A DNA stretch of 64,000 bases from a virus: the IMG/VR virus record IMGVR_UViG_3300042350_004528, positions 1 through 64,000 of that record. One strand, 5' to 3'. The notes below the pieces were generated by a model. The model saw nothing but the letters and a program-made list of their open reading frames with translations, did no database searches and had not been told where the DNA came from. Shown in pieces: positions 1 to 64,000 of this stretch (its first letter is position 1; every line of letters starts with the position of its first letter). The position numbers and the translations under genes were made by a program.

Positions 1-14
1 TTTTAATTAGGGTA

Positions 15-45
15 CAAAAGTAATAAAGATTTTTTAAATAGTCAA
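15..45 (-). promoter_or_regulatory. Bacteroidota-type promoter, reading off the left edge
   Basis: On the minus strand a TTG is followed by exactly 20 bases and TACTTTTG, a full match to the TTG-N17-23-TAnnTTTG promoter of Bacteroidota primary sigma factors. It overlaps the stop codon of the gene at 42-404 and points out of the window, so it should drive a gene lying beyond position 1. Confidence 0.6.
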
Positions 46-404
46 GTTTTTGGGCGTTTTTTTTTCAATTTTTTTTCAAACGCTACTTTAACCTCCTCAT
101 TTATAGAGTATAAGAGTCCACCATCTTTATCCACACCACTAGCTTCTATGATACCATCTTCAATTAAATCATTGAAAGTTTCACCAATTACGGTAAGTCT
201 AACAGATTTAACAGATTCATCAAACTGTTCTGAGGTTATCTCTGGGGTTTCAAGCTTTTTTAGGTTGTTGGTTGAGTGCTTTAAAAATTCATCGTACAAT
301 TTGTCAGAATCCATAAACGGATTTTCAACTTCATTAAAAAACCCCTCTTCATCAAGAAGTTTTATACAATTTTTACAGTAAATTACCGATTCAATATTAT
401 CCAT
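42..404 (-). CDS. Hypothetical protein (120 aa)
   Basis: I do not recognise this protein. It is 120 residues, acidic in the middle and very lysine-rich at the extreme C-terminus (KKLKKKRPK). A CKNC pair lies at residues 10-13, but no second cysteine pair is visible, so a zinc site is not supported. A host-type promoter ends only five bases before the ATG, which would give a leaderless or almost leaderless mRNA. It is followed downstream by another promoter and looks like a single-gene early unit. Function unknown. Confidence 0.75.
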   Translation of the reverse strand: MDNIESVIYCKNCIKLLDEEGFFNEVENPFMDSDKLYDEFLKHSTNNLKKLETPEITSEQFDESVKSVRLTVIGETFNDLIEDGIIEASGVDKDGGLLYSINEEVKVAFEKKLKKKRPKT

Positions 405-408
405 GCCG

Positions 409-440
409 CAATATTACGAAGATTTTATCAAAAAACCAAA
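409..440 (-). promoter_or_regulatory. Bacteroidota-type promoter for 42-404
   Basis: Minus strand TTTG, 20 bases, TAATATTG (one mismatch to TAnnTTTG). The -7 element ends at 409 and the ATG occupies 404-402, so transcription would begin at or within a few bases of the start codon. It overlaps the stop of the upstream gene (428-796). Confidence 0.55.
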
Positions 441-796
441 TCAATCCCCTCTTTATTATCATAAGAGTCCATAATTTCGGTTATTTTATGATTGACCCAA
501 GATGGTAGTTTATCGTAATACTTTCTAAATAAAGTATAATCGGATTTGTCAATATCAAAAATTTCTGTTGGTGTATCTTCAAATGTGTTTTTTCTTTTTT
601 CATCAAAATACAATTCACCCACCTCACAAAAATATACCTTACTCAAGTTTGGGACTAAGTCTATTGATAAGTAAATATGTGATTTATCTGGCGATATGTA
701 GTAGATTTTTAATTTTTTGTTTTCATAGTCGTAGACTCTGAATTTATAAATAAATAAGCTGTTAAGGTATTTAACCTTTTTATCAAAGTTTCTCAT
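428..796 (-). CDS. Hypothetical protein (122 aa)
   Basis: Unrecognised 122-residue protein, rich in Tyr, Lys and Asp. Its N-terminal half reads as alternating beta strands (for example YIYKF, KIYYISP, HIYLSIDL). No signal peptide, membrane segment or catalytic motif is visible. The ATG lies about 20 bases downstream of a TATAAATA box (816-823), while the plus-strand gene at 869 diverges from it. Its stop codon is overlapped by the promoter of the next gene, suggesting it is a one-gene unit. Confidence 0.75.
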   Translation of the reverse strand: MRNFDKKVKYLNSLFIYKFRVYDYENKKLKIYYISPDKSHIYLSIDLVPNLSKVYFCEVGELYFDEKRKNTFEDTPTEIFDIDKSDYTLFRKYYDKLPSWVNHKITEIMDSYDNKEGIDLVF

Positions 797-815
797 CTTT
801 TTATCATTTAGTGAC

Positions 816-823
816 TATTTATA
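816..823 (-). promoter_or_regulatory. TATAAATA box in a divergent gap
   Basis: Exact TATAAATA on the minus strand, 20 bases before the ATG of 428-796. It is identical to the T4 late-promoter core, but in DNA this A/T-rich a chance match is quite possible. Confidence 0.35.
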
Positions 824-868
824 GTAGAGCGTAAAAGATAAAAAACTTTTAAATAAATATCTCTAACT

Positions 869-1264
869 ATGATAAAAAGAAAAATTAAAGTAACCGAAAA
901 ACAGATTGAGATGCTAGCTGAATCAGAAATGGCTAAGCTAAAAAAAGAAGACATTGAAAGTATGATTGGTGATCCAGAAGATAGGAAAATTGAATACCCA
1001 AGCGCTGGTGAAATAGAAGCCATAAAAAATGATATGGACATGCCATCGGGTGATGAGAGTGATGCAATTGACCCTAAGGATATGAAAACACCACCTCATG
1101 AATTAATAGAATATTTGGATAAAATTGAAGAGGCTAAATCCATATTAAGTAAAGTTGCCGCTAAAGAGGACAACGAAAACATTAAAAACAGAATTTATGC
1201 ACATTATGAGAAAGCTCAAAAATTAGCTTTCGAATTAATAAAAGAATTTGGTATCGTTCACTAA
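869..1264 (+). CDS. Hypothetical protein with ITESQL-like N-terminus (131 aa)
   Basis: First gene of a two-gene plus-strand island. The 131-residue product is highly charged and predicted largely helical. Its start (KRKIKVTEKQIEMLAESEM) resembles that of 7146-7493 (MKIRVTESQL), and it contains LAE, matching the LxE sites used by T4 prohead protease. The middle is acidic and Asp/Pro-rich; the C-terminal half (HELIEYLDKIEEAKSIL onward) is probably a helical bundle. Function unknown; an internal head protein is a guess from the N-terminus. A perfect palindrome and T-run follow it. Confidence 0.75.
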   Translation: MIKRKIKVTEKQIEMLAESEMAKLKKEDIESMIGDPEDRKIEYPSAGEIEAIKNDMDMPSGDESDAIDPKDMKTPPHELIEYLDKIEEAKSILSKVAAKEDNENIKNRIYAHYEKAQKLAFELIKEFGIVH

Positions 1265-1297
1265 CTGATACGTATTTTATCTTTTTTATTTTGATCA

Positions 1298-1328
1298 AAA
1301 GGTGGTTATATAACCACCTTTATTTTTT
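1298..1328 (+). terminator. Intrinsic terminator after 869-1264
   Basis: A perfect 24-base palindrome (1298-1321, arms AAAGGTGGTTAT/ATAACCACCTTT) is followed on the plus strand by ATTTTTTT. It could act on both strands, but the T-run favours the plus strand. Confidence 0.75.
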
Positions 1329-1352
1329 TATATAATTTAGTATTTTTAAAAT

Positions 1353-1982
1353 ATGTACGAAGTGGTATTATATAATAAAGGCAAAAGAGTTAAGGTTATA
1401 AAAAAATATAACCTGTACGGTAATGCAATTAAAAAATACAGGGATTTATTATCCAAAAATACCACATTTTTTCCAAAAGAAACTTTATGGAACGGTAGCA
1501 AAACAGATTATGAATTGGTTTTAACGGCTCCACCAAAAAACAAAGCGAAAGAATTTTTCAGAAATGAACTTGGTGCTGTGGTTAAAATAAAAACATCGGG
1601 TAATTTTGTTATCAAACAGGTAACAAAATATTCAGTAGAAGAAGTTTTTAGGGATAGATTAAATAATAAAAAATTACAATTTAAAGACTTAATAAAGTAC
1701 CTACTAAAAAAATCAAATACCACTTGTGTTGTTTATGTTATAAATAACAAATTGTTTATTGAGTACTTTGAAAATGATGACGTTAATTTATATGTTTTAA
1801 AAAATTGTGATGACGCTTACAGATTGTCTGAGACAATCAAACAATTCGCCAACGTAAACGAGTTACACAACTTTATATTTTTCCAGGAGCCCACTTTAGA
1901 AAACAAAGTAAGGATCTATGATATTTTACAAGAAAAATATGGTGTAACCAGAGAATATATGTACAGATTGGGTACCAGGTAG
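1353..1982 (+). CDS. Hypothetical protein (209 aa)
   Basis: Unrecognised 209-residue basic protein. The N-terminus (MYEVVLYNKGKRVKVIKKY) reads as a beta hairpin followed by a helix; later segments alternate strand and helix, and no cysteine or histidine motif is evident. It begins 24 bases after the terminator of the preceding gene, so it probably has its own promoter, although I see only A/T-rich DNA there. Its TAG ends at 1982 and the convergent gene's stop codon starts at 1983, leaving no intergenic space for a terminator. Confidence 0.8.
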   Translation: MYEVVLYNKGKRVKVIKKYNLYGNAIKKYRDLLSKNTTFFPKETLWNGSKTDYELVLTAPPKNKAKEFFRNELGAVVKIKTSGNFVIKQVTKYSVEEVFRDRLNNKKLQFKDLIKYLLKKSNTTCVVYVINNKLFIEYFENDDVNLYVLKNCDDAYRLSETIKQFANVNELHNFIFFQEPTLENKVRIYDILQEKYGVTREYMYRLGTR

Positions 1983-2204
1983 TTACTTTTTAAGTTTAAT
2001 TATAAACTTAACGTTTCCAATAATTACCTCAAAAGTATTTTTAGATTTATATCCTTGCAAAGTTTTGTTATGTAAACGATAGGCCTCTTGTTGTAGGTTT
2101 TCGTGTTTAGCCTCATTTAAATATATTGTCATATCAGCTGTGGTTTTATCCCCGATAATCCCAACACATTCTTTTGATAGTTTATATAAGTCTTCAAGTT
2201 TCAT
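1983..2204 (-). CDS. Hypothetical protein (73 aa)
   Basis: Small unrecognised protein: a helical N-terminal half and a C-terminal strand-rich end (TFEVIIGNVKFIIKLKK). The start overlaps the stop of the upstream gene in an ATGA arrangement, suggesting translational coupling. It is the last gene of the minus-strand unit that starts at the promoter near 4031-4061. Confidence 0.7.
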   Translation of the reverse strand: MKLEDLYKLSKECVGIIGDKTTADMTIYLNEAKHENLQQEAYRLHNKTLQGYKSKNTFEVIIGNVKFIIKLKK

Positions 2205-2422
2205 ATGTACCTAAAAAATCTTCTAAGTTTTGTTTTAAATTTTTGTAAAAAAGATGGTTCTTTCTTAATATAAGTATTGTAATCTGAGATTTTTTCACCC
2301 AAACCACTCTTCATTTGCTTGGCGAATTTTTGTTTCTCAATTTCATTTTCAATATGATCCTTACGAATTTCTTTGTCGAAAGCATCTAAATATTTTTGTA
2401 TTTCTCCTTGGTTTTCCATCAT
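2201..2422 (-). CDS. Small charged helical protein (73 aa)
   Basis: A 73-residue protein, almost entirely charged helix (EIQKYLDAFDKEIRKDHIEN) with a basic C-terminus (KFKTKLRRFFRYI). It overlaps both neighbours by four bases. No family recognised. Confidence 0.65.
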   Translation of the reverse strand: MMENQGEIQKYLDAFDKEIRKDHIENEIEKQKFAKQMKSGLGEKISDYNTYIKKEPSFLQKFKTKLRRFFRYI

Positions 2423-3015
2423 TTATAAATATAAACAGTAAAATCCTCATTACCCAAGTAATCTAAAACCAGTTTAGTTTTGGTGTACCTCTTCTTTATT
2501 AAAGCATAAAATTCTTCTGGAACAAAACTATTAAACTCGGGTATATCCAGATATTCTTTATTTAAAAAATTAAACGCAACACCTTTTTTGGATATGTTAA
2601 GAGATGCATCAATTGCTGAGAAGATTTCATCAAGCGGCATTCTAACTGTAAAAACACCCGACCCCAAAATGTAATCATATTTATCTTGAATGTCAAATAT
2701 TTCTCCAGTTGAAAAATTTACCCCTGGCTTTCTTTGTATTGCGTAAATTATGTAACTTGGGTTAATATCGACACCATTATAATTTTTTGTTGAAAAATTT
2801 TTTTGTTCCAGGTAATCGACCATGTGACCCAATCCGCAACCCAAATCTAAAATACTATCGTTTTCTGTTACACCAATCTGAAATAACGCATCAAACCTAG
2901 TATATTGCGATTCGCGATTACTCCAAGCAACAGACTCTGGGCTATTTATACTCGTTGAAAGTAAAAAGTCATTATAAAACTTTAATATTTGTTTCTTAAA
3001 TTTCGTCTTTAACAT
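2419..3015 (-). CDS. Class I SAM-dependent methyltransferase
   Basis: A 198-residue Rossmann-fold methyltransferase. Motif I is DLGCGLGH at residues 57-64, the acidic end of strand 2 is in NGVDINP (Asp83), and a motif-IV-like segment (YDYILGSGVF) follows. I see no DPPY/NPPY motif, so an amino-methylating DNA methyltransferase is not supported. The substrate could be a small molecule, a protein or a nucleic-acid modification. It overlaps the membrane-protein gene upstream by 20 bases and the next gene by four, so it is part of a coupled early-type operon. The fold is near certain; the role is unknown. Confidence 0.85.
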   Translation of the reverse strand: MLKTKFKKQILKFYNDFLLSTSINSPESVAWSNRESQYTRFDALFQIGVTENDSILDLGCGLGHMVDYLEQKNFSTKNYNGVDINPSYIIYAIQRKPGVNFSTGEIFDIQDKYDYILGSGVFTVRMPLDEIFSAIDASLNISKKGVAFNFLNKEYLDIPEFNSFVPEEFYALIKKRYTKTKLVLDYLGNEDFTVYIYK

Positions 3016-3331
3016 GTCTCTCCAAATTTAATTGAATTAGGAACATTAAATACATAATACCAGAAACAATAGCCCCATCAAATAAGGTATATAGTAACAG
3101 TTCTAATAAGTTAGTATGACCATTTGAAAAAATGGAATATGATATTGAGTATTTGAAGCCCGTTGATGTTAAAAAACCAACCCAGAAACCAGTACACAAC
3201 ATACAAGTCAATAATGAGTAAATAAAAGGTACAGTACCTTTAAAAAACTCTCTAACAGGTTTAAATATTTTGCTTTGAACCAAAATGGTTGTTAACCCAT
3301 AACAACCCAATAAATAAAAAATTAAGCCCAT
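2996..3331 (-). CDS. DUF1360-like small membrane protein
   Basis: A 111-residue protein with about three hydrophobic segments (residues 1-18, 33-55 and 75-100). The second carries LLTCMLCTGFWVGFL, the CxxCxGFW signature of DUF1360-type membrane proteins found in many phages and bacteria; their function is not known. The gene lies two bases after its upstream neighbour's stop and overlaps the methyltransferase start. Assignment to that family rests on the motif and topology only. Confidence 0.65.
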   Translation of the reverse strand: MGLIFYLLGCYGLTTILVQSKIFKPVREFFKGTVPFIYSLLTCMLCTGFWVGFLTSTGFKYSISYSIFSNGHTNLLELLLYTLFDGAIVSGIMYLMFLIQLNLERHVKDEI

Positions 3332-3333
3332 GA

Positions 3334-3804
3334 TTATTCGGTTTTACTTTCTTCAATATTTTCAGTAACCTCATCTTCACCACCAATAATGTTTTGGTTA
3401 GGTTCTATAAAATCTGGTTGTCCATCTTGTTGCCTTAAAGAATAAGGTGTTTCAAATTGGATCTCTTTTAACTCGTCATAACTTAAAGTTGTGAATAAAG
3501 TTTTTAATTGGGTTAATTTATCCTTAAATAAGGCCTGTTTTCTTTCAACATCTAGATTATGTTCAATGATATCAGTTAGTGCCATATAAAGCGAATTAAA
3601 GTCCAAAACATCGCTATAAATTATATAATAGCTTGCTGTGTTATTCTCGTTAGCTTTTTGTTTCTTAATGCTAATACCATCGACTGGTTTAAGAAACTCC
3701 CAATCGTTATTTAACCAAAAATCTATGATCTTGGTTGTTTTATTAACTCTAAACCCAATTATATTTTCTGGGTATTTTTCAAAAAATTCATCAATTCTAA
3801 TCAT
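3334..3804 (-). CDS. Hypothetical protein (156 aa)
   Basis: Unrecognised 156-residue protein. The first 80 residues look like an alpha/beta domain (IIGFRVNKTTKIIDFWL, YYIIYSDVLDF), then helices, then an acidic tail from about residue 125 (GGEDEVTENIEESKTE). The start overlaps the upstream membrane-protein gene in an ATGA junction. The acidic tail could bind a basic partner, but there is no direct evidence. Confidence 0.75.
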   Translation of the reverse strand: MIRIDEFFEKYPENIIGFRVNKTTKIIDFWLNNDWEFLKPVDGISIKKQKANENNTASYYIIYSDVLDFNSLYMALTDIIEHNLDVERKQALFKDKLTQLKTLFTTLSYDELKEIQFETPYSLRQQDGQPDFIEPNQNIIGGEDEVTENIEESKTE

Positions 3805-4019
3805 AATCCAATTCCTTTTAAAAATGAAGCAATTATCAAAGCAACAGATAACCCTAGATAAAACAATGATTTTTTATCAATTGAGTAAGGTGTTGGTTCT
3901 GGGTTATTTAAGTGCCTTATGAATAGAAATATCTGTCTAATTACCACCAAACAGGCCATAAAAAATATGACAGATAGTGTTTTATCGATTAAAACGTTAA
4001 GTGTTGCAAAAATATCCAT
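3801..4019 (-). CDS. Small two-TM membrane protein (72 aa)
   Basis: Two hydrophobic segments (about residues 12-30 and 50-70) separated by a short polar loop containing a proline. Size and topology resemble a small holin or an early inner-membrane effector, but there is no sequence evidence for lysis and the lysis-like genes lie elsewhere (7517-9314). It is the first gene of the 4019-to-1983 operon, with a host-type promoter 12 bases upstream of the ATG. Confidence 0.7.
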   Translation of the reverse strand: MDIFATLNVLIDKTLSVIFFMACLVVIRQIFLFIRHLNNPEPTPYSIDKKSLFYLGLSVALIIASFLKGIGL

Positions 4020-4030
4020 GGTTTTTCTTG

Positions 4031-4061
4031 CAAATTTAATAAAATAATTTCAATTAATCAA
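4031..4061 (-). promoter_or_regulatory. Bacteroidota-type promoter for the 4019-1983 operon
   Basis: Minus strand TTG, 20 bases, TAAATTTG: a complete match to TTG-N20-TAnnTTTG. It overlaps the last codons of 4054-4533. The predicted start of transcription is about six bases before the ATG, so the leader would be very short. Confidence 0.65.
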
Positions 4062-4533
4062 GTGGGTTTATAAAATATTTGTCCTGTACCTTGTATATTT
4101 CAATAAAAATATCATACTCTGATTTTGTTTTCCTTTTATTTAAAGATAAAACGTTTTCCCAAAATTCAACAATCTTGTTAAAAAGCAATTTACTTTTATT
4201 TTCGTTTTTATAATAAATTTCGGTAAAATAGTTTAAATAATAATAGTAGTGCTCTCCATTTTTTTTGAATCTGGTGTTTTCTTTTTCAAAGTTTTCCGCG
4301 TTTGTATTCCAACACCAATTAAAATGTGTCAACAAGTGTTCTTCATCAACAATTGTATCGTCACCCAAATACGTATCGTGAATCAAATGGCACAAAGAAA
4401 TAGCAAAATCGCAATATAACTCCACCCTTTCAGGTACAACTTGATTAATTGTGTTTAAATACTCTATTTGCTCAAAGCTCAGCTGCTTTGAGAAATAATC
4501 GATAAACTTTCCTATTGGCGCTCTGCGTTCCAT
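4054..4533 (-). CDS. Hypothetical protein (159 aa)
   Basis: Unrecognised 159-residue, mostly helical protein rich in aromatic residues (for example HYYYYLNYFTEIYYK). It contains several His, Glu and Asp residues (HLIHDTYLGDD, EEHLLTHFNW), but they do not form a motif I can name. It stands alone between the terminator at 4551-4577 and the promoter at 4031-4061. A TATTTATTA-like motif lies just upstream, partly merged with that terminator. Confidence 0.75.
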   Translation of the reverse strand: MERRAPIGKFIDYFSKQLSFEQIEYLNTINQVVPERVELYCDFAISLCHLIHDTYLGDDTIVDEEHLLTHFNWCWNTNAENFEKENTRFKKNGEHYYYYLNYFTEIYYKNENKSKLLFNKIVEFWENVLSLNKRKTKSEYDIFIEIYKVQDKYFINPLD

Positions 4534-4543
4534 GTTTATATAT

Positions 4544-4552
4544 AATAAATAA
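4544..4552 (-). promoter_or_regulatory. TTATTTATT motif upstream of 4054-4533
   Basis: Minus-strand TTATTTATT, 10 bases before the ATG of 4054-4533 and abutting the terminator hairpin. It is one member of the recurrent [AC]TATTTATTA set, and may simply be the terminator's T-rich tail. Confidence 0.25.
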
Positions 4553-4577
4553 GGGCTTCCCGAATAGAAAGCCCTTA
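4551..4577 (-). terminator. Intrinsic terminator after 4610-6565
   Basis: Stem AAGGGCTT/AAGCCCTT with a 10-base loop, followed on the minus strand by TATTTATTATATAT. The stem is good and the T-tract is imperfect. It closes the unit of candidate internal proteins ending at 4610. Confidence 0.7.
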
Positions 4578-4609
4578 CCTTTTATAATATTAATAAAACT
4601 TATGTAAAA

Positions 4610-6565
4610 TTAAATAAACTTTTTAGTAGAAACTTGTTTAAATAATAATTCATCTTCATTCAAACCTTTTGACTTGTTTTCGTTTACAAGTTTTTCTTCG
4701 TAAGAAAATAACGCTTTAAGTCTTTGAATGTCTTCATTAACCAGTTCTTCGTTTTCATTTACTTTACTGAAAACCGTGCTTTTTTCATAAGTTTGGCTTT
4801 TTTCAATTTGAGTTCTGTCGTGACTTGATGTGTAATCGTCATCTGTTATAAACTCATCCTCAGCCCTTTTTTTAGCCGCGTCTATTAATTTTTTACCACC
4901 TTCAGATTCGTGATCAACGTTTGCATGATCTTTTGGAGCCATACCTAATGCCTCATCTTTTATCTTATCAACTTGGTCTTTCTCTAAACCAGTTCTGTAA
5001 TCTAAATCTAAATTGTTTCTCCAACCATGTATCGTTTCATCAACGTTTTTTTCCCAGTCGTTCATTTGGTGTTTTTGATTTTTTAAATTATCAACTTTTT
5101 CTTCGGTCGTTTCTTGAGAATCCTCAGCATCTTTTGTTGCCTCAGCGTTTTCTTTTTCTGAATTTGTTTTATTTAATGAATCAACATTTTTACCTTTAAC
5201 TGGTGTATTAACTTCTTCCAAAACATCATCATCAGCGCCCAAATCTAAAGCATCGGCTGAGATAACATCCAACTCACGTTTTGATGCTAATGTTGGTTTT
5301 GCCATATCATCGCTAAAATCCTCAGAACCTTTTTCGGATCTATCTTCAATTGAGGATTCTATTTTTTCAATCTCTTTTTTCTTTGCATAAATGCTATTAC
5401 CCATATCAAAAATATCAGATAAGATATCTTCCATCATTTCAGTTGTTTCCATACCTAATTTGTTACCGAATTTCATGAAGAAACCACGTTTTCTCGGATT
5501 AACTAAATTTTCAAGCATGTTTCTATAAGACCACTCACCAGTTTGATTTAATTTTTCATAATAATCAACTGCACTTTCCTCTTCTTTTTTGGTCAAGAAA
5601 TCGGCAAATCCTTCGATTGTAACTTCGGTTTGTGGTTGGAAATAAGCCTTAAGGTCTTCAATATCCAATTTACCAACCATAGGAATGAATTTATCAACAA
5701 ATTTGCTATAACGAGCAATTTCCTGATCCAAAACTCTTTTCTTGTTTAAAAGGTATGTTGGGCTTTCGTTATCATCATCATCGTCTTCATTTTCGTTCAT
5801 TGCCATGCTTTGTTCACCAGATAAATATGATTTAATCGCATCCGCACTGTGATACATAACAGCAATTTTATCTTGTACCCAAGCTGGTAATTCAGCATTA
5901 CCATCAATCATCTTGAATACATCGGCTAAATCATCACAAATTTGTGATACTTTAACTTTATAATGCTCACCTTCTGGATAATTCCCTTCATACATTTCAC
6001 CTTCGTTTTTCTCAAAAGTTTCGGGGCTTCTATCTTGTTTGTTAGCAGTCGCATAATAATAAGCCTTACCACGTTTTTTACCATATTGGCTTTGGAAACG
6101 GCCCATAACTTCTTTATCATATTCACTTAACTCACCTTCTTCGTAGGTTTCACCCTCATCTTTTTTATTTCTGAGCATTTCAAGGTCTTTTTCATCAATG
6201 TCACCATCTTTATCTTGATCCATATATTTAGATTGGTCTGCTGATAATTTTTCATTTACCCAACCTTCCATTTTAGATGAACAATCACTTTCGTTCATCA
6301 TGCAAGATTTATACATTTCAGCAACAATTTCATCGTCTTCCATTAAAGTTGACATGATGCCTTCATAAGATTCACCCTCAGTTAATGTTTCGGGTAAAAA
6401 TCCTTCCATTTTTAATACTTCATACATGCATCCTTTCATAGCTTCATCTAGAATCATTTCTTGCATCATAGAGCGCATGGTTTCGTTAGTCATATGTTTC
6501 ATTTCTTTTATTAAATTTTCTTTTTTATTTTTTAATTCTATTGATTCATCAAGTTTCATAATCAT
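4610..6565 (-). CDS. Large acidic EF-hand-containing protein (651 aa), probably virion-associated
   Basis: A 651-residue, very acidic, Met-rich protein. Residues 116-127 read DQDKDGDIDEKD, a good EF-hand/dockerin-type calcium loop. Residues 157-176 hold YGKKRGKAYYYATANK, a segment I associate with virion proteins of marine T4-like phages (from memory, not checked). The centre is helical, the last third is disordered and charged, and near the C-terminus lies VNEDIQRLKALFSYEEK, resembling the ends of several other proteins here. The start overlaps the upstream gene (ATGA); a second ATG lies two codons later. An internal core or scaffold-like protein is likely from composition, not proven. Confidence 0.7.
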   Translation of the reverse strand: MIMKLDESIELKNKKENLIKEMKHMTNETMRSMMQEMILDEAMKGCMYEVLKMEGFLPETLTEGESYEGIMSTLMEDDEIVAEMYKSCMMNESDCSSKMEGWVNEKLSADQSKYMDQDKDGDIDEKDLEMLRNKKDEGETYEEGELSEYDKEVMGRFQSQYGKKRGKAYYYATANKQDRSPETFEKNEGEMYEGNYPEGEHYKVKVSQICDDLADVFKMIDGNAELPAWVQDKIAVMYHSADAIKSYLSGEQSMAMNENEDDDDDNESPTYLLNKKRVLDQEIARYSKFVDKFIPMVGKLDIEDLKAYFQPQTEVTIEGFADFLTKKEEESAVDYYEKLNQTGEWSYRNMLENLVNPRKRGFFMKFGNKLGMETTEMMEDILSDIFDMGNSIYAKKKEIEKIESSIEDRSEKGSEDFSDDMAKPTLASKRELDVISADALDLGADDDVLEEVNTPVKGKNVDSLNKTNSEKENAEATKDAEDSQETTEEKVDNLKNQKHQMNDWEKNVDETIHGWRNNLDLDYRTGLEKDQVDKIKDEALGMAPKDHANVDHESEGGKKLIDAAKKRAEDEFITDDDYTSSHDRTQIEKSQTYEKSTVFSKVNENEELVNEDIQRLKALFSYEEKLVNENKSKGLNEDELLFKQVSTKKFI

Positions 6566-7146
6566 AAATATCTTTCTCTAATTATTTTAGCGATATACTC
6601 AGGTGTTTTTTTAGTTTCATGTCCAATGTGTGAACAATATTCGTAACACTTTTCACACATACCATCTTTTGTTTCGCCAATTAATTTTATAGGTTTATCA
6701 ATGGCACCTTGTGAACAATATGGGAACGCTAAACACTTAGGTTCAATTGCAACTAATTTACCACCATTAAATGATGGTTTTTGTTGTAAATCCTGACCAA
6801 ACCATTCCATTAAGTGGTTTTCTGTTACCATCTCACCAGATTCGGTGTATAAATGTTCACTCACATAACCTTGTGGTGGTTCAACAATTTTACCAACACC
6901 ATCACCAGCAGCATTTTTTGCGCCTTTCCATCTCCATAAAACCCTTTTGTTTAGTTTGTTTTTTGATATTCTACTAAGGGGGCCAATAAAACCACCAAAT
7001 GTTGGGCTATCTGTTGATCCTAAAACACTAAGTGTGTTTGTCCCACCAGCATTTGAAGCTGCGGTTAAGCCACCAGTACTGGCACCCTCACCCTCTTCGT
7101 TTAATTTGGTTTTAACATTGTTTAAAAACTCTCCCTTGGTAATCAT
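6562..7146 (-). CDS. Glycine-rich protein with C-terminal cysteine cluster (194 aa)
   Basis: The N-terminus (MITKGEFLNNVKTKLNEEGE) is a short helix ending in an LxE-type site, followed by a Gly/Ser/Thr/Ala-rich linker (about residues 20-55). The C-terminal third has CLAFPYC, then after about 25 residues CEKCYEYC and a nearby His: two cysteine pairs consistent with a zinc-binding fold. No family recognised. It sits between two candidate internal proteins with one-base and four-base overlaps, so it probably belongs to the same functional group. Confidence 0.7.
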   Translation of the reverse strand: MITKGEFLNNVKTKLNEEGEGASTGGLTAASNAGGTNTLSVLGSTDSPTFGGFIGPLSRISKNKLNKRVLWRWKGAKNAAGDGVGKIVEPPQGYVSEHLYTESGEMVTENHLMEWFGQDLQQKPSFNGGKLVAIEPKCLAFPYCSQGAIDKPIKLIGETKDGMCEKCYEYCSHIGHETKKTPEYIAKIIRERYL

Positions 7147-7493
7147 TAGTTTGATAAATTTTTAAGATCGCCAGACCAAAAACTTCTTTTAGTCCATAGG
7201 CTTTTATACAATTGAACCAATACATTTCTAGTTATTTCAACAATGTATTTTTCAATATCTTTATCGTTTTTAAATTTCTTTTTTACGATATCTTCAACTT
7301 TCTTTTCTAAATCAGAGCTTCTGTTTAAATCTAAAAAGTCTTTGATTTCTTTTTTAACAAGAGTTTTAATGTCACTTTTATCCGTTGGTGTTAAAGCCTC
7401 CGAAATAACTTCCCCGCAAGGACACACTTCACCCTCTTCTAAAACCTCTTTAAAATATGTGGTTAATTGCGATTCTGTAACTCTTATTTTCAT
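7146..7493 (-). CDS. Small helical protein with MKIRVTESQL N-terminus (115 aa)
   Basis: A 115-residue helical, lysine-rich protein. It begins MKIRVTESQLTTYFKEVLEE; the LEEG bond fits the LxE rule of T4 prohead protease. A CPCG motif follows at about residues 24-27. The start of the next gene shares its last base, so translation is coupled. Probably an internal or virion protein by analogy with its neighbours; function unknown. Confidence 0.7.
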   Translation of the reverse strand: MKIRVTESQLTTYFKEVLEEGEVCPCGEVISEALTPTDKSDIKTLVKKEIKDFLDLNRSSDLEKKVEDIVKKKFKNDKDIEKYIVEITRNVLVQLYKSLWTKRSFWSGDLKNLSN

Positions 7494-7496
7494 ACT

Positions 7497-7505
7497 AATA
7501 AATAG
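7497..7505 (-). promoter_or_regulatory. CTATTTATT motif before 7146-7493
   Basis: Minus-strand CTATTTATT only three bases before the ATG of 7146-7493. If it is a late -10 element, the transcript for that gene would start inside the coding region, so here it could instead be part of the translation leader. Confidence 0.25.
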
Positions 7506-7516
7506 TTTAAATATGA

Positions 7517-7930
7517 TTAAAATACCACTCCAAGTATGATTGTTAGTATAACCAATACCCCTCCACCTATAATAGCACCGTTTCTTTGGTTCTTTAACGT
7601 AGTGATGTTTTTATTCAAATCTTTTATTTCGGATTCCCTCTCCACAATCACACTAGATTTTAATTGAATTATGCTGTCTTTTCTGACAACTAAATTAGAA
7701 TAGTCTAATATAATGCTATCTTGTTCTAAGCCTTTTTTTGTTAGTATTGATATGGTATCTCTGGCAACCAATAATTTTGCCTGAGTTAATTTATAATCCG
7801 AACGCATAATTAATGCGTTTTTTAATGTGGCGCATGGTACCACACAATTTGTATCATTTAAAACTGTTTGTGAATTCCCTGGCAATATCTGTGTTAGACA
7901 TAGAATTAATACGATTAATATCTTTTTCAT
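7517..7930 (-). CDS. Exported coiled-coil protein with C-terminal TM, spanin-like
   Basis: A 137-residue protein with an N-terminal signal sequence (hydrophobic residues 4-16, likely cut after GNSQ), cysteines at 29 and 33, a heptad-rich stretch (about residues 60-113) and a strongly hydrophobic last 20 residues. This places a coiled coil in the periplasm anchored at the inner membrane. It overlaps the coiled-coil gene upstream by 77 bases in another frame, as Rz/Rz1 genes do, and lies downstream of the amidase-like gene. A classical outer-membrane spanin would need a lipobox, which I do not see clearly (LILC at residues 8-11 is a poor match). The spanin role is inference. Confidence 0.6.
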   Translation of the reverse strand: MKKILIVLILCLTQILPGNSQTVLNDTNCVVPCATLKNALIMRSDYKLTQAKLLVARDTISILTKKGLEQDSIILDYSNLVVRKDSIIQLKSSVIVERESEIKDLNKNITTLKNQRNGAIIGGGVLVILTIILGVVF

Positions 7931-8192
7931 GTTGTTTTTTCTCTTTATCTAATTTATTTTTTAACTGTGATAACTCAATTTCGTATACGGCAATTTTCTC
8001 GTTTCTTTTTTCAATTGATTTCTTTAATGAATCTGCAACAAGTTCTTGTTTTGTTATTTGAGTATTTAAAGAATCCACTTTTTTATCATAGTGTGATGTG
8101 TCGATCAAACCCTTATTATGGTTATCAATTGCTAAGTATATTATAATACCAACTAAAGCTAAAATTATAAGATATGGTACGTATTTTTTCAT
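7854..8192 (-). CDS. i-spanin-like membrane coiled-coil protein (112 aa)
   Basis: One N-terminal transmembrane segment (about residues 6-23) followed by roughly 75 residues of heptad repeat rich in Lys, Glu and Leu. This is the topology of an Rz-type inner-membrane spanin, which spans the periplasm and fuses inner to outer membrane at lysis. The 3' end overlaps the next gene by 77 bases, and the gene follows the amidase-like gene and one other. Sequence identity to known spanins cannot be claimed, because these proteins diverge beyond recognition. Confidence 0.6.
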   Translation of the reverse strand: MKKYVPYLIILALVGIIIYLAIDNHNKGLIDTSHYDKKVDSLNTQITKQELVADSLKKSIEKRNEKIAVYEIELSQLKNKLDKEKKQHEKDINRINSMSNTDIAREFTNSFK

Positions 8193-8194
8193 AA

Positions 8195-8710
8195 TTAGCT
8201 ACCTTGGGTTAAAGAAACTAATTTATTTCGACCTATCTGATTATCCGAAAACGACCTAGATGCGGTTTGAATCAAATTTAACAAGTCTTGATCCAACGCT
8301 ATTGTACCAGATATAACCTCAATTTGCGGTTCATCTTCATTGGTATCAAAAACAATTGATTTAATTGAATCTGTTCCAGGGTTTTTAATTGTTTCGCTGC
8401 GCATAATTATACGACTATCTTCCACGTTTATAGAAATAGTATCAAGTAATAGCCCAGATGCTTTTATAAATTCACCAATAGCTGCGGTTAATGATGTTTT
8501 TATTTCATCAGATAAACCCTCCTGACTATTTAAATAGCCAACAGTGTTAATACCGTCAAATTTAATTTCATCACCCGATTTTGTGGTTTCCTCACCGTTT
8601 TGATTTTCATCATCCGATTTAAGATTTATGTCAACCATTTCAGCCTCCATTAAAGATCTAATTTTAGCTAGTGATTTTCTAATTTGATCGTTTTCGTTAA
8701 TAATATTCAT
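8195..8710 (-). CDS. Hypothetical protein with NExIxRIKxLM-type N-terminus (171 aa)
   Basis: A 171-residue protein. The first 24 residues (NENDQIRKSLAKIRSLMEAE) form an amphipathic helix ending LMEAE, with the LxE pattern of T4 capsid-targeting sequences. An acidic linker follows, then an alpha/beta region (TISINVEDSRIIMRSE) to the C-terminus. It lies between the amidase-like gene (one-base gap) and the spanin-like pair (two-base gap). It could be a lysis-cluster member by position or an internal head protein by its N-terminus. Confidence 0.65.
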   Translation of the reverse strand: MNIINENDQIRKSLAKIRSLMEAEMVDINLKSDDENQNGEETTKSGDEIKFDGINTVGYLNSQEGLSDEIKTSLTAAIGEFIKASGLLLDTISINVEDSRIIMRSETIKNPGTDSIKSIVFDTNEDEPQIEVISGTIALDQDLLNLIQTASRSFSDNQIGRNKLVSLTQGS

Positions 8711-8711
8711 A

Positions 8712-9314
8712 TCAATTGTTTATTAGTTTAGTTAATTTTTCGAAGTCAAATGCTGGTGTCAAATCATAGTGATTTTTACTGAAATTACTTCTGTTGAGTA
8801 TTCCCTTGAAATTCATTGGTTTATGTGCAAGAACATTATTACCGATGAAATTTTTTTCAATTGAGTATTCTATACATAAATAGTTAATTAATTCAAATAG
8901 TACAGTCATTTGCTCATCAGTGTAATCCGCCCATAGCTTTTTACCACGCCAATTTGTTTCAATAACGGCGCCTTCATATCTAATTCCACGCCAATCTAAA
9001 TAAGCATCAGTTTTTTTGTGATATTCAAGCCACCCAACATTTTCTATCGCAATTGGTATAACAGCTTTATTTATATCATCTTTATCAAATAAGGGGCTAT
9101 AATTTTTGGGATTATAGTGTTGGTATAAAATACCAGACCTACTTATTGTGTAAGCTGGAATTTTATTGTATTTTTTATTAAATCTCAGTTTTAATTTTGT
9201 GATAAAGTCATCTATCGGATAACCAGTGTTTAACAAGACTATTTGTTTCTTATTTTGTCTTGTTTTAAACACTAAGCCATCATTAATTACAAAATCAGTG
9301 TTGATGTTCACCAT
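8712..9314 (-). CDS. PGRP/Amidase_2-like protein, possible endolysin with an altered zinc site
   Basis: A 200-residue protein with the layout of the N-acetylmuramoyl-L-alanine amidase (Amidase_2/PGRP) fold: a first strand IVLLNTGYP (24-33), a GILYQHYNP segment (61-69), the strand IPIAIENVG (86-94), YTDEQMTVLFELINYLC (131-147), VLAHKP (161-166) and HYDLTPAFDF (182-191). His164 and Asp184 fit two zinc ligands. The first ligand, normally His in the VIHH/HxTA motif of strand 1, appears replaced by Leu-Asn (residues 28-29). It may therefore be a divergent or inactive amidase, perhaps a binding protein. A frameshift-extended product of the upstream gene would end within its first codons. Confidence 0.65.
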   Translation of the reverse strand: MVNINTDFVINDGLVFKTRQNKKQIVLLNTGYPIDDFITKLKLRFNKKYNKIPAYTISRSGILYQHYNPKNYSPLFDKDDINKAVIPIAIENVGWLEYHKKTDAYLDWRGIRYEGAVIETNWRGKKLWADYTDEQMTVLFELINYLCIEYSIEKNFIGNNVLAHKPMNFKGILNRSNFSKNHYDLTPAFDFEKLTKLINN

Positions 9315-9426
9315 CTTTAAAAACTCTTATAGTATCTATAAAGTTTATTGTTGGCGGTGTTTCGACTAACTCTGGTTGAATTTCCGTTGGTGTTTCGACT
9401 AACTCTGGTTCAGACGTTAGTTTTTT
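9295..9426 (-). other. Putative -1 ribosomal frameshift site and extension ORF
   Basis: The zero-frame membrane-protein ORF ends GAA AAA AAA AAC TAA. Positions 9426-9420 are A_AAA_AAC, the classic slippery heptamer, in the right phase. A -1 slip continues 41 sense codons (SEPELVETPTEIQPELVETP and more) to a TGA at 9297-9295. The extension contains no ATG and two copies of an in-frame 33-base unit, and matches the acidic Pro/Glu tail it would join. The product would be 287 instead of 246 residues. The alternative is a one-base error in the run of ten A's. Either way the region appears to be coding. Confidence 0.55.
9356..9410 (-). repeat. Direct repeat, two 22-base copies 33 bases apart
   Basis: Positions 9356-9377 and 9389-9410 are identical. 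The 33-base offset is a whole number of codons, and in the -1 frame both copies encode PELVETP. This supports translation of the interval rather than non-coding DNA. Confidence 0.85.
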
Positions 9427-10157
9427 TTTTCGTCATCCTCAGTAGTTTGGATAACATCTTGAATAGTCTCTTGATCATTTAAAATTTCTGGTTCTATGAC
9501 CTCGCTTTGAGGTTCTATTTCATTTATTAATTCTTCTCTGTACTGCGAATTAGCCAATGCGGTTGGTTCGTCTGAATCGTTATAGTTTTCTTCTCCGTAT
9601 TTTTCAACATTATCTTTTCTAATTTTTTCAGCGATATCCCAAACTTTTTGATTAACCTTAACTTTATTTGATTCTACAAGTTTCTCATCAACCTGAGTCG
9701 GTTCAGTTACCTGTTCCTCATTTGGTTTAATATAATCAACGAGCGATTTAATAAAACCTAAAGCTACTAACGGTAAAATTGCGCCAGACACTATCGATAG
9801 AATTCTTTTTTGAAAAATCGGTTCTTCCTCAACCAAACCAAATAATTCAATCCACGATTGATAATTTTCTAGGTGAACATAGGCAAAATAAGTATTACCC
9901 ATTGCCTGCATGGCTGTTAAAACAAAAAATAACGCCCATACAATACCCTTGTTCATTTTTTGTAATGCTATAATTGAAGCAAGAGATGCTGCGGCACCAA
10001 CCTCAAACGCAATTGCTAAAGTGATTGCTAACCAGTCTGGATTAGATAGTTTGAAAAAATCAATTACGTGTATTGTTGATATGACGGATACCATCACATA
10101 TAGCAATACAAACGTACCTATTATAAAATTCCTGGTTAATTTATTCTCACCCTTCAT
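9417..10157 (-). CDS. Four-TM membrane protein with acidic cytoplasmic tail (246 aa; 287 if frameshifted)
   Basis: Four hydrophobic segments (about residues 10-30, 40-65, 72-92 and 118-140) are followed by a roughly 100-residue charged, Pro/Glu-rich tail that ends EDDEKKN. I do not recognise the family; a holin-like role is possible next to the amidase- and spanin-like genes, but the long tail is unusual for a holin. The start codon shares a base with the stop of the 59-residue gene upstream. The final codons form a slippery A_AAA_AAC site leading into a 41-codon extension. The tail may be a docking platform of variable length. Confidence 0.75.
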   Translation of the reverse strand: MKGENKLTRNFIIGTFVLLYVMVSVISTIHVIDFFKLSNPDWLAITLAIAFEVGAAASLASIIALQKMNKGIVWALFFVLTAMQAMGNTYFAYVHLENYQSWIELFGLVEEEPIFQKRILSIVSGAILPLVALGFIKSLVDYIKPNEEQVTEPTQVDEKLVESNKVKVNQKVWDIAEKIRKDNVEKYGEENYNDSDEPTALANSQYREELINEIEPQSEVIEPEILNDQETIQDVIQTTEDDEKKN

Positions 10158-10336
10158 TATTGATTGTTTTCTTTTTCTTTTTTTGCTATTGCAATAGCAG
10201 CTTGTTGTTTTAAATTTTTAGATTTAAACTCTTGCAGCATGTTTTTTTGATCCTCATTTAATGTGGTCTCATCTATTTGTTCGATTCTCGCATCAACCTG
10301 CGCAATCAAACTATTTAATTTTTCTAAGTTATCCAT
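10157..10336 (-). CDS. Small helical protein (59 aa)
   Basis: A 59-residue ORF that fills the gap between two genes: MDNLEKLNSLIAQVDARIEQ at the start, an Ala/Ile/Lys-rich end. It is predicted to be one long charged helix or coiled coil. Its TAA overlaps the ATG of the membrane protein by one base and its ATG sits two bases before the stop of the gene above, as expected for a real coupled gene. Function unknown; possibly a partner of the membrane protein. Confidence 0.7.
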   Translation of the reverse strand: MDNLEKLNSLIAQVDARIEQIDETTLNEDQKNMLQEFKSKNLKQQAAIAIAKKEKENNQ

Positions 10337-10338
10337 GA

Positions 10339-11850
10339 TTAATATGTGATTAATTCTTTAAATCTGTTAATTATTGATTTGATTTCGTTTAAAGATTCGG
10401 CAACATTGGTTTCACCAGGGGTTGCTGCACCTTCAACGTTTGGAGCATATTTTTCAATCTGTTGAATAATAAACATTGATGTTTCTCTAATAACCTTTTG
10501 AAATGCTTTAACTTTATCTTTATTTTGTTTCCATAAAGCTAAATAGTTAATTGAGTGTTCGATAGGAAACTCATAAGTTTTCATCACAGTATAAGCAACA
10601 GCTTCAGCATGTAATTCTTTTTCCTCAGATGAAAATTCTCTACCAATAAATAATTTACCGTTAGCTAAACCTTTATTGGCTGGTTGGTGTAAGATCTCAT
10701 GCGCTAATTCATGAACAAATGTTGATAATAACCCAGCTCCAACGCTATTTGTTAATAACTCAATGTGACCACCTTTACTAACACCTCTTGCACCACCTAA
10801 ATCGTCTGATTGTTTAATTTTAATACCATTGTCTTCTGAAAAGGCTTTTAGGGCCTCAATCATCACTCTTGATTTCTCATCCTCGGTATCATCATCATTA
10901 AACCATTTTGGTGGTTCAGGTGCATTAATTTGTTCCACACCAGGTATTGGTTGTACATTTGCATTATCATAAATCGCAACTTCCGTGAATTGGCTTGTAC
11001 CTTTGAATTTAACATATCCCTTTTTCAAAGCCCAGTTCCAAAACGCATTGTGCTTTTCTTTTGGGATTGGGTTATTGGGGTCTGTAATTTTAAATGTTCC
11101 ACTTTCAGCGGCATACTCTTGTGGTGATTTCGGATGGTCTTTAATGATTCTAGCAACGTTACTTGCCAAACTACCAGTTCCACCTGGTTTTAAAATCATA
11201 ATTTTTCTAGCATCTGGTTTAGGTTCATAGCCCCTACCCAACCAATATGGTACCGAACCGAATTCTTTAGCACCTTTGGTTGCTTGTAACCATATCATGA
11301 ATGTATTGAAAAAACTATATGAATATCTACCAGTATCTAAAATATAAGCCTTAGCTGCTTTGTTAAACTCAGCGATATCATCCAATAATTTTTGATCATC
11401 CAAACTATCTGCTAACTGATCAATATAGTCGTTAATTAAGTCCAAAGTAACTTTTCCAGATTTTGATTTAACAAACTCAAGAGTACCTTTTACAGTCTCC
11501 AAAAATTCTTTAGCTTTAACCAAAGATTCAACATCATCAAATTTGGTTACCTCTGGTCTACCAGAAATGTCAGCACCTAATATTTGATTAGCAGCTTTAA
11601 CAGCATCATTAGCCATTTTAGCTATCTCATCAGCACTTTTGAATCTATCATTCCAGTACCAATGCTTTTCATCGTTATCCCAAGCAGCCCCATACTTTTT
11701 GAATACGTCTTTGGTTTTAAACGTTTCATTACCAGCTTCTCTTTTATCTGGATTATCCGATACAACAAAAATTCTTTTTTGTCCGTATCTATCGGTTGTA
11801 CTTTTTAACCCAATGGCCTCATTAGTCGTTGAATCAATTACTTTAAACAT
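10339..11850 (-). CDS. ArdC-like protein with zincin metallopeptidase domain (503 aa)
   Basis: Residues about 45-66 (FKKYGAAWDNDEKHWYW) resemble the DUF5710 motif. A central segment (YSYSFFNTFMIWLQATKGA, PYWLGRGYEPK) resembles the ssDNA-binding ArdC N-terminal domain. The C-terminal domain has HELAHEILH (His380, Glu381, His384) with a downstream helix ELHAEAVAY giving Glu416 as third ligand: an intact zincin active site. ArdC proteins protect incoming plasmid or phage DNA from restriction. The last 22 residues (NVAESLNEIKSIINRFKELI) resemble the terminal motif of neighbouring candidate head proteins, so delivery with the DNA is conceivable. The zincin call is firm; the anti-restriction role is by family. 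Confidence 0.75.
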   Translation of the reverse strand: MFKVIDSTTNEAIGLKSTTDRYGQKRIFVVSDNPDKREAGNETFKTKDVFKKYGAAWDNDEKHWYWNDRFKSADEIAKMANDAVKAANQILGADISGRPEVTKFDDVESLVKAKEFLETVKGTLEFVKSKSGKVTLDLINDYIDQLADSLDDQKLLDDIAEFNKAAKAYILDTGRYSYSFFNTFMIWLQATKGAKEFGSVPYWLGRGYEPKPDARKIMILKPGGTGSLASNVARIIKDHPKSPQEYAAESGTFKITDPNNPIPKEKHNAFWNWALKKGYVKFKGTSQFTEVAIYDNANVQPIPGVEQINAPEPPKWFNDDDTEDEKSRVMIEALKAFSEDNGIKIKQSDDLGGARGVSKGGHIELLTNSVGAGLLSTFVHELAHEILHQPANKGLANGKLFIGREFSSEEKELHAEAVAYTVMKTYEFPIEHSINYLALWKQNKDKVKAFQKVIRETSMFIIQQIEKYAPNVEGAATPGETNVAESLNEIKSIINRFKELITY

Positions 11851-11854
11851 TTTC

Positions 11855-12196
11855 TTATTTTTCTAATTCATTTATTTTATTTTCTAATTCTTCTTTTGGT
11901 GGAATAATGAACTGATTTTGAAAACTCATCATCTGTTCTTGTCTATTTAATTTAGACATTTCATTATTTAATTTGTTGTAAACACCAAATTCAGCTTTAT
12001 ACTGAATAATTAACATGTTATTTTCGGTTGGTATTAAAGTTTGTAAACTATCATTTTGAACCTGAAGAATATCACGTTCTTTAGTTAACCTTTTAATCTT
12101 ACCGTTTTTACTGCAATTTTGCATGGACATAACTAGTATTAAAAAAATAACACTAATCATTCCATACTTATTAAAAAAATTTTTAATTTTTTCCAT
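11855..12196 (-). CDS. Membrane-anchored or lipoprotein coiled-coil protein (113 aa)
   Basis: One hydrophobic segment (about residues 11-26) is followed by Cys28 in QNCSKNG and then a heptad-rich region. CSK-type sequences after the cysteine are common in Bacteroidota lipoproteins, so it may be lipidated; otherwise it is a single-pass inner-membrane protein. Spanin-like in topology, but separated from the amidase-like gene by ArdC and others. A TATTTATTA motif lies 21 bases upstream of the ATG, between it and the sigma-factor gene. Confidence 0.65.
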   Translation of the reverse strand: MEKIKNFFNKYGMISVIFLILVMSMQNCSKNGKIKRLTKERDILQVQNDSLQTLIPTENNMLIIQYKAEFGVYNKLNNEMSKLNRQEQMMSFQNQFIIPPKEELENKINELEK

Positions 12197-12217
12197 AATT
12201 TAGTATTTTGCCTTATT

Positions 12218-12226
12218 AATAAATAT
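12218..12226 (-). promoter_or_regulatory. ATATTTATTAATAA motif, possible late promoter
   Basis: Minus-strand ATATTTATT followed by AATAA, in the gap after the sigma-factor gene. The spacing (21 bases to the ATG at 12196) would suit a -10 element with a short leader. Confidence 0.4.
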
Positions 12227-12234
12227 TTAGAGTT

Positions 12235-13032
12235 TTATAAGAGTTCAAATAATTCCTTAGAATAGAACCTTAATTTTTTAATCGCCTTTTCTTTTATCTG
12301 GCGAACACGCTCTTTTGTTAGGTTAAGTTCCTCAGATATATCCTGTAACGTCAAGGGCTCCCCATCTAAACCAAAATACTTGGTTACAACGTATTGCTCA
12401 GAATCCGTTAAATTAGATAAAACTATTTTAAGTCTATTAATTAACGAATCATGATCGTCAGAAAAAATCAAATCGGGTCTTTTCGAATTAACATCCTCAA
12501 TCACATCGTACATCGAATTACCTTCATCGTCAAAAGGTGCGTCTAAGTATGTTATTGTTGGTAAACCAAGAATACTGGTTGGTGTTTCGTTCTCGTCCGC
12601 ACTATACTCTTTTGGAGTCTCTTTGCGCAACTTATTCATTTCGTTAATAATGTTCACTGGTAGACGAATTGCCCTAGAATTTTCGTGTAAAGATTGCAAC
12701 ATACTTTGTTTTACCCACCAAACCGCATAAGAAAGGAATCTAACGTTGGTTTGGTCATAATTGTAGCGCTCTGCGGCTTTAATTAAACCATAATTACCCT
12801 CAGATATCAAATCAGATAATGATAAACCTTGATTCTGATATTGTTTTGCCATTGATATGACAAATCTTAAATTAGAATAAATTAACAAATCTTTCGACTT
12901 TTGGCATCCAGTTTTTATTTTATCAATTAGTTTAAATTCTTCCTCACGTGTTAGTGCTGGGTATTTTCTAACATCATAAAGGTAAAGATTAATTTCGGAT
13001 TGGTCAATCCAGTGCGAGGTATCTTTGATCAT
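12235..13032 (-). CDS. RNA polymerase sigma-70 family factor
   Basis: A 265-residue factor resembling Bacteroidota RpoD more than T4 gp55. Region 1.2 is about residues 11-45, region 2 about 46-116 (NLRFVISMAKQYQNQGLSLS, then SYAVWWVKQSMLQSL of 2.3-2.4), and region 4 about 205-258 with the helix-turn-helix TLQDISEELNLTKERVRQIK. Between RLPVN and the LDAPFDDEGN strand, region 3 is about a dozen residues shorter than in primary factors, so its helix-turn-helix is probably eroded. It is the last gene of the recombination operon (ATGA overlap upstream). It probably reprogrammes host RNA polymerase to late promoters, the role of gp55 in T4. Confidence 0.92.
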   Translation of the reverse strand: MIKDTSHWIDQSEINLYLYDVRKYPALTREEEFKLIDKIKTGCQKSKDLLIYSNLRFVISMAKQYQNQGLSLSDLISEGNYGLIKAAERYNYDQTNVRFLSYAVWWVKQSMLQSLHENSRAIRLPVNIINEMNKLRKETPKEYSADENETPTSILGLPTITYLDAPFDDEGNSMYDVIEDVNSKRPDLIFSDDHDSLINRLKIVLSNLTDSEQYVVTKYFGLDGEPLTLQDISEELNLTKERVRQIKEKAIKKLRFYSKELFELL

Positions 13033-13634
13033 TCTTTTGTGTATTTTTTAAGGATTAATTTTTCTTTTTCGGTTAAACTTTCAATACCAGATTCTTTAAT
13101 TTTTTCGAGGATTGGATCAATATCGTCCATAGTAATAACATCATCTAAGTTATTCACTAAATTGGTTTCAGACTCCATCTCTTGATGCTCTTGTATTAAA
13201 CGCATAAAGGTATATTTCATTTGTTGTAGTACTTCAATAAATTCTTGCACTCTATTTAATGCTTCTGTTGGTGTTTTAAGTTCAGTCATTGGGTCATATA
13301 AATGTTTGTAATGAACTTGATCCATTGTTTTGGCATGTTTACTTTTTGAGTCAAAGATAAAAAAACTATCCATATACCCTTGATATACTCTGTTAAAAAT
13401 TTCTTGCACCTCAAACAAGTTTTTAGTGGTGTCAAATCTTATTACAATACAAGCAGAACCTATGCTATATCTGAACATAGACTTCGTGTCCAAAATAGCT
13501 TTAAACCCGTGTTTAAAGTTTTGTGGATATCTACCTAAAAAAAACATAATATACTCGTTTCTTTTAGGTTGAAATAGTTTGCTCAAACTAACGTATATGT
13601 AGTACCTAATTTTAAATAAAAAATAAGTTATCAT
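13029..13634 (-). CDS. Hypothetical protein (201 aa)
   Basis: Unrecognised 201-residue protein in the recombination operon, overlapping SbcC and sigma by four bases each. The N-terminal 30 residues are hydrophobic/aromatic and basic (ITYFLFKIRYYIYVSL), the centre is alpha/beta, and the last 70 residues are acidic helix (NNLDDVITMDDIDPILEKIK). A partner of the sigma factor or the SbcCD complex is possible from the coupling alone. Confidence 0.75.
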   Translation of the reverse strand: MITYFLFKIRYYIYVSLSKLFQPKRNEYIMFFLGRYPQNFKHGFKAILDTKSMFRYSIGSACIVIRFDTTKNLFEVQEIFNRVYQGYMDSFFIFDSKSKHAKTMDQVHYKHLYDPMTELKTPTEALNRVQEFIEVLQQMKYTFMRLIQEHQEMESETNLVNNLDDVITMDDIDPILEKIKESGIESLTEKEKLILKKYTKE

Positions 13635-16024
13635 TCAATTACATTTTCTACTAAAGTGGATATGTTATTATCTTTTCTAACCTTAACCATATGATCGGCC
13701 CAATCCTGTATTAATGGATTGTGGCTGATAACCCAAATATGCTCGAAGAATTGTTTAAGTTTATCAAAGAATAATCCAATCTTATCCAGATTTTCATTCG
13801 ATACTTTACCAGTTACCTCATCAAATACTATGATATTTGGTTTTGGTAATGAACAAACTTTACTCAACACACATCTAAGTGCCAAAGAACTCACAGTTTT
13901 TTCATAACCAGATCCAGCGTTTAGTGGTTTTTCAACCCCAGTTGATTGGTCAACCATCCAAAACTCAACCTCACTTTTTTCATTCATTCTCATCTCCAAT
14001 ATAAACTCACATGTATCTGAAAGTAATATCTTTAAATGACTGTTTATTAATGGTATCATTGTACCCAGAACCATTTTAGAGATACCATTTTTACCATATA
14101 CATCCAAGTACACCTTGAATATATTATCAATCATCTCTTCGTTTTTAAGCTCTTTCAATAAACCATTATACTCATCGATTTTACTTTTAGATAGTTCAAT
14201 ATCTTTTTCAAGGCTTTTGATTTGCAAAGATACCATATTTTTCTCCTGATCCAAGCCATCGATCTTAAATTTTATTGTTTGAATATCGGTATCAATCAAT
14301 TTGTTTTTATCCACCATCGCTTTTATCTTACGATATTGGTTTAATTTTTCCAAACCACGGCTCAAACTATCCTCATATGCTTTAAGTTCAACTTTGGCCT
14401 TATCGACCAATAGGATATTTCTGTTATAAGAATCCCATTTGTTTTTTATCTCATCCATGTGATTCATCGAAGTTGTTATTTCAACAATTTTTTGTTTCAC
14501 AAGTTCCCATTCGGACTGTTTGCTTGAAAGTAATTTTTCGTTATCAGCAATTTCTTTTTTATGGTCAACATGATCCAAAGGTCTTTTACACGTTTGGCAA
14601 ATCTCACTGTTTTTCAACATGTCAATCGTTTGACTGGTTGAGCTTATTTCAAGGCGCAATGTAATTTCAGCTTCTGTATTTTCTTTTAGAGCCAACTTTT
14701 GTGTGCCGTAAAAATCGATATCATACTCCTCACCTGGTATCGGTATTTGTGATTCCAGTGTTTTTATTTCATTAGTTTTTTGTGTAACCAAACCTTCAAC
14801 TTTATCTATGCCAGATTGGATGGTTTCTTCATCCAATTTATACAACTCGCTATCAATATCATTATATCTTGTTTTAAATAGTTCCTCGCGTGTTTTATTT
14901 AAACCATTTATCTGTACCTTATAATTATCTTCAGTTTGCTTTTGTGAGATAATCATCAGTTCATTTTGCCCTATTTTATCATTTTCCGTATCAATTTTAG
15001 CTAAAATCTCCTGACTATTATTATGATACAACTTAGATTTTTCTTTCCACTCGGTGTGTTTTTTCTTAGCAATCTTCTCTTTTTCACGGAAAAACTCCAA
15101 ACCGATAAATCTAGTTAAAATTCTACCCCTTTCGGTTGGTTTTGTTTTTATCAGATCATCCAGGTTATCGCCCGTTGTGAGAATTGTGATTAAAAAATCA
15201 TCGTAGGTTCCGACATAAGTTTTAATCAATTCATCGGTAAATTTACGTTGTTCGCCATTGAGTTGTTTTATACCGCCTCTTGGTAATACTTGATAAAAAT
15301 CAACCTCACCCTTGCATGCATGACCATCTTTTGATTTCTTTCTACTTATGGTTCTTTTAATAATATATGTGTCACCCTCGATATCAACCTTACCCTTAAC
15401 CTCAACCAAATCATCTTCACTAAAACGATTGAAGATTTCTTCATTTTTATCCGTTTTGGTGGTTGTACCAAAGAAAAGAAACAATAATAAATCAACGGTT
15501 AATGTTGTCTTACCACCGTAATTTGGTGGGTCAGATATAACCGATGTAATGCCATTCTTGTCCTCAAAAGTTATCTTATTATTTTTACCGTATGATAAGA
15601 AATTTGAAAACTCTATTTCTTTAATTTTAAAAGTCTTATACCTATTGGTGTGTTCCTTATAATTTTCAAGTTCAAGATTAACAGATGAGTCAAGTTTCAT
15701 CAGATGTGCTAAAGATACTGATATATTATTATCTTTAATATATTGCTCAATAAGCGATTTTTGGTAATTTTCATCCAATACCAATTCGGAAGCATCGGCG
15801 GCCCCCTCAACCACAACACTTGAATTTTTAGATGTGATTGGTTTAAATATAACTTTTACCTTATTGGTTTTATATTTCGTTTGGAAATACTTCTCGATTT
15901 GCTTTTCTTTATGATTAGAATGGTTATCTAATGTATCTTCCCAAATTACCTTAATATAATTATTGCTGTCGTATATCTGTTCGTCAGCTAGCTTAGATTT
16001 TGTCGTAGACTCTGTAATCATCAT
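13631..16024 (-). CDS. SbcC/gp46-like recombination endonuclease subunit
   Basis: A 797-residue Rad50-like ATPase, partner of the nuclease at 16291-17094; together they resect DNA ends for recombination-dependent replication. About 130 residues precede the ATPase start (KIKEIEFSNFLSYG). The P-loop reads SDPPNYGGKTT (164-174), with Pro at the usual first glycine. Long coiled coils flank the zinc hook CQTC (476-479). The signature is NAGSGYEKT (703-710 region), Walker B NIIVFDE (730-736) and the H-loop His768. T4 gp46 is about 560 residues, so both the N-terminal extension and the coiled coils are longer here. The start overlaps the small gene at 15993. Confidence 0.93.
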   Translation of the reverse strand: MMITESTTKSKLADEQIYDSNNYIKVIWEDTLDNHSNHKEKQIEKYFQTKYKTNKVKVIFKPITSKNSSVVVEGAADASELVLDENYQKSLIEQYIKDNNISVSLAHLMKLDSSVNLELENYKEHTNRYKTFKIKEIEFSNFLSYGKNNKITFEDKNGITSVISDPPNYGGKTTLTVDLLLFLFFGTTTKTDKNEEIFNRFSEDDLVEVKGKVDIEGDTYIIKRTISRKKSKDGHACKGEVDFYQVLPRGGIKQLNGEQRKFTDELIKTYVGTYDDFLITILTTGDNLDDLIKTKPTERGRILTRFIGLEFFREKEKIAKKKHTEWKEKSKLYHNNSQEILAKIDTENDKIGQNELMIISQKQTEDNYKVQINGLNKTREELFKTRYNDIDSELYKLDEETIQSGIDKVEGLVTQKTNEIKTLESQIPIPGEEYDIDFYGTQKLALKENTEAEITLRLEISSTSQTIDMLKNSEICQTCKRPLDHVDHKKEIADNEKLLSSKQSEWELVKQKIVEITTSMNHMDEIKNKWDSYNRNILLVDKAKVELKAYEDSLSRGLEKLNQYRKIKAMVDKNKLIDTDIQTIKFKIDGLDQEKNMVSLQIKSLEKDIELSKSKIDEYNGLLKELKNEEMIDNIFKVYLDVYGKNGISKMVLGTMIPLINSHLKILLSDTCEFILEMRMNEKSEVEFWMVDQSTGVEKPLNAGSGYEKTVSSLALRCVLSKVCSLPKPNIIVFDEVTGKVSNENLDKIGLFFDKLKQFFEHIWVISHNPLIQDWADHMVKVRKDNNISTLVENVIE

Positions 16025-16334
16025 TTAATGTTGCTTTTTTAAATACTTTTTTAGGTTCTTCTTTTGGTGGCTCTGGTATTTTTGGTTGTTCTGGCAAAGA
16101 TACGGGTTTTTCTGGCTCATATACCATAGGCTCTGGTTTTTTTTCCACATTTTTTACAAACTCAGGCGCTGTACCATATTTTTCCACCATAAACCCCTTC
16201 TCAAGTAACTCGGTGCAGAACAAATCAATATTTTCTATATTGTTTGCCTTACAATATAGTTTTATGTCATCGTGTAATTGTTTTTTGATATTAAGCGTTA
16301 GTGAGTTGCTCATTTCCGTTTTCAATATCTTCAA
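15993..16334 (-). CDS. Small putative RHH protein with proline-rich tail (113 aa)
   Basis: The first 50 residues (SNSLTLNIKKQLHDDIKLYC, then a helix ending LLEKGFMVEKYG) fit a strand-helix-helix, as in ribbon-helix-helix DNA-binding or antitoxin-like domains. From about residue 62 the protein is a Pro/Glu/Lys repeat (KKPEP, PEKPVSLPEQP, PPKEEPKK). It is embedded between the SbcD and SbcC genes and overlaps both (44 and 32 bases). It may tether or regulate the SbcCD complex or autoregulate the operon; there is no direct evidence. Confidence 0.7.
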   Translation of the reverse strand: MKILKTEMSNSLTLNIKKQLHDDIKLYCKANNIENIDLFCTELLEKGFMVEKYGTAPEFVKNVEKKPEPMVYEPEKPVSLPEQPKIPEPPKEEPKKVFKKATLNDDYRVYDKI

Positions 16335-17094
16335 AGTCGTTTATCTTAAAATTAAGATATTTTATTGGATTTTCAATATCGGTAAAATCATAAGACAATA
16401 CTTTATTACCATCAACTCTCAATGTATTATATCCATGCTCTGATATCGTTTCAGAAAAATCTTGTTGAATAAAGCTACCTGGCATAATCACGTGAACACC
16501 TCTTTTAGTTCGCAACACTTGTCTTTTGTGTATATCACCACAAAGAACAACGTCACAAACATTAAATTTCTCAACATCAGCGCCATGTAAGAAAGTGAAC
16601 CCTAAGTTATTTGTTGCACCATTAATAATACCATGGTACAACCCAATTTTAACTTTTTCTGGATATGTGTTTATCATCGCAGCTTCTGGAGTCATGTTGT
16701 TATCGTAGATTGAATAAACGACCCAAGCAACATTATCGTCAACAAAAACATCTGATTTAGTGTAGTATATAATGTTTTCAACATCCAGTGCGTTTATGAT
16801 TGGTGTTAATGCATCCATTCGTTCTTTATTCTGCTCAACAATATCGTGGTTTCCTGGAATAATAACAACCTTACCCGTTAGTTTTGAACATTCATTCAAA
16901 AACCACGAAACTTCATTAACCAACTCTGGGCTTATTTGATTTCTGGAGTGAACAATGTCACCAGCAATAACAATCCGATCTGGTTTAACGGATTTCATTT
17001 GGTCGATAAAATTTTCACATATCGCTCTAAATTCAATGTGTCGCTGAAAATTCCTAAAGTGAATATCAGCAATGTGTACAATCTTCTGTATCAT
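16291..17094 (-). CDS. SbcD/gp47-like recombination nuclease subunit
   Basis: A 267-residue metallophosphoesterase with all five motifs of the Mre11/SbcD family: DIH (Asp10, His12), GDIVHS (Asp46, His49), GNHD (81-84), YHG (His154) and GDIHKR (Asp187, His189). It is the two-metal nuclease of the SbcC/gp46 complex and, with it, generates 3' overhangs for UvsX. It is shorter than T4 gp47 (about 340 residues), chiefly in the capping domain. The start shares one base with the stop of the nuclease gene upstream. Confidence 0.95.
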   Translation of the reverse strand: MIQKIVHIADIHFRNFQRHIEFRAICENFIDQMKSVKPDRIVIAGDIVHSRNQISPELVNEVSWFLNECSKLTGKVVIIPGNHDIVEQNKERMDALTPIINALDVENIIYYTKSDVFVDDNVAWVVYSIYDNNMTPEAAMINTYPEKVKIGLYHGIINGATNNLGFTFLHGADVEKFNVCDVVLCGDIHKRQVLRTKRGVHVIMPGSFIQQDFSETISEHGYNTLRVDGNKVLSYDFTDIENPIKYLNFKINDFEDIENGNEQLTNA

Positions 17095-17831
17095 TATGAT
17101 AATAGTTTAATTTTATAGTGTTCAATAAGCATTTCAGCTTCTCTTTTCATATACCCAATTGGTATCAATCTGAATGTTTGTGTAAATTTATCCCAATAAA
17201 ATAAACCACCTCTGTTAAATTTTCTACCCGTCTCTCTTTCGTACATCACACCATACACCGATAACTGCAATGTGTAATCATTATATTGGCAATGTGGTAA
17301 ATGGCTCACTGGAAAATGTAAATATTCCCCATATCTATTTTCAAACTCAAACTTTTTATTCGTTTTGAAATCCCATACATTAAACATGTTGTTCGGTAAA
17401 TCCTCAATAATGTCAGATGTACCAGCAATACCCTTTTCTGGGGTAAACTCAATTGACATTATATGTTCTGGTTTAATGTCATCATTTTGTAAAAGATTCA
17501 ACCCCTCCTCATCACAAACCATTCTAAAAGCATTTATAACGCTTCTTTCAAAATCGTCTCTAGGTGAGTATAATCTTTTTGGGGCCAATAAGAATCTTTC
17601 AAGAATTTCATGTAAGTTTGTTCCATACTCATTGGCCAATCTGTTAATCTCTCGCCATTCGGCAATAATTTCTTGTTTTGTCACACCTTTCTTCTGCGCA
17701 ACTCTTTCTGCGTGATAATCCTCATCGAATTTATCTTTGTAATTACCCAACATAGTTGTAACCGAAGTGTATTTGCAATTCGGCGCTAAATCATTCACAT
17801 ATGTATGTGTTTCTGCTATTAATCTAATCAT
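17094..17831 (-). CDS. PD-(D/E)XK (RecB/Cas4-type) nuclease
   Basis: A 245-residue single-domain nuclease. In order: TNLHEILE (His74 of the RecB-family motif), SIEF (Glu128), GTSDII (Asp140), VWDFKTNKK (Asp154 and Lys156) and YNDYTLQLSVYG (the QxxxY motif region). This is the order of RecB-type exonucleases. No iron-sulphur cysteines are evident, unlike Cas4. Overlap with primase (eight bases) and SbcD (one base) places it in DNA-end processing or replication. I know of no equivalent at this position in T4. Confidence 0.88.
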   Translation of the reverse strand: MIRLIAETHTYVNDLAPNCKYTSVTTMLGNYKDKFDEDYHAERVAQKKGVTKQEIIAEWREINRLANEYGTNLHEILERFLLAPKRLYSPRDDFERSVINAFRMVCDEEGLNLLQNDDIKPEHIMSIEFTPEKGIAGTSDIIEDLPNNMFNVWDFKTNKKFEFENRYGEYLHFPVSHLPHCQYNDYTLQLSVYGVMYERETGRKFNRGGLFYWDKFTQTFRLIPIGYMKREAEMLIEHYKIKLLS

Positions 17832-18801
17832 TTAATCTATAATTTTTTTGTTTAAGCCATGTTTTTAATTGTTCTTGACCATATGTTTGGTTGAAACTCG
17901 ACACATCATGGTCTGATGGCATCAAATTTAATAAAATTTTCTTTCTTAACCTACCAGCATTTAATTTATTAAAGATTTTTACAGAATCTTCATATGCATC
18001 TGGGTCTAAAACTATAATAATAAGGTTATTAGCCTTAAAATAAAGTTCGGAAAATAATTTATCATAAAGTTTTTTACCGAGTAATGGAATGCTATTAGGA
18101 ATTACTATGTGGTCAAAGGCACCCTCAACCAGAAATATAGCTTTATCCCAATTAATTAAATTCTCATTAAAAATTATCTCGGTTTTATCTACCTCAGGAT
18201 TGAGGTATTTGTATTTTTTTGTGTACTTTGAAATTGATCTTGTAACGAAATAGTTAAGATCACCTTCTTTATCAAAAGATGGTATAACAACTCGATTTTG
18301 GTATTTACCACCTAAGCAAAACCCTATTTGGTATTTTTCAATCATCTCATCCGTGATACCGCGACCATATAGATAAGAAAATGCGGGTTTAAAATCACGG
18401 TAATTTTGTTTACCAACTAACTGAAAATACTCACTTGGTAGTTTTAAAACTTCTTTTTTAGGTACAAATTCTTTAGCAGTGTAATAGTCGCCAGTGAATG
18501 TAAACTTGCCACCGATAAAGCGCCTTAAAAGCTCTCTATCCGCAAATTCTTTAAATAAATTATAAATTTTACCCTTGGTTCCATGTGTCTCGGCGCACGA
18601 CCAACAATTATAGACACCCATGTCATAATTAACCTCGAGATTTCCCTTACCGTCAAATTCAACACCCTTCATAGCTGAACAACTGGGGCAATCAAAAGAA
18701 ACCTGGCCTTTACTTGCATAGTGCTTCCTAGGCTCACCAAGAAATTCTTCAAGGAGTTGAATTAGTTGTTCGTGTTTTCTATCAGTGTCCAAATCGTACA
18801 T
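17824..18801 (-). CDS. DnaG-type DNA primase (gp61 role)
   Basis: A 325-residue primase. The N-terminal zinc-binding domain uses CPSC (38-41) and CWSC (66-69), a CHC2-type domain with Cys in place of His. The TOPRIM domain has LVEGAFD (Glu226) and VLDPDAY (Asp266, Asp268) for metal binding. No helicase domain follows; the helicase is a separate gene (48412-49842), as in T4. It is the first gene of the operon leading to sigma, with a host-type promoter and a small stem-loop (18806-18818) in its short leader. Confidence 0.92.
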   Translation of the reverse strand: MYDLDTDRKHEQLIQLLEEFLGEPRKHYASKGQVSFDCPSCSAMKGVEFDGKGNLEVNYDMGVYNCWSCAETHGTKGKIYNLFKEFADRELLRRFIGGKFTFTGDYYTAKEFVPKKEVLKLPSEYFQLVGKQNYRDFKPAFSYLYGRGITDEMIEKYQIGFCLGGKYQNRVVIPSFDKEGDLNYFVTRSISKYTKKYKYLNPEVDKTEIIFNENLINWDKAIFLVEGAFDHIVIPNSIPLLGKKLYDKLFSELYFKANNLIIIVLDPDAYEDSVKIFNKLNAGRLRKKILLNLMPSDHDVSSFNQTYGQEQLKTWLKQKNYRLND

Positions 18802-18817
18802 TAAAGCCTATTTCAGG

Positions 18818-18849
18818 CAAAAATAGACAATTAATTTAAGAAAACCAAA
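18818..18849 (-). promoter_or_regulatory. Bacteroidota-type promoter for the primase-to-sigma operon
   Basis: Minus strand TTTG, 20 bases, TATTTTTG: a complete match. The leader to the primase ATG is about 10 bases and holds the GCCT/AGGC stem-loop at 18806-18818. It overlaps the 3' end of the RuvC gene region, so the early operon begins right where the tail operon stops. Confidence 0.7.
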
Positions 18850-18850
18850 T

Positions 18851-19450
18851 TTACTCGAAAATATTTTTAATGTGGGCGAACGACAAACAAACAGTGTAAG
18901 CGTCACTCATATCAAAATTTTCTTTTTTTAATTGGCCTTTTTTGTCTAAAAGCCAACTAATTTTTGGTTCTCGTTTGGATACCTTTTCCCAGATAACTCG
19001 TTTTTTGTCTATTTCTTTTGGATACGCCCCGAATAAAACAATTTTACCAGTTGCACCTGGTTGCATTAATTCTGGAAAAGCGTTTTTCCTCGCTTCATAT
19101 GTACTAATATATTCTGGTGTCACACCAAGTTTGTCATAGCATATTTTTGTGACCATACCATTAAACCTTAATAAAGTACCAACTGTGTTTACGTTGTTCG
19201 ATCTTAATAGTGGTTCTTCAATTAAAATGTGCTTAACATTCATTTTTGAATATTTTTCAATAAATTCGGAAAACAAATCAGCTTTTTTTATTAATTCCTC
19301 AGTTTTACTTTCTGGTGTTGGTTTTGCTTTTGGCGAAATATGTGTTAGTTCTAAAAGTTGCCCTTTACTATTAAAAAGTGCAACGCCAATTGTTTTTGTT
19401 GATACATCAAGTCCAAGTAAGTAGTAATCTTCTTGTATCTCTTTTTTCAT
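18851..19450 (-). CDS. RuvC-like Holliday-junction resolvase
   Basis: A 199-residue RNase H-fold nuclease. LGLDVSTKTIGVALF supplies Asp15, HILIEEPL supplies Glu78/79, and NFDMSDAYTVC supplies Asp180 and Asp183, the order of RuvC-type resolvases. It cuts four-way or branched DNA. Only 10 bases separate it from the tail gene upstream and no promoter is visible, so it probably rides on the late tail operon. That fits a need to debranch DNA before packaging, the job of endonuclease VII (gp49) in T4. Confidence 0.88.
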   Translation of the reverse strand: MKKEIQEDYYLLGLDVSTKTIGVALFNSKGQLLELTHISPKAKPTPESKTEELIKKADLFSEFIEKYSKMNVKHILIEEPLLRSNNVNTVGTLLRFNGMVTKICYDKLGVTPEYISTYEARKNAFPELMQPGATGKIVLFGAYPKEIDKKRVIWEKVSKREPKISWLLDKKGQLKKENFDMSDAYTVCLSFAHIKNIFE

Positions 19451-19460
19451 AAAAATTAAA

Positions 19461-21320
19461 TTATAATCTTATTTTGACATTAAATGACACAACATCATAC
19501 CAATACTTTTTAATTGGTTGTGTTGGTTTACATACAGCTAATAAATTACCCTCTGCGTCATGAATGCCTAATTGTGTTATTATTATCGGATATAGGTTTT
19601 GGTCTTCAGTTTTTAAATTTGCGAAATCAGCAGTCGCAACTGTATTCATTAGCTCTTTTGCTGTATCATTTGTTGATTTAAAAAACTCATCTGACGATGC
19701 CAAACAAACAATATTTAATGATTTTTCTGTGTTGTAACTTATATATTGTGCTCCCGCATCTAAAGTATAAAGTGTTCCTCCAGTTGGATCGAACACAAAT
19801 TGTGTACTATCCCAAACAACGTTAGAATTTTCATCGAGTGTGGTGATCATTTCAGCTGGATCTGTTTTTACAAAACCTCTGGTAGTTCCAGTTGCTGGTG
19901 TTCCATTCACATCATAATTTTTATTAGCGGTAAATAATGAGGCGGTACTAGATTTTGTAACAGTTCCACTAAATACGTTTCTAAAATATGAATCGACTAC
20001 CTTTGGGTGGGTGACAACAATAAACCCTTTATCTAGTGCAACAAATCCAATACACTCATCATTATTGTAATCATACACAGCCTTTTCTTGTGAATTTGGG
20101 TTAAACACTCTTGTCCCGTCTATTAAATCTGTGTAACCAGCCGACCAAGAACCGAAGTTAGCTCCAGATGGTACTTTAATTCTATCTGAAAATAAAGGTA
20201 CAACGTTACTTTCGTATGTGGTTGTTATTAAATCTGGTCTAATCCCAATATCTTTAACAGAAAAATCAATCTCACTTAAAACTCTATCTAAGTTTCTTGT
20301 TGTTAGATTTTTCTTATTATATGTCCCATATGCTTCCAGTTGTACTGGCGTGACACCATAGGTATAAAAACCTAATCTAGCGTCAACAACATTAGAGGTG
20401 GTTCCAGTATAATAAGGTAGTTCGAATTTAACAGATTTACCATCTATTAACTCACCATATGCACCGTTAGGAATTTCAAATATCAAATATAATTCATTTT
20501 GTATCGGTAAGGCAGCTTTATTTGTTGGTGTATAGTCATACGAACCTACTGGTTGTAATGCCGTTCCGTAGTACTCACCAGTATACCCAGTTGTTGGGTG
20601 GACAACTAAATTTACGGAGGTTGCACCAGTTGTTGTGTGAGGAGTCCAAATATATTTTGTATTATCAATTATTGTATCATATGTCGTTCCACTTGTTATC
20701 GATAAAGTACCATATTGGCTCCTAGTATATTTTTTCATTTCCTCATCGGAAACTGGTAAATTTAATGATTTTAATAAGTTCGCAAAAATAGTATTAGTAT
20801 CATTTCTTTTTACAAACATACCTCGAATAAAATTTGTTGGGTATGTAGACCCAGTTACTTTATGTGTAACACTAACTATACCATCATCTAAATCAAATGG
20901 AATTGACTCATTAACAACAACAGCGCTTTCAATTGGTTTTAATACAGAGTAAACCGATGGGTTAACATCATACTCAATATAACCTCTACAATCACCCCCG
21001 AATTGGGATGTTGAAAATGACAAATCCTGATATTGTAATATCATAAAATTAGCAAAACCATCCGCCTCTTGTACAGATTCTTGTGACGTATTTTGTTCAA
21101 AACTCTGAAAAAAAGCTGGAACAGTGTTTGTTGATATTGCATTTAATTTGGTTTTTAAACCACTAGTTGATGGTACATCTGTATGTACAATTAAAACTTG
21201 TTGGTTAATTGTTGGTGTGTAGGTTGGTAAAGAATTTAAATAAAAAGTGGCCAAACCGTCAGCACCACCGTTTGTTTTTCTTCTATAAAATGGAATTCTT
21301 ACTTTTAATATTGCGCTCAT
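19461..21320 (-). CDS. Tail fibre/appendage protein with shared C-terminal module (619 aa)
   Basis: A 619-residue Thr/Ser/Gly/Asn-rich, beta-strand-rich protein without a recognised enzymatic domain. Its last 45 residues (QLGIHDAEGNLLAVCKPTQP...) match the end of the 904-residue protein at 24260-26974 (MAVYDSDGDLVAIGKFSQP...). It lacks the N-terminal LTDxGRxxL module, but that module is supplied by the 80-residue gene five bases upstream. Likely a distal tail or baseplate appendage, possibly receptor-facing. Confidence 0.75.
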   Translation of the reverse strand: MSAILKVRIPFYRRKTNGGADGLATFYLNSLPTYTPTINQQVLIVHTDVPSTSGLKTKLNAISTNTVPAFFQSFEQNTSQESVQEADGFANFMILQYQDLSFSTSQFGGDCRGYIEYDVNPSVYSVLKPIESAVVVNESIPFDLDDGIVSVTHKVTGSTYPTNFIRGMFVKRNDTNTIFANLLKSLNLPVSDEEMKKYTRSQYGTLSITSGTTYDTIIDNTKYIWTPHTTTGATSVNLVVHPTTGYTGEYYGTALQPVGSYDYTPTNKAALPIQNELYLIFEIPNGAYGELIDGKSVKFELPYYTGTTSNVVDARLGFYTYGVTPVQLEAYGTYNKKNLTTRNLDRVLSEIDFSVKDIGIRPDLITTTYESNVVPLFSDRIKVPSGANFGSWSAGYTDLIDGTRVFNPNSQEKAVYDYNNDECIGFVALDKGFIVVTHPKVVDSYFRNVFSGTVTKSSTASLFTANKNYDVNGTPATGTTRGFVKTDPAEMITTLDENSNVVWDSTQFVFDPTGGTLYTLDAGAQYISYNTEKSLNIVCLASSDEFFKSTNDTAKELMNTVATADFANLKTEDQNLYPIIITQLGIHDAEGNLLAVCKPTQPIKKYWYDVVSFNVKIRL

Positions 21321-21325
21321 TTTAA

Positions 21326-21568
21326 TTATTGTCTAATAATTTGATTTTTTATTGTAACATTTTTGGATAAAGAGTAAACATTATCATTATAATCTCCTGT
21401 CAAATCACTAACCATTTGTGTAACAAATAGATTAGCGTTATAATTAACATCCTCATCCGATATTGAAAATGAACTTGGGATGAACCCTTGCTCAAGAAGT
21501 CTTCTTCGACCTAAATCCGTTAAGTAAACTTTCATTTCAACGGTGGTTCCTGTATCTATTAAACCCAT
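21326..21568 (-). CDS. Stand-alone LTDxGRxxL module protein (80 aa)
   Basis: An 80-residue protein consisting almost entirely of the module MKVYLTDLGRRRLLEQGF plus FSISDEDVNY, shared with the starts of 23674-24258 and 24260-26974. In those it appears to be the attachment head of fibre-like proteins. Here it precedes the 619-residue fibre body by five bases, so the two may form one functional unit from two polypeptides. A CTATTTATTAATAA motif lies 38 bases upstream of the ATG. Confidence 0.8.
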   Translation of the reverse strand: MGLIDTGTTVEMKVYLTDLGRRRLLEQGFIPSSFSISDEDVNYNANLFVTQMVSDLTGDYNDNVYSLSKNVTIKNQIIRQ

Positions 21569-21605
21569 TTTATCGTTTTTTTAATTTTAGTTATTGTTTT
21601 TTATT

Positions 21606-21614
21606 AATAAATAG
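21606..21614 (-). promoter_or_regulatory. CTATTTATTAATAA motif, possible late promoter
   Basis: Minus-strand CTATTTATT followed by AATAA, in a 50-base gap of an otherwise gap-poor operon. The distance of 38 bases to the next ATG leaves room for a normal leader. Confidence 0.45.
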
Positions 21615-21618
21615 TTTC

Positions 21619-22176
21619 TTATGAAATTTTTATTGGTTTTTGGAAAACAGATTTAGTACCCACTTTATTTATAAAACTTGTAGTTGGTACTTTATTATTA
21701 AATGTACCCTGATACAATTCAGTATTTGGTACCAATGAACCAGACACCGTTAATTGTGTATTTGAATAATTATTATGTACTTTTTTATGATATAACTTTA
21801 ACGTTCTAGTGCTTTCAATATTTAAAATATGATATACATTTGGATTCATATTTAAATCATCGGCGGTGGCGTCCATAAAATAAATTAAATCGTAAGCAAA
21901 TTTGTATTTTTTTGCTAATTCATGAAATAATTTAAAGAATTCTGTTAAATCATCTAAATCAACAATTTTTTCAGCCATCACAAAAAAATCAATGTCGTTG
22001 TAAGTTGAGGCTGATTTTGTGATATATGCTAAATACCCACCAGACAAATAAACTTCAAAATTATAATTGCTGTTTAATTGTTTAAATTCAATAATAAATT
22101 GATCGTATTCGTTTTTTCTTAGGGGATCATTTATCACCACATCGGAACGATCTTTAAAATAATAAGTATATCTCAT
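21619..22176 (-). CDS. Nucleotidyltransferase-fold protein in the tail operon (185 aa)
   Basis: The segment VYLSGGYLAYITKSASTYND followed by IDFFVM has Gly46-Gly47 and Asp61/Asp63, the hGG...DhD pattern of the DNA polymerase beta/MNT nucleotidyltransferase superfamily. The rest is helical with no second domain I can name. I start it at the ATG at 22176, five bases after the stop of the gene upstream; the ORF could open at 22236, but that would overlap the upstream gene by 56 bases. A nucleotide-transfer enzyme among tail genes is unexpected. It could modify host or virion components, or be a structural relic. Confidence 0.65.
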   Translation of the reverse strand: MRYTYYFKDRSDVVINDPLRKNEYDQFIIEFKQLNSNYNFEVYLSGGYLAYITKSASTYNDIDFFVMAEKIVDLDDLTEFFKLFHELAKKYKFAYDLIYFMDATADDLNMNPNVYHILNIESTRTLKLYHKKVHNNYSNTQLTVSGSLVPNTELYQGTFNNKVPTTSFINKVGTKSVFQKPIKIS

Positions 22177-22180
22177 AAAA

Positions 22181-22846
22181 TTAATAACCAAAACCACTGG
22201 TACCAGATGTTGAGGGGGCCAACGATTGAGGAACATAGCCAGTGTTAATTGTGTTTATTGTAAGAACCAACGTATCGTTAATCGCTTGCGTATATTCTCT
22301 ATTAGCAAAACATTTTATATTAAAAGATATGTCAATAGTTCCTTTTGTTTTATTTGGGTTTAAATTTGATTTACCAAAGTAATGAATGTCTAATCTATTT
22401 AAATTTAAAACTGTATAACTTGCTGACATTTCTAATGATTGAAATGGATTTAAAATTATATTGGATCCGTTAACATATTCATTTAATCTACCAATAGTTA
22501 ATTTACCAATCGTTTGGCGCCTAAAACTTAAAATATAATCTTCATATGTGTAATTACCAACAACTCTTGTTTCACTTAAAACCGAAGTTAAATTCGCTGA
22601 AGGATAACCATTTTCCCTTCGCATTCTAATTGAATTGAAATATAATCCGTTAAAATAGATCGGTTTATTATTTTTATTTAAAATATAAAATAATCCATCG
22701 TTATAGGATGTATAGGATTTTCCTAATTCAGTTACGCTAACACCGTGTGTATTAATATAAAAATCAGCTTTTTTGATCATAAAATCAAAAACTGGTTGTT
22801 TTTCGTTTATCCTACTGTATAACTGTGTATATACTAATGAAGCCAT
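22181..22846 (-). CDS. Tail-operon structural protein (221 aa)
   Basis: Unrecognised 221-residue protein dominated by predicted beta strands (LSFRRQTIGKLTIGRLNEY, SASYTVLNLNRLDIHYFG) and ending in a Ser/Thr/Gly/Pro tail. No catalytic motif. The position between fibre-module genes and the composition suggest a tail or fibre-attachment component. Confidence 0.7.
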   Translation of the reverse strand: MASLVYTQLYSRINEKQPVFDFMIKKADFYINTHGVSVTELGKSYTSYNDGLFYILNKNNKPIYFNGLYFNSIRMRRENGYPSANLTSVLSETRVVGNYTYEDYILSFRRQTIGKLTIGRLNEYVNGSNIILNPFQSLEMSASYTVLNLNRLDIHYFGKSNLNPNKTKGTIDISFNIKCFANREYTQAINDTLVLTINTINTGYVPQSLAPSTSGTSGFGY

Positions 22847-22847
22847 A

Positions 22848-23681
22848 TTATGAAACGTTAGAATTACTTGAAGGCGAAAGGGCTTGCTCGTAATATGTGA
22901 GCGTATTTGACATTAATTCAACCGCCTCAGATGTTGCGTATGTACCAGTACCCGCAACCCCAATATTATAATATCTTATTGTAAGTTTATAGGTTTTACT
23001 ATTTACTGCAACCTCATCAAAATTTGGGAATTCCGCACTAACCCTAAAATTATATTTTTCTGGAGCCGTTTGATAACCATTAAATAAGGTATTTACTGTT
23101 GTTGTACCAGTATATGCCATGTCCACACAATCTTCGCTATTTAATCCAGTTGTTAATTCAATACCATAACCACCAGTGCTAATCGTGCTAGTTTTGTCAG
23201 CGCCTGTAACAGCAACCCAGTTACCTCCAGAGTATTTTTCCAAATTAGAAAGTTCCATTGGTATCATATTTCCACCAATAGTCACATATAATTTAACACG
23301 TAATCTATCTAAAATTTTTTTAGTGTTTGTCGCATTTATACCTGGTAATGTATAACCACTTAATGTTGAGCCGTAAAATCTAAAATAAAATGTAAACCTA
23401 TTGTAATACATTTTATTTGCTATTAAACCATCTTTAATTGAAAATTCTGAGTATTTGTAAATTGAATTTGATTTTTGTAAAGAATTTGAACCGATAATAC
23501 TAGTGGGTTCCTGGTATCTAACATTTTTTAAATCAAATAAATTTGATTCCGCTTTATTAGCTGGGAAAAAATCATTATCAAACAATAATTGTGACGTGTA
23601 ATTAACGGTTGTTAAAGTAACATTTGGTTTATAAGTCAAATATAAACCGTTAATACCTTTTATGTTGAATTGTTTACTCAT
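22848..23681 (-). CDS. Tail-operon structural protein (277 aa)
   Basis: A 277-residue beta-rich protein, high in Asn, Thr, Tyr and Gly, with no recognised domain. It overlaps the upstream LTDxGR-module gene by eight bases and precedes the next by one. The composition matches phage fibre or baseplate-periphery proteins. Confidence 0.7.
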   Translation of the reverse strand: MSKQFNIKGINGLYLTYKPNVTLTTVNYTSQLLFDNDFFPANKAESNLFDLKNVRYQEPTSIIGSNSLQKSNSIYKYSEFSIKDGLIANKMYYNRFTFYFRFYGSTLSGYTLPGINATNTKKILDRLRVKLYVTIGGNMIPMELSNLEKYSGGNWVAVTGADKTSTISTGGYGIELTTGLNSEDCVDMAYTGTTTVNTLFNGYQTAPEKYNFRVSAEFPNFDEVAVNSKTYKLTIRYYNIGVAGTGTYATSEAVELMSNTLTYYEQALSPSSNSNVS

Positions 23682-24258
23682 TATTAATATAGGTTAATAT
23701 TTCAAGTGTTTGATTTGATGTTAAATCAGGTTCATACATTAAATATTCTTTTTGGGTTGTTGTTTTAATTCCAAATAAAGCTCTTTTATAAATTAAATTA
23801 TCTACTTTTTTACCCCTAAGTGGCACTTGAACAAAAACGTCATTTATATAATCATCATTTTGTGATGAACCGTTTGCCAAAGATGTTTTGTAACCACTTA
23901 CGTGGTTTATTGTTGGTATTGGCTGTAATGATATATTTGTTGAATTAAATACCCTTATTTTATCCCAATAAGCGCTATTTGTTGGAACGTATTCGGTTGA
24001 TGGCGATGAAGGGTTAATCGAAACTTTTTTATAAAAATTACCAGAATATTTAACAATACTTCCAACACTATAAGTTGTCCCCGTAACCCAAGTTAAAACC
24101 TCATTTTGTGAAGGATCAAAAATTTGATAATTAGCATCAGAATCCACTAAAGAGAAATATGCTATGGAATCTTTGAACCCTCCGTCAAAAAATTTTTCTT
24201 TACCTAAATCAGTTAGGTAAACCTCAAAAGTGTTTGTATTGTCGTATATAAATCCCAT
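23674..24258 (-). CDS. LTDxGRxxL-module tail protein (194 aa)
   Basis: The N-terminal 50 residues (FEVYLTDLGKEKFFDGGF, then FSLVDSDANY) are the same module as in 21326-21568 and 24260-26974. A TWVTGTTYSVGSIVKYSGNF segment (about residues 57-76) resembles short carbohydrate-binding (CBM5/12-like) repeats that also occur in the 2554-residue protein (SAYNSGTLYAPGAIIKHNDL). The C-terminal half is unassigned. Probably a fibre adaptor. Confidence 0.75.
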   Translation of the reverse strand: MGFIYDNTNTFEVYLTDLGKEKFFDGGFKDSIAYFSLVDSDANYQIFDPSQNEVLTWVTGTTYSVGSIVKYSGNFYKKVSINPSSPSTEYVPTNSAYWDKIRVFNSTNISLQPIPTINHVSGYKTSLANGSSQNDDYINDVFVQVPLRGKKVDNLIYKRALFGIKTTTQKEYLMYEPDLTSNQTLEILTYINNE

Positions 24259-24259
24259 T

Positions 24260-26974
24260 TTAAAAATCTATTGTCGCTTGTATTATTAATACATCTGAGT
24301 TATATTTTCTTGTTAGCGGCTGACTAAATTTACCGATTGCGACTAAATCACCGTCCGAATCATAAACAGCCATTTCAGTAAATGCAACTTTATCTTGTTC
24401 TGGGTTAAAAGTTGGATTTGAGGTGTTTATATATTTGTTTGGTAAAATATTACAAGTTATTAGGCTTTTGTAAATCGTTGCTTTTATATCAGTTTCTATA
24501 TTTCCAAAAAAGAAAGTTTCATCACCAAATGTATGCCCAGTAATATTACTAACTGATGGTAAAGAAATAAAGTCATTTATATCATATGTTGTACCCTCAC
24601 TAACATCTAATAAACTTTTATCTAAATTAACTCTTAAATTTTGTATGTTAGCTGCCGTTAGTGCATTGCTAATTGGGTTATTACCAGCACCAGCATTATC
24701 TAAATAAAATAATGATAATATTGATCCATCCGATGGGGTAAAAGTTAATTCAACTCGTCTTGTTGCGGTCGTACCAGTTGGTATAACCCCATAGTTATTT
24801 GCACTAATTAATTGACCATTATAAAATAAATAAACAACATTATTATTTGGTTGTTTATTTAAAGTTAAACATACAGTTGATCCAATTAAATAAATACCGT
24901 CATTAAAATCATTACCAATTGGCACCCCACCGATGGGTACTGTTATGTCTTGTCTTATAGTTGAGGATGTATTTGTTTCACCTATTAAATAATGAAACTG
25001 CATTACATCACCAGAAGTTAAAATACCCGATGTAAATTGAATAACAGATGTGTTATTTGGGCCGCTAAGTACATTTAATGGATATTTCCAATAATCACCA
25101 TCTGTACCTAAATTGGCGAATGATGAAGCTTGTTTTAAAATTAAACCATTTTGTGAAACTATAACATCACCAATTTCTTGTTCAGCTAACGTATATTGAT
25201 TTGTGACAAATGATGTTGGGTATATTGCCGTTTCATTTTTTAATTCAAAATTATCACAAAGTGATGTAATATTACTTAAACACCCAGTACCGCCAATAAA
25301 ATTATTAACATTTAAATAATTCCAATCTGCTGGGTTTGGTTTACCATTTACTGGGGTTTTTTGCCACAAAAGTAAAATAGATCCCGCTCTATAACCATAA
25401 CCTTCAGTATCATTAAAATCCATCAAAAACCCAAATTCGCTATAATTAGGGTCGCTTGAGTTTTTTGGAAACTCGAATATTACGTCTTTAACAGTACCGC
25501 TATTATTGTTTACGGTTGAATAGTTTTCACAATGTAACCCAGTTAATCCATCACTATCAGTAAATAAATAAGTAATATGTAAAGCCTCATTGTTTAATAA
25601 ACAACCTGTTAAATTAGATCCAGGGCAAACACCAGGTTCGGTTAAAGTTAATTTTGGTGTTGGTAATGTCCAATTTCTATTTGCTTTGTATGACATTACA
25701 GTTAATAACTCTTGATCCTCAATTATTATTATTTTTTGATCAATTAAAACTTTACCAACAACAGTTTTAATTGTTTCTTGATCCACCAAATCATAATATC
25801 TAATGGTATTATTTGTACCCATTGTTTTTAGTACAGAGTCACATAAAAACGTATAGCCAATTGAATCTGCTAAACTAACACCGCCAAATTGTTGTTTATG
25901 CCACATTATGTGCGGTATTTTTAATTTTAATGTATTTTTATAAAAACCTTCGGCGTAATAATTACTAACCGAGTTGTTTGTATAGTGTATAACACCAACT
26001 TTATCTATTAAATTATTTTCTAAAAAATAATCATAATTAATTGCGGTGCCCCAATAATTTCTAGATTCGGCGGTATATTTTCCTTTATAGGTTGTACTAT
26101 CTAATCCAATAACATCTTCAATTGTTAATATATTCATATTCCAAACTGGAACATCGTCATTTGATAATGTACAGTTTGAGGTAAAGTCAAGTAAACCTCC
26201 ACTCCAATACGCAATTGGAGTTTCGTTGTCATAATAATCTTTTATTGTATTTTTACCTGGATAAATAAATGCGTCAGCCAAATACGAATTAAAGTTTGGT
26301 AATTCCCTATCTAACTCAAATGTAACACCTGTGGTAAATCCAGTTGTAAAACCAGTTGTACTTCCAGTTGTTAAACCGCTTATATCAAAAATTCCATTTC
26401 CATTTATACTTTGTATAATGTACATTAAATATGGTACTGGGTAGCTCGTAATTTCTTCTGTTAATTCGTTTGAAACATATGAATTAGTGTAACCACTTGT
26501 TTTAAATTTAATAAATAAAAAATCACCTTTATTTATGCTTTCTCTATAAGAATTAACAACCGTCCTAGATGTGTCGTATAAAACAATTTCTGTCGCCGTT
26601 GTATGTGTTGAGCCTGTTAAATTACCTATTAACCAAAGAGATGTATCTAATTCTGTAACACCAGAATTTAAATTAAAATTAAAAAACCCCCTTTCTTTTG
26701 CGGCGGTATAAACTTCGTTTTGCACTGAAGTTAAAAGTGATATGGGTTGTTGATAAACCGTACCCTCATATGGTACCTGATATTGTATATCGTGTTGCCT
26801 ATCAACAGGACGTAAAACATTTATTAAAACTGGATTATCCGAACTATAATCCATTTCGCCATCACCAAGTGCAAATGTCGAAAAATTTAAACCTCCAGAT
26901 GATAAGTTTTTTCTACCCGTGTCGGTTAGTTTTAAATTTACTAAAGGGTCGGTTTTTTTTATAATGTAACTCAT
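24260..26974 (-). CDS. Large tail fibre/appendage protein with both terminal modules (904 aa)
   Basis: N-terminal module VNLKLTDTGRKNLSSGGL plus FALGDGEMDY (residues about 10-45), a long beta-rich body containing a cysteine-bearing part (CPGSNLTGC, CENYS, CLSNITSLC), and a C-terminal module MAVYDSDGDLVAIGKFSQP shared with the 619-residue protein. A four-unit GFTT repeat lies near residue 205. It is one of the largest likely receptor-facing components here. A TATTTATTG motif precedes it in the 34-base gap after the 2554-residue gene. Confidence 0.78.
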   Translation of the reverse strand: MSYIIKKTDPLVNLKLTDTGRKNLSSGGLNFSTFALGDGEMDYSSDNPVLINVLRPVDRQHDIQYQVPYEGTVYQQPISLLTSVQNEVYTAAKERGFFNFNLNSGVTELDTSLWLIGNLTGSTHTTATEIVLYDTSRTVVNSYRESINKGDFLFIKFKTSGYTNSYVSNELTEEITSYPVPYLMYIIQSINGNGIFDISGLTTGSTTGFTTGFTTGVTFELDRELPNFNSYLADAFIYPGKNTIKDYYDNETPIAYWSGGLLDFTSNCTLSNDDVPVWNMNILTIEDVIGLDSTTYKGKYTAESRNYWGTAINYDYFLENNLIDKVGVIHYTNNSVSNYYAEGFYKNTLKLKIPHIMWHKQQFGGVSLADSIGYTFLCDSVLKTMGTNNTIRYYDLVDQETIKTVVGKVLIDQKIIIIEDQELLTVMSYKANRNWTLPTPKLTLTEPGVCPGSNLTGCLLNNEALHITYLFTDSDGLTGLHCENYSTVNNNSGTVKDVIFEFPKNSSDPNYSEFGFLMDFNDTEGYGYRAGSILLLWQKTPVNGKPNPADWNYLNVNNFIGGTGCLSNITSLCDNFELKNETAIYPTSFVTNQYTLAEQEIGDVIVSQNGLILKQASSFANLGTDGDYWKYPLNVLSGPNNTSVIQFTSGILTSGDVMQFHYLIGETNTSSTIRQDITVPIGGVPIGNDFNDGIYLIGSTVCLTLNKQPNNNVVYLFYNGQLISANNYGVIPTGTTATRRVELTFTPSDGSILSLFYLDNAGAGNNPISNALTAANIQNLRVNLDKSLLDVSEGTTYDINDFISLPSVSNITGHTFGDETFFFGNIETDIKATIYKSLITCNILPNKYINTSNPTFNPEQDKVAFTEMAVYDSDGDLVAIGKFSQPLTRKYNSDVLIIQATIDF
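26328..26375 (-). repeat. Four 12-base tandem units inside the 904-aa gene
   Basis: Four imperfect 12-base units in frame encode successive TTGF/TTGS/TTGV tetrapeptides. Such in-frame tandem units can change copy number and so the length of a linker. Confidence 0.7.
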
Positions 26975-26986
26975 TTACTATTTTAC

Positions 26987-26995
26987 AATAAATAG
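26987..26995 (-). promoter_or_regulatory. CTATTTATT motif, possible late promoter
   Basis: Minus-strand CTATTTATT, 12 bases before the ATG of the 904-residue gene, in one of the few gaps of the tail operon. Confidence 0.4.
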
Positions 26996-27008
26996 ATTTA
27001 TTTTAATT

Positions 27009-30000
27009 TTATAGTGTTGCTGTATTAATATTAATCGCTTTTACGTTAAAAATTGCGGTCGCATCTGCAACATCAGTTTTAACATCAGTTACTGAAACAA
27101 TACCATTAAGATTAATAAATATTGTTCTATTAGCGGTCACATTTTTCAACGTGATTACTCTAGTTTCTAAATTAGCTGTTTGAACAAATGTTGTCTGAAC
27201 TGTATTTGTATTTATCACTTGATTATTAACAAATAATGGTGTTGCATCAACAAAAGCAGAGCCAAATTTTGTTTGTTTTCTTTGAGTCGTGTATGTTATT
27301 TCAACCTCAAAGTTTGTTTCTGGTATAACATCATACTTAGTATCAAATACAGTGTTTTTAGTTACGCTTGTAGACGTGATTTTTTGTGCTAACGTATTAT
27401 CAGTTTGTTTAATAGTTAATGTGGCATTAGCTTGTCCATTTTGTGTAACAACAACTCTTACAGTATAAGGTAATATTTCAATATCTTCTGGTGTAAAATT
27501 CGCAGTTTGAGTTAAACCTTGTTGTCTATCTAATTTATCAATATCAGTATCAAATAAAACACCAAATATTGTTGTAGCTGTTTTCCCACATGGGTTTGAA
27601 ATTTTTAATTTTCCTATAAACTCGCCCGTTAATGGGTAACCAACTTCATCTTTTTGCGGAAAATAATCCATTATAACGTCATTACCAATAACCCTAAAAT
27701 CAACTAAACCTGTTGTGTTAGCAGAAATTCTATTTGGGTCGGTCGCATCATAAAATTTATTTAAACCAGATATTAGTTTATTATTAATTGTGGATCCACT
27801 AAATGACCTACTGGTAAATCCACTTTTTAACGTAAGATTATCTCTAAAAAAATGAAGTGATTTTTTAACTGAATTAGTTAAACTTTCTATCTTTGATTCA
27901 AATACAGTAACTCGTGTTCTATCTTTAAAAAATTTAAAATTATTTACCAAACAAAAATCAGACTCAGACCAATTAGTAGTATCTTCAAAAGGTTGAGCTG
28001 GATAAGTACCCAATGGGGAACCCCCAATAAACTTATATAAAACACCTCTATTAACTGTATATTTGTAACCTATGTATTTTGATGTGTTATCATAAGTTAT
28101 ACCAGTTGTTTCATCCGCAATAAACAACGTTGGGTTATTTTTTTCAGTATATCTACCAATTCTTTCAAACAATGGATAAATTGAAGATGAATCCGTTAAA
28201 AATGGATGATAATAAGTAAGATAATTAAACGAATTTAACGGAAATGATGGTCTTAGTTTTATATTTGTTTTATTTAATCTGGTCTGATTAAAATAATCCT
28301 TATAATTATCGGTTTCGTAATAAGTATTTGATTCTAAAAGTGCTGGATAATAAACTTCCCAGTCAACCCCAACAACTGGCGGTGTGCCAGCTGCGGCTGT
28401 ACTTATTTTTCTATAAGTTAAATCATTATGTTTTATAATGGCACCTGGTGCGTATAGCGTCCCAGAATTATATGCCGAATACGGTAGATAATATGGAACG
28501 TATGCGTCTGGCCCGTAATAACGACCAGAAAATGAACTAAAATATGATCTTAATATTTTTTTATTAATATTTACATCGTATTCGTTATAGGACACGTATG
28601 AATCATCCATAAAACAATAACCATTTATTAGAACATTGTTCCATCTACCACCAAATGTTACACCAGAAACAGTTGTACCAGTTGATATAAATGGTATACC
28701 AAATTCACTCACAGGTAGTGTTTTAGGTAATCTTGCTGCCGTTGTTGGTATCGCAACATACCCATCTAACGGAAACCAAGATCCACCAACAGATTCGACC
28801 CAGTTGGTTAAACCACCAAGTGATTTGTGATCAAATAAATCGTTAACGCTAGTTATACGCCTCCATTCGGTTGTACCAGTTGACCCACTTGTCGCAAGAT
28901 ATGGCGCGGCATTTGTATGGTCTTTTTTTGCCACAAAAAATCTATACACGGTTGGGGCTAATACTGTTTCATCGGTAACTCCAGACAAAACAAAATCACC
29001 TTTAAAATACTTTTTAGTTGAATCCCATTTTAGCGGCTTTTGATATATGAACCTAAAAAATTCGTCACTACCCCCAGGATTTGGATATGAACCTAAAATT
29101 ATATCCCCAAAATTATATTCACTTACAACCGTTGGGTCATAGCTTATAAAATTTTTATTAATATAATCCGAAACATTTGGGTTACTTGTTGTTAGTAACG
29201 GTGAGTGTTCATAACCCCATGGTGTGAAATTAGTTGGGTTATATTTTTCAATTTCAATAAAACATGATCTCGACCCCCTTGGTCTATAAATTTCGTGTAT
29301 TTCACCTTGGACGAGTGTCGAAGCTGACGTATCTTCTAATTTATAGCAATGATCAATGTTAATATCGTTAACACACACATATAACCTATAAACCGAATTT
29401 GTTTGTACAGTTTGACCCGTTGGGCTATCCACCACAATTTTATAGTCATCAATATTAACTTTTACAATATCATTTAATTCATAGTTAACTATTTGGGCAT
29501 TAAATTCTGGTACGACATCAAGTATTTTTTTATAAATTTCAGTGTTATACACATCATTCTCTAATTTGTATAAGCTATATGATGACGTACCTAATGAATT
29601 AAAAGAGTACCTTTTTTTGTTTTTAATTTCACTAATTATAGGGTTTCCATAATTAAACAGAGTATAATCATTTAATCCTAAATCATAACCTTTAAAGCTA
29701 CCTAGAGTATCTTTGGTTGCCGTACCAAGTTCAACATTGTTGTAAAAACTATACTTTGGTGAGTAAGTAAATTCTCTGTTATGCGTGTTTTGCCTAATTC
29801 TTACATTTTTACCGATTGTTATCGCATTTGTGACATCATTATTATCAGTTTGTCTAACAGAATTACCCAAATAATAATCACTAAAATTTAATTCGTGTTC
29901 GATAGTTGCGGTTTTTACACCTATGTTTTTACCGCCAGAAACAGAAACAAGGCCTGTTGTTGAAAAATTATCACTTTTACTTCTAATAGTAAAGGTGAAA

Positions 30001-33000
30001 TTAACCTTATCAAAATTTATCTTTTTATCGTATTCACTCGAGTCAAAAACAATGTTATTTTGAGAATTGGTTTCAAAATAAGATAAAAATAATTTATTGT
30101 AATAATAATTAGGATCGATCGAATGCTCAATATTTAAAAAAGGAACATTAACATATTTTTTTTCTGTTAATCTAAGTATTAAATTGTTGGTATCTAAATT
30201 TGATAAATTATAAATTGGTTTAATCGATAAACCATCTAAGTACTCACCTCTGGCCGAAAATCCAGAATTTAATAACACTCTAAATCTAGGGTCATTTAAT
30301 TGATTAAAAGAAGCCTCATCGACCTCTTCATGAATATAATCTATTTCTTCATATCTAGATAATGTGCAAGCTAAATCTATTGGTTCAATGACTAAATAAA
30401 TTTTTTCACCAGAATTAAAAAATCCAGTATATTCAAAAACATATTGTCTTAAGTTTGCATCGTCAGATCCATTAAATGTAAATGACTGGGTATCATAAAT
30501 AAAACCTAAAGAATTTATCAATTTAATGTTTATGGTTTGATTTATATTTTCAATAGATTCGAAATATAAATCAAATTTAAAACTTAAATAACTATTTTTT
30601 GCGACTAAATAATGCCCTGGTGTTGTGTTTACCAAACTTAACTCATCACCAATTGTTGTAAAATTTTCATTTAAAGATTGAATTGATATATAGTTGTTTG
30701 AATTTGGCTGTAAAAGAATACTATTTTCTAAAGTGTGAATGAACGCCCCATCATCATTTAAAGTATAAAATGGGCCTATTTTTGTTTGGTCTAACCCATA
30801 AAAACCCTCAAAGTTTACAGTCACAGAATCTGATATAAATAACTCACCGTTTATAATATTATCCTTTACTTTATATGTTGTTTGTGGCGTTGCCCCACTA
30901 AATATGTGGCCCAAATTAAGTGATTTTGTTAGATTTACAGAATATGAAGCTCTACTTGGATCTAGTTTAATTTTTGAAATATAAGCTGGATCAATATGCA
31001 TAAAAGGATCCGTTTTTGTTCTATCCTGATATCTTTCATACATACCACCAGTGGTTCCAGTTGAAATTGTTGATAAATTAACGGTCACGCCAGTAGTTCC
31101 AGGACTCACAAAAGACGCTGAATTTGCTGTTGCTATGTGTTTTAAACCAGTTGGGGTTGTAATTGGATATGTTGTACCCGTTGCCTCAAATGTATCCCCA
31201 GTAACTAAATATATTTTACTACCAACAACCAAATTTTCTTTATTTGTTGGATGTATGTTTGCGATAATTTCTCCCTTATAATATGTAAATCCAGTTGCCC
31301 ACGAAAATCTTTTTTCATATGGGGTAGCCCACTTTGATATTTCACCATAAATTAATCCTGATGGTCTTAATGGGGTGTGGTTCATACTATAACCATAAAA
31401 CCTAGGTTGTTTAATAGTTTGTGTGATACCTTCTTCATCATTATAAGTCCTAAATGTATTATGTACTAAAGCTGGTGTAATTGTCCTACCAGTAAAATCA
31501 TAGTAACAGACATGTGGCCTTGGTGGTGGGCAATCAAAATTAACCCGAATACCCAAATAGGCTAAACCACGTCCAATTGAGTTTATATAATATGATCTTT
31601 CAATTGATCTAACATCTAAAGACAAGGTATCCGCAAACGTTATAGTTCTAGAATCAACATCAATTGGTATGTGTTCCCATATCATTCTGGTATCACCAGA
31701 TGCGTTTGTTACTGTTGCTTTATTGGGTGGGTATCTACTTTCAATTGTTGACCCAGTTCCAGCCGTATGTATGTCGGGAATTGAACCCGTATCATTAAAC
31801 ATGTACCTAGTATTCAATCTATATAACTTACTATTGTATACAACAAAAACACCATATCTTTGAGTTGATGACGCATAGCCAGATTGATTTATATTACCAT
31901 TAAATAAGCTATCATCCCCGTAGTCAATACCGCTTTGCCAAATATGGAAACTACCCTCACTTTCATCGCAATACTCAAACATCGTATAGTGAACACCAAA
32001 ATATTCATTAATAGTTGGGTCTGTTCCAGTTATTTTGGTGCCTGGTTTACCAGAAATATTAAACGTTATTGGTTCACCGTCAATTTTGGCCCCAAGTTTT
32101 CCGACATTTTCTGTAACATTTGTCGTGCCAAGATAAACAGGTTTAAGTGCTTTTTGTTGAAATTCAGAACCATCTGTACCTAACCAAGATACATCATTAT
32201 TTAAACCATGTTTATATGCAAATTTATTATCTAAAAAAGTTGAATTTTGTATTTTTTTACCAGCATTAACAACGGATGTTGCTGGAACAAATTGCTGTAT
32301 TAATTTAACCCAAGAAGAATCAAATTTATTTAAAAACTCTAAACTTCTCATGCTATCAATTGGCGTGGTTGTTGTTTTTAAATAATCAAAATAAATCTTT
32401 GATAAAGTTGGATATGTTTTAATCGTTTTTCTATTTTTTGGATTTATAAACGTGTCTAACGATTTTTTAATAAATTGATTAAATGTTAAATTTGTTGAGT
32501 CAAATTTATTTAATATATTCAAATCGGAATTGACAATCCCTATATTTCTAGCGTATTGCCTATAAACAGGAATATCAAATATTCGATTTGATGATAAATA
32601 AACCTCAAGTTCTTTAGAATTAATTGATAATCTAATGTCATTTGATTCGTACTCAGTAAAACCATTTCTATCGTCTTTGTAATAGGTTGTTGGTAATTCG
32701 TTGTATACCCAACTTTTTACGTTATCGATTGTTCTATATACATCGAAAAGAAAAACGTTTTCATATTTTTTATACTGATTAACATATCTTTGGCCAAAAT
32801 CGAATCTACCAATATTAGACTTATCTTCTGTGATATAGCCCCCGTCTTCTTGATATCTAACGTTTGTTGGTACGGTTGGAAAACCTTTTGAATCAAAAGG
32901 TACTCTTTGTAATAAAATTTCTGGATCGTCAATAATTGTCTGGCCATAAATTTTATTTAAAACATCTGGTGTGTTTAAAGGTCTTTCGGCCAAATAAATA

Positions 33001-34673
33001 TACTCGTTTAACTCAAATATTTCATCAGGTAAACCCACCAGTCTCAAAATAAACTCGATAGATTTTCTGGTACCTTTTGATTTGTATAGATAAAATGAGT
33101 TAATTAAGATTCTTCTCCATAATTCAATGTCAATTTCCGCTGGTGTTGTGCCTTTTTCAACATCATCAAGTTCAGTTGAAAACAAAGAATCGATTAAAGT
33201 ATTTTCATCTTCAATTTCAAATGTATTAAAACCAAGCATTGTTGCGTAGTTTTTAATTAAAAGATCTGGAACGTTTTCGATTTTATCATAACTAACATTT
33301 CGCATAAAAGTTATGCCATCAATATATCTTTTAATATCGTCAAACGTTTTACCGTATAATTGAAATAATAAATTGGCTTTACGATCGCTAGTATCAAATT
33401 CTTTTAAGGAGTCGGTTGTTAAAAATCTTGAGATTAAATTTGTTTTAATACTATCATACGAATCAGCAAAATCATTTAAAGTCGTTGTGTAGTCATCAAA
33501 TTTACTACTAAACATATCGATGTTAAAATCATCGTACATTGGGAAAATTAAAGTTTCTTTAACAGTTCGAACTTGCCCACTGTCATCCTCTGATGGATAA
33601 ACGAACTCACTAATATATTCACCAGTATTTGGATCTTTATTTAAAAGAAACGAAGCTAAATCTGATAAATTATTAAAAAAATCATTGTATACTTTACTTT
33701 TAGGTTTTATATAAAATCTTACGTTAACAACATTGTTTACATCAACAATATCTCCAAATGGATTACCATCTACGGTTAATCGAATACCAGTCGCGTCATC
33801 ATTATTGTTTTGTGGAAATTGCGCGGAAATTATGGGATACTCAACACCGTTGTAATATAAAACATATTCTTTATGTGTTTTAGTAAAATTTCTGTATTTT
33901 GTTATAGTTTCACTATTATCCAAAGTACTTCCAGAACTATTATATTCAATACCATATGGGTTAAATAATCCATAAAGATTTACTTTAAAAGAAGATCTAT
34001 TTTCAAGTGGGTATGTTGCATAATTAGAAACAGATGGTGTTGTTATAGATATTGGTTCGGCTTTTATTGCTCCTGGAAAATTATTGTATATTTCAATTAT
34101 AACGTTTTTTAATCTTTCTTTTAAAGATGAAAATAAAACATAATTATCTAATTTTCTTCTGTCAAATAAAACTTTTACCGTTAAGTTTTCGGTTACTTTT
34201 TGTTTTAAAGCTTCCACGTATTCTTTACCCTCAAAATAGGGTAGATTTCTTTGTGCTATACTTTCAACTGTAAAACTTTTTACAGCATCGTTTTGTGCGG
34301 CCTCATTTACTTGAATTTGTAATTGTGATGCCTGCGCCCCTTGTTGTACGCTTTTTTGAATTGAAAAGTTACCTAGGGTAAAAAAAGGATCACCTTGTAT
34401 TTCGTCTTTGGCGTTCGCAAATTGTAAACCAACTAATTTACTGCCAAAAGTATCGCTACCAAAAGCACCTATTTTACCTTGTATTGTCCTATATCTCAAG
34501 GCTCTTTCATATTGTACAAAAGATGAGCATGGTACATATTTAACGTCACCATTTATGATATAAGTGCGATATCCGTCACAACCAAGTGCTTTTGACGCAT
34601 CAATTGCTTCTTGTGGTGTATCGTACAGATCCCTAATTATCTGATTATTCGTTGTAAAACTAAGATCAGCCAT
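27009..34673 (-). CDS. Giant baseplate/tail protein with gpI-like segment (2554 aa)
   Basis: A 2554-residue protein, the largest in the window. Residues about 434-560 (LLFQLYGKTFDDIKRYID, LYKSKGTRKSIEFILRLVG) resemble the P2 gpI/TIGR02242 tail-protein family and the region that T4-like wedge gp7 is thought to share with it. The remainder is beta-rich, Tyr/Asn/Thr-rich, with Gly-Thr-Thr-Gly-type turns and short carbohydrate-binding-like segments. It probably combines a wedge component with a large peripheral or receptor-binding part. The start overlaps the upstream gene by eight bases. The gpI similarity is moderate and needs a profile search. Confidence 0.8.
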   Translation of the reverse strand: MADLSFTTNNQIIRDLYDTPQEAIDASKALGCDGYRTYIINGDVKYVPCSSFVQYERALRYRTIQGKIGAFGSDTFGSKLVGLQFANAKDEIQGDPFFTLGNFSIQKSVQQGAQASQLQIQVNEAAQNDAVKSFTVESIAQRNLPYFEGKEYVEALKQKVTENLTVKVLFDRRKLDNYVLFSSLKERLKNVIIEIYNNFPGAIKAEPISITTPSVSNYATYPLENRSSFKVNLYGLFNPYGIEYNSSGSTLDNSETITKYRNFTKTHKEYVLYYNGVEYPIISAQFPQNNNDDATGIRLTVDGNPFGDIVDVNNVVNVRFYIKPKSKVYNDFFNNLSDLASFLLNKDPNTGEYISEFVYPSEDDSGQVRTVKETLIFPMYDDFNIDMFSSKFDDYTTTLNDFADSYDSIKTNLISRFLTTDSLKEFDTSDRKANLLFQLYGKTFDDIKRYIDGITFMRNVSYDKIENVPDLLIKNYATMLGFNTFEIEDENTLIDSLFSTELDDVEKGTTPAEIDIELWRRILINSFYLYKSKGTRKSIEFILRLVGLPDEIFELNEYIYLAERPLNTPDVLNKIYGQTIIDDPEILLQRVPFDSKGFPTVPTNVRYQEDGGYITEDKSNIGRFDFGQRYVNQYKKYENVFLFDVYRTIDNVKSWVYNELPTTYYKDDRNGFTEYESNDIRLSINSKELEVYLSSNRIFDIPVYRQYARNIGIVNSDLNILNKFDSTNLTFNQFIKKSLDTFINPKNRKTIKTYPTLSKIYFDYLKTTTTPIDSMRSLEFLNKFDSSWVKLIQQFVPATSVVNAGKKIQNSTFLDNKFAYKHGLNNDVSWLGTDGSEFQQKALKPVYLGTTNVTENVGKLGAKIDGEPITFNISGKPGTKITGTDPTINEYFGVHYTMFEYCDESEGSFHIWQSGIDYGDDSLFNGNINQSGYASSTQRYGVFVVYNSKLYRLNTRYMFNDTGSIPDIHTAGTGSTIESRYPPNKATVTNASGDTRMIWEHIPIDVDSRTITFADTLSLDVRSIERSYYINSIGRGLAYLGIRVNFDCPPPRPHVCYYDFTGRTITPALVHNTFRTYNDEEGITQTIKQPRFYGYSMNHTPLRPSGLIYGEISKWATPYEKRFSWATGFTYYKGEIIANIHPTNKENLVVGSKIYLVTGDTFEATGTTYPITTPTGLKHIATANSASFVSPGTTGVTVNLSTISTGTTGGMYERYQDRTKTDPFMHIDPAYISKIKLDPSRASYSVNLTKSLNLGHIFSGATPQTTYKVKDNIINGELFISDSVTVNFEGFYGLDQTKIGPFYTLNDDGAFIHTLENSILLQPNSNNYISIQSLNENFTTIGDELSLVNTTPGHYLVAKNSYLSFKFDLYFESIENINQTINIKLINSLGFIYDTQSFTFNGSDDANLRQYVFEYTGFFNSGEKIYLVIEPIDLACTLSRYEEIDYIHEEVDEASFNQLNDPRFRVLLNSGFSARGEYLDGLSIKPIYNLSNLDTNNLILRLTEKKYVNVPFLNIEHSIDPNYYYNKLFLSYFETNSQNNIVFDSSEYDKKINFDKVNFTFTIRSKSDNFSTTGLVSVSGGKNIGVKTATIEHELNFSDYYLGNSVRQTDNNDVTNAITIGKNVRIRQNTHNREFTYSPKYSFYNNVELGTATKDTLGSFKGYDLGLNDYTLFNYGNPIISEIKNKKRYSFNSLGTSSYSLYKLENDVYNTEIYKKILDVVPEFNAQIVNYELNDIVKVNIDDYKIVVDSPTGQTVQTNSVYRLYVCVNDINIDHCYKLEDTSASTLVQGEIHEIYRPRGSRSCFIEIEKYNPTNFTPWGYEHSPLLTTSNPNVSDYINKNFISYDPTVVSEYNFGDIILGSYPNPGGSDEFFRFIYQKPLKWDSTKKYFKGDFVLSGVTDETVLAPTVYRFFVAKKDHTNAAPYLATSGSTGTTEWRRITSVNDLFDHKSLGGLTNWVESVGGSWFPLDGYVAIPTTAARLPKTLPVSEFGIPFISTGTTVSGVTFGGRWNNVLINGYCFMDDSYVSYNEYDVNINKKILRSYFSSFSGRYYGPDAYVPYYLPYSAYNSGTLYAPGAIIKHNDLTYRKISTAAAGTPPVVGVDWEVYYPALLESNTYYETDNYKDYFNQTRLNKTNIKLRPSFPLNSFNYLTYYHPFLTDSSSIYPLFERIGRYTEKNNPTLFIADETTGITYDNTSKYIGYKYTVNRGVLYKFIGGSPLGTYPAQPFEDTTNWSESDFCLVNNFKFFKDRTRVTVFESKIESLTNSVKKSLHFFRDNLTLKSGFTSRSFSGSTINNKLISGLNKFYDATDPNRISANTTGLVDFRVIGNDVIMDYFPQKDEVGYPLTGEFIGKLKISNPCGKTATTIFGVLFDTDIDKLDRQQGLTQTANFTPEDIEILPYTVRVVVTQNGQANATLTIKQTDNTLAQKITSTSVTKNTVFDTKYDVIPETNFEVEITYTTQRKQTKFGSAFVDATPLFVNNQVINTNTVQTTFVQTANLETRVITLKNVTANRTIFINLNGIVSVTDVKTDVADATAIFNVKAININTATL

Positions 34674-35571
34674 TTCTTACTATGTTATTTAAAGATTTTG
34701 TCGTATCAACGGTTGTTCTTTTTCGTCTAACTTCATAAAGTTTTTTATTAACGTTATCTCTAATTTCATATAAATCATACTGAGCATATATGTTACCATC
34801 AAAATCGTAAATTGTATAGATGCCATCGTCCATGGATTTTGTCTGATCAGCGAATAATCCAATTGCTAGACTTTCGACATCATAATTAACCATTTCTAAT
34901 TCAATCATTTGTGGTGAAAAGCTGGTATTTGTTAATATCACATTTTGATCTTTTCTACCAATAAAAGGCGCTGAAGTTGGTTTAAAACTGGGGGCGGCGT
35001 TAGGTGTAACCGTACAAAATAATAAATTACCTACATTATTATAGATATATTTAATAGTTTTTTGTGATGAATTGGGGGTATTAATTTGTACTGGTTCTGA
35101 AATAAATGACGAAGTTATAATTCTGTAAAGATTTGGTATTTTTGTCCCATCGTTATTCAAATACTCAACCCTGTACCCATCTAAACCATTGTTGGTGAAT
35201 TTATTACTGAAATCAACTGGGGCTTGGTCTATGTTGAAAATTAAACCTTTAACATCTGGATATGTGGCTAACTCAGCGCAATCCTCAATTTTAACCCTAA
35301 TCTGGGCTGGTCTTAAATAAATTGTATAAAAACCTTTTTGCCCAAAAACATCTCTAGGTAAAGTTAAATTATACAAACCACCGAGTAATTCAACATCAGT
35401 ACCACCAAGTGCGCTACTAGACATCATTGGTCTAATTACCTGTGAACCAAATAATTTTGTTACGGTTTGAGCTTCAGTCGCATTTCTATTTTTAGTGTAT
35501 ATTACAATAACCTCAATGTCTGTTGGATCGACATCCGCAGGTCTTTTTACACCGTATAATCCGATTGCCAT
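34666..35571 (-). CDS. Baseplate/tail structural protein (301 aa)
   Basis: A 301-residue beta-rich protein beginning MAIGLYGVKRPADVDPTDIE. No named domain. It lies directly upstream of the giant gpI-like protein and downstream of other baseplate genes, with near-zero spacing throughout. By position it may be a small wedge or connector protein; sequence does not decide. Confidence 0.7.
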   Translation of the reverse strand: MAIGLYGVKRPADVDPTDIEVIVIYTKNRNATEAQTVTKLFGSQVIRPMMSSSALGGTDVELLGGLYNLTLPRDVFGQKGFYTIYLRPAQIRVKIEDCAELATYPDVKGLIFNIDQAPVDFSNKFTNNGLDGYRVEYLNNDGTKIPNLYRIITSSFISEPVQINTPNSSQKTIKYIYNNVGNLLFCTVTPNAAPSFKPTSAPFIGRKDQNVILTNTSFSPQMIELEMVNYDVESLAIGLFADQTKSMDDGIYTIYDFDGNIYAQYDLYEIRDNVNKKLYEVRRKRTTVDTTKSLNNIVRNG

Positions 35572-35574
35572 TTT

Positions 35575-36399
35575 TTATGTTGTTTTAAAATTATATCCTT
35601 TTGTGTTTATTTTATAGTATCCTAGTCCAGTTTTAGTTAATTCGTTCATATCTTTAACATTTTTAAGTTTTTTAACACGTTCAAATGCGCCGTTTAAACC
35701 CCTATCAATAAATACTTCGGATATTATTTTTGGTTCCTCAACTATACCATCATAAATTACCATGTTTGCTGTTTGAGTTTCCTCGTAATGAGATCTCATA
35801 TATATAAATCTAGCAAATCCATTTCCTAAATCAATGTATTTTATAGGATTTTCCGTATCTAAATACAAAACATATTCAATTAAACCACTATTATTTTCAG
35901 TCAAAATCATAGCCACAATATCCAAACCTGGGATGTTTAATTTAACACGGTTTCTTATATTATGATTACCATCAAAAGTTTCTTCAACCTCAATCGGAGC
36001 ATTTCCATCATCTCCAACAATTTTTTTAAAATTTAATTTTTTTAAGGGTTTTAATGATTCAGCTGATTTTATAAAATTAATTTTTTTAAAATATTTTGTT
36101 ATTAGGTTTGATTTGCTTTCTGTAAAACCAGTAACAAAGTATTTGTTTGGTGACGGTGTAAAATGATTCGTAACATCATCGTATGTTGATATTATTTTTG
36201 TATTTGTTACGTATGGTGTCACATTTTTTGTGGTGATAAATGGGTCAACTTTATTCGCTATTTGTTCAAGTTGTTGTAATTTATAATCATCGGGCACGTT
36301 GTATTCTGCATTTATATAAGAACCAGGCACAACAGTGTTGCTTTCTAAGTTAATAACTATATTATTATCAAAAATTTCTGAAATTAATACTTGTTTCAT
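35575..36399 (-). CDS. Baseplate-operon structural protein (274 aa)
   Basis: Unrecognised 274-residue protein, lysine-rich in its centre (KYFKKINFIKSAESLKPLKK), with beta-strand segments after residue 140. It overlaps the 839-residue gene by four bases (ATGA) and is three bases from the next gene. No enzymatic motif. Confidence 0.7.
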   Translation of the reverse strand: MKQVLISEIFDNNIVINLESNTVVPGSYINAEYNVPDDYKLQQLEQIANKVDPFITTKNVTPYVTNTKIISTYDDVTNHFTPSPNKYFVTGFTESKSNLITKYFKKINFIKSAESLKPLKKLNFKKIVGDDGNAPIEVEETFDGNHNIRNRVKLNIPGLDIVAMILTENNSGLIEYVLYLDTENPIKYIDLGNGFARFIYMRSHYEETQTANMVIYDGIVEEPKIISEVFIDRGLNGAFERVKKLKNVKDMNELTKTGLGYYKINTKGYNFKTT

Positions 36400-38915
36400 A
36401 GCATTTCATCTAATTCCGCCACGCCACCACCACTTGGTTTTTTGGGTGCGGTATATTTTGGTAGTTTATTTTTTGAAGCGGCGTCTGACGGTTTTTTAGC
36501 TGTTATGGCCGATTTAATTGGTACTACAATGTTTTTTATATCACCATCACTATTAATAATAGATATTCTTAATTTACCATTTATGACAAATTGTGAAATA
36601 TTTGATGCTAAAAATTTTAATTTTTCCCCAATGTTAAAATAAACATCTATCTTATTACTTTCATTAGGTATGATAAATTTATCACCGTTTTGTACAGCAT
36701 ATGTTGTCAGGGCGTAATCTCTTATTTCATACCTTAAATCCGTTGGATTAGCATCTAAATTGATTACCGCTTTTTCTAAAGTTAATTTGTTTATTAAAAT
36801 ATCTTTATCTGTTTGGTTAATATTTTTTTGAGCGGTTAAAATCAAAAATTGCTCAATTAATTCTGGGTTGTCTTTTGGATTTAAAATATCATTTACAGCA
36901 TCGACAACACCGTCAACAATTGAAAATAAATCCGATTGATTAGTATTATATGCAATTAATAACCCAAGCGCTGTGTCTCTAATATCATCAAATATAGCCC
37001 TATTTATGCTTTTCATAGACTCATATTTTTGAGTTAATTTATCTATATAATAATATATTTCACTATGATTTTGATCGACCTGACCTCTTAAATCCACAGC
37101 TAGCCCCGTATAATCATAATTATGTGAAGACGTTACACGAAACACAACACCTAATTTTGTAAAACATTTTGACAAAAAATTAACTATTGATTGCTCCCTA
37201 TACGACTCATCATATTGATAATAGTTTATATTATACCTTTCACTTTCTATTTGATTTAAGAGAACTTTAAAAATAAGTGGATTTTCCAAATATTTTCTTA
37301 ACACATTTTCAGTAAATTTTCCAGCATCAGTACCTGAACCTATGTTTGATTGTGAGCCATGTACTATCGTTATAGCCTCACTAACCCTATAACTTGGGTT
37401 TTCATTCCATAAACTTTGTCTTTGGTTGTAAACAGTATTTTTTAAAACTAAACTATTAAGATTTACCGTTATGTCTTTAAATTCCATACTTCTAATAGTC
37501 CAAGTTTTTGTATCAACATTTTTAAAGATAAAAGATTTGATTGGTATTTGATATGCTTTAACATTTCTATTTACAACTGGAATGTATACATTTTTTTCAT
37601 TTAACTCACCAAAAACTTCTGAAGTTAAATTATTTATATAACCATTAAATTGCTTTAAAAAGTTTTTTGTTTTATTATTAAGGAATGTTTGGTAATTATT
37701 TATTTCACCATCTGTTAAGATTGGTAAACTACTTGCGCTATTAACAAAATTAGATGTATATAAATTTTTTATTGTAAAATTTAAAGGATTAGAAATTTCT
37801 TGCGTGGTTAAAATTAATTTTGAATTTTTAGGTTTTTCATTTGGTACCACTTTGTTTTTATAGTAAGTGTCAAACTCTAACTGATACAAATCAAAATTAC
37901 TTCGCTCGCTATCATACTCTTTTGTTATTGGATTATATTCGTATATTTTGTAAGTTTTATTTTGATAATCTAAAACATATTTCAAATAGCGATTATTTTG
38001 ACTAAAGTTATCTGGATCTTGTAACCATTTTTTATTAACATCTAAATTTGATGATGGTAATAGGGATATTTTTTTACCATTTAATGCATCCCAAAAAGAA
38101 TATTTAACGTAAAATTCATTTGTTATATAATCTTTTAAAAAGAAAAATGAAAACCCATCAACACCTTCATTTAATTTAAAACAAGGTCTTTCATAATGAA
38201 AGTTTTTTGATTCATTTTTTTCCGTAATATTATACCTATCATTAATAAAAATTGGCACTGATTGTATTCTATTTTGAGACACAGCAGATGTTGAATCATA
38301 AATTTCCATTAACAAAAATGAGTTATAAAAATACGGTTTGTTTGAAAAAAGTAATGGCTCGTTTACCCATTTATCTTTTGATTGCCAAAATGGTAACGTG
38401 AATGAATTATAAAAAATAGGTATACCAGATTTAATTGGCTTTTTTAATGTGCTCTCACCAATAAAATCTCTAACAACATATGGTTTTTGTTTCAATTCTT
38501 CAAACCTAGTTAAAGTTTTTTCACTTAAAACAGCCTCTTCTCTTAGTCCATTAGCTTGTCTGGTTTCGTAGACGTTATTGAATCCTTTAGTTATTTCAAC
38601 CCCGTTAATATCAGTTAATCCGAATTTTGCTTTTGTGATATTATACTGTTTATTAAAATCAGATTCAATATATTTTTTTAAATCAGATAGTTCATTGTCT
38701 TGAACATAATGTAAAAAGAAAATATTAAAATTTATTTCATTAATATTATCTGGTTTATACTCGTAAATTTCAGTATCACTGATATCATTAATAACGGTAT
38801 TTTTTGTAAAATTTAATAAATTTTGGTTATAAAAATCCCTGTCAGACGAATAGTCTTCATTTACAATATTAGTTTGTAAAATTATATCTTCGTTTGGTGT
38901 TTTTGTTTTTAACAT
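36396..38915 (-). CDS. Baseplate/tail structural protein (839 aa)
   Basis: An 839-residue protein, Asn/Tyr/Lys-rich, with mixed helix and strand. A segment YNITEKNESKNF (about residue 220) echoes QYITEKNESNKF in the next protein upstream, hinting at a shared element. The C-terminal ~40 residues are Pro/Lys/Ser-rich and probably disordered (KKPSDAASKNKLPKYTAPKK). No known domain seen. Confidence 0.72.
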   Translation of the reverse strand: MLKTKTPNEDIILQTNIVNEDYSSDRDFYNQNLLNFTKNTVINDISDTEIYEYKPDNINEINFNIFFLHYVQDNELSDLKKYIESDFNKQYNITKAKFGLTDINGVEITKGFNNVYETRQANGLREEAVLSEKTLTRFEELKQKPYVVRDFIGESTLKKPIKSGIPIFYNSFTLPFWQSKDKWVNEPLLFSNKPYFYNSFLLMEIYDSTSAVSQNRIQSVPIFINDRYNITEKNESKNFHYERPCFKLNEGVDGFSFFFLKDYITNEFYVKYSFWDALNGKKISLLPSSNLDVNKKWLQDPDNFSQNNRYLKYVLDYQNKTYKIYEYNPITKEYDSERSNFDLYQLEFDTYYKNKVVPNEKPKNSKLILTTQEISNPLNFTIKNLYTSNFVNSASSLPILTDGEINNYQTFLNNKTKNFLKQFNGYINNLTSEVFGELNEKNVYIPVVNRNVKAYQIPIKSFIFKNVDTKTWTIRSMEFKDITVNLNSLVLKNTVYNQRQSLWNENPSYRVSEAITIVHGSQSNIGSGTDAGKFTENVLRKYLENPLIFKVLLNQIESERYNINYYQYDESYREQSIVNFLSKCFTKLGVVFRVTSSHNYDYTGLAVDLRGQVDQNHSEIYYYIDKLTQKYESMKSINRAIFDDIRDTALGLLIAYNTNQSDLFSIVDGVVDAVNDILNPKDNPELIEQFLILTAQKNINQTDKDILINKLTLEKAVINLDANPTDLRYEIRDYALTTYAVQNGDKFIIPNESNKIDVYFNIGEKLKFLASNISQFVINGKLRISIINSDGDIKNIVVPIKSAITAKKPSDAASKNKLPKYTAPKKPSGGGVAELDEML

Positions 38916-40612
38916 TTTTCGTCTATATACTGATTAAATGGTTTTATTCCATTGGGGTCATTTGGGTCGTTTGTTTCACTTAAATCTACATTTCTAAACG
39001 CATCATCAAACTCGTTAATAAATTGATTACCAGCTGCTGATGTTACATCGTTTACATTTAGTGTATATTTTCTAACCGATCTAACTTCAGGTGTTAAAAA
39101 AAAGTTAATATCACAAAAAGTATAAAAAGATCCGTTCATGAAAGGAAAATCTATAACATTACCATTTTCATCAGTTATTCCTATATCAAATACATCTCGC
39201 CAAATATATTTTTCCCTTTCTCTGCTATAAATAGCATAATCTGGTTTATTCCTAACATTTTCACCGTCTTCGATATACGGTGATTTTAATTTTATATTAA
39301 TTTTTGTAAAAGGTTTGTAGTTAAATAATACATTTTTATATATGAATCTATGGCTAATGTATGAAATTTCATTTTCAGTTAAATTTTCAGTCGTGTGTTC
39401 ACAAATTGAGTGTAATAAAATATCACCAATTTTTGGTTTTGAATTAAAGCCTTTAGTATTATCAGATATAAGTTCCAATCCAAATCCATCGCCAACATTT
39501 TCAATATAATTTGAAAAATGAGACTCGACATTACTAATTGTGTTTTCAGCTGGCGCTGAGTTTTTAATAATACCAATGTATAAATCAGAAAGGGGTTCGT
39601 TTAAATTATTTCGTAGCCCAGTTATATTTAAATCGCCATTTAAGAAAAAATTTTTTATTTGCTGGTTATAATTATTAATTGAAAAGGCGCAGTCGTCTAA
39701 TTGATCCACAATAGCAATAATTTCCAAGCCTTTTACATAATATTCTAACTGTTCTTTTTCAATTATTTTTGAGACATAAAATTCTGGTCTTATTAAACTC
39801 TGTATCCTTGGTCTTGGGGTGTTAATTATACCTGGAATTTCTGATGGTTTAAAAACCAAATTTTTAATTCTTTGTTTTGCATCATTATTTGCAACTTCTG
39901 TGTTATTTACTTTAACGTTAGTAAAATCATCTATTTTTTTTGTCGAAGCTTCTTTGGCCTGTACGATTTGTTTTTTGAAAGAACGTTTAACTGGTTTTGT
40001 GTTTATATAAACCATATTTGGTCTAACATCAACAACATCATATATTTTAGAGTCTAGTAAATCATCATCTAAAGTTTCAACTTTTAATTTATCGCCGATT
40101 TCAAAATTATGGCCAAGGGGCAAAAACATGCAAAAATTATCTGAGTTAATTGAAGAATTATACTGTCTAGCTGGTAAACCTAATCTAAAATCTAAGTCAA
40201 TGATGGTGGTGTTGTTTGAACTTTTTTCTAGTTTTTTAACACCTTTAATATACTGTTGAATCCCATTGACGTCCACCTTTGATTCAAATCTTTTTGATTT
40301 TAATACCACAATTGTCCAATTATTTAAATTCATATCAAATAAATTATTATCAATTTCAATTAAACGATCGGTATTGTTTGTTAATTTTTGATGTACATTT
40401 AAATTAATAATTGGGTTTATTTTACCATATATTCTAAATTTATTAGATTCGTTTTTTTCGGTAATATATTGAGTTTGTTGTGATATATCATAAAACAAAT
40501 TGTGCTCGTATTGAATTTTTTTATTCTCTTCAAACACAACTCTAGTTTTTAGTTCTTTTCTTTTAGACCCAATAAACTTTTTTTCACCTAATATTTCTAC
40601 AATATCACTCAT
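38909..40612 (-). CDS. Baseplate/tail structural protein (567 aa)
   Basis: A 567-residue beta-rich protein without a recognisable domain. It shares the TEKNES element with 36396-38915, overlaps that gene by seven bases and the 765-residue gene by four. Likely a baseplate component on position and composition. Confidence 0.72.
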   Translation of the reverse strand: MSDIVEILGEKKFIGSKRKELKTRVVFEENKKIQYEHNLFYDISQQTQYITEKNESNKFRIYGKINPIINLNVHQKLTNNTDRLIEIDNNLFDMNLNNWTIVVLKSKRFESKVDVNGIQQYIKGVKKLEKSSNNTTIIDLDFRLGLPARQYNSSINSDNFCMFLPLGHNFEIGDKLKVETLDDDLLDSKIYDVVDVRPNMVYINTKPVKRSFKKQIVQAKEASTKKIDDFTNVKVNNTEVANNDAKQRIKNLVFKPSEIPGIINTPRPRIQSLIRPEFYVSKIIEKEQLEYYVKGLEIIAIVDQLDDCAFSINNYNQQIKNFFLNGDLNITGLRNNLNEPLSDLYIGIIKNSAPAENTISNVESHFSNYIENVGDGFGLELISDNTKGFNSKPKIGDILLHSICEHTTENLTENEISYISHRFIYKNVLFNYKPFTKINIKLKSPYIEDGENVRNKPDYAIYSREREKYIWRDVFDIGITDENGNVIDFPFMNGSFYTFCDINFFLTPEVRSVRKYTLNVNDVTSAAGNQFINEFDDAFRNVDLSETNDPNDPNGIKPFNQYIDEKC

Positions 40613-42906
40613 TTTACAAAATAATTTTTTTCAATATCGTACAACGCATTAGCACCTTTCCATAAACCAAAATAGTAATATTTCCCTTTATAACTATTGT
40701 TTGATGTGGCACTTTCTGAATTAGTTGTTGTTATTGTTTCTTCTGGACGCTCAACGAAAATTTCAGAAGAATCTAAACTAACACTTCTAACTGAGGTGGT
40801 TTGTGTTATTTGCGATCTGATAATTGAAGCATCTCCTTTTCTATATGAAGAATAAACCTGGTCGTTTATTAAATCTGGTAAATCGTCAGTTATATCATCG
40901 ATAAAAACCTCTAAAATTGGTTCTTTACCATTATATTCCACAGAATTAATAAAAACACCGTATGTTTGATACTCATCCGCAACTTGATTATAGGCTTTAT
41001 GTACTGAAGATCCATTTGCATTTGAACCCTTTTTCTTGGCTAATTCTGTTGCATATAAACTAGCATTAAATACGGTAGTTGTATTATCACCAAAATTCCA
41101 AGTATTATTGTCACCAAAAATATTATTACCGTTGTTGATAAAATCATCGGCATTAAATAATTCTGAGTACACCGACCCTGAGTTTACACCACCATCTTTC
41201 TTAACACCTAGACCCAAATACATTTCCCAATCACCAACCCATTCGTTATATGTGTCAGTTTTATCTTTCCAAGGTTCAATTAAAAATTTATGTGCTCTTT
41301 TTAAGGAATTATCCTCATAAGTAGTATAAAATCTCGGTATTAAGATCGATCCAATAATCGTAGGTTCGTCTATGTTTGCCACTGTATTAAAATGTAAAGG
41401 AAAATTCCAAAAAACCGATGATTTATTTGGGTTATACTGTGGAAAATACCCAATAAAATTACCAGGTATTAACGCATTTGATAAAGAATGTTTTTTGTGT
41501 ATTGTTTTTACCGTATAAAACTTTCTGCGTCTGTTTAATATGTCATATTCAAATAAACCACCCCAAGTACCTTCCCAACCACCAAGCCAAACATCTCCAT
41601 TAATCGTGGATGGTATCCTAATACCTGGTAATATTTGGTTTGCAAATCCACCCCACGGTAGTCTTCTGCCTGTCCATCTATCATCGGTGTCATATATCTC
41701 AAAGGCGTAATATGCTTTTGTTGGTATTCCATTCGTTGTATCGTTTGTCGGAACTAAATCACCAAATTCATTTGTGATATAGTAATCCGTATACATAGGT
41801 AATGATAATCTGAATACCCCATTGTAGTATGAACCAGTAAATACGCCAAGTCTTTTTCTAGAACCTTGATTTAGTTTATCGTCTAATCGATAAACAACTA
41901 TTTCCATTTTTTGATATGGATATATATCACCAGTTGCGTAATTAAGTGAAGCATCGTTTGCGTGAATCTCTGGTCTTCTTGTTGTGATATTATAATTGTA
42001 ATCTGGATTTATCGTAAAACCACCACTTGGTGCATGTATATACCCAAAAAATACAGCGGTTGGTGTGTATTTAAAATTTATTTTAAAATCACACCTAGTT
42101 ATACCCACATCACATTGATCCTCATCGCCCCAAAATGGTGATACGGTTATTTGTTTAACCTGATGAAATATATTAGGCATTTCATCAATATTTGTTTTTA
42201 CTTCGACCTCAAAGTTATTATTACCCAAGTAAATAAAATTAGGCACTTTGTTCCTATTAATTGTTTGCTCTTGGGCGTCAATGGAATTACTAAGTAATAA
42301 TGATCTTAATTCCTCAATGTTGTTATTTAAAGATATTTGTTCAACCAAATCATTTGCTGTTAATTCAAAAGATTTTGTATCAAAGACATCAAAATCCATA
42401 ATGATATCATGTTGCCCAGTTGGGACGCCAAATATCATAAAGTCACCCGATTCATTTGTTGTAGTTGTGTATTTGTAATACTTTTCCATTACCTCGAGAT
42501 ACTGCGGGTAATTTGTAAAGTCACTTTCGTGTGGAAAATTACCGATTGCTTTGTGACTTGGATTTCTTTCGTTTTTAACCCTAGGGAAAAGGTTATATCT
42601 AACACCATTTGGGTAAGTGTCATTTACCGTTTCAAACGGATATAATTCCAATATTTCTGGTCTATCTTTATCTTCATCTTTTAAAGGGATAAAAATACTA
42701 ACTTTTGCGTTTTGAACACCAAATCCGCTATTTAACATAACCCTTCCAACAATAACACCAAAATTTGAGCATTGTCTAGTGTAAGCATCGGAATTGGTTA
42801 TCTTTAAACTAAGGATTTCAAGATTATCAAACTCTTGCTCTAAATTAAATTGTATTACTTTATCATCCCTAGAAAAATCTACTGGAATCCTTATGTTTCT
42901 ATCCAT
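40609..42906 (-). CDS. Baseplate protein with carboxypeptidase-regulatory-like domain (765 aa)
   Basis: Residues about 48-170 (GVIVGRVMLNSGFGVQNAKV..., then ESGDFMIFGVPTGQHDIIMD) fit a CarboxypepD_reg/SdrD-B-like beta-sandwich: a strand, an NAKVSI strand, an ESGDF turn and a GxxxI strand. The rest is Trp/Tyr-rich beta structure. It follows gp6 directly (one-base gap), where T4 places gp7. I see no gp7 similarity, so it may replace a wedge component or be an accessory protein. Confidence 0.75.
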   Translation of the reverse strand: MDRNIRIPVDFSRDDKVIQFNLEQEFDNLEILSLKITNSDAYTRQCSNFGVIVGRVMLNSGFGVQNAKVSIFIPLKDEDKDRPEILELYPFETVNDTYPNGVRYNLFPRVKNERNPSHKAIGNFPHESDFTNYPQYLEVMEKYYKYTTTTNESGDFMIFGVPTGQHDIIMDFDVFDTKSFELTANDLVEQISLNNNIEELRSLLLSNSIDAQEQTINRNKVPNFIYLGNNNFEVEVKTNIDEMPNIFHQVKQITVSPFWGDEDQCDVGITRCDFKINFKYTPTAVFFGYIHAPSGGFTINPDYNYNITTRRPEIHANDASLNYATGDIYPYQKMEIVVYRLDDKLNQGSRKRLGVFTGSYYNGVFRLSLPMYTDYYITNEFGDLVPTNDTTNGIPTKAYYAFEIYDTDDRWTGRRLPWGGFANQILPGIRIPSTINGDVWLGGWEGTWGGLFEYDILNRRRKFYTVKTIHKKHSLSNALIPGNFIGYFPQYNPNKSSVFWNFPLHFNTVANIDEPTIIGSILIPRFYTTYEDNSLKRAHKFLIEPWKDKTDTYNEWVGDWEMYLGLGVKKDGGVNSGSVYSELFNADDFINNGNNIFGDNNTWNFGDNTTTVFNASLYATELAKKKGSNANGSSVHKAYNQVADEYQTYGVFINSVEYNGKEPILEVFIDDITDDLPDLINDQVYSSYRKGDASIIRSQITQTTSVRSVSLDSSEIFVERPEETITTTNSESATSNNSYKGKYYYFGLWKGANALYDIEKNYFVK

Positions 42907-42907
42907 A

Positions 42908-44728
42908 TTAAACGCCTAACAATGTGTTTTGTGTGGTTGGTATAACCACAATATCTTTTTCTGGTGTTCTTAATTGTAAAATTTGATCCGCATTTACACG
43001 AATAACCCCACCAGTTATATCAATTTCACCTGTGTTAACATTTATGTAGAGTGAATCGTCAAGTTTACTTGATGAATAATCTCCACCAACTTTGTTAAAT
43101 ACCTTAATATAGTTAATATTTAAAACACCATCAATCTGTGAAAGTTTTTTAATAACGTCCCCAACAAGATAACTTTGCCCTAACTGCATTTTATCCTTGG
43201 AAAACTCATCTCTTAATATCGCGGCAATGTTAGCAATTGCATTTATTTGCGATCCAGCCTCGCTTAAAATTGATATTTCAAACGATAAATCAATCACATC
43301 GGCTGGTTTTACAACAACATAATCATTTATCATTCTATATCTCGATAAATAATTTGCTACGTTTTCTAGAACAGTTGATGAAACAATATTTGTTAACGAA
43401 CCATTTGTATCTGTCGATAAAACACCAACGTTAATTTTATTTTGAATTTGTGAGACGCTTACTTTTGCTGGAACACCAAATTTAGCTGGCATACCGAGTA
43501 AAATGGCTTTATAATCTTGCAATGTGACAGCTCTATTTTGAGCAGAAAAATTGTACGAAATATAGTTTCTTAACTCCTCAATACTTGGAGCCTCACCACC
43601 CCCAATTGCTGGTGTAACATTTGTAACCGTTAGCGAACCTTGCACAATTGAATTAATTTGGGCCTCAGGGCCGTTCAGTTGCATAGAAACAAGTCCTGTG
43701 GTATCTATTGTACCAACACCGACATTTGTGTCCTCACCACCTCCAATCCTGTATTTAATATACATCGTTGTATTATTGATTGGGGCAAAACCTAAACCTG
43801 GGTTACTTAAAAAACTTTTAAGATTAAAAGTATTAGCATCGACAAAATCATCTAATATGTCTAAACCCTGGTCGGTCAAAGAACCGAAAGTTAACACACA
43901 AAATCCATTTGGTGTAAATTCTTTTACAAATCGCCTATCAACTTTTGTGTAGTCACCTTTATAAACACCATTTACTGGCGCCACAGTTCTGTCTTCAACA
44001 AAGATTGTATCTTCAGCCAAAGACGCAACTTCGTACCATTTATTTGTGTTTGAATTAAATTCTAAATTTGTTGGTATTGTTTGAAACGATGTACCATTTT
44101 TATGAATAATAGAATCAATAGATAATATATTATTTTCTGGCAATGTTATTTGATAAAATGATCTTGTATTTGAAATTTTTTGTGTAAAAATTCTACTTGC
44201 CCCAGCCACAACTATACCAGTTTTTGTTATCCTATATGCAGTTAAAATACCATTTGTGTAAATTGGGATTTTAGTTCTATCAATTTTACCCGAGATATTA
44301 AAATTTGATGCAAAATCAATATCATATAACAACTCGAAACTAACATCCCCAGATAAAAATTGTGAACCTGCATACATTAATGGTAAGTACCTTCTATCCT
44401 CAGCATCACCCCTAATGGGTACCTGGACGCTAAATTGACATACAGCAACGCTTGCTGATCTGGTTGGTAATTTTAAACCATACGTTTTCGCAATATTAAA
44501 AAGTGATTGTCTTTCTTGAGCGTAATCCAATACAGTTTCTTGTAAAGCCCTATCAATATGAAAATGAAGGTTATCCGCAATTGCAGCATTTAAATCTAAA
44601 AATACGGATAAAATTGACGCATCGTTGAAATTTTGCACCAAATTTGGGTAGTACTGTTTAATAAAATTGATTTGTTCGGTTTTTAATGACGAAAAATCGC
44701 GTTTACTATAATTAATTTGTTTAGCCAT
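42908..44728 (-). CDS. Baseplate wedge protein, gp6/J-like
   Basis: A 606-residue homologue of the gp6/baseplate-J family. The start (DASILSVFLDLNAAIADNL) matches the family's N-terminal helices. The diagnostic region is GGGEAPSIEELRNYISYNFS followed by QNRAVTLQDYKAIL (about residues 375-415), with a C-terminal region of the type that dimerises around the hub in T4. It follows the gp25-like gene by one base, the standard wedge order 25-6. Confidence 0.92.
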   Translation of the reverse strand: MAKQINYSKRDFSSLKTEQINFIKQYYPNLVQNFNDASILSVFLDLNAAIADNLHFHIDRALQETVLDYAQERQSLFNIAKTYGLKLPTRSASVAVCQFSVQVPIRGDAEDRRYLPLMYAGSQFLSGDVSFELLYDIDFASNFNISGKIDRTKIPIYTNGILTAYRITKTGIVVAGASRIFTQKISNTRSFYQITLPENNILSIDSIIHKNGTSFQTIPTNLEFNSNTNKWYEVASLAEDTIFVEDRTVAPVNGVYKGDYTKVDRRFVKEFTPNGFCVLTFGSLTDQGLDILDDFVDANTFNLKSFLSNPGLGFAPINNTTMYIKYRIGGGEDTNVGVGTIDTTGLVSMQLNGPEAQINSIVQGSLTVTNVTPAIGGGEAPSIEELRNYISYNFSAQNRAVTLQDYKAILLGMPAKFGVPAKVSVSQIQNKINVGVLSTDTNGSLTNIVSSTVLENVANYLSRYRMINDYVVVKPADVIDLSFEISILSEAGSQINAIANIAAILRDEFSKDKMQLGQSYLVGDVIKKLSQIDGVLNINYIKVFNKVGGDYSSSKLDDSLYINVNTGEIDITGGVIRVNADQILQLRTPEKDIVVIPTTQNTLLGV

Positions 44729-44729
44729 T

Positions 44730-45146
44730 TTATAATAATAATGTTACCGTGCCAGACGATTGAAATGTTCTTGAATTTACTGTGTAATCAAGATTTATTT
44801 TTATTGTGTGTTGTAATTTGTCATCACCAACAAATTCAATTTGATCGTAAAATTTATTTATAATGATTTTATTTATAGTTAAATTTGGTATGTATTTTTC
44901 GACAGCATCGATAATTTCATCCTCAATTTTACCCATCGTAATATCATCAAGCGGTTCAAAAATGTATTGATATAAATTGGTACCAAAATCTGGTAAATAA
45001 TACCTACTACCTCTTTTTGTTAATAAAAGATGTATTAAATTTGTTTTAACTTCTAACTCTGGTGTTGTTGTTAACTTTAAAAAATCACCATTGTCACCGT
45101 CATCAAAGGGAAAATTAACACCATATGTTGGTCTCCTAATATTCAT
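44730..45146 (-). CDS. Baseplate wedge protein, gp25-like
   Basis: A 138-residue protein of the gp25/GpW family (T4 gp25 is 132 residues). Diagnostic features are LLLTKRGSRYYLPDFGTNLY and IFEPLDD (the EPR-type core motif), then a strand-rich C-terminus. In contractile systems it binds gp6 and nucleates the sheath. It is the first gene of the long tail operon, preceded by a CTATTTATG motif and the nrdA terminator on the other side. Confidence 0.93.
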   Translation of the reverse strand: MNIRRPTYGVNFPFDDGDNGDFLKLTTTPELEVKTNLIHLLLTKRGSRYYLPDFGTNLYQYIFEPLDDITMGKIEDEIIDAVEKYIPNLTINKIIINKFYDQIEFVGDDKLQHTIKINLDYTVNSRTFQSSGTVTLLL

Positions 45147-45160
45147 GATTTTTATTTATT

Positions 45161-45169
45161 CATAAATAG
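45161..45169 (-). promoter_or_regulatory. CTATTTATG motif before gp25, possible late promoter
   Basis: Minus-strand CTATTTATG followed by AATAAATA, 14 bases before the gp25 ATG and just after the nrdA terminator. This is the start of the tail operon, so a promoter is expected here, and no TTG-N20-TAnnTTTG match is present. Confidence 0.45.
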
Positions 45170-45194
45170 TAAGAAAAATTATTTTATTGTAAAC

Positions 45195-45221
45195 AAAAAA
45201 GCCACCGTTTAGGTGGCTTTT
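45195..45221 (-). terminator. Intrinsic terminator after nrdA
   Basis: Stem AAAAGCCACC/GGTGGCTTTT with a five-base loop and a run of six T's on the minus strand. It separates the replication/nucleotide module from the tail operon. Confidence 0.88.
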
Positions 45222-45225
45222 CTTG

Positions 45226-47379
45226 TTAACTTGAGCACCCAAAGCACTCAAATTGACTATTTTCTGGTTTTTTGGGTACCGCTTCAGTTGCACTACCCGA
45301 TGATAGTTTTGAGTTGTTTTCTATTTTAGATTTGGTTCTGGTATAATATGCACCAGACTTTAAACCGACTTTCCAAGCATACATTAAAGCGCTAGATATT
45401 TTAGAATATTTTGCATCAGAATGATAAACATTTAACGACTGCGATTGGTCAACATATTTGTTTCTAATCGCTGATAAATCTAATAACGTTTTTTGTGAAA
45501 TCTCCCAAACATCTTTATATCTGTATCTTATATCTTGGGGAATTTCATTGATCATTTGTACACTCCCACCATTGGCGATAATTTTATTTTTAATATTATT
45601 ATCCCATATACCTAACTCATCCAATTCATTTACAAGGTGTTTATTTATTACCAAAAATTCGCCCTGACCAACTCTTCTAGTAAATAAATTTGACGTTACT
45701 GGTTCAAACGACTCAAATACACCCAGTAATATTGCAGATGACGCTGTTGGCATTAAACCAAGTAGTAATGAATTAAGCATCGGTATTGGTTCACCATTTG
45801 ATAATGGGCTCCACCCCTCAATATATGTTTCACCTTTTGAATAAGGGCTACCATCCCACGAGGGATAATTTCTATTTTGCTCTTTAGCCATGTTCATAGA
45901 TTCAGTAACCGCAGCTTTGTACATTGTCTCGAAAATGTCAGTGTTCCATTTTTTGGCCTCCTCACTTTCAAAAGAAATCTTTTTCTTTGCAAAAAAGTCA
46001 GCTAAACCAGCTACACCAATCGCCAAAGATCTTTGATCCAACCCAGCTTTTTCACTCCAATCATCACTCCACTTATTTTTATCAATAACAGCGTTTAGCG
46101 CTCTAACCATGACTTTTGTACTCTTAGCTATACTTTTCAAATCATCGTGTTCAGCTAGGTTAATTGAACCTAATGTACATTGTGATGTATAACCTGGTTT
46201 TGATACATTTGTAATTTCAATACAAAGATTACTTTGTTTAACAACACCAATATTATTTTGCATGTTTCTTTTATTCGCATTGTCTTTAAAGAATACATAC
46301 GGTCTTCCACTCTCAACCTGAGCCTTAATAATCGCATCCCAAATTGTTTTTGGGTTTATTGGGGTGCCAATACCCAATTCAACAGCTTTATTATATAGTT
46401 CCACAAATTCATTACCCCAAGTATCATGCAGTGGTTTTAAACCAGCTTTTTCAATATCATTGGGGCAAAATAAATACCAATCTTCATTATTGGTTAATTT
46501 TTCCATAAACAAGTCGTTAACAACAACTGCGGTAAATAAATCTCTGGTTCTCATTTGCTCGTCACCGATTGGTAGCGTCAATTCTAAGAAATCCATGATA
46601 TCTCTATGCCATAAAGAAAGGTATAAAGCACAACTGCCAGAACGACTACCTTGTTTGTAAAATCTCATTTTACTTTGTACCATATCGGCTAATCTGACAA
46701 CACCACCAGCATTCCCATTAAATGAACCGACCATAGAATGGCGACTTCTCAGTGGATCGATTAACATACCAATACCAGCACCCTCTTTAGATGCGTAAGA
46801 TATTTTTGTAAGCGTATCCTCAATCCCATCAATACTATCGCTATGTAATGTGGTCAAATTACAAGAAATCATTCCATTTCTTTTGTCAATCCCCGCATTT
46901 GTGTATATCGGTGTTGCAAAGTTCATTCTTTTGTTTGTCAGTTCCTCAACAAACATTTTAAAATCTTTATCCGAACTTGATAAGTGTTTTGCCACTCTAT
47001 TATACATACAAGAGGGTAATTCTATTGGCATACTACCTTCTTTCATTGAATATTTTTTCAAGAATGTTGTTGCCGCGAAGAAATCATAGGTTAAATCAAC
47101 TGGTTGTAATTCCTTACCAATTAACTTTGACTGTCTACTCAAAAGTAATCTACCACCTAAGGTCGAATAATCTGGGTGGTTTATTACTTTGTCGGCGGCC
47201 TTAAACGCAATTAGTTCATCCAATTCGGTGGTTGTCATACCATCGTATATCAAAGGAATAACTTCTTTGAATAACGCATCACCATCAACATTTAAATCTT
47301 TTGAGTTATTTTTTATTCTGCTCAAAATTTTATTAGGCATAAAAGCCTGAAAATCACCGTTTCTTTTTTTAATCCTCAT
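45226..47379 (-). CDS. nrdA: Ribonucleoside-diphosphate reductase large subunit
   Basis: A 717-residue class Ia large subunit. An ATP-cone occupies residues about 1-90. Active-site residues are present: Cys173 (ISCNLTTLHSDS), the NLCIE loop with Cys386 and Glu388, and Cys401 (SQCTLGSINL). The C-terminus ends with the mobile redox pair CFGC (712-715). It reduces ribonucleotides to supply dNTPs, with NrdB as radical donor 11 bases upstream. A strong terminator follows immediately. Confidence 0.97.
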   Translation of the reverse strand: MRIKKRNGDFQAFMPNKILSRIKNNSKDLNVDGDALFKEVIPLIYDGMTTTELDELIAFKAADKVINHPDYSTLGGRLLLSRQSKLIGKELQPVDLTYDFFAATTFLKKYSMKEGSMPIELPSCMYNRVAKHLSSSDKDFKMFVEELTNKRMNFATPIYTNAGIDKRNGMISCNLTTLHSDSIDGIEDTLTKISYASKEGAGIGMLIDPLRSRHSMVGSFNGNAGGVVRLADMVQSKMRFYKQGSRSGSCALYLSLWHRDIMDFLELTLPIGDEQMRTRDLFTAVVVNDLFMEKLTNNEDWYLFCPNDIEKAGLKPLHDTWGNEFVELYNKAVELGIGTPINPKTIWDAIIKAQVESGRPYVFFKDNANKRNMQNNIGVVKQSNLCIEITNVSKPGYTSQCTLGSINLAEHDDLKSIAKSTKVMVRALNAVIDKNKWSDDWSEKAGLDQRSLAIGVAGLADFFAKKKISFESEEAKKWNTDIFETMYKAAVTESMNMAKEQNRNYPSWDGSPYSKGETYIEGWSPLSNGEPIPMLNSLLLGLMPTASSAILLGVFESFEPVTSNLFTRRVGQGEFLVINKHLVNELDELGIWDNNIKNKIIANGGSVQMINEIPQDIRYRYKDVWEISQKTLLDLSAIRNKYVDQSQSLNVYHSDAKYSKISSALMYAWKVGLKSGAYYTRTKSKIENNSKLSSGSATEAVPKKPENSQFECFGCSS

Positions 47380-47390
47380 CTCTATTTTTT

Positions 47391-48338
47391 TTAAAAATCA
47401 TCATCAAAAATACCATCTGTTGTAGTTGGAATATCCACTCTAGTGTATTGTCCTATTCTTTGTTCAAAGAAATTATTTTTAGCGGACAAACCAATTCTTG
47501 CCATGTAATCCAAAGGGTTGTTCGTATTAAACTCTGGTTCAATACCAAAGTCCTTTAAAACAACATCAGCGACATATCTAACATATTGTACCATCATGTC
47601 TGTTGTTAAACCCATAAGACCATTTGGCATACTTTCTCTAACAAAAACCTCTTCCACCTGGCAACAAGATAAAATAATTTCACGCACTTCTTCTTTTGGT
47701 AATTTGTTTGCAACGTAATTGTTATATAAATTAACCGCAAATTCGTAATGTAATGTTTCATCACGAATAATTAATTCATTCATACCCGCCAAACCCTCCA
47801 TTTTATTTCTTGAGCGGTACCAAAAAACTCCCGCAAAAACAGAACTAAAAGAAATTCCTTCAACACAAGCAAACGCGATCAATCTATGAACAAAAGATGG
47901 GTGGTTTATCCATTTTTCAGCCCAAGACGCTTTTGCGGCAACTGATGGGCTTGTTTCCATGGAATTAAATAAATCCATCTTTTCTTTCTCGTCTTTCACA
48001 TATGACTCAATTAAAAGTGAATAACCATTAGCATGGACTTGTTCAATAAACGTTTGATGCCCATAAAAATATTGAGCTTCAAGCAAATCAACCTCGTTCA
48101 TGAAGTTTGTGGCTAAATTATCAATTACTAATCCATCTGAAATGGCGAAGAACGCTAAAATGTTTTTTAGATATTGTTTTTCAGAATCAGTTAATTCATT
48201 GTATTTGTCCTTTGATAGGTCAACTTCTTCAGCTACCCAGGTTTGTTTTTCAGCTTTTTTATAAAACTCCCATAAATCTGGGTGAGTTATAGGGAAAATC
48301 GAATACCTTTTTGTTAAGTCGTTACTTTTTAAATTCAT
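47391..48338 (-). CDS. nrdB: Ribonucleoside-diphosphate reductase small subunit
   Basis: A 315-residue diiron-tyrosyl-radical subunit. Ligands Asp68, Glu99, His102 (EQVHANGYS), Glu160 (FACVEG), Glu194 and His197 (RDETLHYEF) are all in place, and Tyr106 aligns with the radical tyrosine of eukaryotic R2 (MENIHSEMYS). The layout is closer to eukaryotic/Bacteroidota R2 than to the E. coli or T4 type. It precedes nrdA, the reverse of the usual nrdA-nrdB order. Confidence 0.96.
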   Translation of the reverse strand: MNLKSNDLTKRYSIFPITHPDLWEFYKKAEKQTWVAEEVDLSKDKYNELTDSEKQYLKNILAFFAISDGLVIDNLATNFMNEVDLLEAQYFYGHQTFIEQVHANGYSLLIESYVKDEKEKMDLFNSMETSPSVAAKASWAEKWINHPSFVHRLIAFACVEGISFSSVFAGVFWYRSRNKMEGLAGMNELIIRDETLHYEFAVNLYNNYVANKLPKEEVREIILSCCQVEEVFVRESMPNGLMGLTTDMMVQYVRYVADVVLKDFGIEPEFNTNNPLDYMARIGLSAKNNFFEQRIGQYTRVDIPTTTDGIFDDDF

Positions 48339-48374
48339 TGTTTTTTTGTGTTATTGGGTTAAAATAAATATTCG

Positions 48375-48382
48375 CAAATATA
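48375..48382 (-). promoter_or_regulatory. TATATTTG box upstream of nrdB, partial promoter
   Basis: A perfect TAnnTTTG -7 element 36 bases before the nrdB ATG, but no TTG 20 bases further upstream (only a T-rich run). It could be a weaker promoter or one helped by an activator. Confidence 0.4.
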
Positions 48383-48411
48383 GTTAATTTGGTTTAATCT
48401 TAATAAAAAAT

Positions 48412-49842
48412 TTATTGATTTTCAGTATTATTTTCACTTCCCCTAGATTCTAAAAACCCTCTGTAAAGATTCTTACGTTTATCCACTTGTTCTTTAGCCT
48501 TTTGGCTTTCAAAACCCTTTTCAGTTAATTGATCATCGGTATTAATCTTTAACGTACCATTGTCAAATTTACAATTTGGAAAAACCATACCATCACGACC
48601 CAATCGATTCTTTAATATTGAGATTGTTGCGACACTGGCTTCTTTTTGTTCCAATGTTTTACCAATACTCATTATAAAGTGTGCAATCTGAGCTTTTTTA
48701 AGTGAACCACCCATATTTTCGGTTTTAACCACCTCAACGCTTGTTGAGGCTCGGTTACCTTGAGTTGCTGTCCAACAAGCAACACCAACCTCTTCAATCA
48801 TTGTCTCAAGAAGTCGCATAACTCTACCCTCACTAGCCCATTCATCATTTGTTGTTGAGCTGTATTCTTTTTCAAGTGAAATACAATCAATGTAATCTAA
48901 AACCAATAAATCAATTTTATGACCTCTAGAATTTAATTTCTTTATGATATTTTTGATTTTTGTTATTGTGACACCATCAGCGGGTAATTTTTGTAGGAAT
49001 AGGTTATTCTTTGGTTCTTGCCCGTTAACTTTTCTATTCTTAAAAGCCTCCAACCTAGATTTAACCCAAGAAATACCTTCTTCGTCAGATAATTTATTAA
49101 GTGGTACTTCAGTTATAAGTGTATAATGTTTTCTTTGTATTGATTTTTCTTTGTCTTCAAAAAAGACTTGTAAAACATTTCGGCCATCCTGATAAGCTTG
49201 ATTGGCGACTTTTGTTAAAAAGGTTGTTTTACCAACACCAAGTGGAGCGATAACCAAAGCGAGTTCACCACTAGCAATACCACCACCCATAATTTCATCG
49301 ATACCACTAATGCCACATTGTATTGGATCCCTGAACTCATCAGAAAGTACATTATCCATATCCTGGAAAAGTGTTATAGAATCCTGAGTGTCCTTAAAGA
49401 TCAATGCATCCTTTAACCTTTTTTCGATTTGGTCATAATCCTCAATAACACCCCTTTCAACTTTTTTAGATATTTCTTGGATTACACTTTTAAGTGATTG
49501 CATTTTACAGAACTTAACAACGTAATCTTGTATGTTTTTATTTGTAACTGTTCGGCTTTCAACCTCTTGTAGTGTATCTAAAACTTGTGTTTTAAATGTG
49601 GGGTCTGGAATTTCAACATTAATCTCAGTTCTTAAACCTGGAAAATTTATAATAGCATTATGTTTTGTATAATACTTTTTAATCAGGGAGATTATTTTTT
49701 GAAAGGCCTCGGTTTTAAAGTGAACCGTATCCAATGTCTCAACTACGGTTTCACCAAATTTTGGATCAACTATTATTTCATGAAACAAATCTAATTGGAA
49801 ATCTGGCCCGAAGTCCTCTAATTGTATAGATTTTTGTATCAT
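48412..49842 (-). CDS. Replicative DNA helicase, DnaB/gp41-like
   Basis: A 476-residue RecA-fold helicase. A helical N-terminal region (about 1-150) precedes the motor, whose P-loop is APLGVGKTT (199-207), Walker B LLVLDYID (Asp316), and the sensor region is WTATQGNR (357-364). It unwinds the fork ahead of the polymerase and recruits the primase encoded at 17824-18801. It is five bases downstream of the small gene at 49847. The extreme C-terminus is Glu/Asn-rich and variable. Confidence 0.93.
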   Translation of the reverse strand: MIQKSIQLEDFGPDFQLDLFHEIIVDPKFGETVVETLDTVHFKTEAFQKIISLIKKYYTKHNAIINFPGLRTEINVEIPDPTFKTQVLDTLQEVESRTVTNKNIQDYVVKFCKMQSLKSVIQEISKKVERGVIEDYDQIEKRLKDALIFKDTQDSITLFQDMDNVLSDEFRDPIQCGISGIDEIMGGGIASGELALVIAPLGVGKTTFLTKVANQAYQDGRNVLQVFFEDKEKSIQRKHYTLITEVPLNKLSDEEGISWVKSRLEAFKNRKVNGQEPKNNLFLQKLPADGVTITKIKNIIKKLNSRGHKIDLLVLDYIDCISLEKEYSSTTNDEWASEGRVMRLLETMIEEVGVACWTATQGNRASTSVEVVKTENMGGSLKKAQIAHFIMSIGKTLEQKEASVATISILKNRLGRDGMVFPNCKFDNGTLKINTDDQLTEKGFESQKAKEQVDKRKNLYRGFLESRGSENNTENQ

Positions 49843-49846
49843 GATA

Positions 49847-50311
49847 TTAAACCGCTAAATCGTACTGTAAATATTTTGTTTCTAGTCTTTCATTTTTTTC
49901 AGATAAACATTTCTGTATTCTTGTTATCATATCGTAAATATGCTCACGAATATCAACGGTATACCTTACTTTAACTGGATAAATTGTCGCATCCCATTGT
50001 CTGTACGCAATAACCCTATCATCCATTTTAACAATAATTTTCATAACATCTTTAATGTCGTTTTTTTCAAATCCAGAATTTTCATAAAAAGCTCTTGAAT
50101 TTTCTGTCATGAAATCTAAGGTTTTGTTCTTCATATGAAGTTGGATTATATGCTGATTGTAATCAATAGCATCTTTAAAGTTTAAAGAGTTAATTGCGCG
50201 ATTATTAAAGCCAATAACGTTGAAATAACGTTGGACTATAATATTGTCATTAAGGTAAATTGTAAATTCAAATTTTCTTTGCTCTTTTTTAATTTCTTTT
50301 TTTGCGTTCAT
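49847..50311 (-). CDS. Hypothetical protein in the replication module (154 aa)
   Basis: A 154-residue protein with an alpha/beta pattern (FEFTIYLNDNIIVQRYF, KVRYTVDIREHIYDMITRIQ). No motif recognised. It lies four bases from the 5' nuclease and five from the helicase. A helicase loader (gp59 role) is a tempting position-based guess, but I see no gp59-like sequence. Confidence 0.75.
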   Translation of the reverse strand: MNAKKEIKKEQRKFEFTIYLNDNIIVQRYFNVIGFNNRAINSLNFKDAIDYNQHIIQLHMKNKTLDFMTENSRAFYENSGFEKNDIKDVMKIIVKMDDRVIAYRQWDATIYPVKVRYTVDIREHIYDMITRIQKCLSEKNERLETKYLQYDLAV

Positions 50312-50315
50312 AATT

Positions 50316-51356
50316 TTAATTTTTCGTTTGTTCGTAAATTTTTTTTTCCTTGTTTATAATAGTAATAAAAGTTGACCAGAAAACAAAGAACCCGTCATCA
50401 TATTTTGGTAAAAAATTTAATAATTGGTCTTCTTTCATCATTTCCATAATCTTATTTATACCACCTCGACCTTCTGGCGACAATGGTTCGTTGACCATTT
50501 CCGTTATAGCATTTTTTAGGTCTTCTGTTACATTTGGCGTTTCTAAATTAATAACTTTACCCATAACACTAAAATAATCGGTACCATATGTCCCCCATTT
50601 CGTTTTACCCTCTTTTATTGTGAGAAGTTTTTTACTATCTGGGGATTCCGTTAATAACTCATCAACTCTGTTAATAACCCACTCATGATCTTTTGGCTCT
50701 TTTTTTAATTCAGGAAACATTTTAAGTACAGTTTCTTCACCTATCCCCTCAAGACCAGATATGTTATCTGATATGTCGCCAGCAATCATTTTAATCAACC
50801 CAACATTGGAATAGTGGTAATCAAAATAATTTTTGAAGTTGTCTTTATTGATGACAGCTTTTTTACCATACAAATACACCTTTGTATCTGGTGCAATCAA
50901 CTGAAGTAAATCTTTGTCGTTTGTGTAGATAATTTTGTTCTCATTTGATGAATTTTTAACATAATGAGCAATGCCATCATCAGCCTCGCAACCATCAATC
51001 TCAACTTGTCTTATAAACAATTCTTCAAGGTATTGTTTTATCCTGATTCTTTGTCTATCCAAGTCGTGTCGTTCATCAATAGTTACTTTATCATTCCTAT
51101 TCATTTTATAGTATGGATAGTAACCTTGACGGTAAACTTTTGAATTTTCACCCTCCCAGAAAACAACAACTTTGGTTATGCCAAAGTCCTGGTAAAATTT
51201 TTTGATTGTGTTAACAAAGTGAAATATGGCGCCAACGCTTCCGTGTTTAGTTTGCACTTGTTTGGCGCCATAAAACCCTTGTTTTAATAAAGCCTCACCA
51301 TCAATCAGTAACGTATTAATCTTCGTCCGAATAGGCAATGGCCTGTTTAACTTCAT
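50316..51356 (-). CDS. 5'-3' exonuclease/flap nuclease (RNase H, FEN family)
   Basis: A 346-residue FEN-family nuclease. Acidic residues of the two-metal site are visible: Asp19 (LLIDGE), Glu124, Asp126 and Asp127 (CEADDGIA), Asp147/Asp149 (TNDKDLL), Asp194 and Asp197 in the helix-3-turn-helix (GDISDNISGLEGIGEETV). It removes RNA primers and 5' flaps, as T4 RNase H does. The start lies 41 bases inside the UvsX gene in another frame. Confidence 0.93.
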   Translation of the reverse strand: MKLNRPLPIRTKINTLLIDGEALLKQGFYGAKQVQTKHGSVGAIFHFVNTIKKFYQDFGITKVVVFWEGENSKVYRQGYYPYYKMNRNDKVTIDERHDLDRQRIRIKQYLEELFIRQVEIDGCEADDGIAHYVKNSSNENKIIYTNDKDLLQLIAPDTKVYLYGKKAVINKDNFKNYFDYHYSNVGLIKMIAGDISDNISGLEGIGEETVLKMFPELKKEPKDHEWVINRVDELLTESPDSKKLLTIKEGKTKWGTYGTDYFSVMGKVINLETPNVTEDLKNAITEMVNEPLSPEGRGGINKIMEMMKEDQLLNFLPKYDDGFFVFWSTFITIINKEKKIYEQTKN

Positions 51357-52329
51357 ACTCCTCTAATTCAAAATTTGTATCACCCATTTTTGATGCCCAG
51401 TAATCAGCTGTTTCTTTCTTGTACTTTTCCAAGGCTTCTTTATTATCTCGTTTATCACTTGTGATAAAACCATGTGGTGTAACTACAATTTGTGAATCAG
51501 CGTATCCTAGTCCGTTGATGTGATTCTTGTCAACGGTAACTTTTGTTCTTGTGGCAAAATTAATCTTTCTACCATTCTTAGTGGCATCAATTTTAGAAAT
51601 ACCACCATCAGCTTCATTACCAAAACGGAAAACCAATGTGGCAGCTTGGTAAACAGCCTCACCACCTTTTGGTTTAATTTTTGGTTGACCCATTGGCGAA
51701 TCTGGTAATTTAACCCAAGGTAGGTTACAGATAACCAAACCATTCAAGTATTGTGAGTTTTCTTTTCTACTGTTGTTAATTCTTTGGTTAATACCCATGT
51801 TAATTTTTTCTGCAAGAACTCCAGCGGTATGTTGTTTACCACCTTTACCCTCCCAGGTCATTTTACAAGGTACAGAACCAACTGAATCCCAGAAGAAACA
51901 AATATCATAAGGAACATTTCCTTTAGCTTGTTCATCCAACACATAATTTATGTAATCGGTAATTTGTTCCACGTATTCAAAATCATCACGATAGAAGAAA
52001 AACCCTTTCCACTCACCCTGATCATCTTTGTAACAATCCAAACCCATTAGTTTGCAATGTTCAAAACTCCATTTTTTCTCGGTAACCAAAAATATTGGTA
52101 AAATCCCTTTTTTCTGCGCATCAATGGATGATGCAATTAACGCACTCGTCTTTCCCGTGTTGGTATGTCCGAGTAACATGTTAATGTGACCCATACAAGG
52201 GCCAGGTACACCAGATGCCTCTAAAAATGCTTCACCGCAAGATAGAAACAAATCTGGTTTATATTTTGTTGTTGTACTCATTTTCTTCTGAAGATCATCA
52301 AAAGAAAATTCCTTTTTCTTTACTGCCAT
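51316..52329 (-). CDS. uvsX: UvsX/RecA-type recombinase
   Basis: A 337-residue RecA-family ATPase. P-loop GHTNTGKT (54-61), Walker B ICFFWDSVGS (Asp148), and a downstream LVICNLPWVK strand. The N-terminal 30 residues are short, as in UvsX, and the C-terminus is acidic. It forms filaments on ssDNA to start recombination-dependent replication, working with the SSB just upstream and SbcCD. Only a terminator hairpin and 28 bases separate it from SSB, so it relies on read-through or an unseen promoter. Confidence 0.92.
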   Translation of the reverse strand: MAVKKKEFSFDDLQKKMSTTTKYKPDLFLSCGEAFLEASGVPGPCMGHINMLLGHTNTGKTSALIASSIDAQKKGILPIFLVTEKKWSFEHCKLMGLDCYKDDQGEWKGFFFYRDDFEYVEQITDYINYVLDEQAKGNVPYDICFFWDSVGSVPCKMTWEGKGGKQHTAGVLAEKINMGINQRINNSRKENSQYLNGLVICNLPWVKLPDSPMGQPKIKPKGGEAVYQAATLVFRFGNEADGGISKIDATKNGRKINFATRTKVTVDKNHINGLGYADSQIVVTPHGFITSDKRDNKEALEKYKKETADYWASKMGDTNFELEEYEVKQAIAYSDED

Positions 52330-52357
52330 ATTGATATATTTTTAAAAATTAATTGTG

Positions 52358-52400
52358 AAAAAAAGGGCACTATAAGAGCGTAAAATCTCCTATAATGCCC
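52358..52400 (-). terminator. Strong intrinsic terminator after SSB
   Basis: In minus-strand RNA a 14-bp stem (GGGCAUUAUAGGAG with CUCUUAUAGUGCCC) pairs fully with two G-U wobbles, then an 8-base loop side and seven U's. On the plus strand the wobbles become mismatches, so it is strand-specific. Confidence 0.88.
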
Positions 52401-52415
52401 ATATATTTGTTTTAA

Positions 52416-53339
52416 TTAGAACGGTAGATCATCAGTGTCCAACGTCATTGGCTCACCCGAATCATAACCCATACTATCATTGCCAAATGTTGTCGGTACT
52501 GGCTCACTTACTGGTTGTGAATAATTTGTGGATTGTGGTGCATATGATGGCGTACCAGCGTCATCAATTCTAGCAACAAATTGCTTTGATTCGCTATCCC
52601 AAACAGGTTCAGAACCCTCAGCAACAATTCTCAAAAACTCAATAGGTTTTTTTCTGTAAACATCTCTCCAAGTTTGTTGGTCGTTTAACCAAAGTTCCAT
52701 TTGTGCTGGATCTTGACTAACTGGTGATGTCTCATCAAAAATGATTTGTGAAACTTTTGTGTACCCTTTAGATTGGTCACGAACAACACTGATAACAAGG
52801 TCTTTTCCAGCAATAGGATTAAAGAATGCACCAGAGCCTGGATTTTTATCGTTCATGAATTTCATCATGGGTTGAATTTTGTCCATGATTCCTGAACCAT
52901 CATTTACTTTAGGGAATCTCCAGAATTTAACTCCCTCGTGTTCTTTTCCACGTTCAATACCTCTAACGATATAGAAGTCACGTGAACGGTAATTGCTTGC
53001 GATTTTTTTATCTTCAGCATCACCCTTGATTAAAAGTTTGTACATGTCATTAAGAGGTGATTCTTCACCGTCTTGAGCTGGATCGTACAGTTTATTCCAT
53101 TTTTTACCAATCTTAAGATTGTGGAATTTAATGATGTCGTACCATTTACCCTCAGTATCCAATGGTAAAATTCTAAAGACACGTTGTCCTGAATTTTCTT
53201 TTTCACCCAATGCTAATGTAAAGTACTTGGTTAAGTCAACCTCTTTTTTTTCTGTGGTTGTTGCAGAGTTTTTTGATTTTTCGTAGTCGGCCAGTGAGTT
53301 TTGAACAGCCTTGTTCCAATCGATGTTTTTAAAGTCCAT
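52416..53339 (-). CDS. Single-stranded DNA-binding protein, gp32-like
   Basis: A 307-residue gp32-like SSB. The N-terminal ~45 residues carry Lys-rich helix, then an OB-type core (FRILPLDTEGKWYDIIKF, DFYIVRGIERGKEHEGVKFW). The CxxC/His zinc module of T4 gp32 is absent: there are no cysteines at all. The tail is Pro/Ser/Gln-rich and ends DTDDLPF, the acidic protein-docking tip of bacterial SSBs. It coats ssDNA and recruits recombination and replication partners. Own promoter and terminator suggest high, separate expression. Confidence 0.88.
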   Translation of the reverse strand: MDFKNIDWNKAVQNSLADYEKSKNSATTTEKKEVDLTKYFTLALGEKENSGQRVFRILPLDTEGKWYDIIKFHNLKIGKKWNKLYDPAQDGEESPLNDMYKLLIKGDAEDKKIASNYRSRDFYIVRGIERGKEHEGVKFWRFPKVNDGSGIMDKIQPMMKFMNDKNPGSGAFFNPIAGKDLVISVVRDQSKGYTKVSQIIFDETSPVSQDPAQMELWLNDQQTWRDVYRKKPIEFLRIVAEGSEPVWDSESKQFVARIDDAGTPSYAPQSTNYSQPVSEPVPTTFGNDSMGYDSGEPMTLDTDDLPF

Positions 53340-53367
53340 AATTAAAAAATTTAAGTTTATTATGGTA

Positions 53368-53398
53368 CAATATTAGGCAACGATTTTCAAAAAGTCAA
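53368..53398 (-). promoter_or_regulatory. Bacteroidota-type promoter for SSB
   Basis: Minus strand TTG, 20 bases, TAATATTG (one mismatch to TAnnTTTG, the same variant as at 409-440). The ATG is 28 bases beyond the -7 element. Confidence 0.6.
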
Positions 53399-53417
53399 GT
53401 GCCAGACAAAAAAAAAT

Positions 53418-53702
53418 TTACGTGTTGAAAAGTTGTCTCTTTACTTTTTTACCCACCAACATTACCCCATGTGGGCTTGTTGTGACTGATACAGAGTTTA
53501 TTGAATACTGATTCAATACGAAAGCCCCAGGTAAAACCAATTGGGTACCGTTAACAGTTAAAGTGGTGACATCATCATAAGCACCTAAAAAAATTATACT
53601 ATGTATTGAATATGTGTGACCAGTGTCGGCTGCTTGAAGTGCCGCGATCGATTGTGTTCCGCCAGATGTTATTTTTTCTGTATATAATTCAGCTTGTATC
53701 AT
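53418..53702 (-). CDS. Small beta-rich protein (94 aa), probably virion-associated
   Basis: A 94-residue Thr/Val/Ser/Gly-rich protein, all beta by appearance (HSIIFLGAYDDVTTLTVNGT, NSVSVTTSPHGVMLVG). It resembles small capsid-decoration or fibre-head domains in composition only. It overlaps the upstream gene by four bases. A T-rich stretch (53407-53415) follows the stop, without a clear stem. Confidence 0.65.
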   Translation of the reverse strand: MIQAELYTEKITSGGTQSIAALQAADTGHTYSIHSIIFLGAYDDVTTLTVNGTQLVLPGAFVLNQYSINSVSVTTSPHGVMLVGKKVKRQLFNT

Positions 53703-54400
53703 AGTCTGTTAAATGGGTTTTCTGTTGGTATGTTAAAGCTCTTTTTAATGTCCATATCACTATAATCGTTCATTATGGTATCAAACATAGACATTTTAGA
53801 TGAATTTTCCAAATCAGTCTGCGTTTTAGCCCCAGTACCTTTATTATAATCATCAATTGATACATTAAATGGGTAAGAATCTTGGGCCAAAGCCTTTCTT
53901 CTCTCTTCTTCAGTTGGTGGCCTCATAAGCTCAACTTGTTTCGCTAAAGATTCCATTTTACCGATTAAATCATCCATTTTGGTTAAATTTGTCTCTATTT
54001 CGGAAACTTTACCCATAATGTCGTTGATTTTTTCTATACCACCAGCTAAACCTTCAATTTTGCTCTTGATATCGTTTGTGCTATTCACCAATTCTGTCAC
54101 ATCAACCTCAGTAACATCTTCAGCTGGAGCTGGCTCTTCCACTGGTGCATCAACTGGTGCATCCGTAGCAACGTCTGTTGGTTCTGTTGCCATTGGTTCC
54201 TCAGCTGGTACCTCAGCTGTCGCATCGACAGCAGCGTCAACTGGAGCTGCGTCAATTGGCTCTTCAGCTGGTGCAACTTCTTCAGCTTCATTATAGAATC
54301 TATAAGAAACCTCGTCAATTGCCATTTTATCTTGATATGCTATAATAGCATTAAAGCGATTAATTTCGCTTTCCAATACGGTATTTAATTTCTTATTCAT
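53699..54400 (-). CDS. Acidic Pro/Ala-rich coiled-coil protein (233 aa)
   Basis: The N-terminus (LESEINRFNAIIAYQDK) has the terminal amphipathic motif seen in several other genes. Residues about 40-95 are a low-complexity Ala/Pro/Glu/Val/Asp repeat (PVDAPVEEP, APAEDVTEV). About 100-150 is a coiled coil (IKSKIEGLAGGIEKINDIMG and on). A YPFNVSIDDY segment and a globular or disordered end follow. It looks like a virion or scaffold component linked by a flexible spacer; function unknown. Confidence 0.72.
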   Translation of the reverse strand: MNKKLNTVLESEINRFNAIIAYQDKMAIDEVSYRFYNEAEEVAPAEEPIDAAPVDAAVDATAEVPAEEPMATEPTDVATDAPVDAPVEEPAPAEDVTEVDVTELVNSTNDIKSKIEGLAGGIEKINDIMGKVSEIETNLTKMDDLIGKMESLAKQVELMRPPTEEERRKALAQDSYPFNVSIDDYNKGTGAKTQTDLENSSKMSMFDTIMNDYSDMDIKKSFNIPTENPFNRL

Positions 54401-54615
54401 CTTAGAAACATTCTATTTGAGTGGCTAATCGGTGTTTCTTCTCTTAAAAGTTCTCTACCATCTTCAACCACTAATTTTTTTTCGATTATTTTTCTTTCAA
54501 TTAAACCATCAGCGGTTTTTATATAACAAACACCAGATTTTAAATCACACACTTCTTCACCAACCTTTGGTTCGCTCCCTAAAAAATCATTGATTTTATT
54601 GTTTATGTTATCCAT
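54397..54615 (-). CDS. Hypothetical protein (72 aa)
   Basis: A 72-residue protein with strand-rich middle (GVCYIKTADGLIERKIIEKK) and cysteines at 23 and 30. No family recognised. ATGA overlap with the next gene. An ATATTTATAAG motif lies 12 bases before the ATG, following an 86-base gap after the hub gene, so a transcription unit may begin here. Confidence 0.7.
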   Translation of the reverse strand: MDNINNKINDFLGSEPKVGEEVCDLKSGVCYIKTADGLIERKIIEKKLVVEDGRELLREETPISHSNRMFLR

Positions 54616-54627
54616 AAATTGTTTTCT

Positions 54628-54636
54628 TATAAATAT
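54628..54636 (-). promoter_or_regulatory. ATATTTATA motif, possible late promoter
   Basis: Minus-strand ATATTTATA, 12 bases before the ATG of 54397-54615, in the gap after the hub gene. Confidence 0.35.
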
Positions 54637-54701
54637 CAGCTAAATGATAAAAGTTATGTGAATGTTTTTAATTTAGTGGGGTGTCTTTGTTTTAATTTTT
54701 A

Positions 54702-57700
54702 TCATACCAAACTATTAAACTCACTAGAAGCGGTATTATATATTGATAATTTAGAGTTGTAAGTTTGACTACCCTTAGTATACTGAGCTTTAGCCACTGG
54801 ACTCCACCATGAATTTATATATGTGGATGTCCATTTATCAGGATCGCTACCACTAAACCCTTTGGCTTTTACTCTGTTAGCCATAAAATCTAAAAATGAT
54901 TCATCATTGGCAAATATAGCGAAGGATCTCCTATTACCACCGCTATCAATACGACTATACTGACCTATAATACCAGGTGCCCCCCATCTACCACTATCTG
55001 TTTGTACACCAGCATAATTATAACCACCAGCAGAATTAAATGATTTACCAGATTTTGAAGCCTCCGCAACCATAATTGCAAACACAGCTTTACCTAAATC
55101 ACTACCGTATTTAGTGTTTAAATAATTAACCGCTGTTTTATACGGTAATTTATTTGAAGGTGGTGGTGGGTCGGTAAACGGTAGTTCTGGGTATGATGTT
55201 TTATAATTTGTTGCTACGGTTGTATTTGAAGCAACTGGTTCAAATCTTAAAATAACAGTTCTTGTTGGATTAGCTATTTTACCATCATTATCTATTGTTA
55301 ATGTAACCCCATTTGAAAAATTACCATTCTTAACTTTATCTGAAAGATTACCACCAATAACATTTACAGTTTTACTACTTTGATCGATATTTGTAACACA
55401 ATCACAGTGTGAATTTCCAACAGAATCCCAATCATTTAATTGAACAACTATTTCTTTGTAATTTGAATCCTGGGCGTAGCAAAGAATATCGCCAATCTGA
55501 ATAGGTGTATCTTTGCTTGAATAAGCTTTCCAAGAAGTTTTTGTTTTCCTAATTGTGTTCACATAAACATTATGACTAGCGCTATAAGGAAAGTCACTTG
55601 GTTTTGGCGCCGCTGTTTTAATAATGTAACTTATAAAAGCGGCTGACCAAGGATCGCTTGAACAATTAAATGACGTCCAATTAACAGCCGCCCAATATTC
55701 TTTTAATAACGGTTGTGCATCTTTATCACATTCTGTTAAATTAACCCATTTTTCTCTTTCTTGATCAGCGACTCTAACCAATTCATTTACGAATCTAACA
55801 GCTTCAGTTGATTGGCCTGAACTAGTTTGTGGCGTATAAATATTTGTTAATTGTTCTTCTCCAGCCGAATCTAATTTATACTCACTATTAGCCTTTGTAC
55901 TTAATTTTATATTACCAAAAGATCCATTAGAATCGCTTGAGAAAAACGCAATTTTATAATCGTCAGATGAGCCTTGAACGGCGCCAAGATATTTTACTTT
56001 AATTCCAGATTCGGTTGATTTTTCTATTGATTTATTTTTTTCTTCCCACTCTTTATGTTTTTTATCAAAAATAGCGGTGTATTGCTCGTAAAATCTTTGA
56101 TTTACAGCGCTATCACTACCTAGATCTTCATATTGTACATTGCCTTTTTGATCGTTTAAATTAAATTCGTGTATTACGTCTGTTGACCCAACATCATTAA
56201 CAGATATACTTTGTGGATTACTCAATAATCCATAATAGATTGCTTCTTTTGCATAAATCCCGCTCGATGTGGTTGGATTTCTCGGTACTTTACTCCATAT
56301 ATCGTCTTTATCAGCGGTGTAGCTGCCAGATGTGTTGTCTTTTAAATATTGTATATATTCAGATTCGGTTCGTTTACCATCTGAAATAAATAACATAAAC
56401 TTTGCTGCGGCTGGGCTACATTCATCTAAAAAGTCTAATATGTCTTTAATTTGATCGAGACTCTTTTTTATTGGTTCTGGTGAACCGCTTGTTTGTGTTT
56501 GTGTGGTCGTATTTTTAATATTTGCGGCTTCAAAATTATTTATTACCCCGTTAGTGCTTAACGATTTAAATAAATCATAAACATCCGAATGTACTGTATC
56601 AGTTTCATTTTTCACACCAATTCCATATAATTCTGTGTTTGCAAAAATAGCGCTGTCTTTACTATCAAAGAAAAATGTCGCCGTTTTTATTGGAATCTCA
56701 CTACCCCTTTTATCCAGTTCGGTTTCCATACTAAACGCAAGTCTATCGCTATTATCTGATATCGTGGCGCCACTTTCATTTACAGCTTTTAAATCAAATA
56801 CGGTACCGTCAAATAATTTTGACTCATTTAATGTCGTATTACTATTTGTCTTAGCCTCATTACCAATTTTATTTAATAAATCACCCAACTCACCAACTAA
56901 AGAAAAAGATGCGTTTTCTTTAAACACTTTTGAAAGTGATAAAGCACTTCCACTATACCTACTGTCGCCGCTAGATGCTTTTTGATTCATTATACCGATT
57001 GCTACGGTTTTCATATTTTTTACAATTTCTTTTGGTGAATCTGTATTGCCTAATAAGGCTTTTGAATAATTGTACAATACGTTTACCAAACCAAGATTTG
57101 CATCATTTTTAGCGTTACTTTTGGTCACACTAAATATAAAAGCACCAATAACTTGTATTCCAGAAAAACTATAATATTTAGTTGAATCGCTACTTAAACC
57201 TTGTAATACGCTACCAAATGGGTCGTTACTATCACTATCATCACTATAAATTTTTCCTGACGTGTTTGGTATACCTTCAGTAACTATCGTATTTACACCA
57301 ACCGCCGCATCAACTAAAAGTTTTGCGTTTTTTCTCATTAATGTTAAAAGTTCCCTTCTAACATCAATTTTTGATGCTATTGGTTGTCTTGCACCTTGAA
57401 ATGTAGTAATCATTGTGTTTGGTTGTATGTCATGGGCAACATTTGTAATCCAATATGTTCCATGGAACAATGGTACGTTTCTAAGGTAAAAATAACTTAA
57501 TGGTTGTATTGTTGAATTACCTAAACTAGTTACCGTGCATGTAAATGCTCTTTTTTCTAGAATTGGGAATAAATTTGTTGTTTGTAAAGTTGTTTCTGTT
57601 TTATTAACAACATCCACCCAAGTTCTTATACTTTCTTCTGTATCATAAAATTCAGCGGTATTTAGTTGTACGCTAGTAAACATTTGTTGTTTTTGGCTAC

Positions 57701-60700
57701 CAAAATCAACGGTAAAGCAAGTTACGTTTGATTTTTTAACATCATCTGGTGCATTTTCTGATTTAATAGAAATTTCTTTATTATCATCATAACCAATATC
57801 TAAACAAAAGGAATTTAAGTTATCATTTTTCATTGATTGAACGACACCTTCGTTTGTATCTAATTTAGAACCTATGGTACCTAATTGAAAAATGTAACCT
57901 GGATACCCAGTTAAACCACCAAATTTTTGTGATTGTCTACTAGATGTCCCCAATAAATCCGTATCAGTATGTACGCCAAATAATTGATCAACAATATCAT
58001 AGATCGATTCATCATCGTCATTTGTTGCCGATATTGCACCATTAAGATTTATATAATTTGGTATTTGTTGAAACATAAACCCATTGGCTTCAGCTAAACC
58101 ACTAAATAAATTTGAAAAACTTTTGTTTGTTAAATTGTCAATTGTTAAATATTGGTCATCTTGGGCTTTGTTTGGGTTTTTATCAAAATCAGCGTACAGA
58201 TTTTGATAAAAAAACGATAAATCGGCAAGTACATTAACACCAATATCATTATTACCTCTGTCGACTACCTTAAAAATTTCATATAAATCGTAATTCGTAT
58301 CTTCTTTTTTATTATCATCACAATATCCAGGATCTATTGAATAATTGTAAAATAATTTATTATTAACTAAATCCGAAACTTCTAATGTTTTAATTTCTTG
58401 AATTTTAGTTGGTAAAAATATCGGTGAGCTTCTATTTTCTTCAACAAAACTGGTCGATATTTTTTCATACATTGATTTTATATTATAGTAAGTTCGTTTT
58501 TTAATTTCGTCTTTTAAATTTTCTTCTTCAGATTCTACTGTATATGGATTATTTGCATCATTAGGTAAAGTTTTAGCTTCCATAGCTTCACTAAATTGAT
58601 TCAAAAATGAATTTAACCCACCAACCGTTGAGTTGTATATTTCGGTGTTGAAGTATTCAAAAAAAGAATTACAACTTGATTCTAAATCCGCTACCTTATA
58701 CGCATCAAATTCTGTATATTTTGGAGTTTCCTCTTCAATCTCAAGATTATTTTGTGATGGGATATTTGGATTAAAAGGAGGGACATATACTGTCGCATCA
58801 CGTGGATTCGAATTATTACCTTGAAGTCTTAATACATTTTTAGTTCTTGTATTAAAAGATACTTTATTACCGTATGATTCTAAAAATTTATTCATTGATA
58901 TAATACCATTGTTAGGTAAAAAATCGTAGTTTAAACTATATCCCGTATATCTTATGTAAGATCTTAATAACTTTAATAACTGTTTATAATTATTTTTAGT
59001 ATATTTTATGTTTAAATATTTAAAAAAAGTTTTTACACAATCAAAATAAAAATTATTAAAATTTTTATCAGATGTATCAGAGCTTGTATTTGCGATCAAA
59101 TGATGTAATCTACTATACAAATAAGATTTATTTAATTCTTCTATTTCTACTTTATGGGAAGGAGCATCAACATTTTCGTATGGCGGAACATATTGGTCGG
59201 AAAATAATATTCTTCTAGCAATTAATTTATTAAAATTTTGATCTGTAACACTGCTATCTTTTAATGCGGTTTTTAATTCATCGTAATTTGATGCATTTGT
59301 AAATAACACTTCTGGTGATGAATGAAAATTATGTAGGGATAATTGAAAATCACCCAGTTTTGTAACAGAATCGATTGTTGATTTATTTGCTATTGTTATA
59401 TCATAAGAACAAAATTGATCGGCGATAGATTCACATCTTTTTTTCTGAGTTTGCGTTAAAACAACATTAAAAAATTTGGATATGTTTGCTTTAGCCACAA
59501 ATTCATAATTATACATTGAATTACCAATTAACATATATGAGATTTCGTCTGTGGTTAGCTCTATACCCGTTTTAGGGTCTTTAAATTTACCGCTAGTTAC
59601 AGCTTCCTTTATATGTTCAGATGCCAATATTGTTGATGATTTAACTAATGAGTTTAAATTAAATGTGTTTAACGTATTATTTGGTGTTAATTTTGCAAAT
59701 TCCTGAAATAAAGTTGAAAATTCTTCTAATTTTTCAATGTTAACTGAATCTAGTATTCTACTAAAATCGTAGTTATTTATATAACCAGATTCAATAAAAG
59801 ATGTTAAATCTTCATAATCTGATAATTGTGGTGTTGTGTTTCTAAAATAACTTATATTATTTTCACCTGGATAAATTGATAATGTAACACCATCTTCAAA
59901 ATCATATGTTTTTTTATCATCCGTACTTTTATCCATACCCAAATGCGTACCTAAACCAGTACTTTCAAACCATAAAAATCTTGTTGTATTTTTTAATATT
60001 AAAGAATTATTAAAGTTAGAATTTTTTAAAAACAAAAACCTATCAAATCCGCTATGCACTAAAACTCTACTCAACGTTGGGTCATATCGGTATGATGTAG
60101 CATCCGCTCTTGACTTAAAATTGGTGGCCAACACTTCACGTTGATTCCCATCAAATAATGGGTCTACTACTTTTCCTTTTGTATTATGTCTACCATCCAA
60201 ACCAATTGTGGTATTTTGCGGATTCCAAGTTGGTTTATCATTTATGGTGTAAAAATATTCGGCCTGAGTTGCCTTATTGTTTTTATTCCTAATACGATAG
60301 CCATCATAATCATAAATACCCAAATCTTCCCCACCTTCTTTTGAATACAACAATAATAAATTATTTGGTGTTAAAAATCCACCAGCAGATGGATACAACG
60401 CAAATATACCAAAGGATGTTGGGCTAATGTTTTTATAAGAATTATCAACTTTTAAATTTATTTTTTCGATATCCCAAATTTTGTATAAGAAATTTGTTAA
60501 ACTATTTATTTGCTCATCTTTTGTTGAATTTTTATCATTTAAAGAAGACATTAAAGTGGTGTCAGATAAAACTGAATTTTGATATGATCTGAACCCATCG
60601 TCACCAAACTTTAACCTATGTATCAAATCATACGCATGTGGTGTAACTGTTTGGTTACCTATTTTATCTTTTTTAATAACCTCCCTGAACGAGGTAAAAA

Positions 60701-61931
60701 ATACGTGTGAAACCAAAAAATAAAAATCGCATAATTTTTGATCGGTAGATGAAGAATCGTTATAAGCACTTTCAATATTATTAACTTCACATAATGATTT
60801 TATAGCATCTTTTAACAACGCTTTAGTACCAAACTGACCACTTAAATAAGCCGCTTTTAGTTTTGAATAGACGATAAAAGATTTTATATAACCAGTTAAT
60901 AAAGTATTTTCGTTTGTGTTACTTTTTTTGAGTTCTTTGGTTGCTGACTTTAAATCAGAAACTAATTGATTTAAGTCATATGGTACGTTTTTCACGCATA
61001 AATTTCTATAAAAAGCGGTAAATTCAATAAAATCAGAATTATACGTTTTAAAAGGTTTTAATATACCAGTATAACCCCCAGCTAAAACATGCTCAACACC
61101 AGGTTGCCTCTCTATTTTTGACCCATTCAAATAATCACCAAATAATGTTTTATTATACTCATTAAGAAACTTATTTTGTATACCATACCCTGTTGACGGG
61201 ATTATTGATTTGTCGTTAATTTTTACAGTTTCAATTATATCACCACCATCATTATTAACCCCAGTTTTTATTAAAAATTCTGAATCACCCAGTCCCTGAA
61301 ACCTATTAAAAATTTCAACATGTGGAAATTGTATTGTCTCGGTGAGCCTGCCACCAGAGCTTTCAGATGAATAGCTACCCGCTTTTCTAGTGTATCGTTT
61401 TAAATCATATATATCACGAACAACTGTATCCTCATCAACTCTTTTAATATCATTAATTCTACTAAAAACCTGAGAATCGCTTTGGTCAGTTATTTCCAAC
61501 TTGTTTTCTTGAAAATAATATAAACCACCTAATAATAAAACAATTGGGTAAGGTATTTCAACAAGTTCTTGATTTTTGTTAAATATTGATATTAATCTTT
61601 TAGGATTTAACGCAAAATCAGTTGATTTTATCAGGGTGGCCCCATATGATTTTAAAAACATAAGTGCCATTTCGGGGAAAAAGTTTGTATCACCTTTATC
61701 TATTCTTGAACATAAAGAATCTGGCATAGCCGATGTGTTAAGTATAGACTTGTATCCAGCAAAAAACTTACTGTTTTGTAATTGATATTCAATGTCCTCT
61801 TTAATTGCAGCTGCTAATGTATCATTTCTTTCAAAAAACGGCTCAAATTGACCACCACTAATGTTACCATTTTTAGGTTCACAAAAGTTATAATAATTAC
61901 AATAATTTTCTAAATGTTTATTAAACTCCAT
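54702..61931 (-). CDS. Giant baseplate hub with DUF2272 and glucosaminidase-like domains (2409 aa)
   Basis: A 2409-residue protein. Residues about 1400-1530 (YFYLRNVPLFHGTYWITNVA, then IQPNTMITTFQGARQPI) resemble the gp27/gpD-type hub fold. Residues about 2044-2232 fit DUF2272, an NlpC/CHAP-like peptidase-type domain: DPWSAAFISYIIKTA, FPYSASHNVY, SHCDCVTNID, VNVIGGNLSDKV. Residues about 2263-2409 fit a glucosaminidase/lysozyme-like fold: FAIMVAEASKSG (Glu2290 as candidate acid) and GYNYAGVQTD. T4 instead uses separate gp27 and gp5-lysozyme. The N-terminal 1300 residues are unassigned. Likely the spike-base unit that opens the cell wall during entry. Confidence 0.82.
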   Translation of the reverse strand: MEFNKHLENYCNYYNFCEPKNGNISGGQFEPFFERNDTLAAAIKEDIEYQLQNSKFFAGYKSILNTSAMPDSLCSRIDKGDTNFFPEMALMFLKSYGATLIKSTDFALNPKRLISIFNKNQELVEIPYPIVLLLGGLYYFQENKLEITDQSDSQVFSRINDIKRVDEDTVVRDIYDLKRYTRKAGSYSSESSGGRLTETIQFPHVEIFNRFQGLGDSEFLIKTGVNNDGGDIIETVKINDKSIIPSTGYGIQNKFLNEYNKTLFGDYLNGSKIERQPGVEHVLAGGYTGILKPFKTYNSDFIEFTAFYRNLCVKNVPYDLNQLVSDLKSATKELKKSNTNENTLLTGYIKSFIVYSKLKAAYLSGQFGTKALLKDAIKSLCEVNNIESAYNDSSSTDQKLCDFYFLVSHVFFTSFREVIKKDKIGNQTVTPHAYDLIHRLKFGDDGFRSYQNSVLSDTTLMSSLNDKNSTKDEQINSLTNFLYKIWDIEKINLKVDNSYKNISPTSFGIFALYPSAGGFLTPNNLLLLYSKEGGEDLGIYDYDGYRIRNKNNKATQAEYFYTINDKPTWNPQNTTIGLDGRHNTKGKVVDPLFDGNQREVLATNFKSRADATSYRYDPTLSRVLVHSGFDRFLFLKNSNFNNSLILKNTTRFLWFESTGLGTHLGMDKSTDDKKTYDFEDGVTLSIYPGENNISYFRNTTPQLSDYEDLTSFIESGYINNYDFSRILDSVNIEKLEEFSTLFQEFAKLTPNNTLNTFNLNSLVKSSTILASEHIKEAVTSGKFKDPKTGIELTTDEISYMLIGNSMYNYEFVAKANISKFFNVVLTQTQKKRCESIADQFCSYDITIANKSTIDSVTKLGDFQLSLHNFHSSPEVLFTNASNYDELKTALKDSSVTDQNFNKLIARRILFSDQYVPPYENVDAPSHKVEIEELNKSYLYSRLHHLIANTSSDTSDKNFNNFYFDCVKTFFKYLNIKYTKNNYKQLLKLLRSYIRYTGYSLNYDFLPNNGIISMNKFLESYGNKVSFNTRTKNVLRLQGNNSNPRDATVYVPPFNPNIPSQNNLEIEEETPKYTEFDAYKVADLESSCNSFFEYFNTEIYNSTVGGLNSFLNQFSEAMEAKTLPNDANNPYTVESEEENLKDEIKKRTYYNIKSMYEKISTSFVEENRSSPIFLPTKIQEIKTLEVSDLVNNKLFYNYSIDPGYCDDNKKEDTNYDLYEIFKVVDRGNNDIGVNVLADLSFFYQNLYADFDKNPNKAQDDQYLTIDNLTNKSFSNLFSGLAEANGFMFQQIPNYINLNGAISATNDDDESIYDIVDQLFGVHTDTDLLGTSSRQSQKFGGLTGYPGYIFQLGTIGSKLDTNEGVVQSMKNDNLNSFCLDIGYDDNKEISIKSENAPDDVKKSNVTCFTVDFGSQKQQMFTSVQLNTAEFYDTEESIRTWVDVVNKTETTLQTTNLFPILEKRAFTCTVTSLGNSTIQPLSYFYLRNVPLFHGTYWITNVAHDIQPNTMITTFQGARQPIASKIDVRRELLTLMRKNAKLLVDAAVGVNTIVTEGIPNTSGKIYSDDSDSNDPFGSVLQGLSSDSTKYYSFSGIQVIGAFIFSVTKSNAKNDANLGLVNVLYNYSKALLGNTDSPKEIVKNMKTVAIGIMNQKASSGDSRYSGSALSLSKVFKENASFSLVGELGDLLNKIGNEAKTNSNTTLNESKLFDGTVFDLKAVNESGATISDNSDRLAFSMETELDKRGSEIPIKTATFFFDSKDSAIFANTELYGIGVKNETDTVHSDVYDLFKSLSTNGVINNFEAANIKNTTTQTQTSGSPEPIKKSLDQIKDILDFLDECSPAAAKFMLFISDGKRTESEYIQYLKDNTSGSYTADKDDIWSKVPRNPTTSSGIYAKEAIYYGLLSNPQSISVNDVGSTDVIHEFNLNDQKGNVQYEDLGSDSAVNQRFYEQYTAIFDKKHKEWEEKNKSIEKSTESGIKVKYLGAVQGSSDDYKIAFFSSDSNGSFGNIKLSTKANSEYKLDSAGEEQLTNIYTPQTSSGQSTEAVRFVNELVRVADQEREKWVNLTECDKDAQPLLKEYWAAVNWTSFNCSSDPWSAAFISYIIKTAAPKPSDFPYSASHNVYVNTIRKTKTSWKAYSSKDTPIQIGDILCYAQDSNYKEIVVQLNDWDSVGNSHCDCVTNIDQSSKTVNVIGGNLSDKVKNGNFSNGVTLTIDNDGKIANPTRTVILRFEPVASNTTVATNYKTSYPELPFTDPPPPSNKLPYKTAVNYLNTKYGSDLGKAVFAIMVAEASKSGKSFNSAGGYNYAGVQTDSGRWGAPGIIGQYSRIDSGGNRRSFAIFANDESFLDFMANRVKAKGFSGSDPDKWTSTYINSWWSPVAKAQYTKGSQTYNSKLSIYNTASSEFNSLV

Positions 61932-61936
61932 CTGTT

Positions 61937-64000
61937 TTATATATTAAAAGTTGTTGTGAAATCTTCAATTGGTTTAGTTATTCTAAAAAATGGCTGATAC
62001 TCTCCCATGGATATATAATCATCTGTTATTGTATTAAACGTTAGAGATGGTAAGTCTTCAGATCTAGCATAATTTAAACTCCTACTTAAATCCGAATTAA
62101 TCGATATATTTTTTAAATTTTCATTCATTGAGGCGTAAAAACCACCAAATACATTATTATTACCTTTTAAAAAAGTAGGTTTATCTTTATATTTTTCATT
62201 GTCAACAGAATTAACTATTAAATCAATTTTTAAATCACAATAATAATTAGTGTTAGGTTTTAAATCAATATAATGTTTTATTTCGGTTGGTTTTTGATCT
62301 GAATGTATTGAATAAAGATTTATATTATTATTTGTTAATTTATAGGTTATTTTATCATATAAAAAATTATTACCCACACCAATTAATTTACCAGTACCGT
62401 CATCTCTATTAGCTGGCGATTTAAGTACATTATTTAATTTACTAATACTCGCATTATAATTCGATTGTGTGTATGTATTACTAGTATAATTAGATAGTTC
62501 TGTAAAAATTGGTTTAAGTACCGATTTTGCATTTTCAACTGTCCCATCACCAAATTTAATGTATTTTAAGCCAAAATTTCCAACATTTGTGTAATTAACA
62601 CCGTCTTCCGTTAACGTTCTTGTTGCTCTAGCTAAATCATTTGCTATGACAAATTTATTTTGATCGCTAGCCATTTTATCAAAAACATTTTTTGTCACAC
62701 CAACAATCTCAAATTCAGCAAGTTTTTGTGCAACGTTTGATCCAAAGTTAGTTATAGACCTATATGGTAAACCAGAATAAGCTGAAAATAATGAGTATTT
62801 ACTATATAACTCACCTAAAATTCTACTAGTTTCTTTAGATGGGTATACCGCTAAATCTGGCTCACCGAGTTGAAATAGCGATAGTATATTAGTTGGGTTT
62901 GATTGTTTTACCCCTGTTTTTTGTGGACTCGCAAAAGCTTTGATTCTATCCAAAGCTTTATAAATTTCTTCAACAAAATTAACTTCAAACCATTCATTAT
63001 TAATTGTTTCATTACCTGGATATGCCAATGTTACCCTTTCAGTGCTTTTACCATTAATATATTCTGTTTTTGTTTTGTAATAATTTGGAAATGGCGTGTG
63101 TATTATGTTACCAAATTCTTTCTTGTAATCACTAAATTTTTTTTGAATGTTTATTCTTTGTGTATTTGTTTCAAGTTGTCTTAAAGCACTTCTACCCGTA
63201 ATATCCAATAGTATTAAAAATGTTTGCATATTATTGGATAAAATCCTTAATATGTTACTCATATTTGGTTTATAACCCAAAGTTATACCGATATTATTAA
63301 TTTGTTCTGTTATAAAATTTTCTTCAACAGTTGCCTGTAATTTTGATATATTTTTAAAAACAATTGACATCATTTCATTGTAATTATCTAAAAAAACAAC
63401 ATTTTTAATATCTTTTGCGTCTGTACCGTTATATAAAAAAATATCAAGAGTTAATATTTTATCTATCTTAAAGTTTTTGGTTGATGTGTATTTTTTAAAT
63501 AGTAAACTATTGGGGTCGCTTTCTGGGTTATTTGTAAACTGTACTTGTTTAATTTCGTTTATTAAATCATTTGCAAATGTTGTTTCCCCGCCAGACGATG
63601 TTTTAATATTGGCTATATTTTTTATAGCCTCGTTCATCGTGTTAAGATATTGAAAAAGTTGCGTTGGGGATTCGTTTTGTTCAACAACCACAAAACTACC
63701 ACCCTCTTCTGGTATTGGTTGATATAGGATTATATTATTTTCACTAGTGACTATTTTATAATTATCTGGCGAATTTGATATAAAATTTCTAACTGAAGGA
63801 TCGTAATTCTCTAATACGTTTTTTTCTTTTAATAGAATTTCATTATAATCGATAGCCTCATCGGTTCTAATTGTGTTAATAACATCCGCTGGTATTTTTT
63901 TTAACGCCTCAGCTAAATCAAATAATGTGGGGTAACTATCTATTATGTAATTTTCATATTGTTGAATATTATTATTAACCGATTCTTTTATTTTTTGATT
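61937..64000 (-). CDS. Structural protein, N-terminus beyond the window (partial)
   Basis: The frame is open to the right edge. A GTG at 63691 could serve as a start, but sense codons continue upstream to 64000 (for example FDLAEALKKIPADVINTIRT), so I treat the gene as truncated by the window, with at least 687 residues here. The protein is helical in its first part and mixed later, ends EYQPFFRITKPIEDFTTTF, and has no recognised domain. It lies five bases upstream of the hub gene, so a tail-tube, hub-cap or tape-measure-linked role is plausible by position. Confidence 0.75.
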   Translation of the reverse strand, partial: NQKIKESVNNNIQQYENYIIDSYPTLFDLAEALKKIPADVINTIRTDEAIDYNEILLKEKNVLENYDPSVRNFISNSPDNYKIVTSENNIILYQPIPEEGGSFVVVEQNESPTQLFQYLNTMNEAIKNIANIKTSSGGETTFANDLINEIKQVQFTNNPESDPNSLLFKKYTSTKNFKIDKILTLDIFLYNGTDAKDIKNVVFLDNYNEMMSIVFKNISKLQATVEENFITEQINNIGITLGYKPNMSNILRILSNNMQTFLILLDITGRSALRQLETNTQRINIQKKFSDYKKEFGNIIHTPFPNYYKTKTEYINGKSTERVTLAYPGNETINNEWFEVNFVEEIYKALDRIKAFASPQKTGVKQSNPTNILSLFQLGEPDLAVYPSKETSRILGELYSKYSLFSAYSGLPYRSITNFGSNVAQKLAEFEIVGVTKNVFDKMASDQNKFVIANDLARATRTLTEDGVNYTNVGNFGLKYIKFGDGTVENAKSVLKPIFTELSNYTSNTYTQSNYNASISKLNNVLKSPANRDDGTGKLIGVGNNFLYDKITYKLTNNNINLYSIHSDQKPTEIKHYIDLKPNTNYYCDLKIDLIVNSVDNEKYKDKPTFLKGNNNVFGGFYASMNENLKNISINSDLSRSLNYARSEDLPSLTFNTITDDYISMGEYQPFFRITKPIEDFTTTFNI

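Follow-up and report, generated by a model that had tools for sequence, protein, structure and literature searches.

The stretch of DNA analyzed here, herein referred to as the window, comprises positions 1–64,000 of the IMG/VR virus record IMGVR_UViG_3300042350_004528 (298,833 bases in full; G000). A run of exactly ten adenines (A10) was found on the minus strand of the window, at the end of a membrane protein gene (gene 1) and directly ahead of a long open stretch in the −1 frame. This A10 is probably a programmed slip site for RNA polymerase. That the gene is recoded at all, by polymerase and ribosomal mechanisms taken together, is very likely. The same arrangement of tract, stop codon, and open −1 frame is conserved in relatives of gene 1 and recurs in a second gene of the same phage.

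Layout of the A10 site in the window

Gene 1 (positions 9417–10157, minus strand) encodes a membrane protein of 246 amino acids in the 0 frame, as judged from its open reading frame, AlphaFold2 modeling, and homologues. Its 3′ end reads GAG GAT GAC GAA AAA AAA AAC TAA. The candidate slip site, A10, occupies positions 9421–9430 (minus strand; 0-frame codons GAA AAA AAA AAC) and is also present in the relatives L001, L010, and L078; the TAA that ends the short form lies at 9417–9419 on the same strand. The −1 frame extension (9295–9420, minus strand) consists of 41 sense codons, CTA ACG TCT ... CAC, encoding LTSEPELVETPTEIQPELVETPPTINFIDTIRVFKDGEHQH, followed by TGA at 9297–9295. At its upstream end this frame is closed by a TGA just before the A-run, and ATG, GTG, and TTG are absent from it. 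Having no start codon and being closed upstream, the extension can be reached only through a change of frame.

The next gene (8712–9314, minus strand) encodes an amidase-like protein of 200 amino acids, assigned from a sub-threshold Pfam match and its conservation as a neighbor. Its ATG at 9314 is located 17 nt upstream of the TGA of the extension, which therefore stops inside the start of this gene. Two identical copies of a 22-nt direct repeat were found within the extension, at 9389–9410 (first in the reading direction) and 9356–9377 (second), both on the minus strand and 33 nt apart from start to start. Thus, the initial annotation had described the anatomy of the site correctly: an in-phase A_AAA_AAC within ten A's before the TAA, 41 sense codons lacking their own start, a repeat with a period of 33 nt, and a stop inside the start of the next gene were all recovered by reading the frames. 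The repeat, which encodes PELVETP, matters little. It is not kept even in L001, a 93%-identical relative. The conserved part of the extension is the C-terminal INF..I.VF..GE. In the window this motif, INFIDTIRVFKDGE, is encoded at 9307–9348 on the minus strand, here in the −1 frame, and it is known from the in-frame C-termini of relatives lacking the A-run.

Translation of altered tract lengths gave a 287-residue form from an A11 transcript and a 286-residue form from A8. In A9 and A12 mRNAs a stop is found two or three codons further on.

AlphaFold2 predicted four confident membrane helices in the 0-frame protein (residues 6–35, 41–64, 70–95, and 113–143) and a disordered acidic tail from residue 188 (pLDDT below 50). 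Among relatives this tail is hypervariable apart from its last residues. No named match to the membrane protein was found among PHROG families, Pfam families, or PDB folds. A search of BFVD returned unnamed phage membrane proteins and weak DUF2637-type matches; a holin role is not claimed on such matches. The neighboring gene scored 22.4 bits against Amidase_2 (PF01510), below the cut-off of 26, and is herein called amidase-like only; it is conserved beside gene 1 in relatives. A role in lysis could be suggested only by this neighbor, itself sub-threshold for Amidase_2. The conserved motif could conceivably be a docking peptide on a flexible tether, with recoding limiting the number of copies that carry it. 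The stop codon of the extension lies 17 nt into the amidase-like gene, and relatives with the motif in frame end in a similar fashion; recoding may couple translation to the amidase-like gene, by analogy with the coupling of spa13 to spa32 in Shigella.

At the level of the record, positions 1–126 of the window overlap the other end (the last 145 bases of G000, L123) by about 126 bases. Because the two ends overlap, the record probably represents a complete genome. Its final 19 bases, AATGATACGGCGACCACCG, are an untrimmed Illumina adapter. A large tRNA array, including tRNA-Lys(UUU) and tRNA-Asn, is located at G000:238000–281000 (L120–L122); in the part of the record beyond the window, 27 tRNA genes were found.

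Relatives of gene 1 and the ancestral form

Relatives of gene 1 were taken from IMG/VR, and each contig was counted once. An exact A10 combined with a 0-frame stop no more than two codons from the run and 37–41 open −1 codons was found in four phages: that of the window, L001, L010, and L078. The amidase-like gene of the window is 87% identical to that of L001, 52% to that of L010, and 63% to that of L078. These relatives lend support to the proposal of the initial annotation that −1 recoding gives forms of 246 and 287 residues, since A10 and the open extension are kept; the frame, which had been suggested as a check for interrupting stops, is open in all three. The concern that the A-run had been miscounted is untenable given ten A's in the relatives. 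Conservation of the heptamer together with the extension had also been raised; the run of ten and the extension are indeed kept, whereas the last base of the heptamer varies.

Between the run and the motif the sequences of the four A10 phages cannot be aligned with one another, yet all four end in INF(I/L)xxI(R/K/M)VFxxGE. In eight relatives without the A-run (L002, L004, L036, L057, L079, L087, L090, and L093) this motif ends the normal C-terminus in frame. L097/L103 and L104/L106, distant relatives with about 30% identity, likewise lack the A-run and have this ending in frame. In these relatives without the A-run the in-frame endings adjoin the start of the same amidase-like neighbor. A hidden Markov model (HMM) of the in-frame C-termini gave the extension of the window the top rank of 1,554 window peptides (E about 0.004, against 0.19 for the next unrelated peptide) and also recovered the extensions of L001, L010, and L078. 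Since the extension carries a motif that lies in frame where the A-run is absent, comparison of these C-termini marks the 287-residue form as ancestral and the 246-residue form as derived, created by the A-run.

One reading of the extension is that it is not a protein tail, its frame being conserved merely through overlap with the translation start of the amidase-like gene. In every relative the motif does end at the ATG of the next gene. However, most codon differences in the motif fall at third positions (GTT/GTA/GTG, GGT/GGA, AAC/AAT) while the residues are kept, and this pattern extends to divergent relatives in which the motif is plainly in frame; this is the least probable of the readings considered. 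Between the window and L001 synonymous constraint in the extension is weak (dN/dS about 0.45), which counts against the slippage reading; the 17 differences are too few for a decision.

In a tree built from the membrane core and the amidase together, the four A10 phages are grouped on the same side of a branch with support 77/86; the tree of the membrane core alone did not resolve this grouping. This suggests a single origin of the A10 in gene 1, followed by long retention. The A-run of gene 1 is limited to a few relatives, probably one clade, and this too is a point against the slippage reading. In the INPHARED phages one unannotated relative of gene 1 was found. L017, which encodes a more distantly related membrane protein, has an A11 directly before TAG (L017:2374–2384) and a −1 frame open for 101 codons. 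This is suggestive of an independent case, found in a different neighborhood and in one distinct sequence.

Coding A10 runs elsewhere and a second A10 gene

Runs of ten A's or T's are rare in this phage. The window has one, against 12.9 expected from dinucleotide shuffles, and the whole record of 298,833 bases has three. Coding runs of at least ten A's number two, against 12.1 ± 2.7 expected after shuffling of synonymous codons in 286 ORFs (minimum 6 in 200 shuffles). Coding A9 runs are also low under synonymous shuffling (7 seen, 17 ± 3 expected). Both coding runs of at least ten in the record are located at putative recoding sites, one in gene 1 and one in gene 2, described below. Given the strong depletion elsewhere, long A-runs are avoided almost everywhere and kept at 9421–9430.

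Other genomes of the group were searched for such runs. The sole A10 of G004 (190 kb) is that of gene 2. G003 has six A10 runs, of which one is in gene 2 and the other five are located outside ORFs or at their ends. No A10 runs were found in G001 (206 kb). Two were found in G005 (141 kb), one in gene 1 and one, in frame, in a third protein. The latter belongs to the phage of L078 (L226, G005:110300–112700; run at 1202–1211) and joins two protein parts, a 200-residue N-terminal part and a domain beginning YVDIDNTIAETNG, HAD-like by eye. An A9 or A11 transcript would release the N-terminal part alone, making this a possible third case.

Gene 2 is located outside the window on the plus strand (G000:163735–165002, equal to L124:2236–3503) and consists of a 0 frame of 122 amino acids and a −1 extension of roughly 300 codons. 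Its A10 lies at G000:164088–164097 (plus strand), where GTT TTA AAA AAA AAA GTC TAG ends the 122-codon frame. After redundancy was removed, two scans for relatives left 28 different sequences that have the site, that of the window's phage among them. A10, an immediate 0-frame stop, and an open −1 frame were present in all 28; the −1 frame is 123–331 codons long, the shortest being bounded by a contig end. Among the 59 invariant 0-frame residues of gene 2, 50 vary synonymously; the remaining nine, each with a fixed codon, contain the contiguous Leu-Lys-Lys-Lys block TTA AAA AAA AAA. As this block never varies while 50 of the 59 do, the nucleotides of the tract, the tenth A included, are under selection.

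Further homologues of gene 2 were sought in the records behind the gene-1 loci (G003, G004, G010, and G011). The usual arrangement was found in G004. In G003 (L222, G003:199458–202820) A10 is kept and the long form of 343 codons is in frame, the phase having changed outside the tract; A9 or A11 would give 130–132 codons, so that slippage in this phage would shorten the protein. In the distant G010 and G011 the homologue is one continuous ORF without A10. No match to gene 2 was found above the cut-off in PHROG or Pfam, and no relative of it was found in the INPHARED phages. A strong hairpin of 13–15 bp with compensatory-looking changes lies about 30 nt downstream of the A10 in one subclade of gene 2 (L188, L191, L201, L204, L210, and L216) and is absent from the window's own phage. 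The polymerase-slippage model does not account for this hairpin.

Candidate mechanisms of recoding

The sequences establish the anatomy of the site, its conservation, and the ancestry of the long form; we infer that the tract slips and that the polymerase, not the ribosome, is the cause. Slippage would then govern the product ratio and might affect expression of the downstream gene. During transcription the RNA:DNA hybrid would slip in the A10/T10 tract, and some mRNAs would gain one A (A11); A8 mRNAs would also reach the long frame. A faithful A10 mRNA would give the 246-residue membrane protein. An A11 mRNA would give, by ordinary decoding, the 287-residue form with its tail ending INFxxxIxVFxxGE at the start of the amidase-like gene. 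The A9 and A12 mRNAs would act as short forms, and tract length would set the ratio of the two products.

Three features of a slippage site were found. A homopolymer of at least nine bases lies within the gene (A10 at 9421–9430, and in L001, L010, and L078); the A11 product of 287 amino acids ends in a motif conserved among relatives; and the run length is selected beyond the need of a heptamer, as indicated by the depletion of A10 elsewhere and by the invariant TTA AAA AAA AAA in 28 of 28 sequences of gene 2. Published data show an exponential increase of single-base insertions with the length of the run (PMC5574713). An A11 tract in tssM1 shows about 20% slippage with added A's, and the polarity of slippage is reversed in tssM3 (PMC4256274). 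No match to the RNA polymerase beta′ family PF04998 was found in the record, so the host polymerase is the likely slipping enzyme. The host is presumed to belong to Bacteroidota.

The initial annotation had proposed −1 ribosomal frameshifting, in which the tRNAs of the P and A sites would slip back by one base and pair anew, so that translation goes on in the extension. This reading is unlikely, yet it is the strongest competitor of polymerase slippage. An in-phase heptamer is present at every site (A_AAA_AAC in the window and L001, A_AAA_AAG in L010 and L078, A_AAA_AAA in gene 2); any A10 holds A_AAA_AAN, so ribosomes may slip there too, and the shift is always in the −1 direction. The A_AAA_AAG of L010 and L078 is a strong site, and tailed phages often use frameshifting of this type (PMC5009743). 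Genes for tRNA-Lys(UUU) and tRNA-Asn are present in the phage, and one subclade of gene 2 has the strong downstream hairpin. However, six or seven A's would suffice for the ribosome, whereas the tract stays at ten, and in gene 2 the tenth A belongs to the invariant Leu codon TTA. The conserved length beyond the heptamer favors the polymerase, as does its constancy while the codon phase and the last base vary among A_AAA_AAC, A_AAA_AAG, and A_AAA_AAA. The same is argued by the sites themselves: A_AAA_AAC, which had been regarded as an efficient bacterial −1 site, and A_AAA_AAA are reported to rank far below A_AAA_AAG in E. coli (PMC5009743). Stem-loop folding revealed no downstream structure common to the gene-1 relatives (z from −2.3 to +0.35), which again favors the polymerase, and the gene-2 hairpin is too far from the tract and does not occur in the phage of the window. 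Inspection by eye showed no conserved Shine-Dalgarno-like element: GAGGA occurs upstream in the window and L001 only, and GA-rich codons are to be expected from an acidic tail in any case. With the run length fixed, the last base of the heptamer variable, and no downstream structure common to the gene-1 relatives, the ribosomal proposal is not well supported. In vitro, ribosomes slid robustly on A11 and slightly on A9 and A10 (PMC4363877).

Two further readings were rejected because the length of the tract is constant. Phase variation at the DNA level, in which the tract would expand or contract during replication and toggle the C-terminus between virions, is very improbable. The homopolymer does adjoin a frame switch, and poly-A tracts are known as sites of this kind (PMC3711429); however, A10 is found in all four gene-1 phages of the clade and in 28 of 28 gene-2 sequences, and the frame-equivalent state is the same everywhere except in L222, whose phase change lies outside the tract. 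An artifact of sequencing or assembly (a miscounted run), or a gene that was recently broken (a decaying extension), is a shade less probable still: the window is a single metagenomic record and homopolymers are error-prone, but the same A10 occurs in two genes in independent assemblies from many metagenomes, the extension is open to the amidase start in four divergent phages, and the tract is kept despite its avoidance elsewhere.

Significance and comparison with known systems

We lean, by a little, toward the wider view that these large phages as a group use slippage of the host polymerase at an exact A10 as a standing device of gene expression. This includes purging of coding A10 save at sites that determine how much short and long form of particular proteins is made, and a default form that can switch while the tract stays. 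If so, a DNA phage can exploit an error of the host polymerase as a ratio setter, and a coding A10 next to a stop codon would be a simple rule for detecting hidden long and short forms in AT-rich phages; at present, annotations treat genes of this type as truncated or split. To our knowledge, recoding in tailed phages has nearly always been described as ribosomal. No earlier example of a tailed DNA phage with programmed transcriptional slippage was found in a search of open-access text, and the list of viruses with polymerase slippage in a 2016 review has caption signs for single-stranded RNA viruses only (PMC5009743). This kind of mechanism is known in bacteria; what is new, relative to the open-access papers searched, is that a tailed DNA phage apparently employs it in two genes and purges other coding A10 runs across its genome.

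The G/GT tail-assembly chaperones resemble gene 1 in that a tailed-phage gene yields, at a low level, a −1 product with the same N-terminus. They differ in that their recoding is ribosomal and concerns a soluble chaperone gene before the tape measure, whereas here a membrane protein precedes an amidase-like gene. Such an identity was tested for gene 1; no PHROG match was found, and the gene is not positioned before a tape-measure gene.

In dnaX the product of slippage is a truncated subunit, whereas here, as far as the layout shows, it would be an extended protein. The likeness lies in the A9/A10 tract of dnaX, in Thermus thermophilus and in species with A10, which yields two protein forms assigned to polymerase realignment (PMC3711429).

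In Shigella spa13/spa32 and mxiE, slippage lengthens the protein at its C-terminus; the end of the added part overlaps the beginning of the following gene, and expression of that gene is affected (PMC5009743). These genes have no homology to gene 1, and coupling to the amidase-like gene is proposed here by analogy.

The closest parallels are tssM1 of Citrobacter rodentium (A11) and tssM3 of Yersinia pseudotuberculosis, in which poly-A is located near the stop codon of a membrane protein gene (PMC4256274). In tssM1 added A's restore a longer C-terminal form, and the reversal of polarity between tssM1 and tssM3 parallels that of L222 (PMC4256274). The tssM1 and tssM3 genes are bacterial secretion genes, each described in a single species and with slippage measured. 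In contrast, the present case is known from nucleotide data, and it concerns a tailed phage, two genes in one genome, and a tract conserved across divergent relatives.
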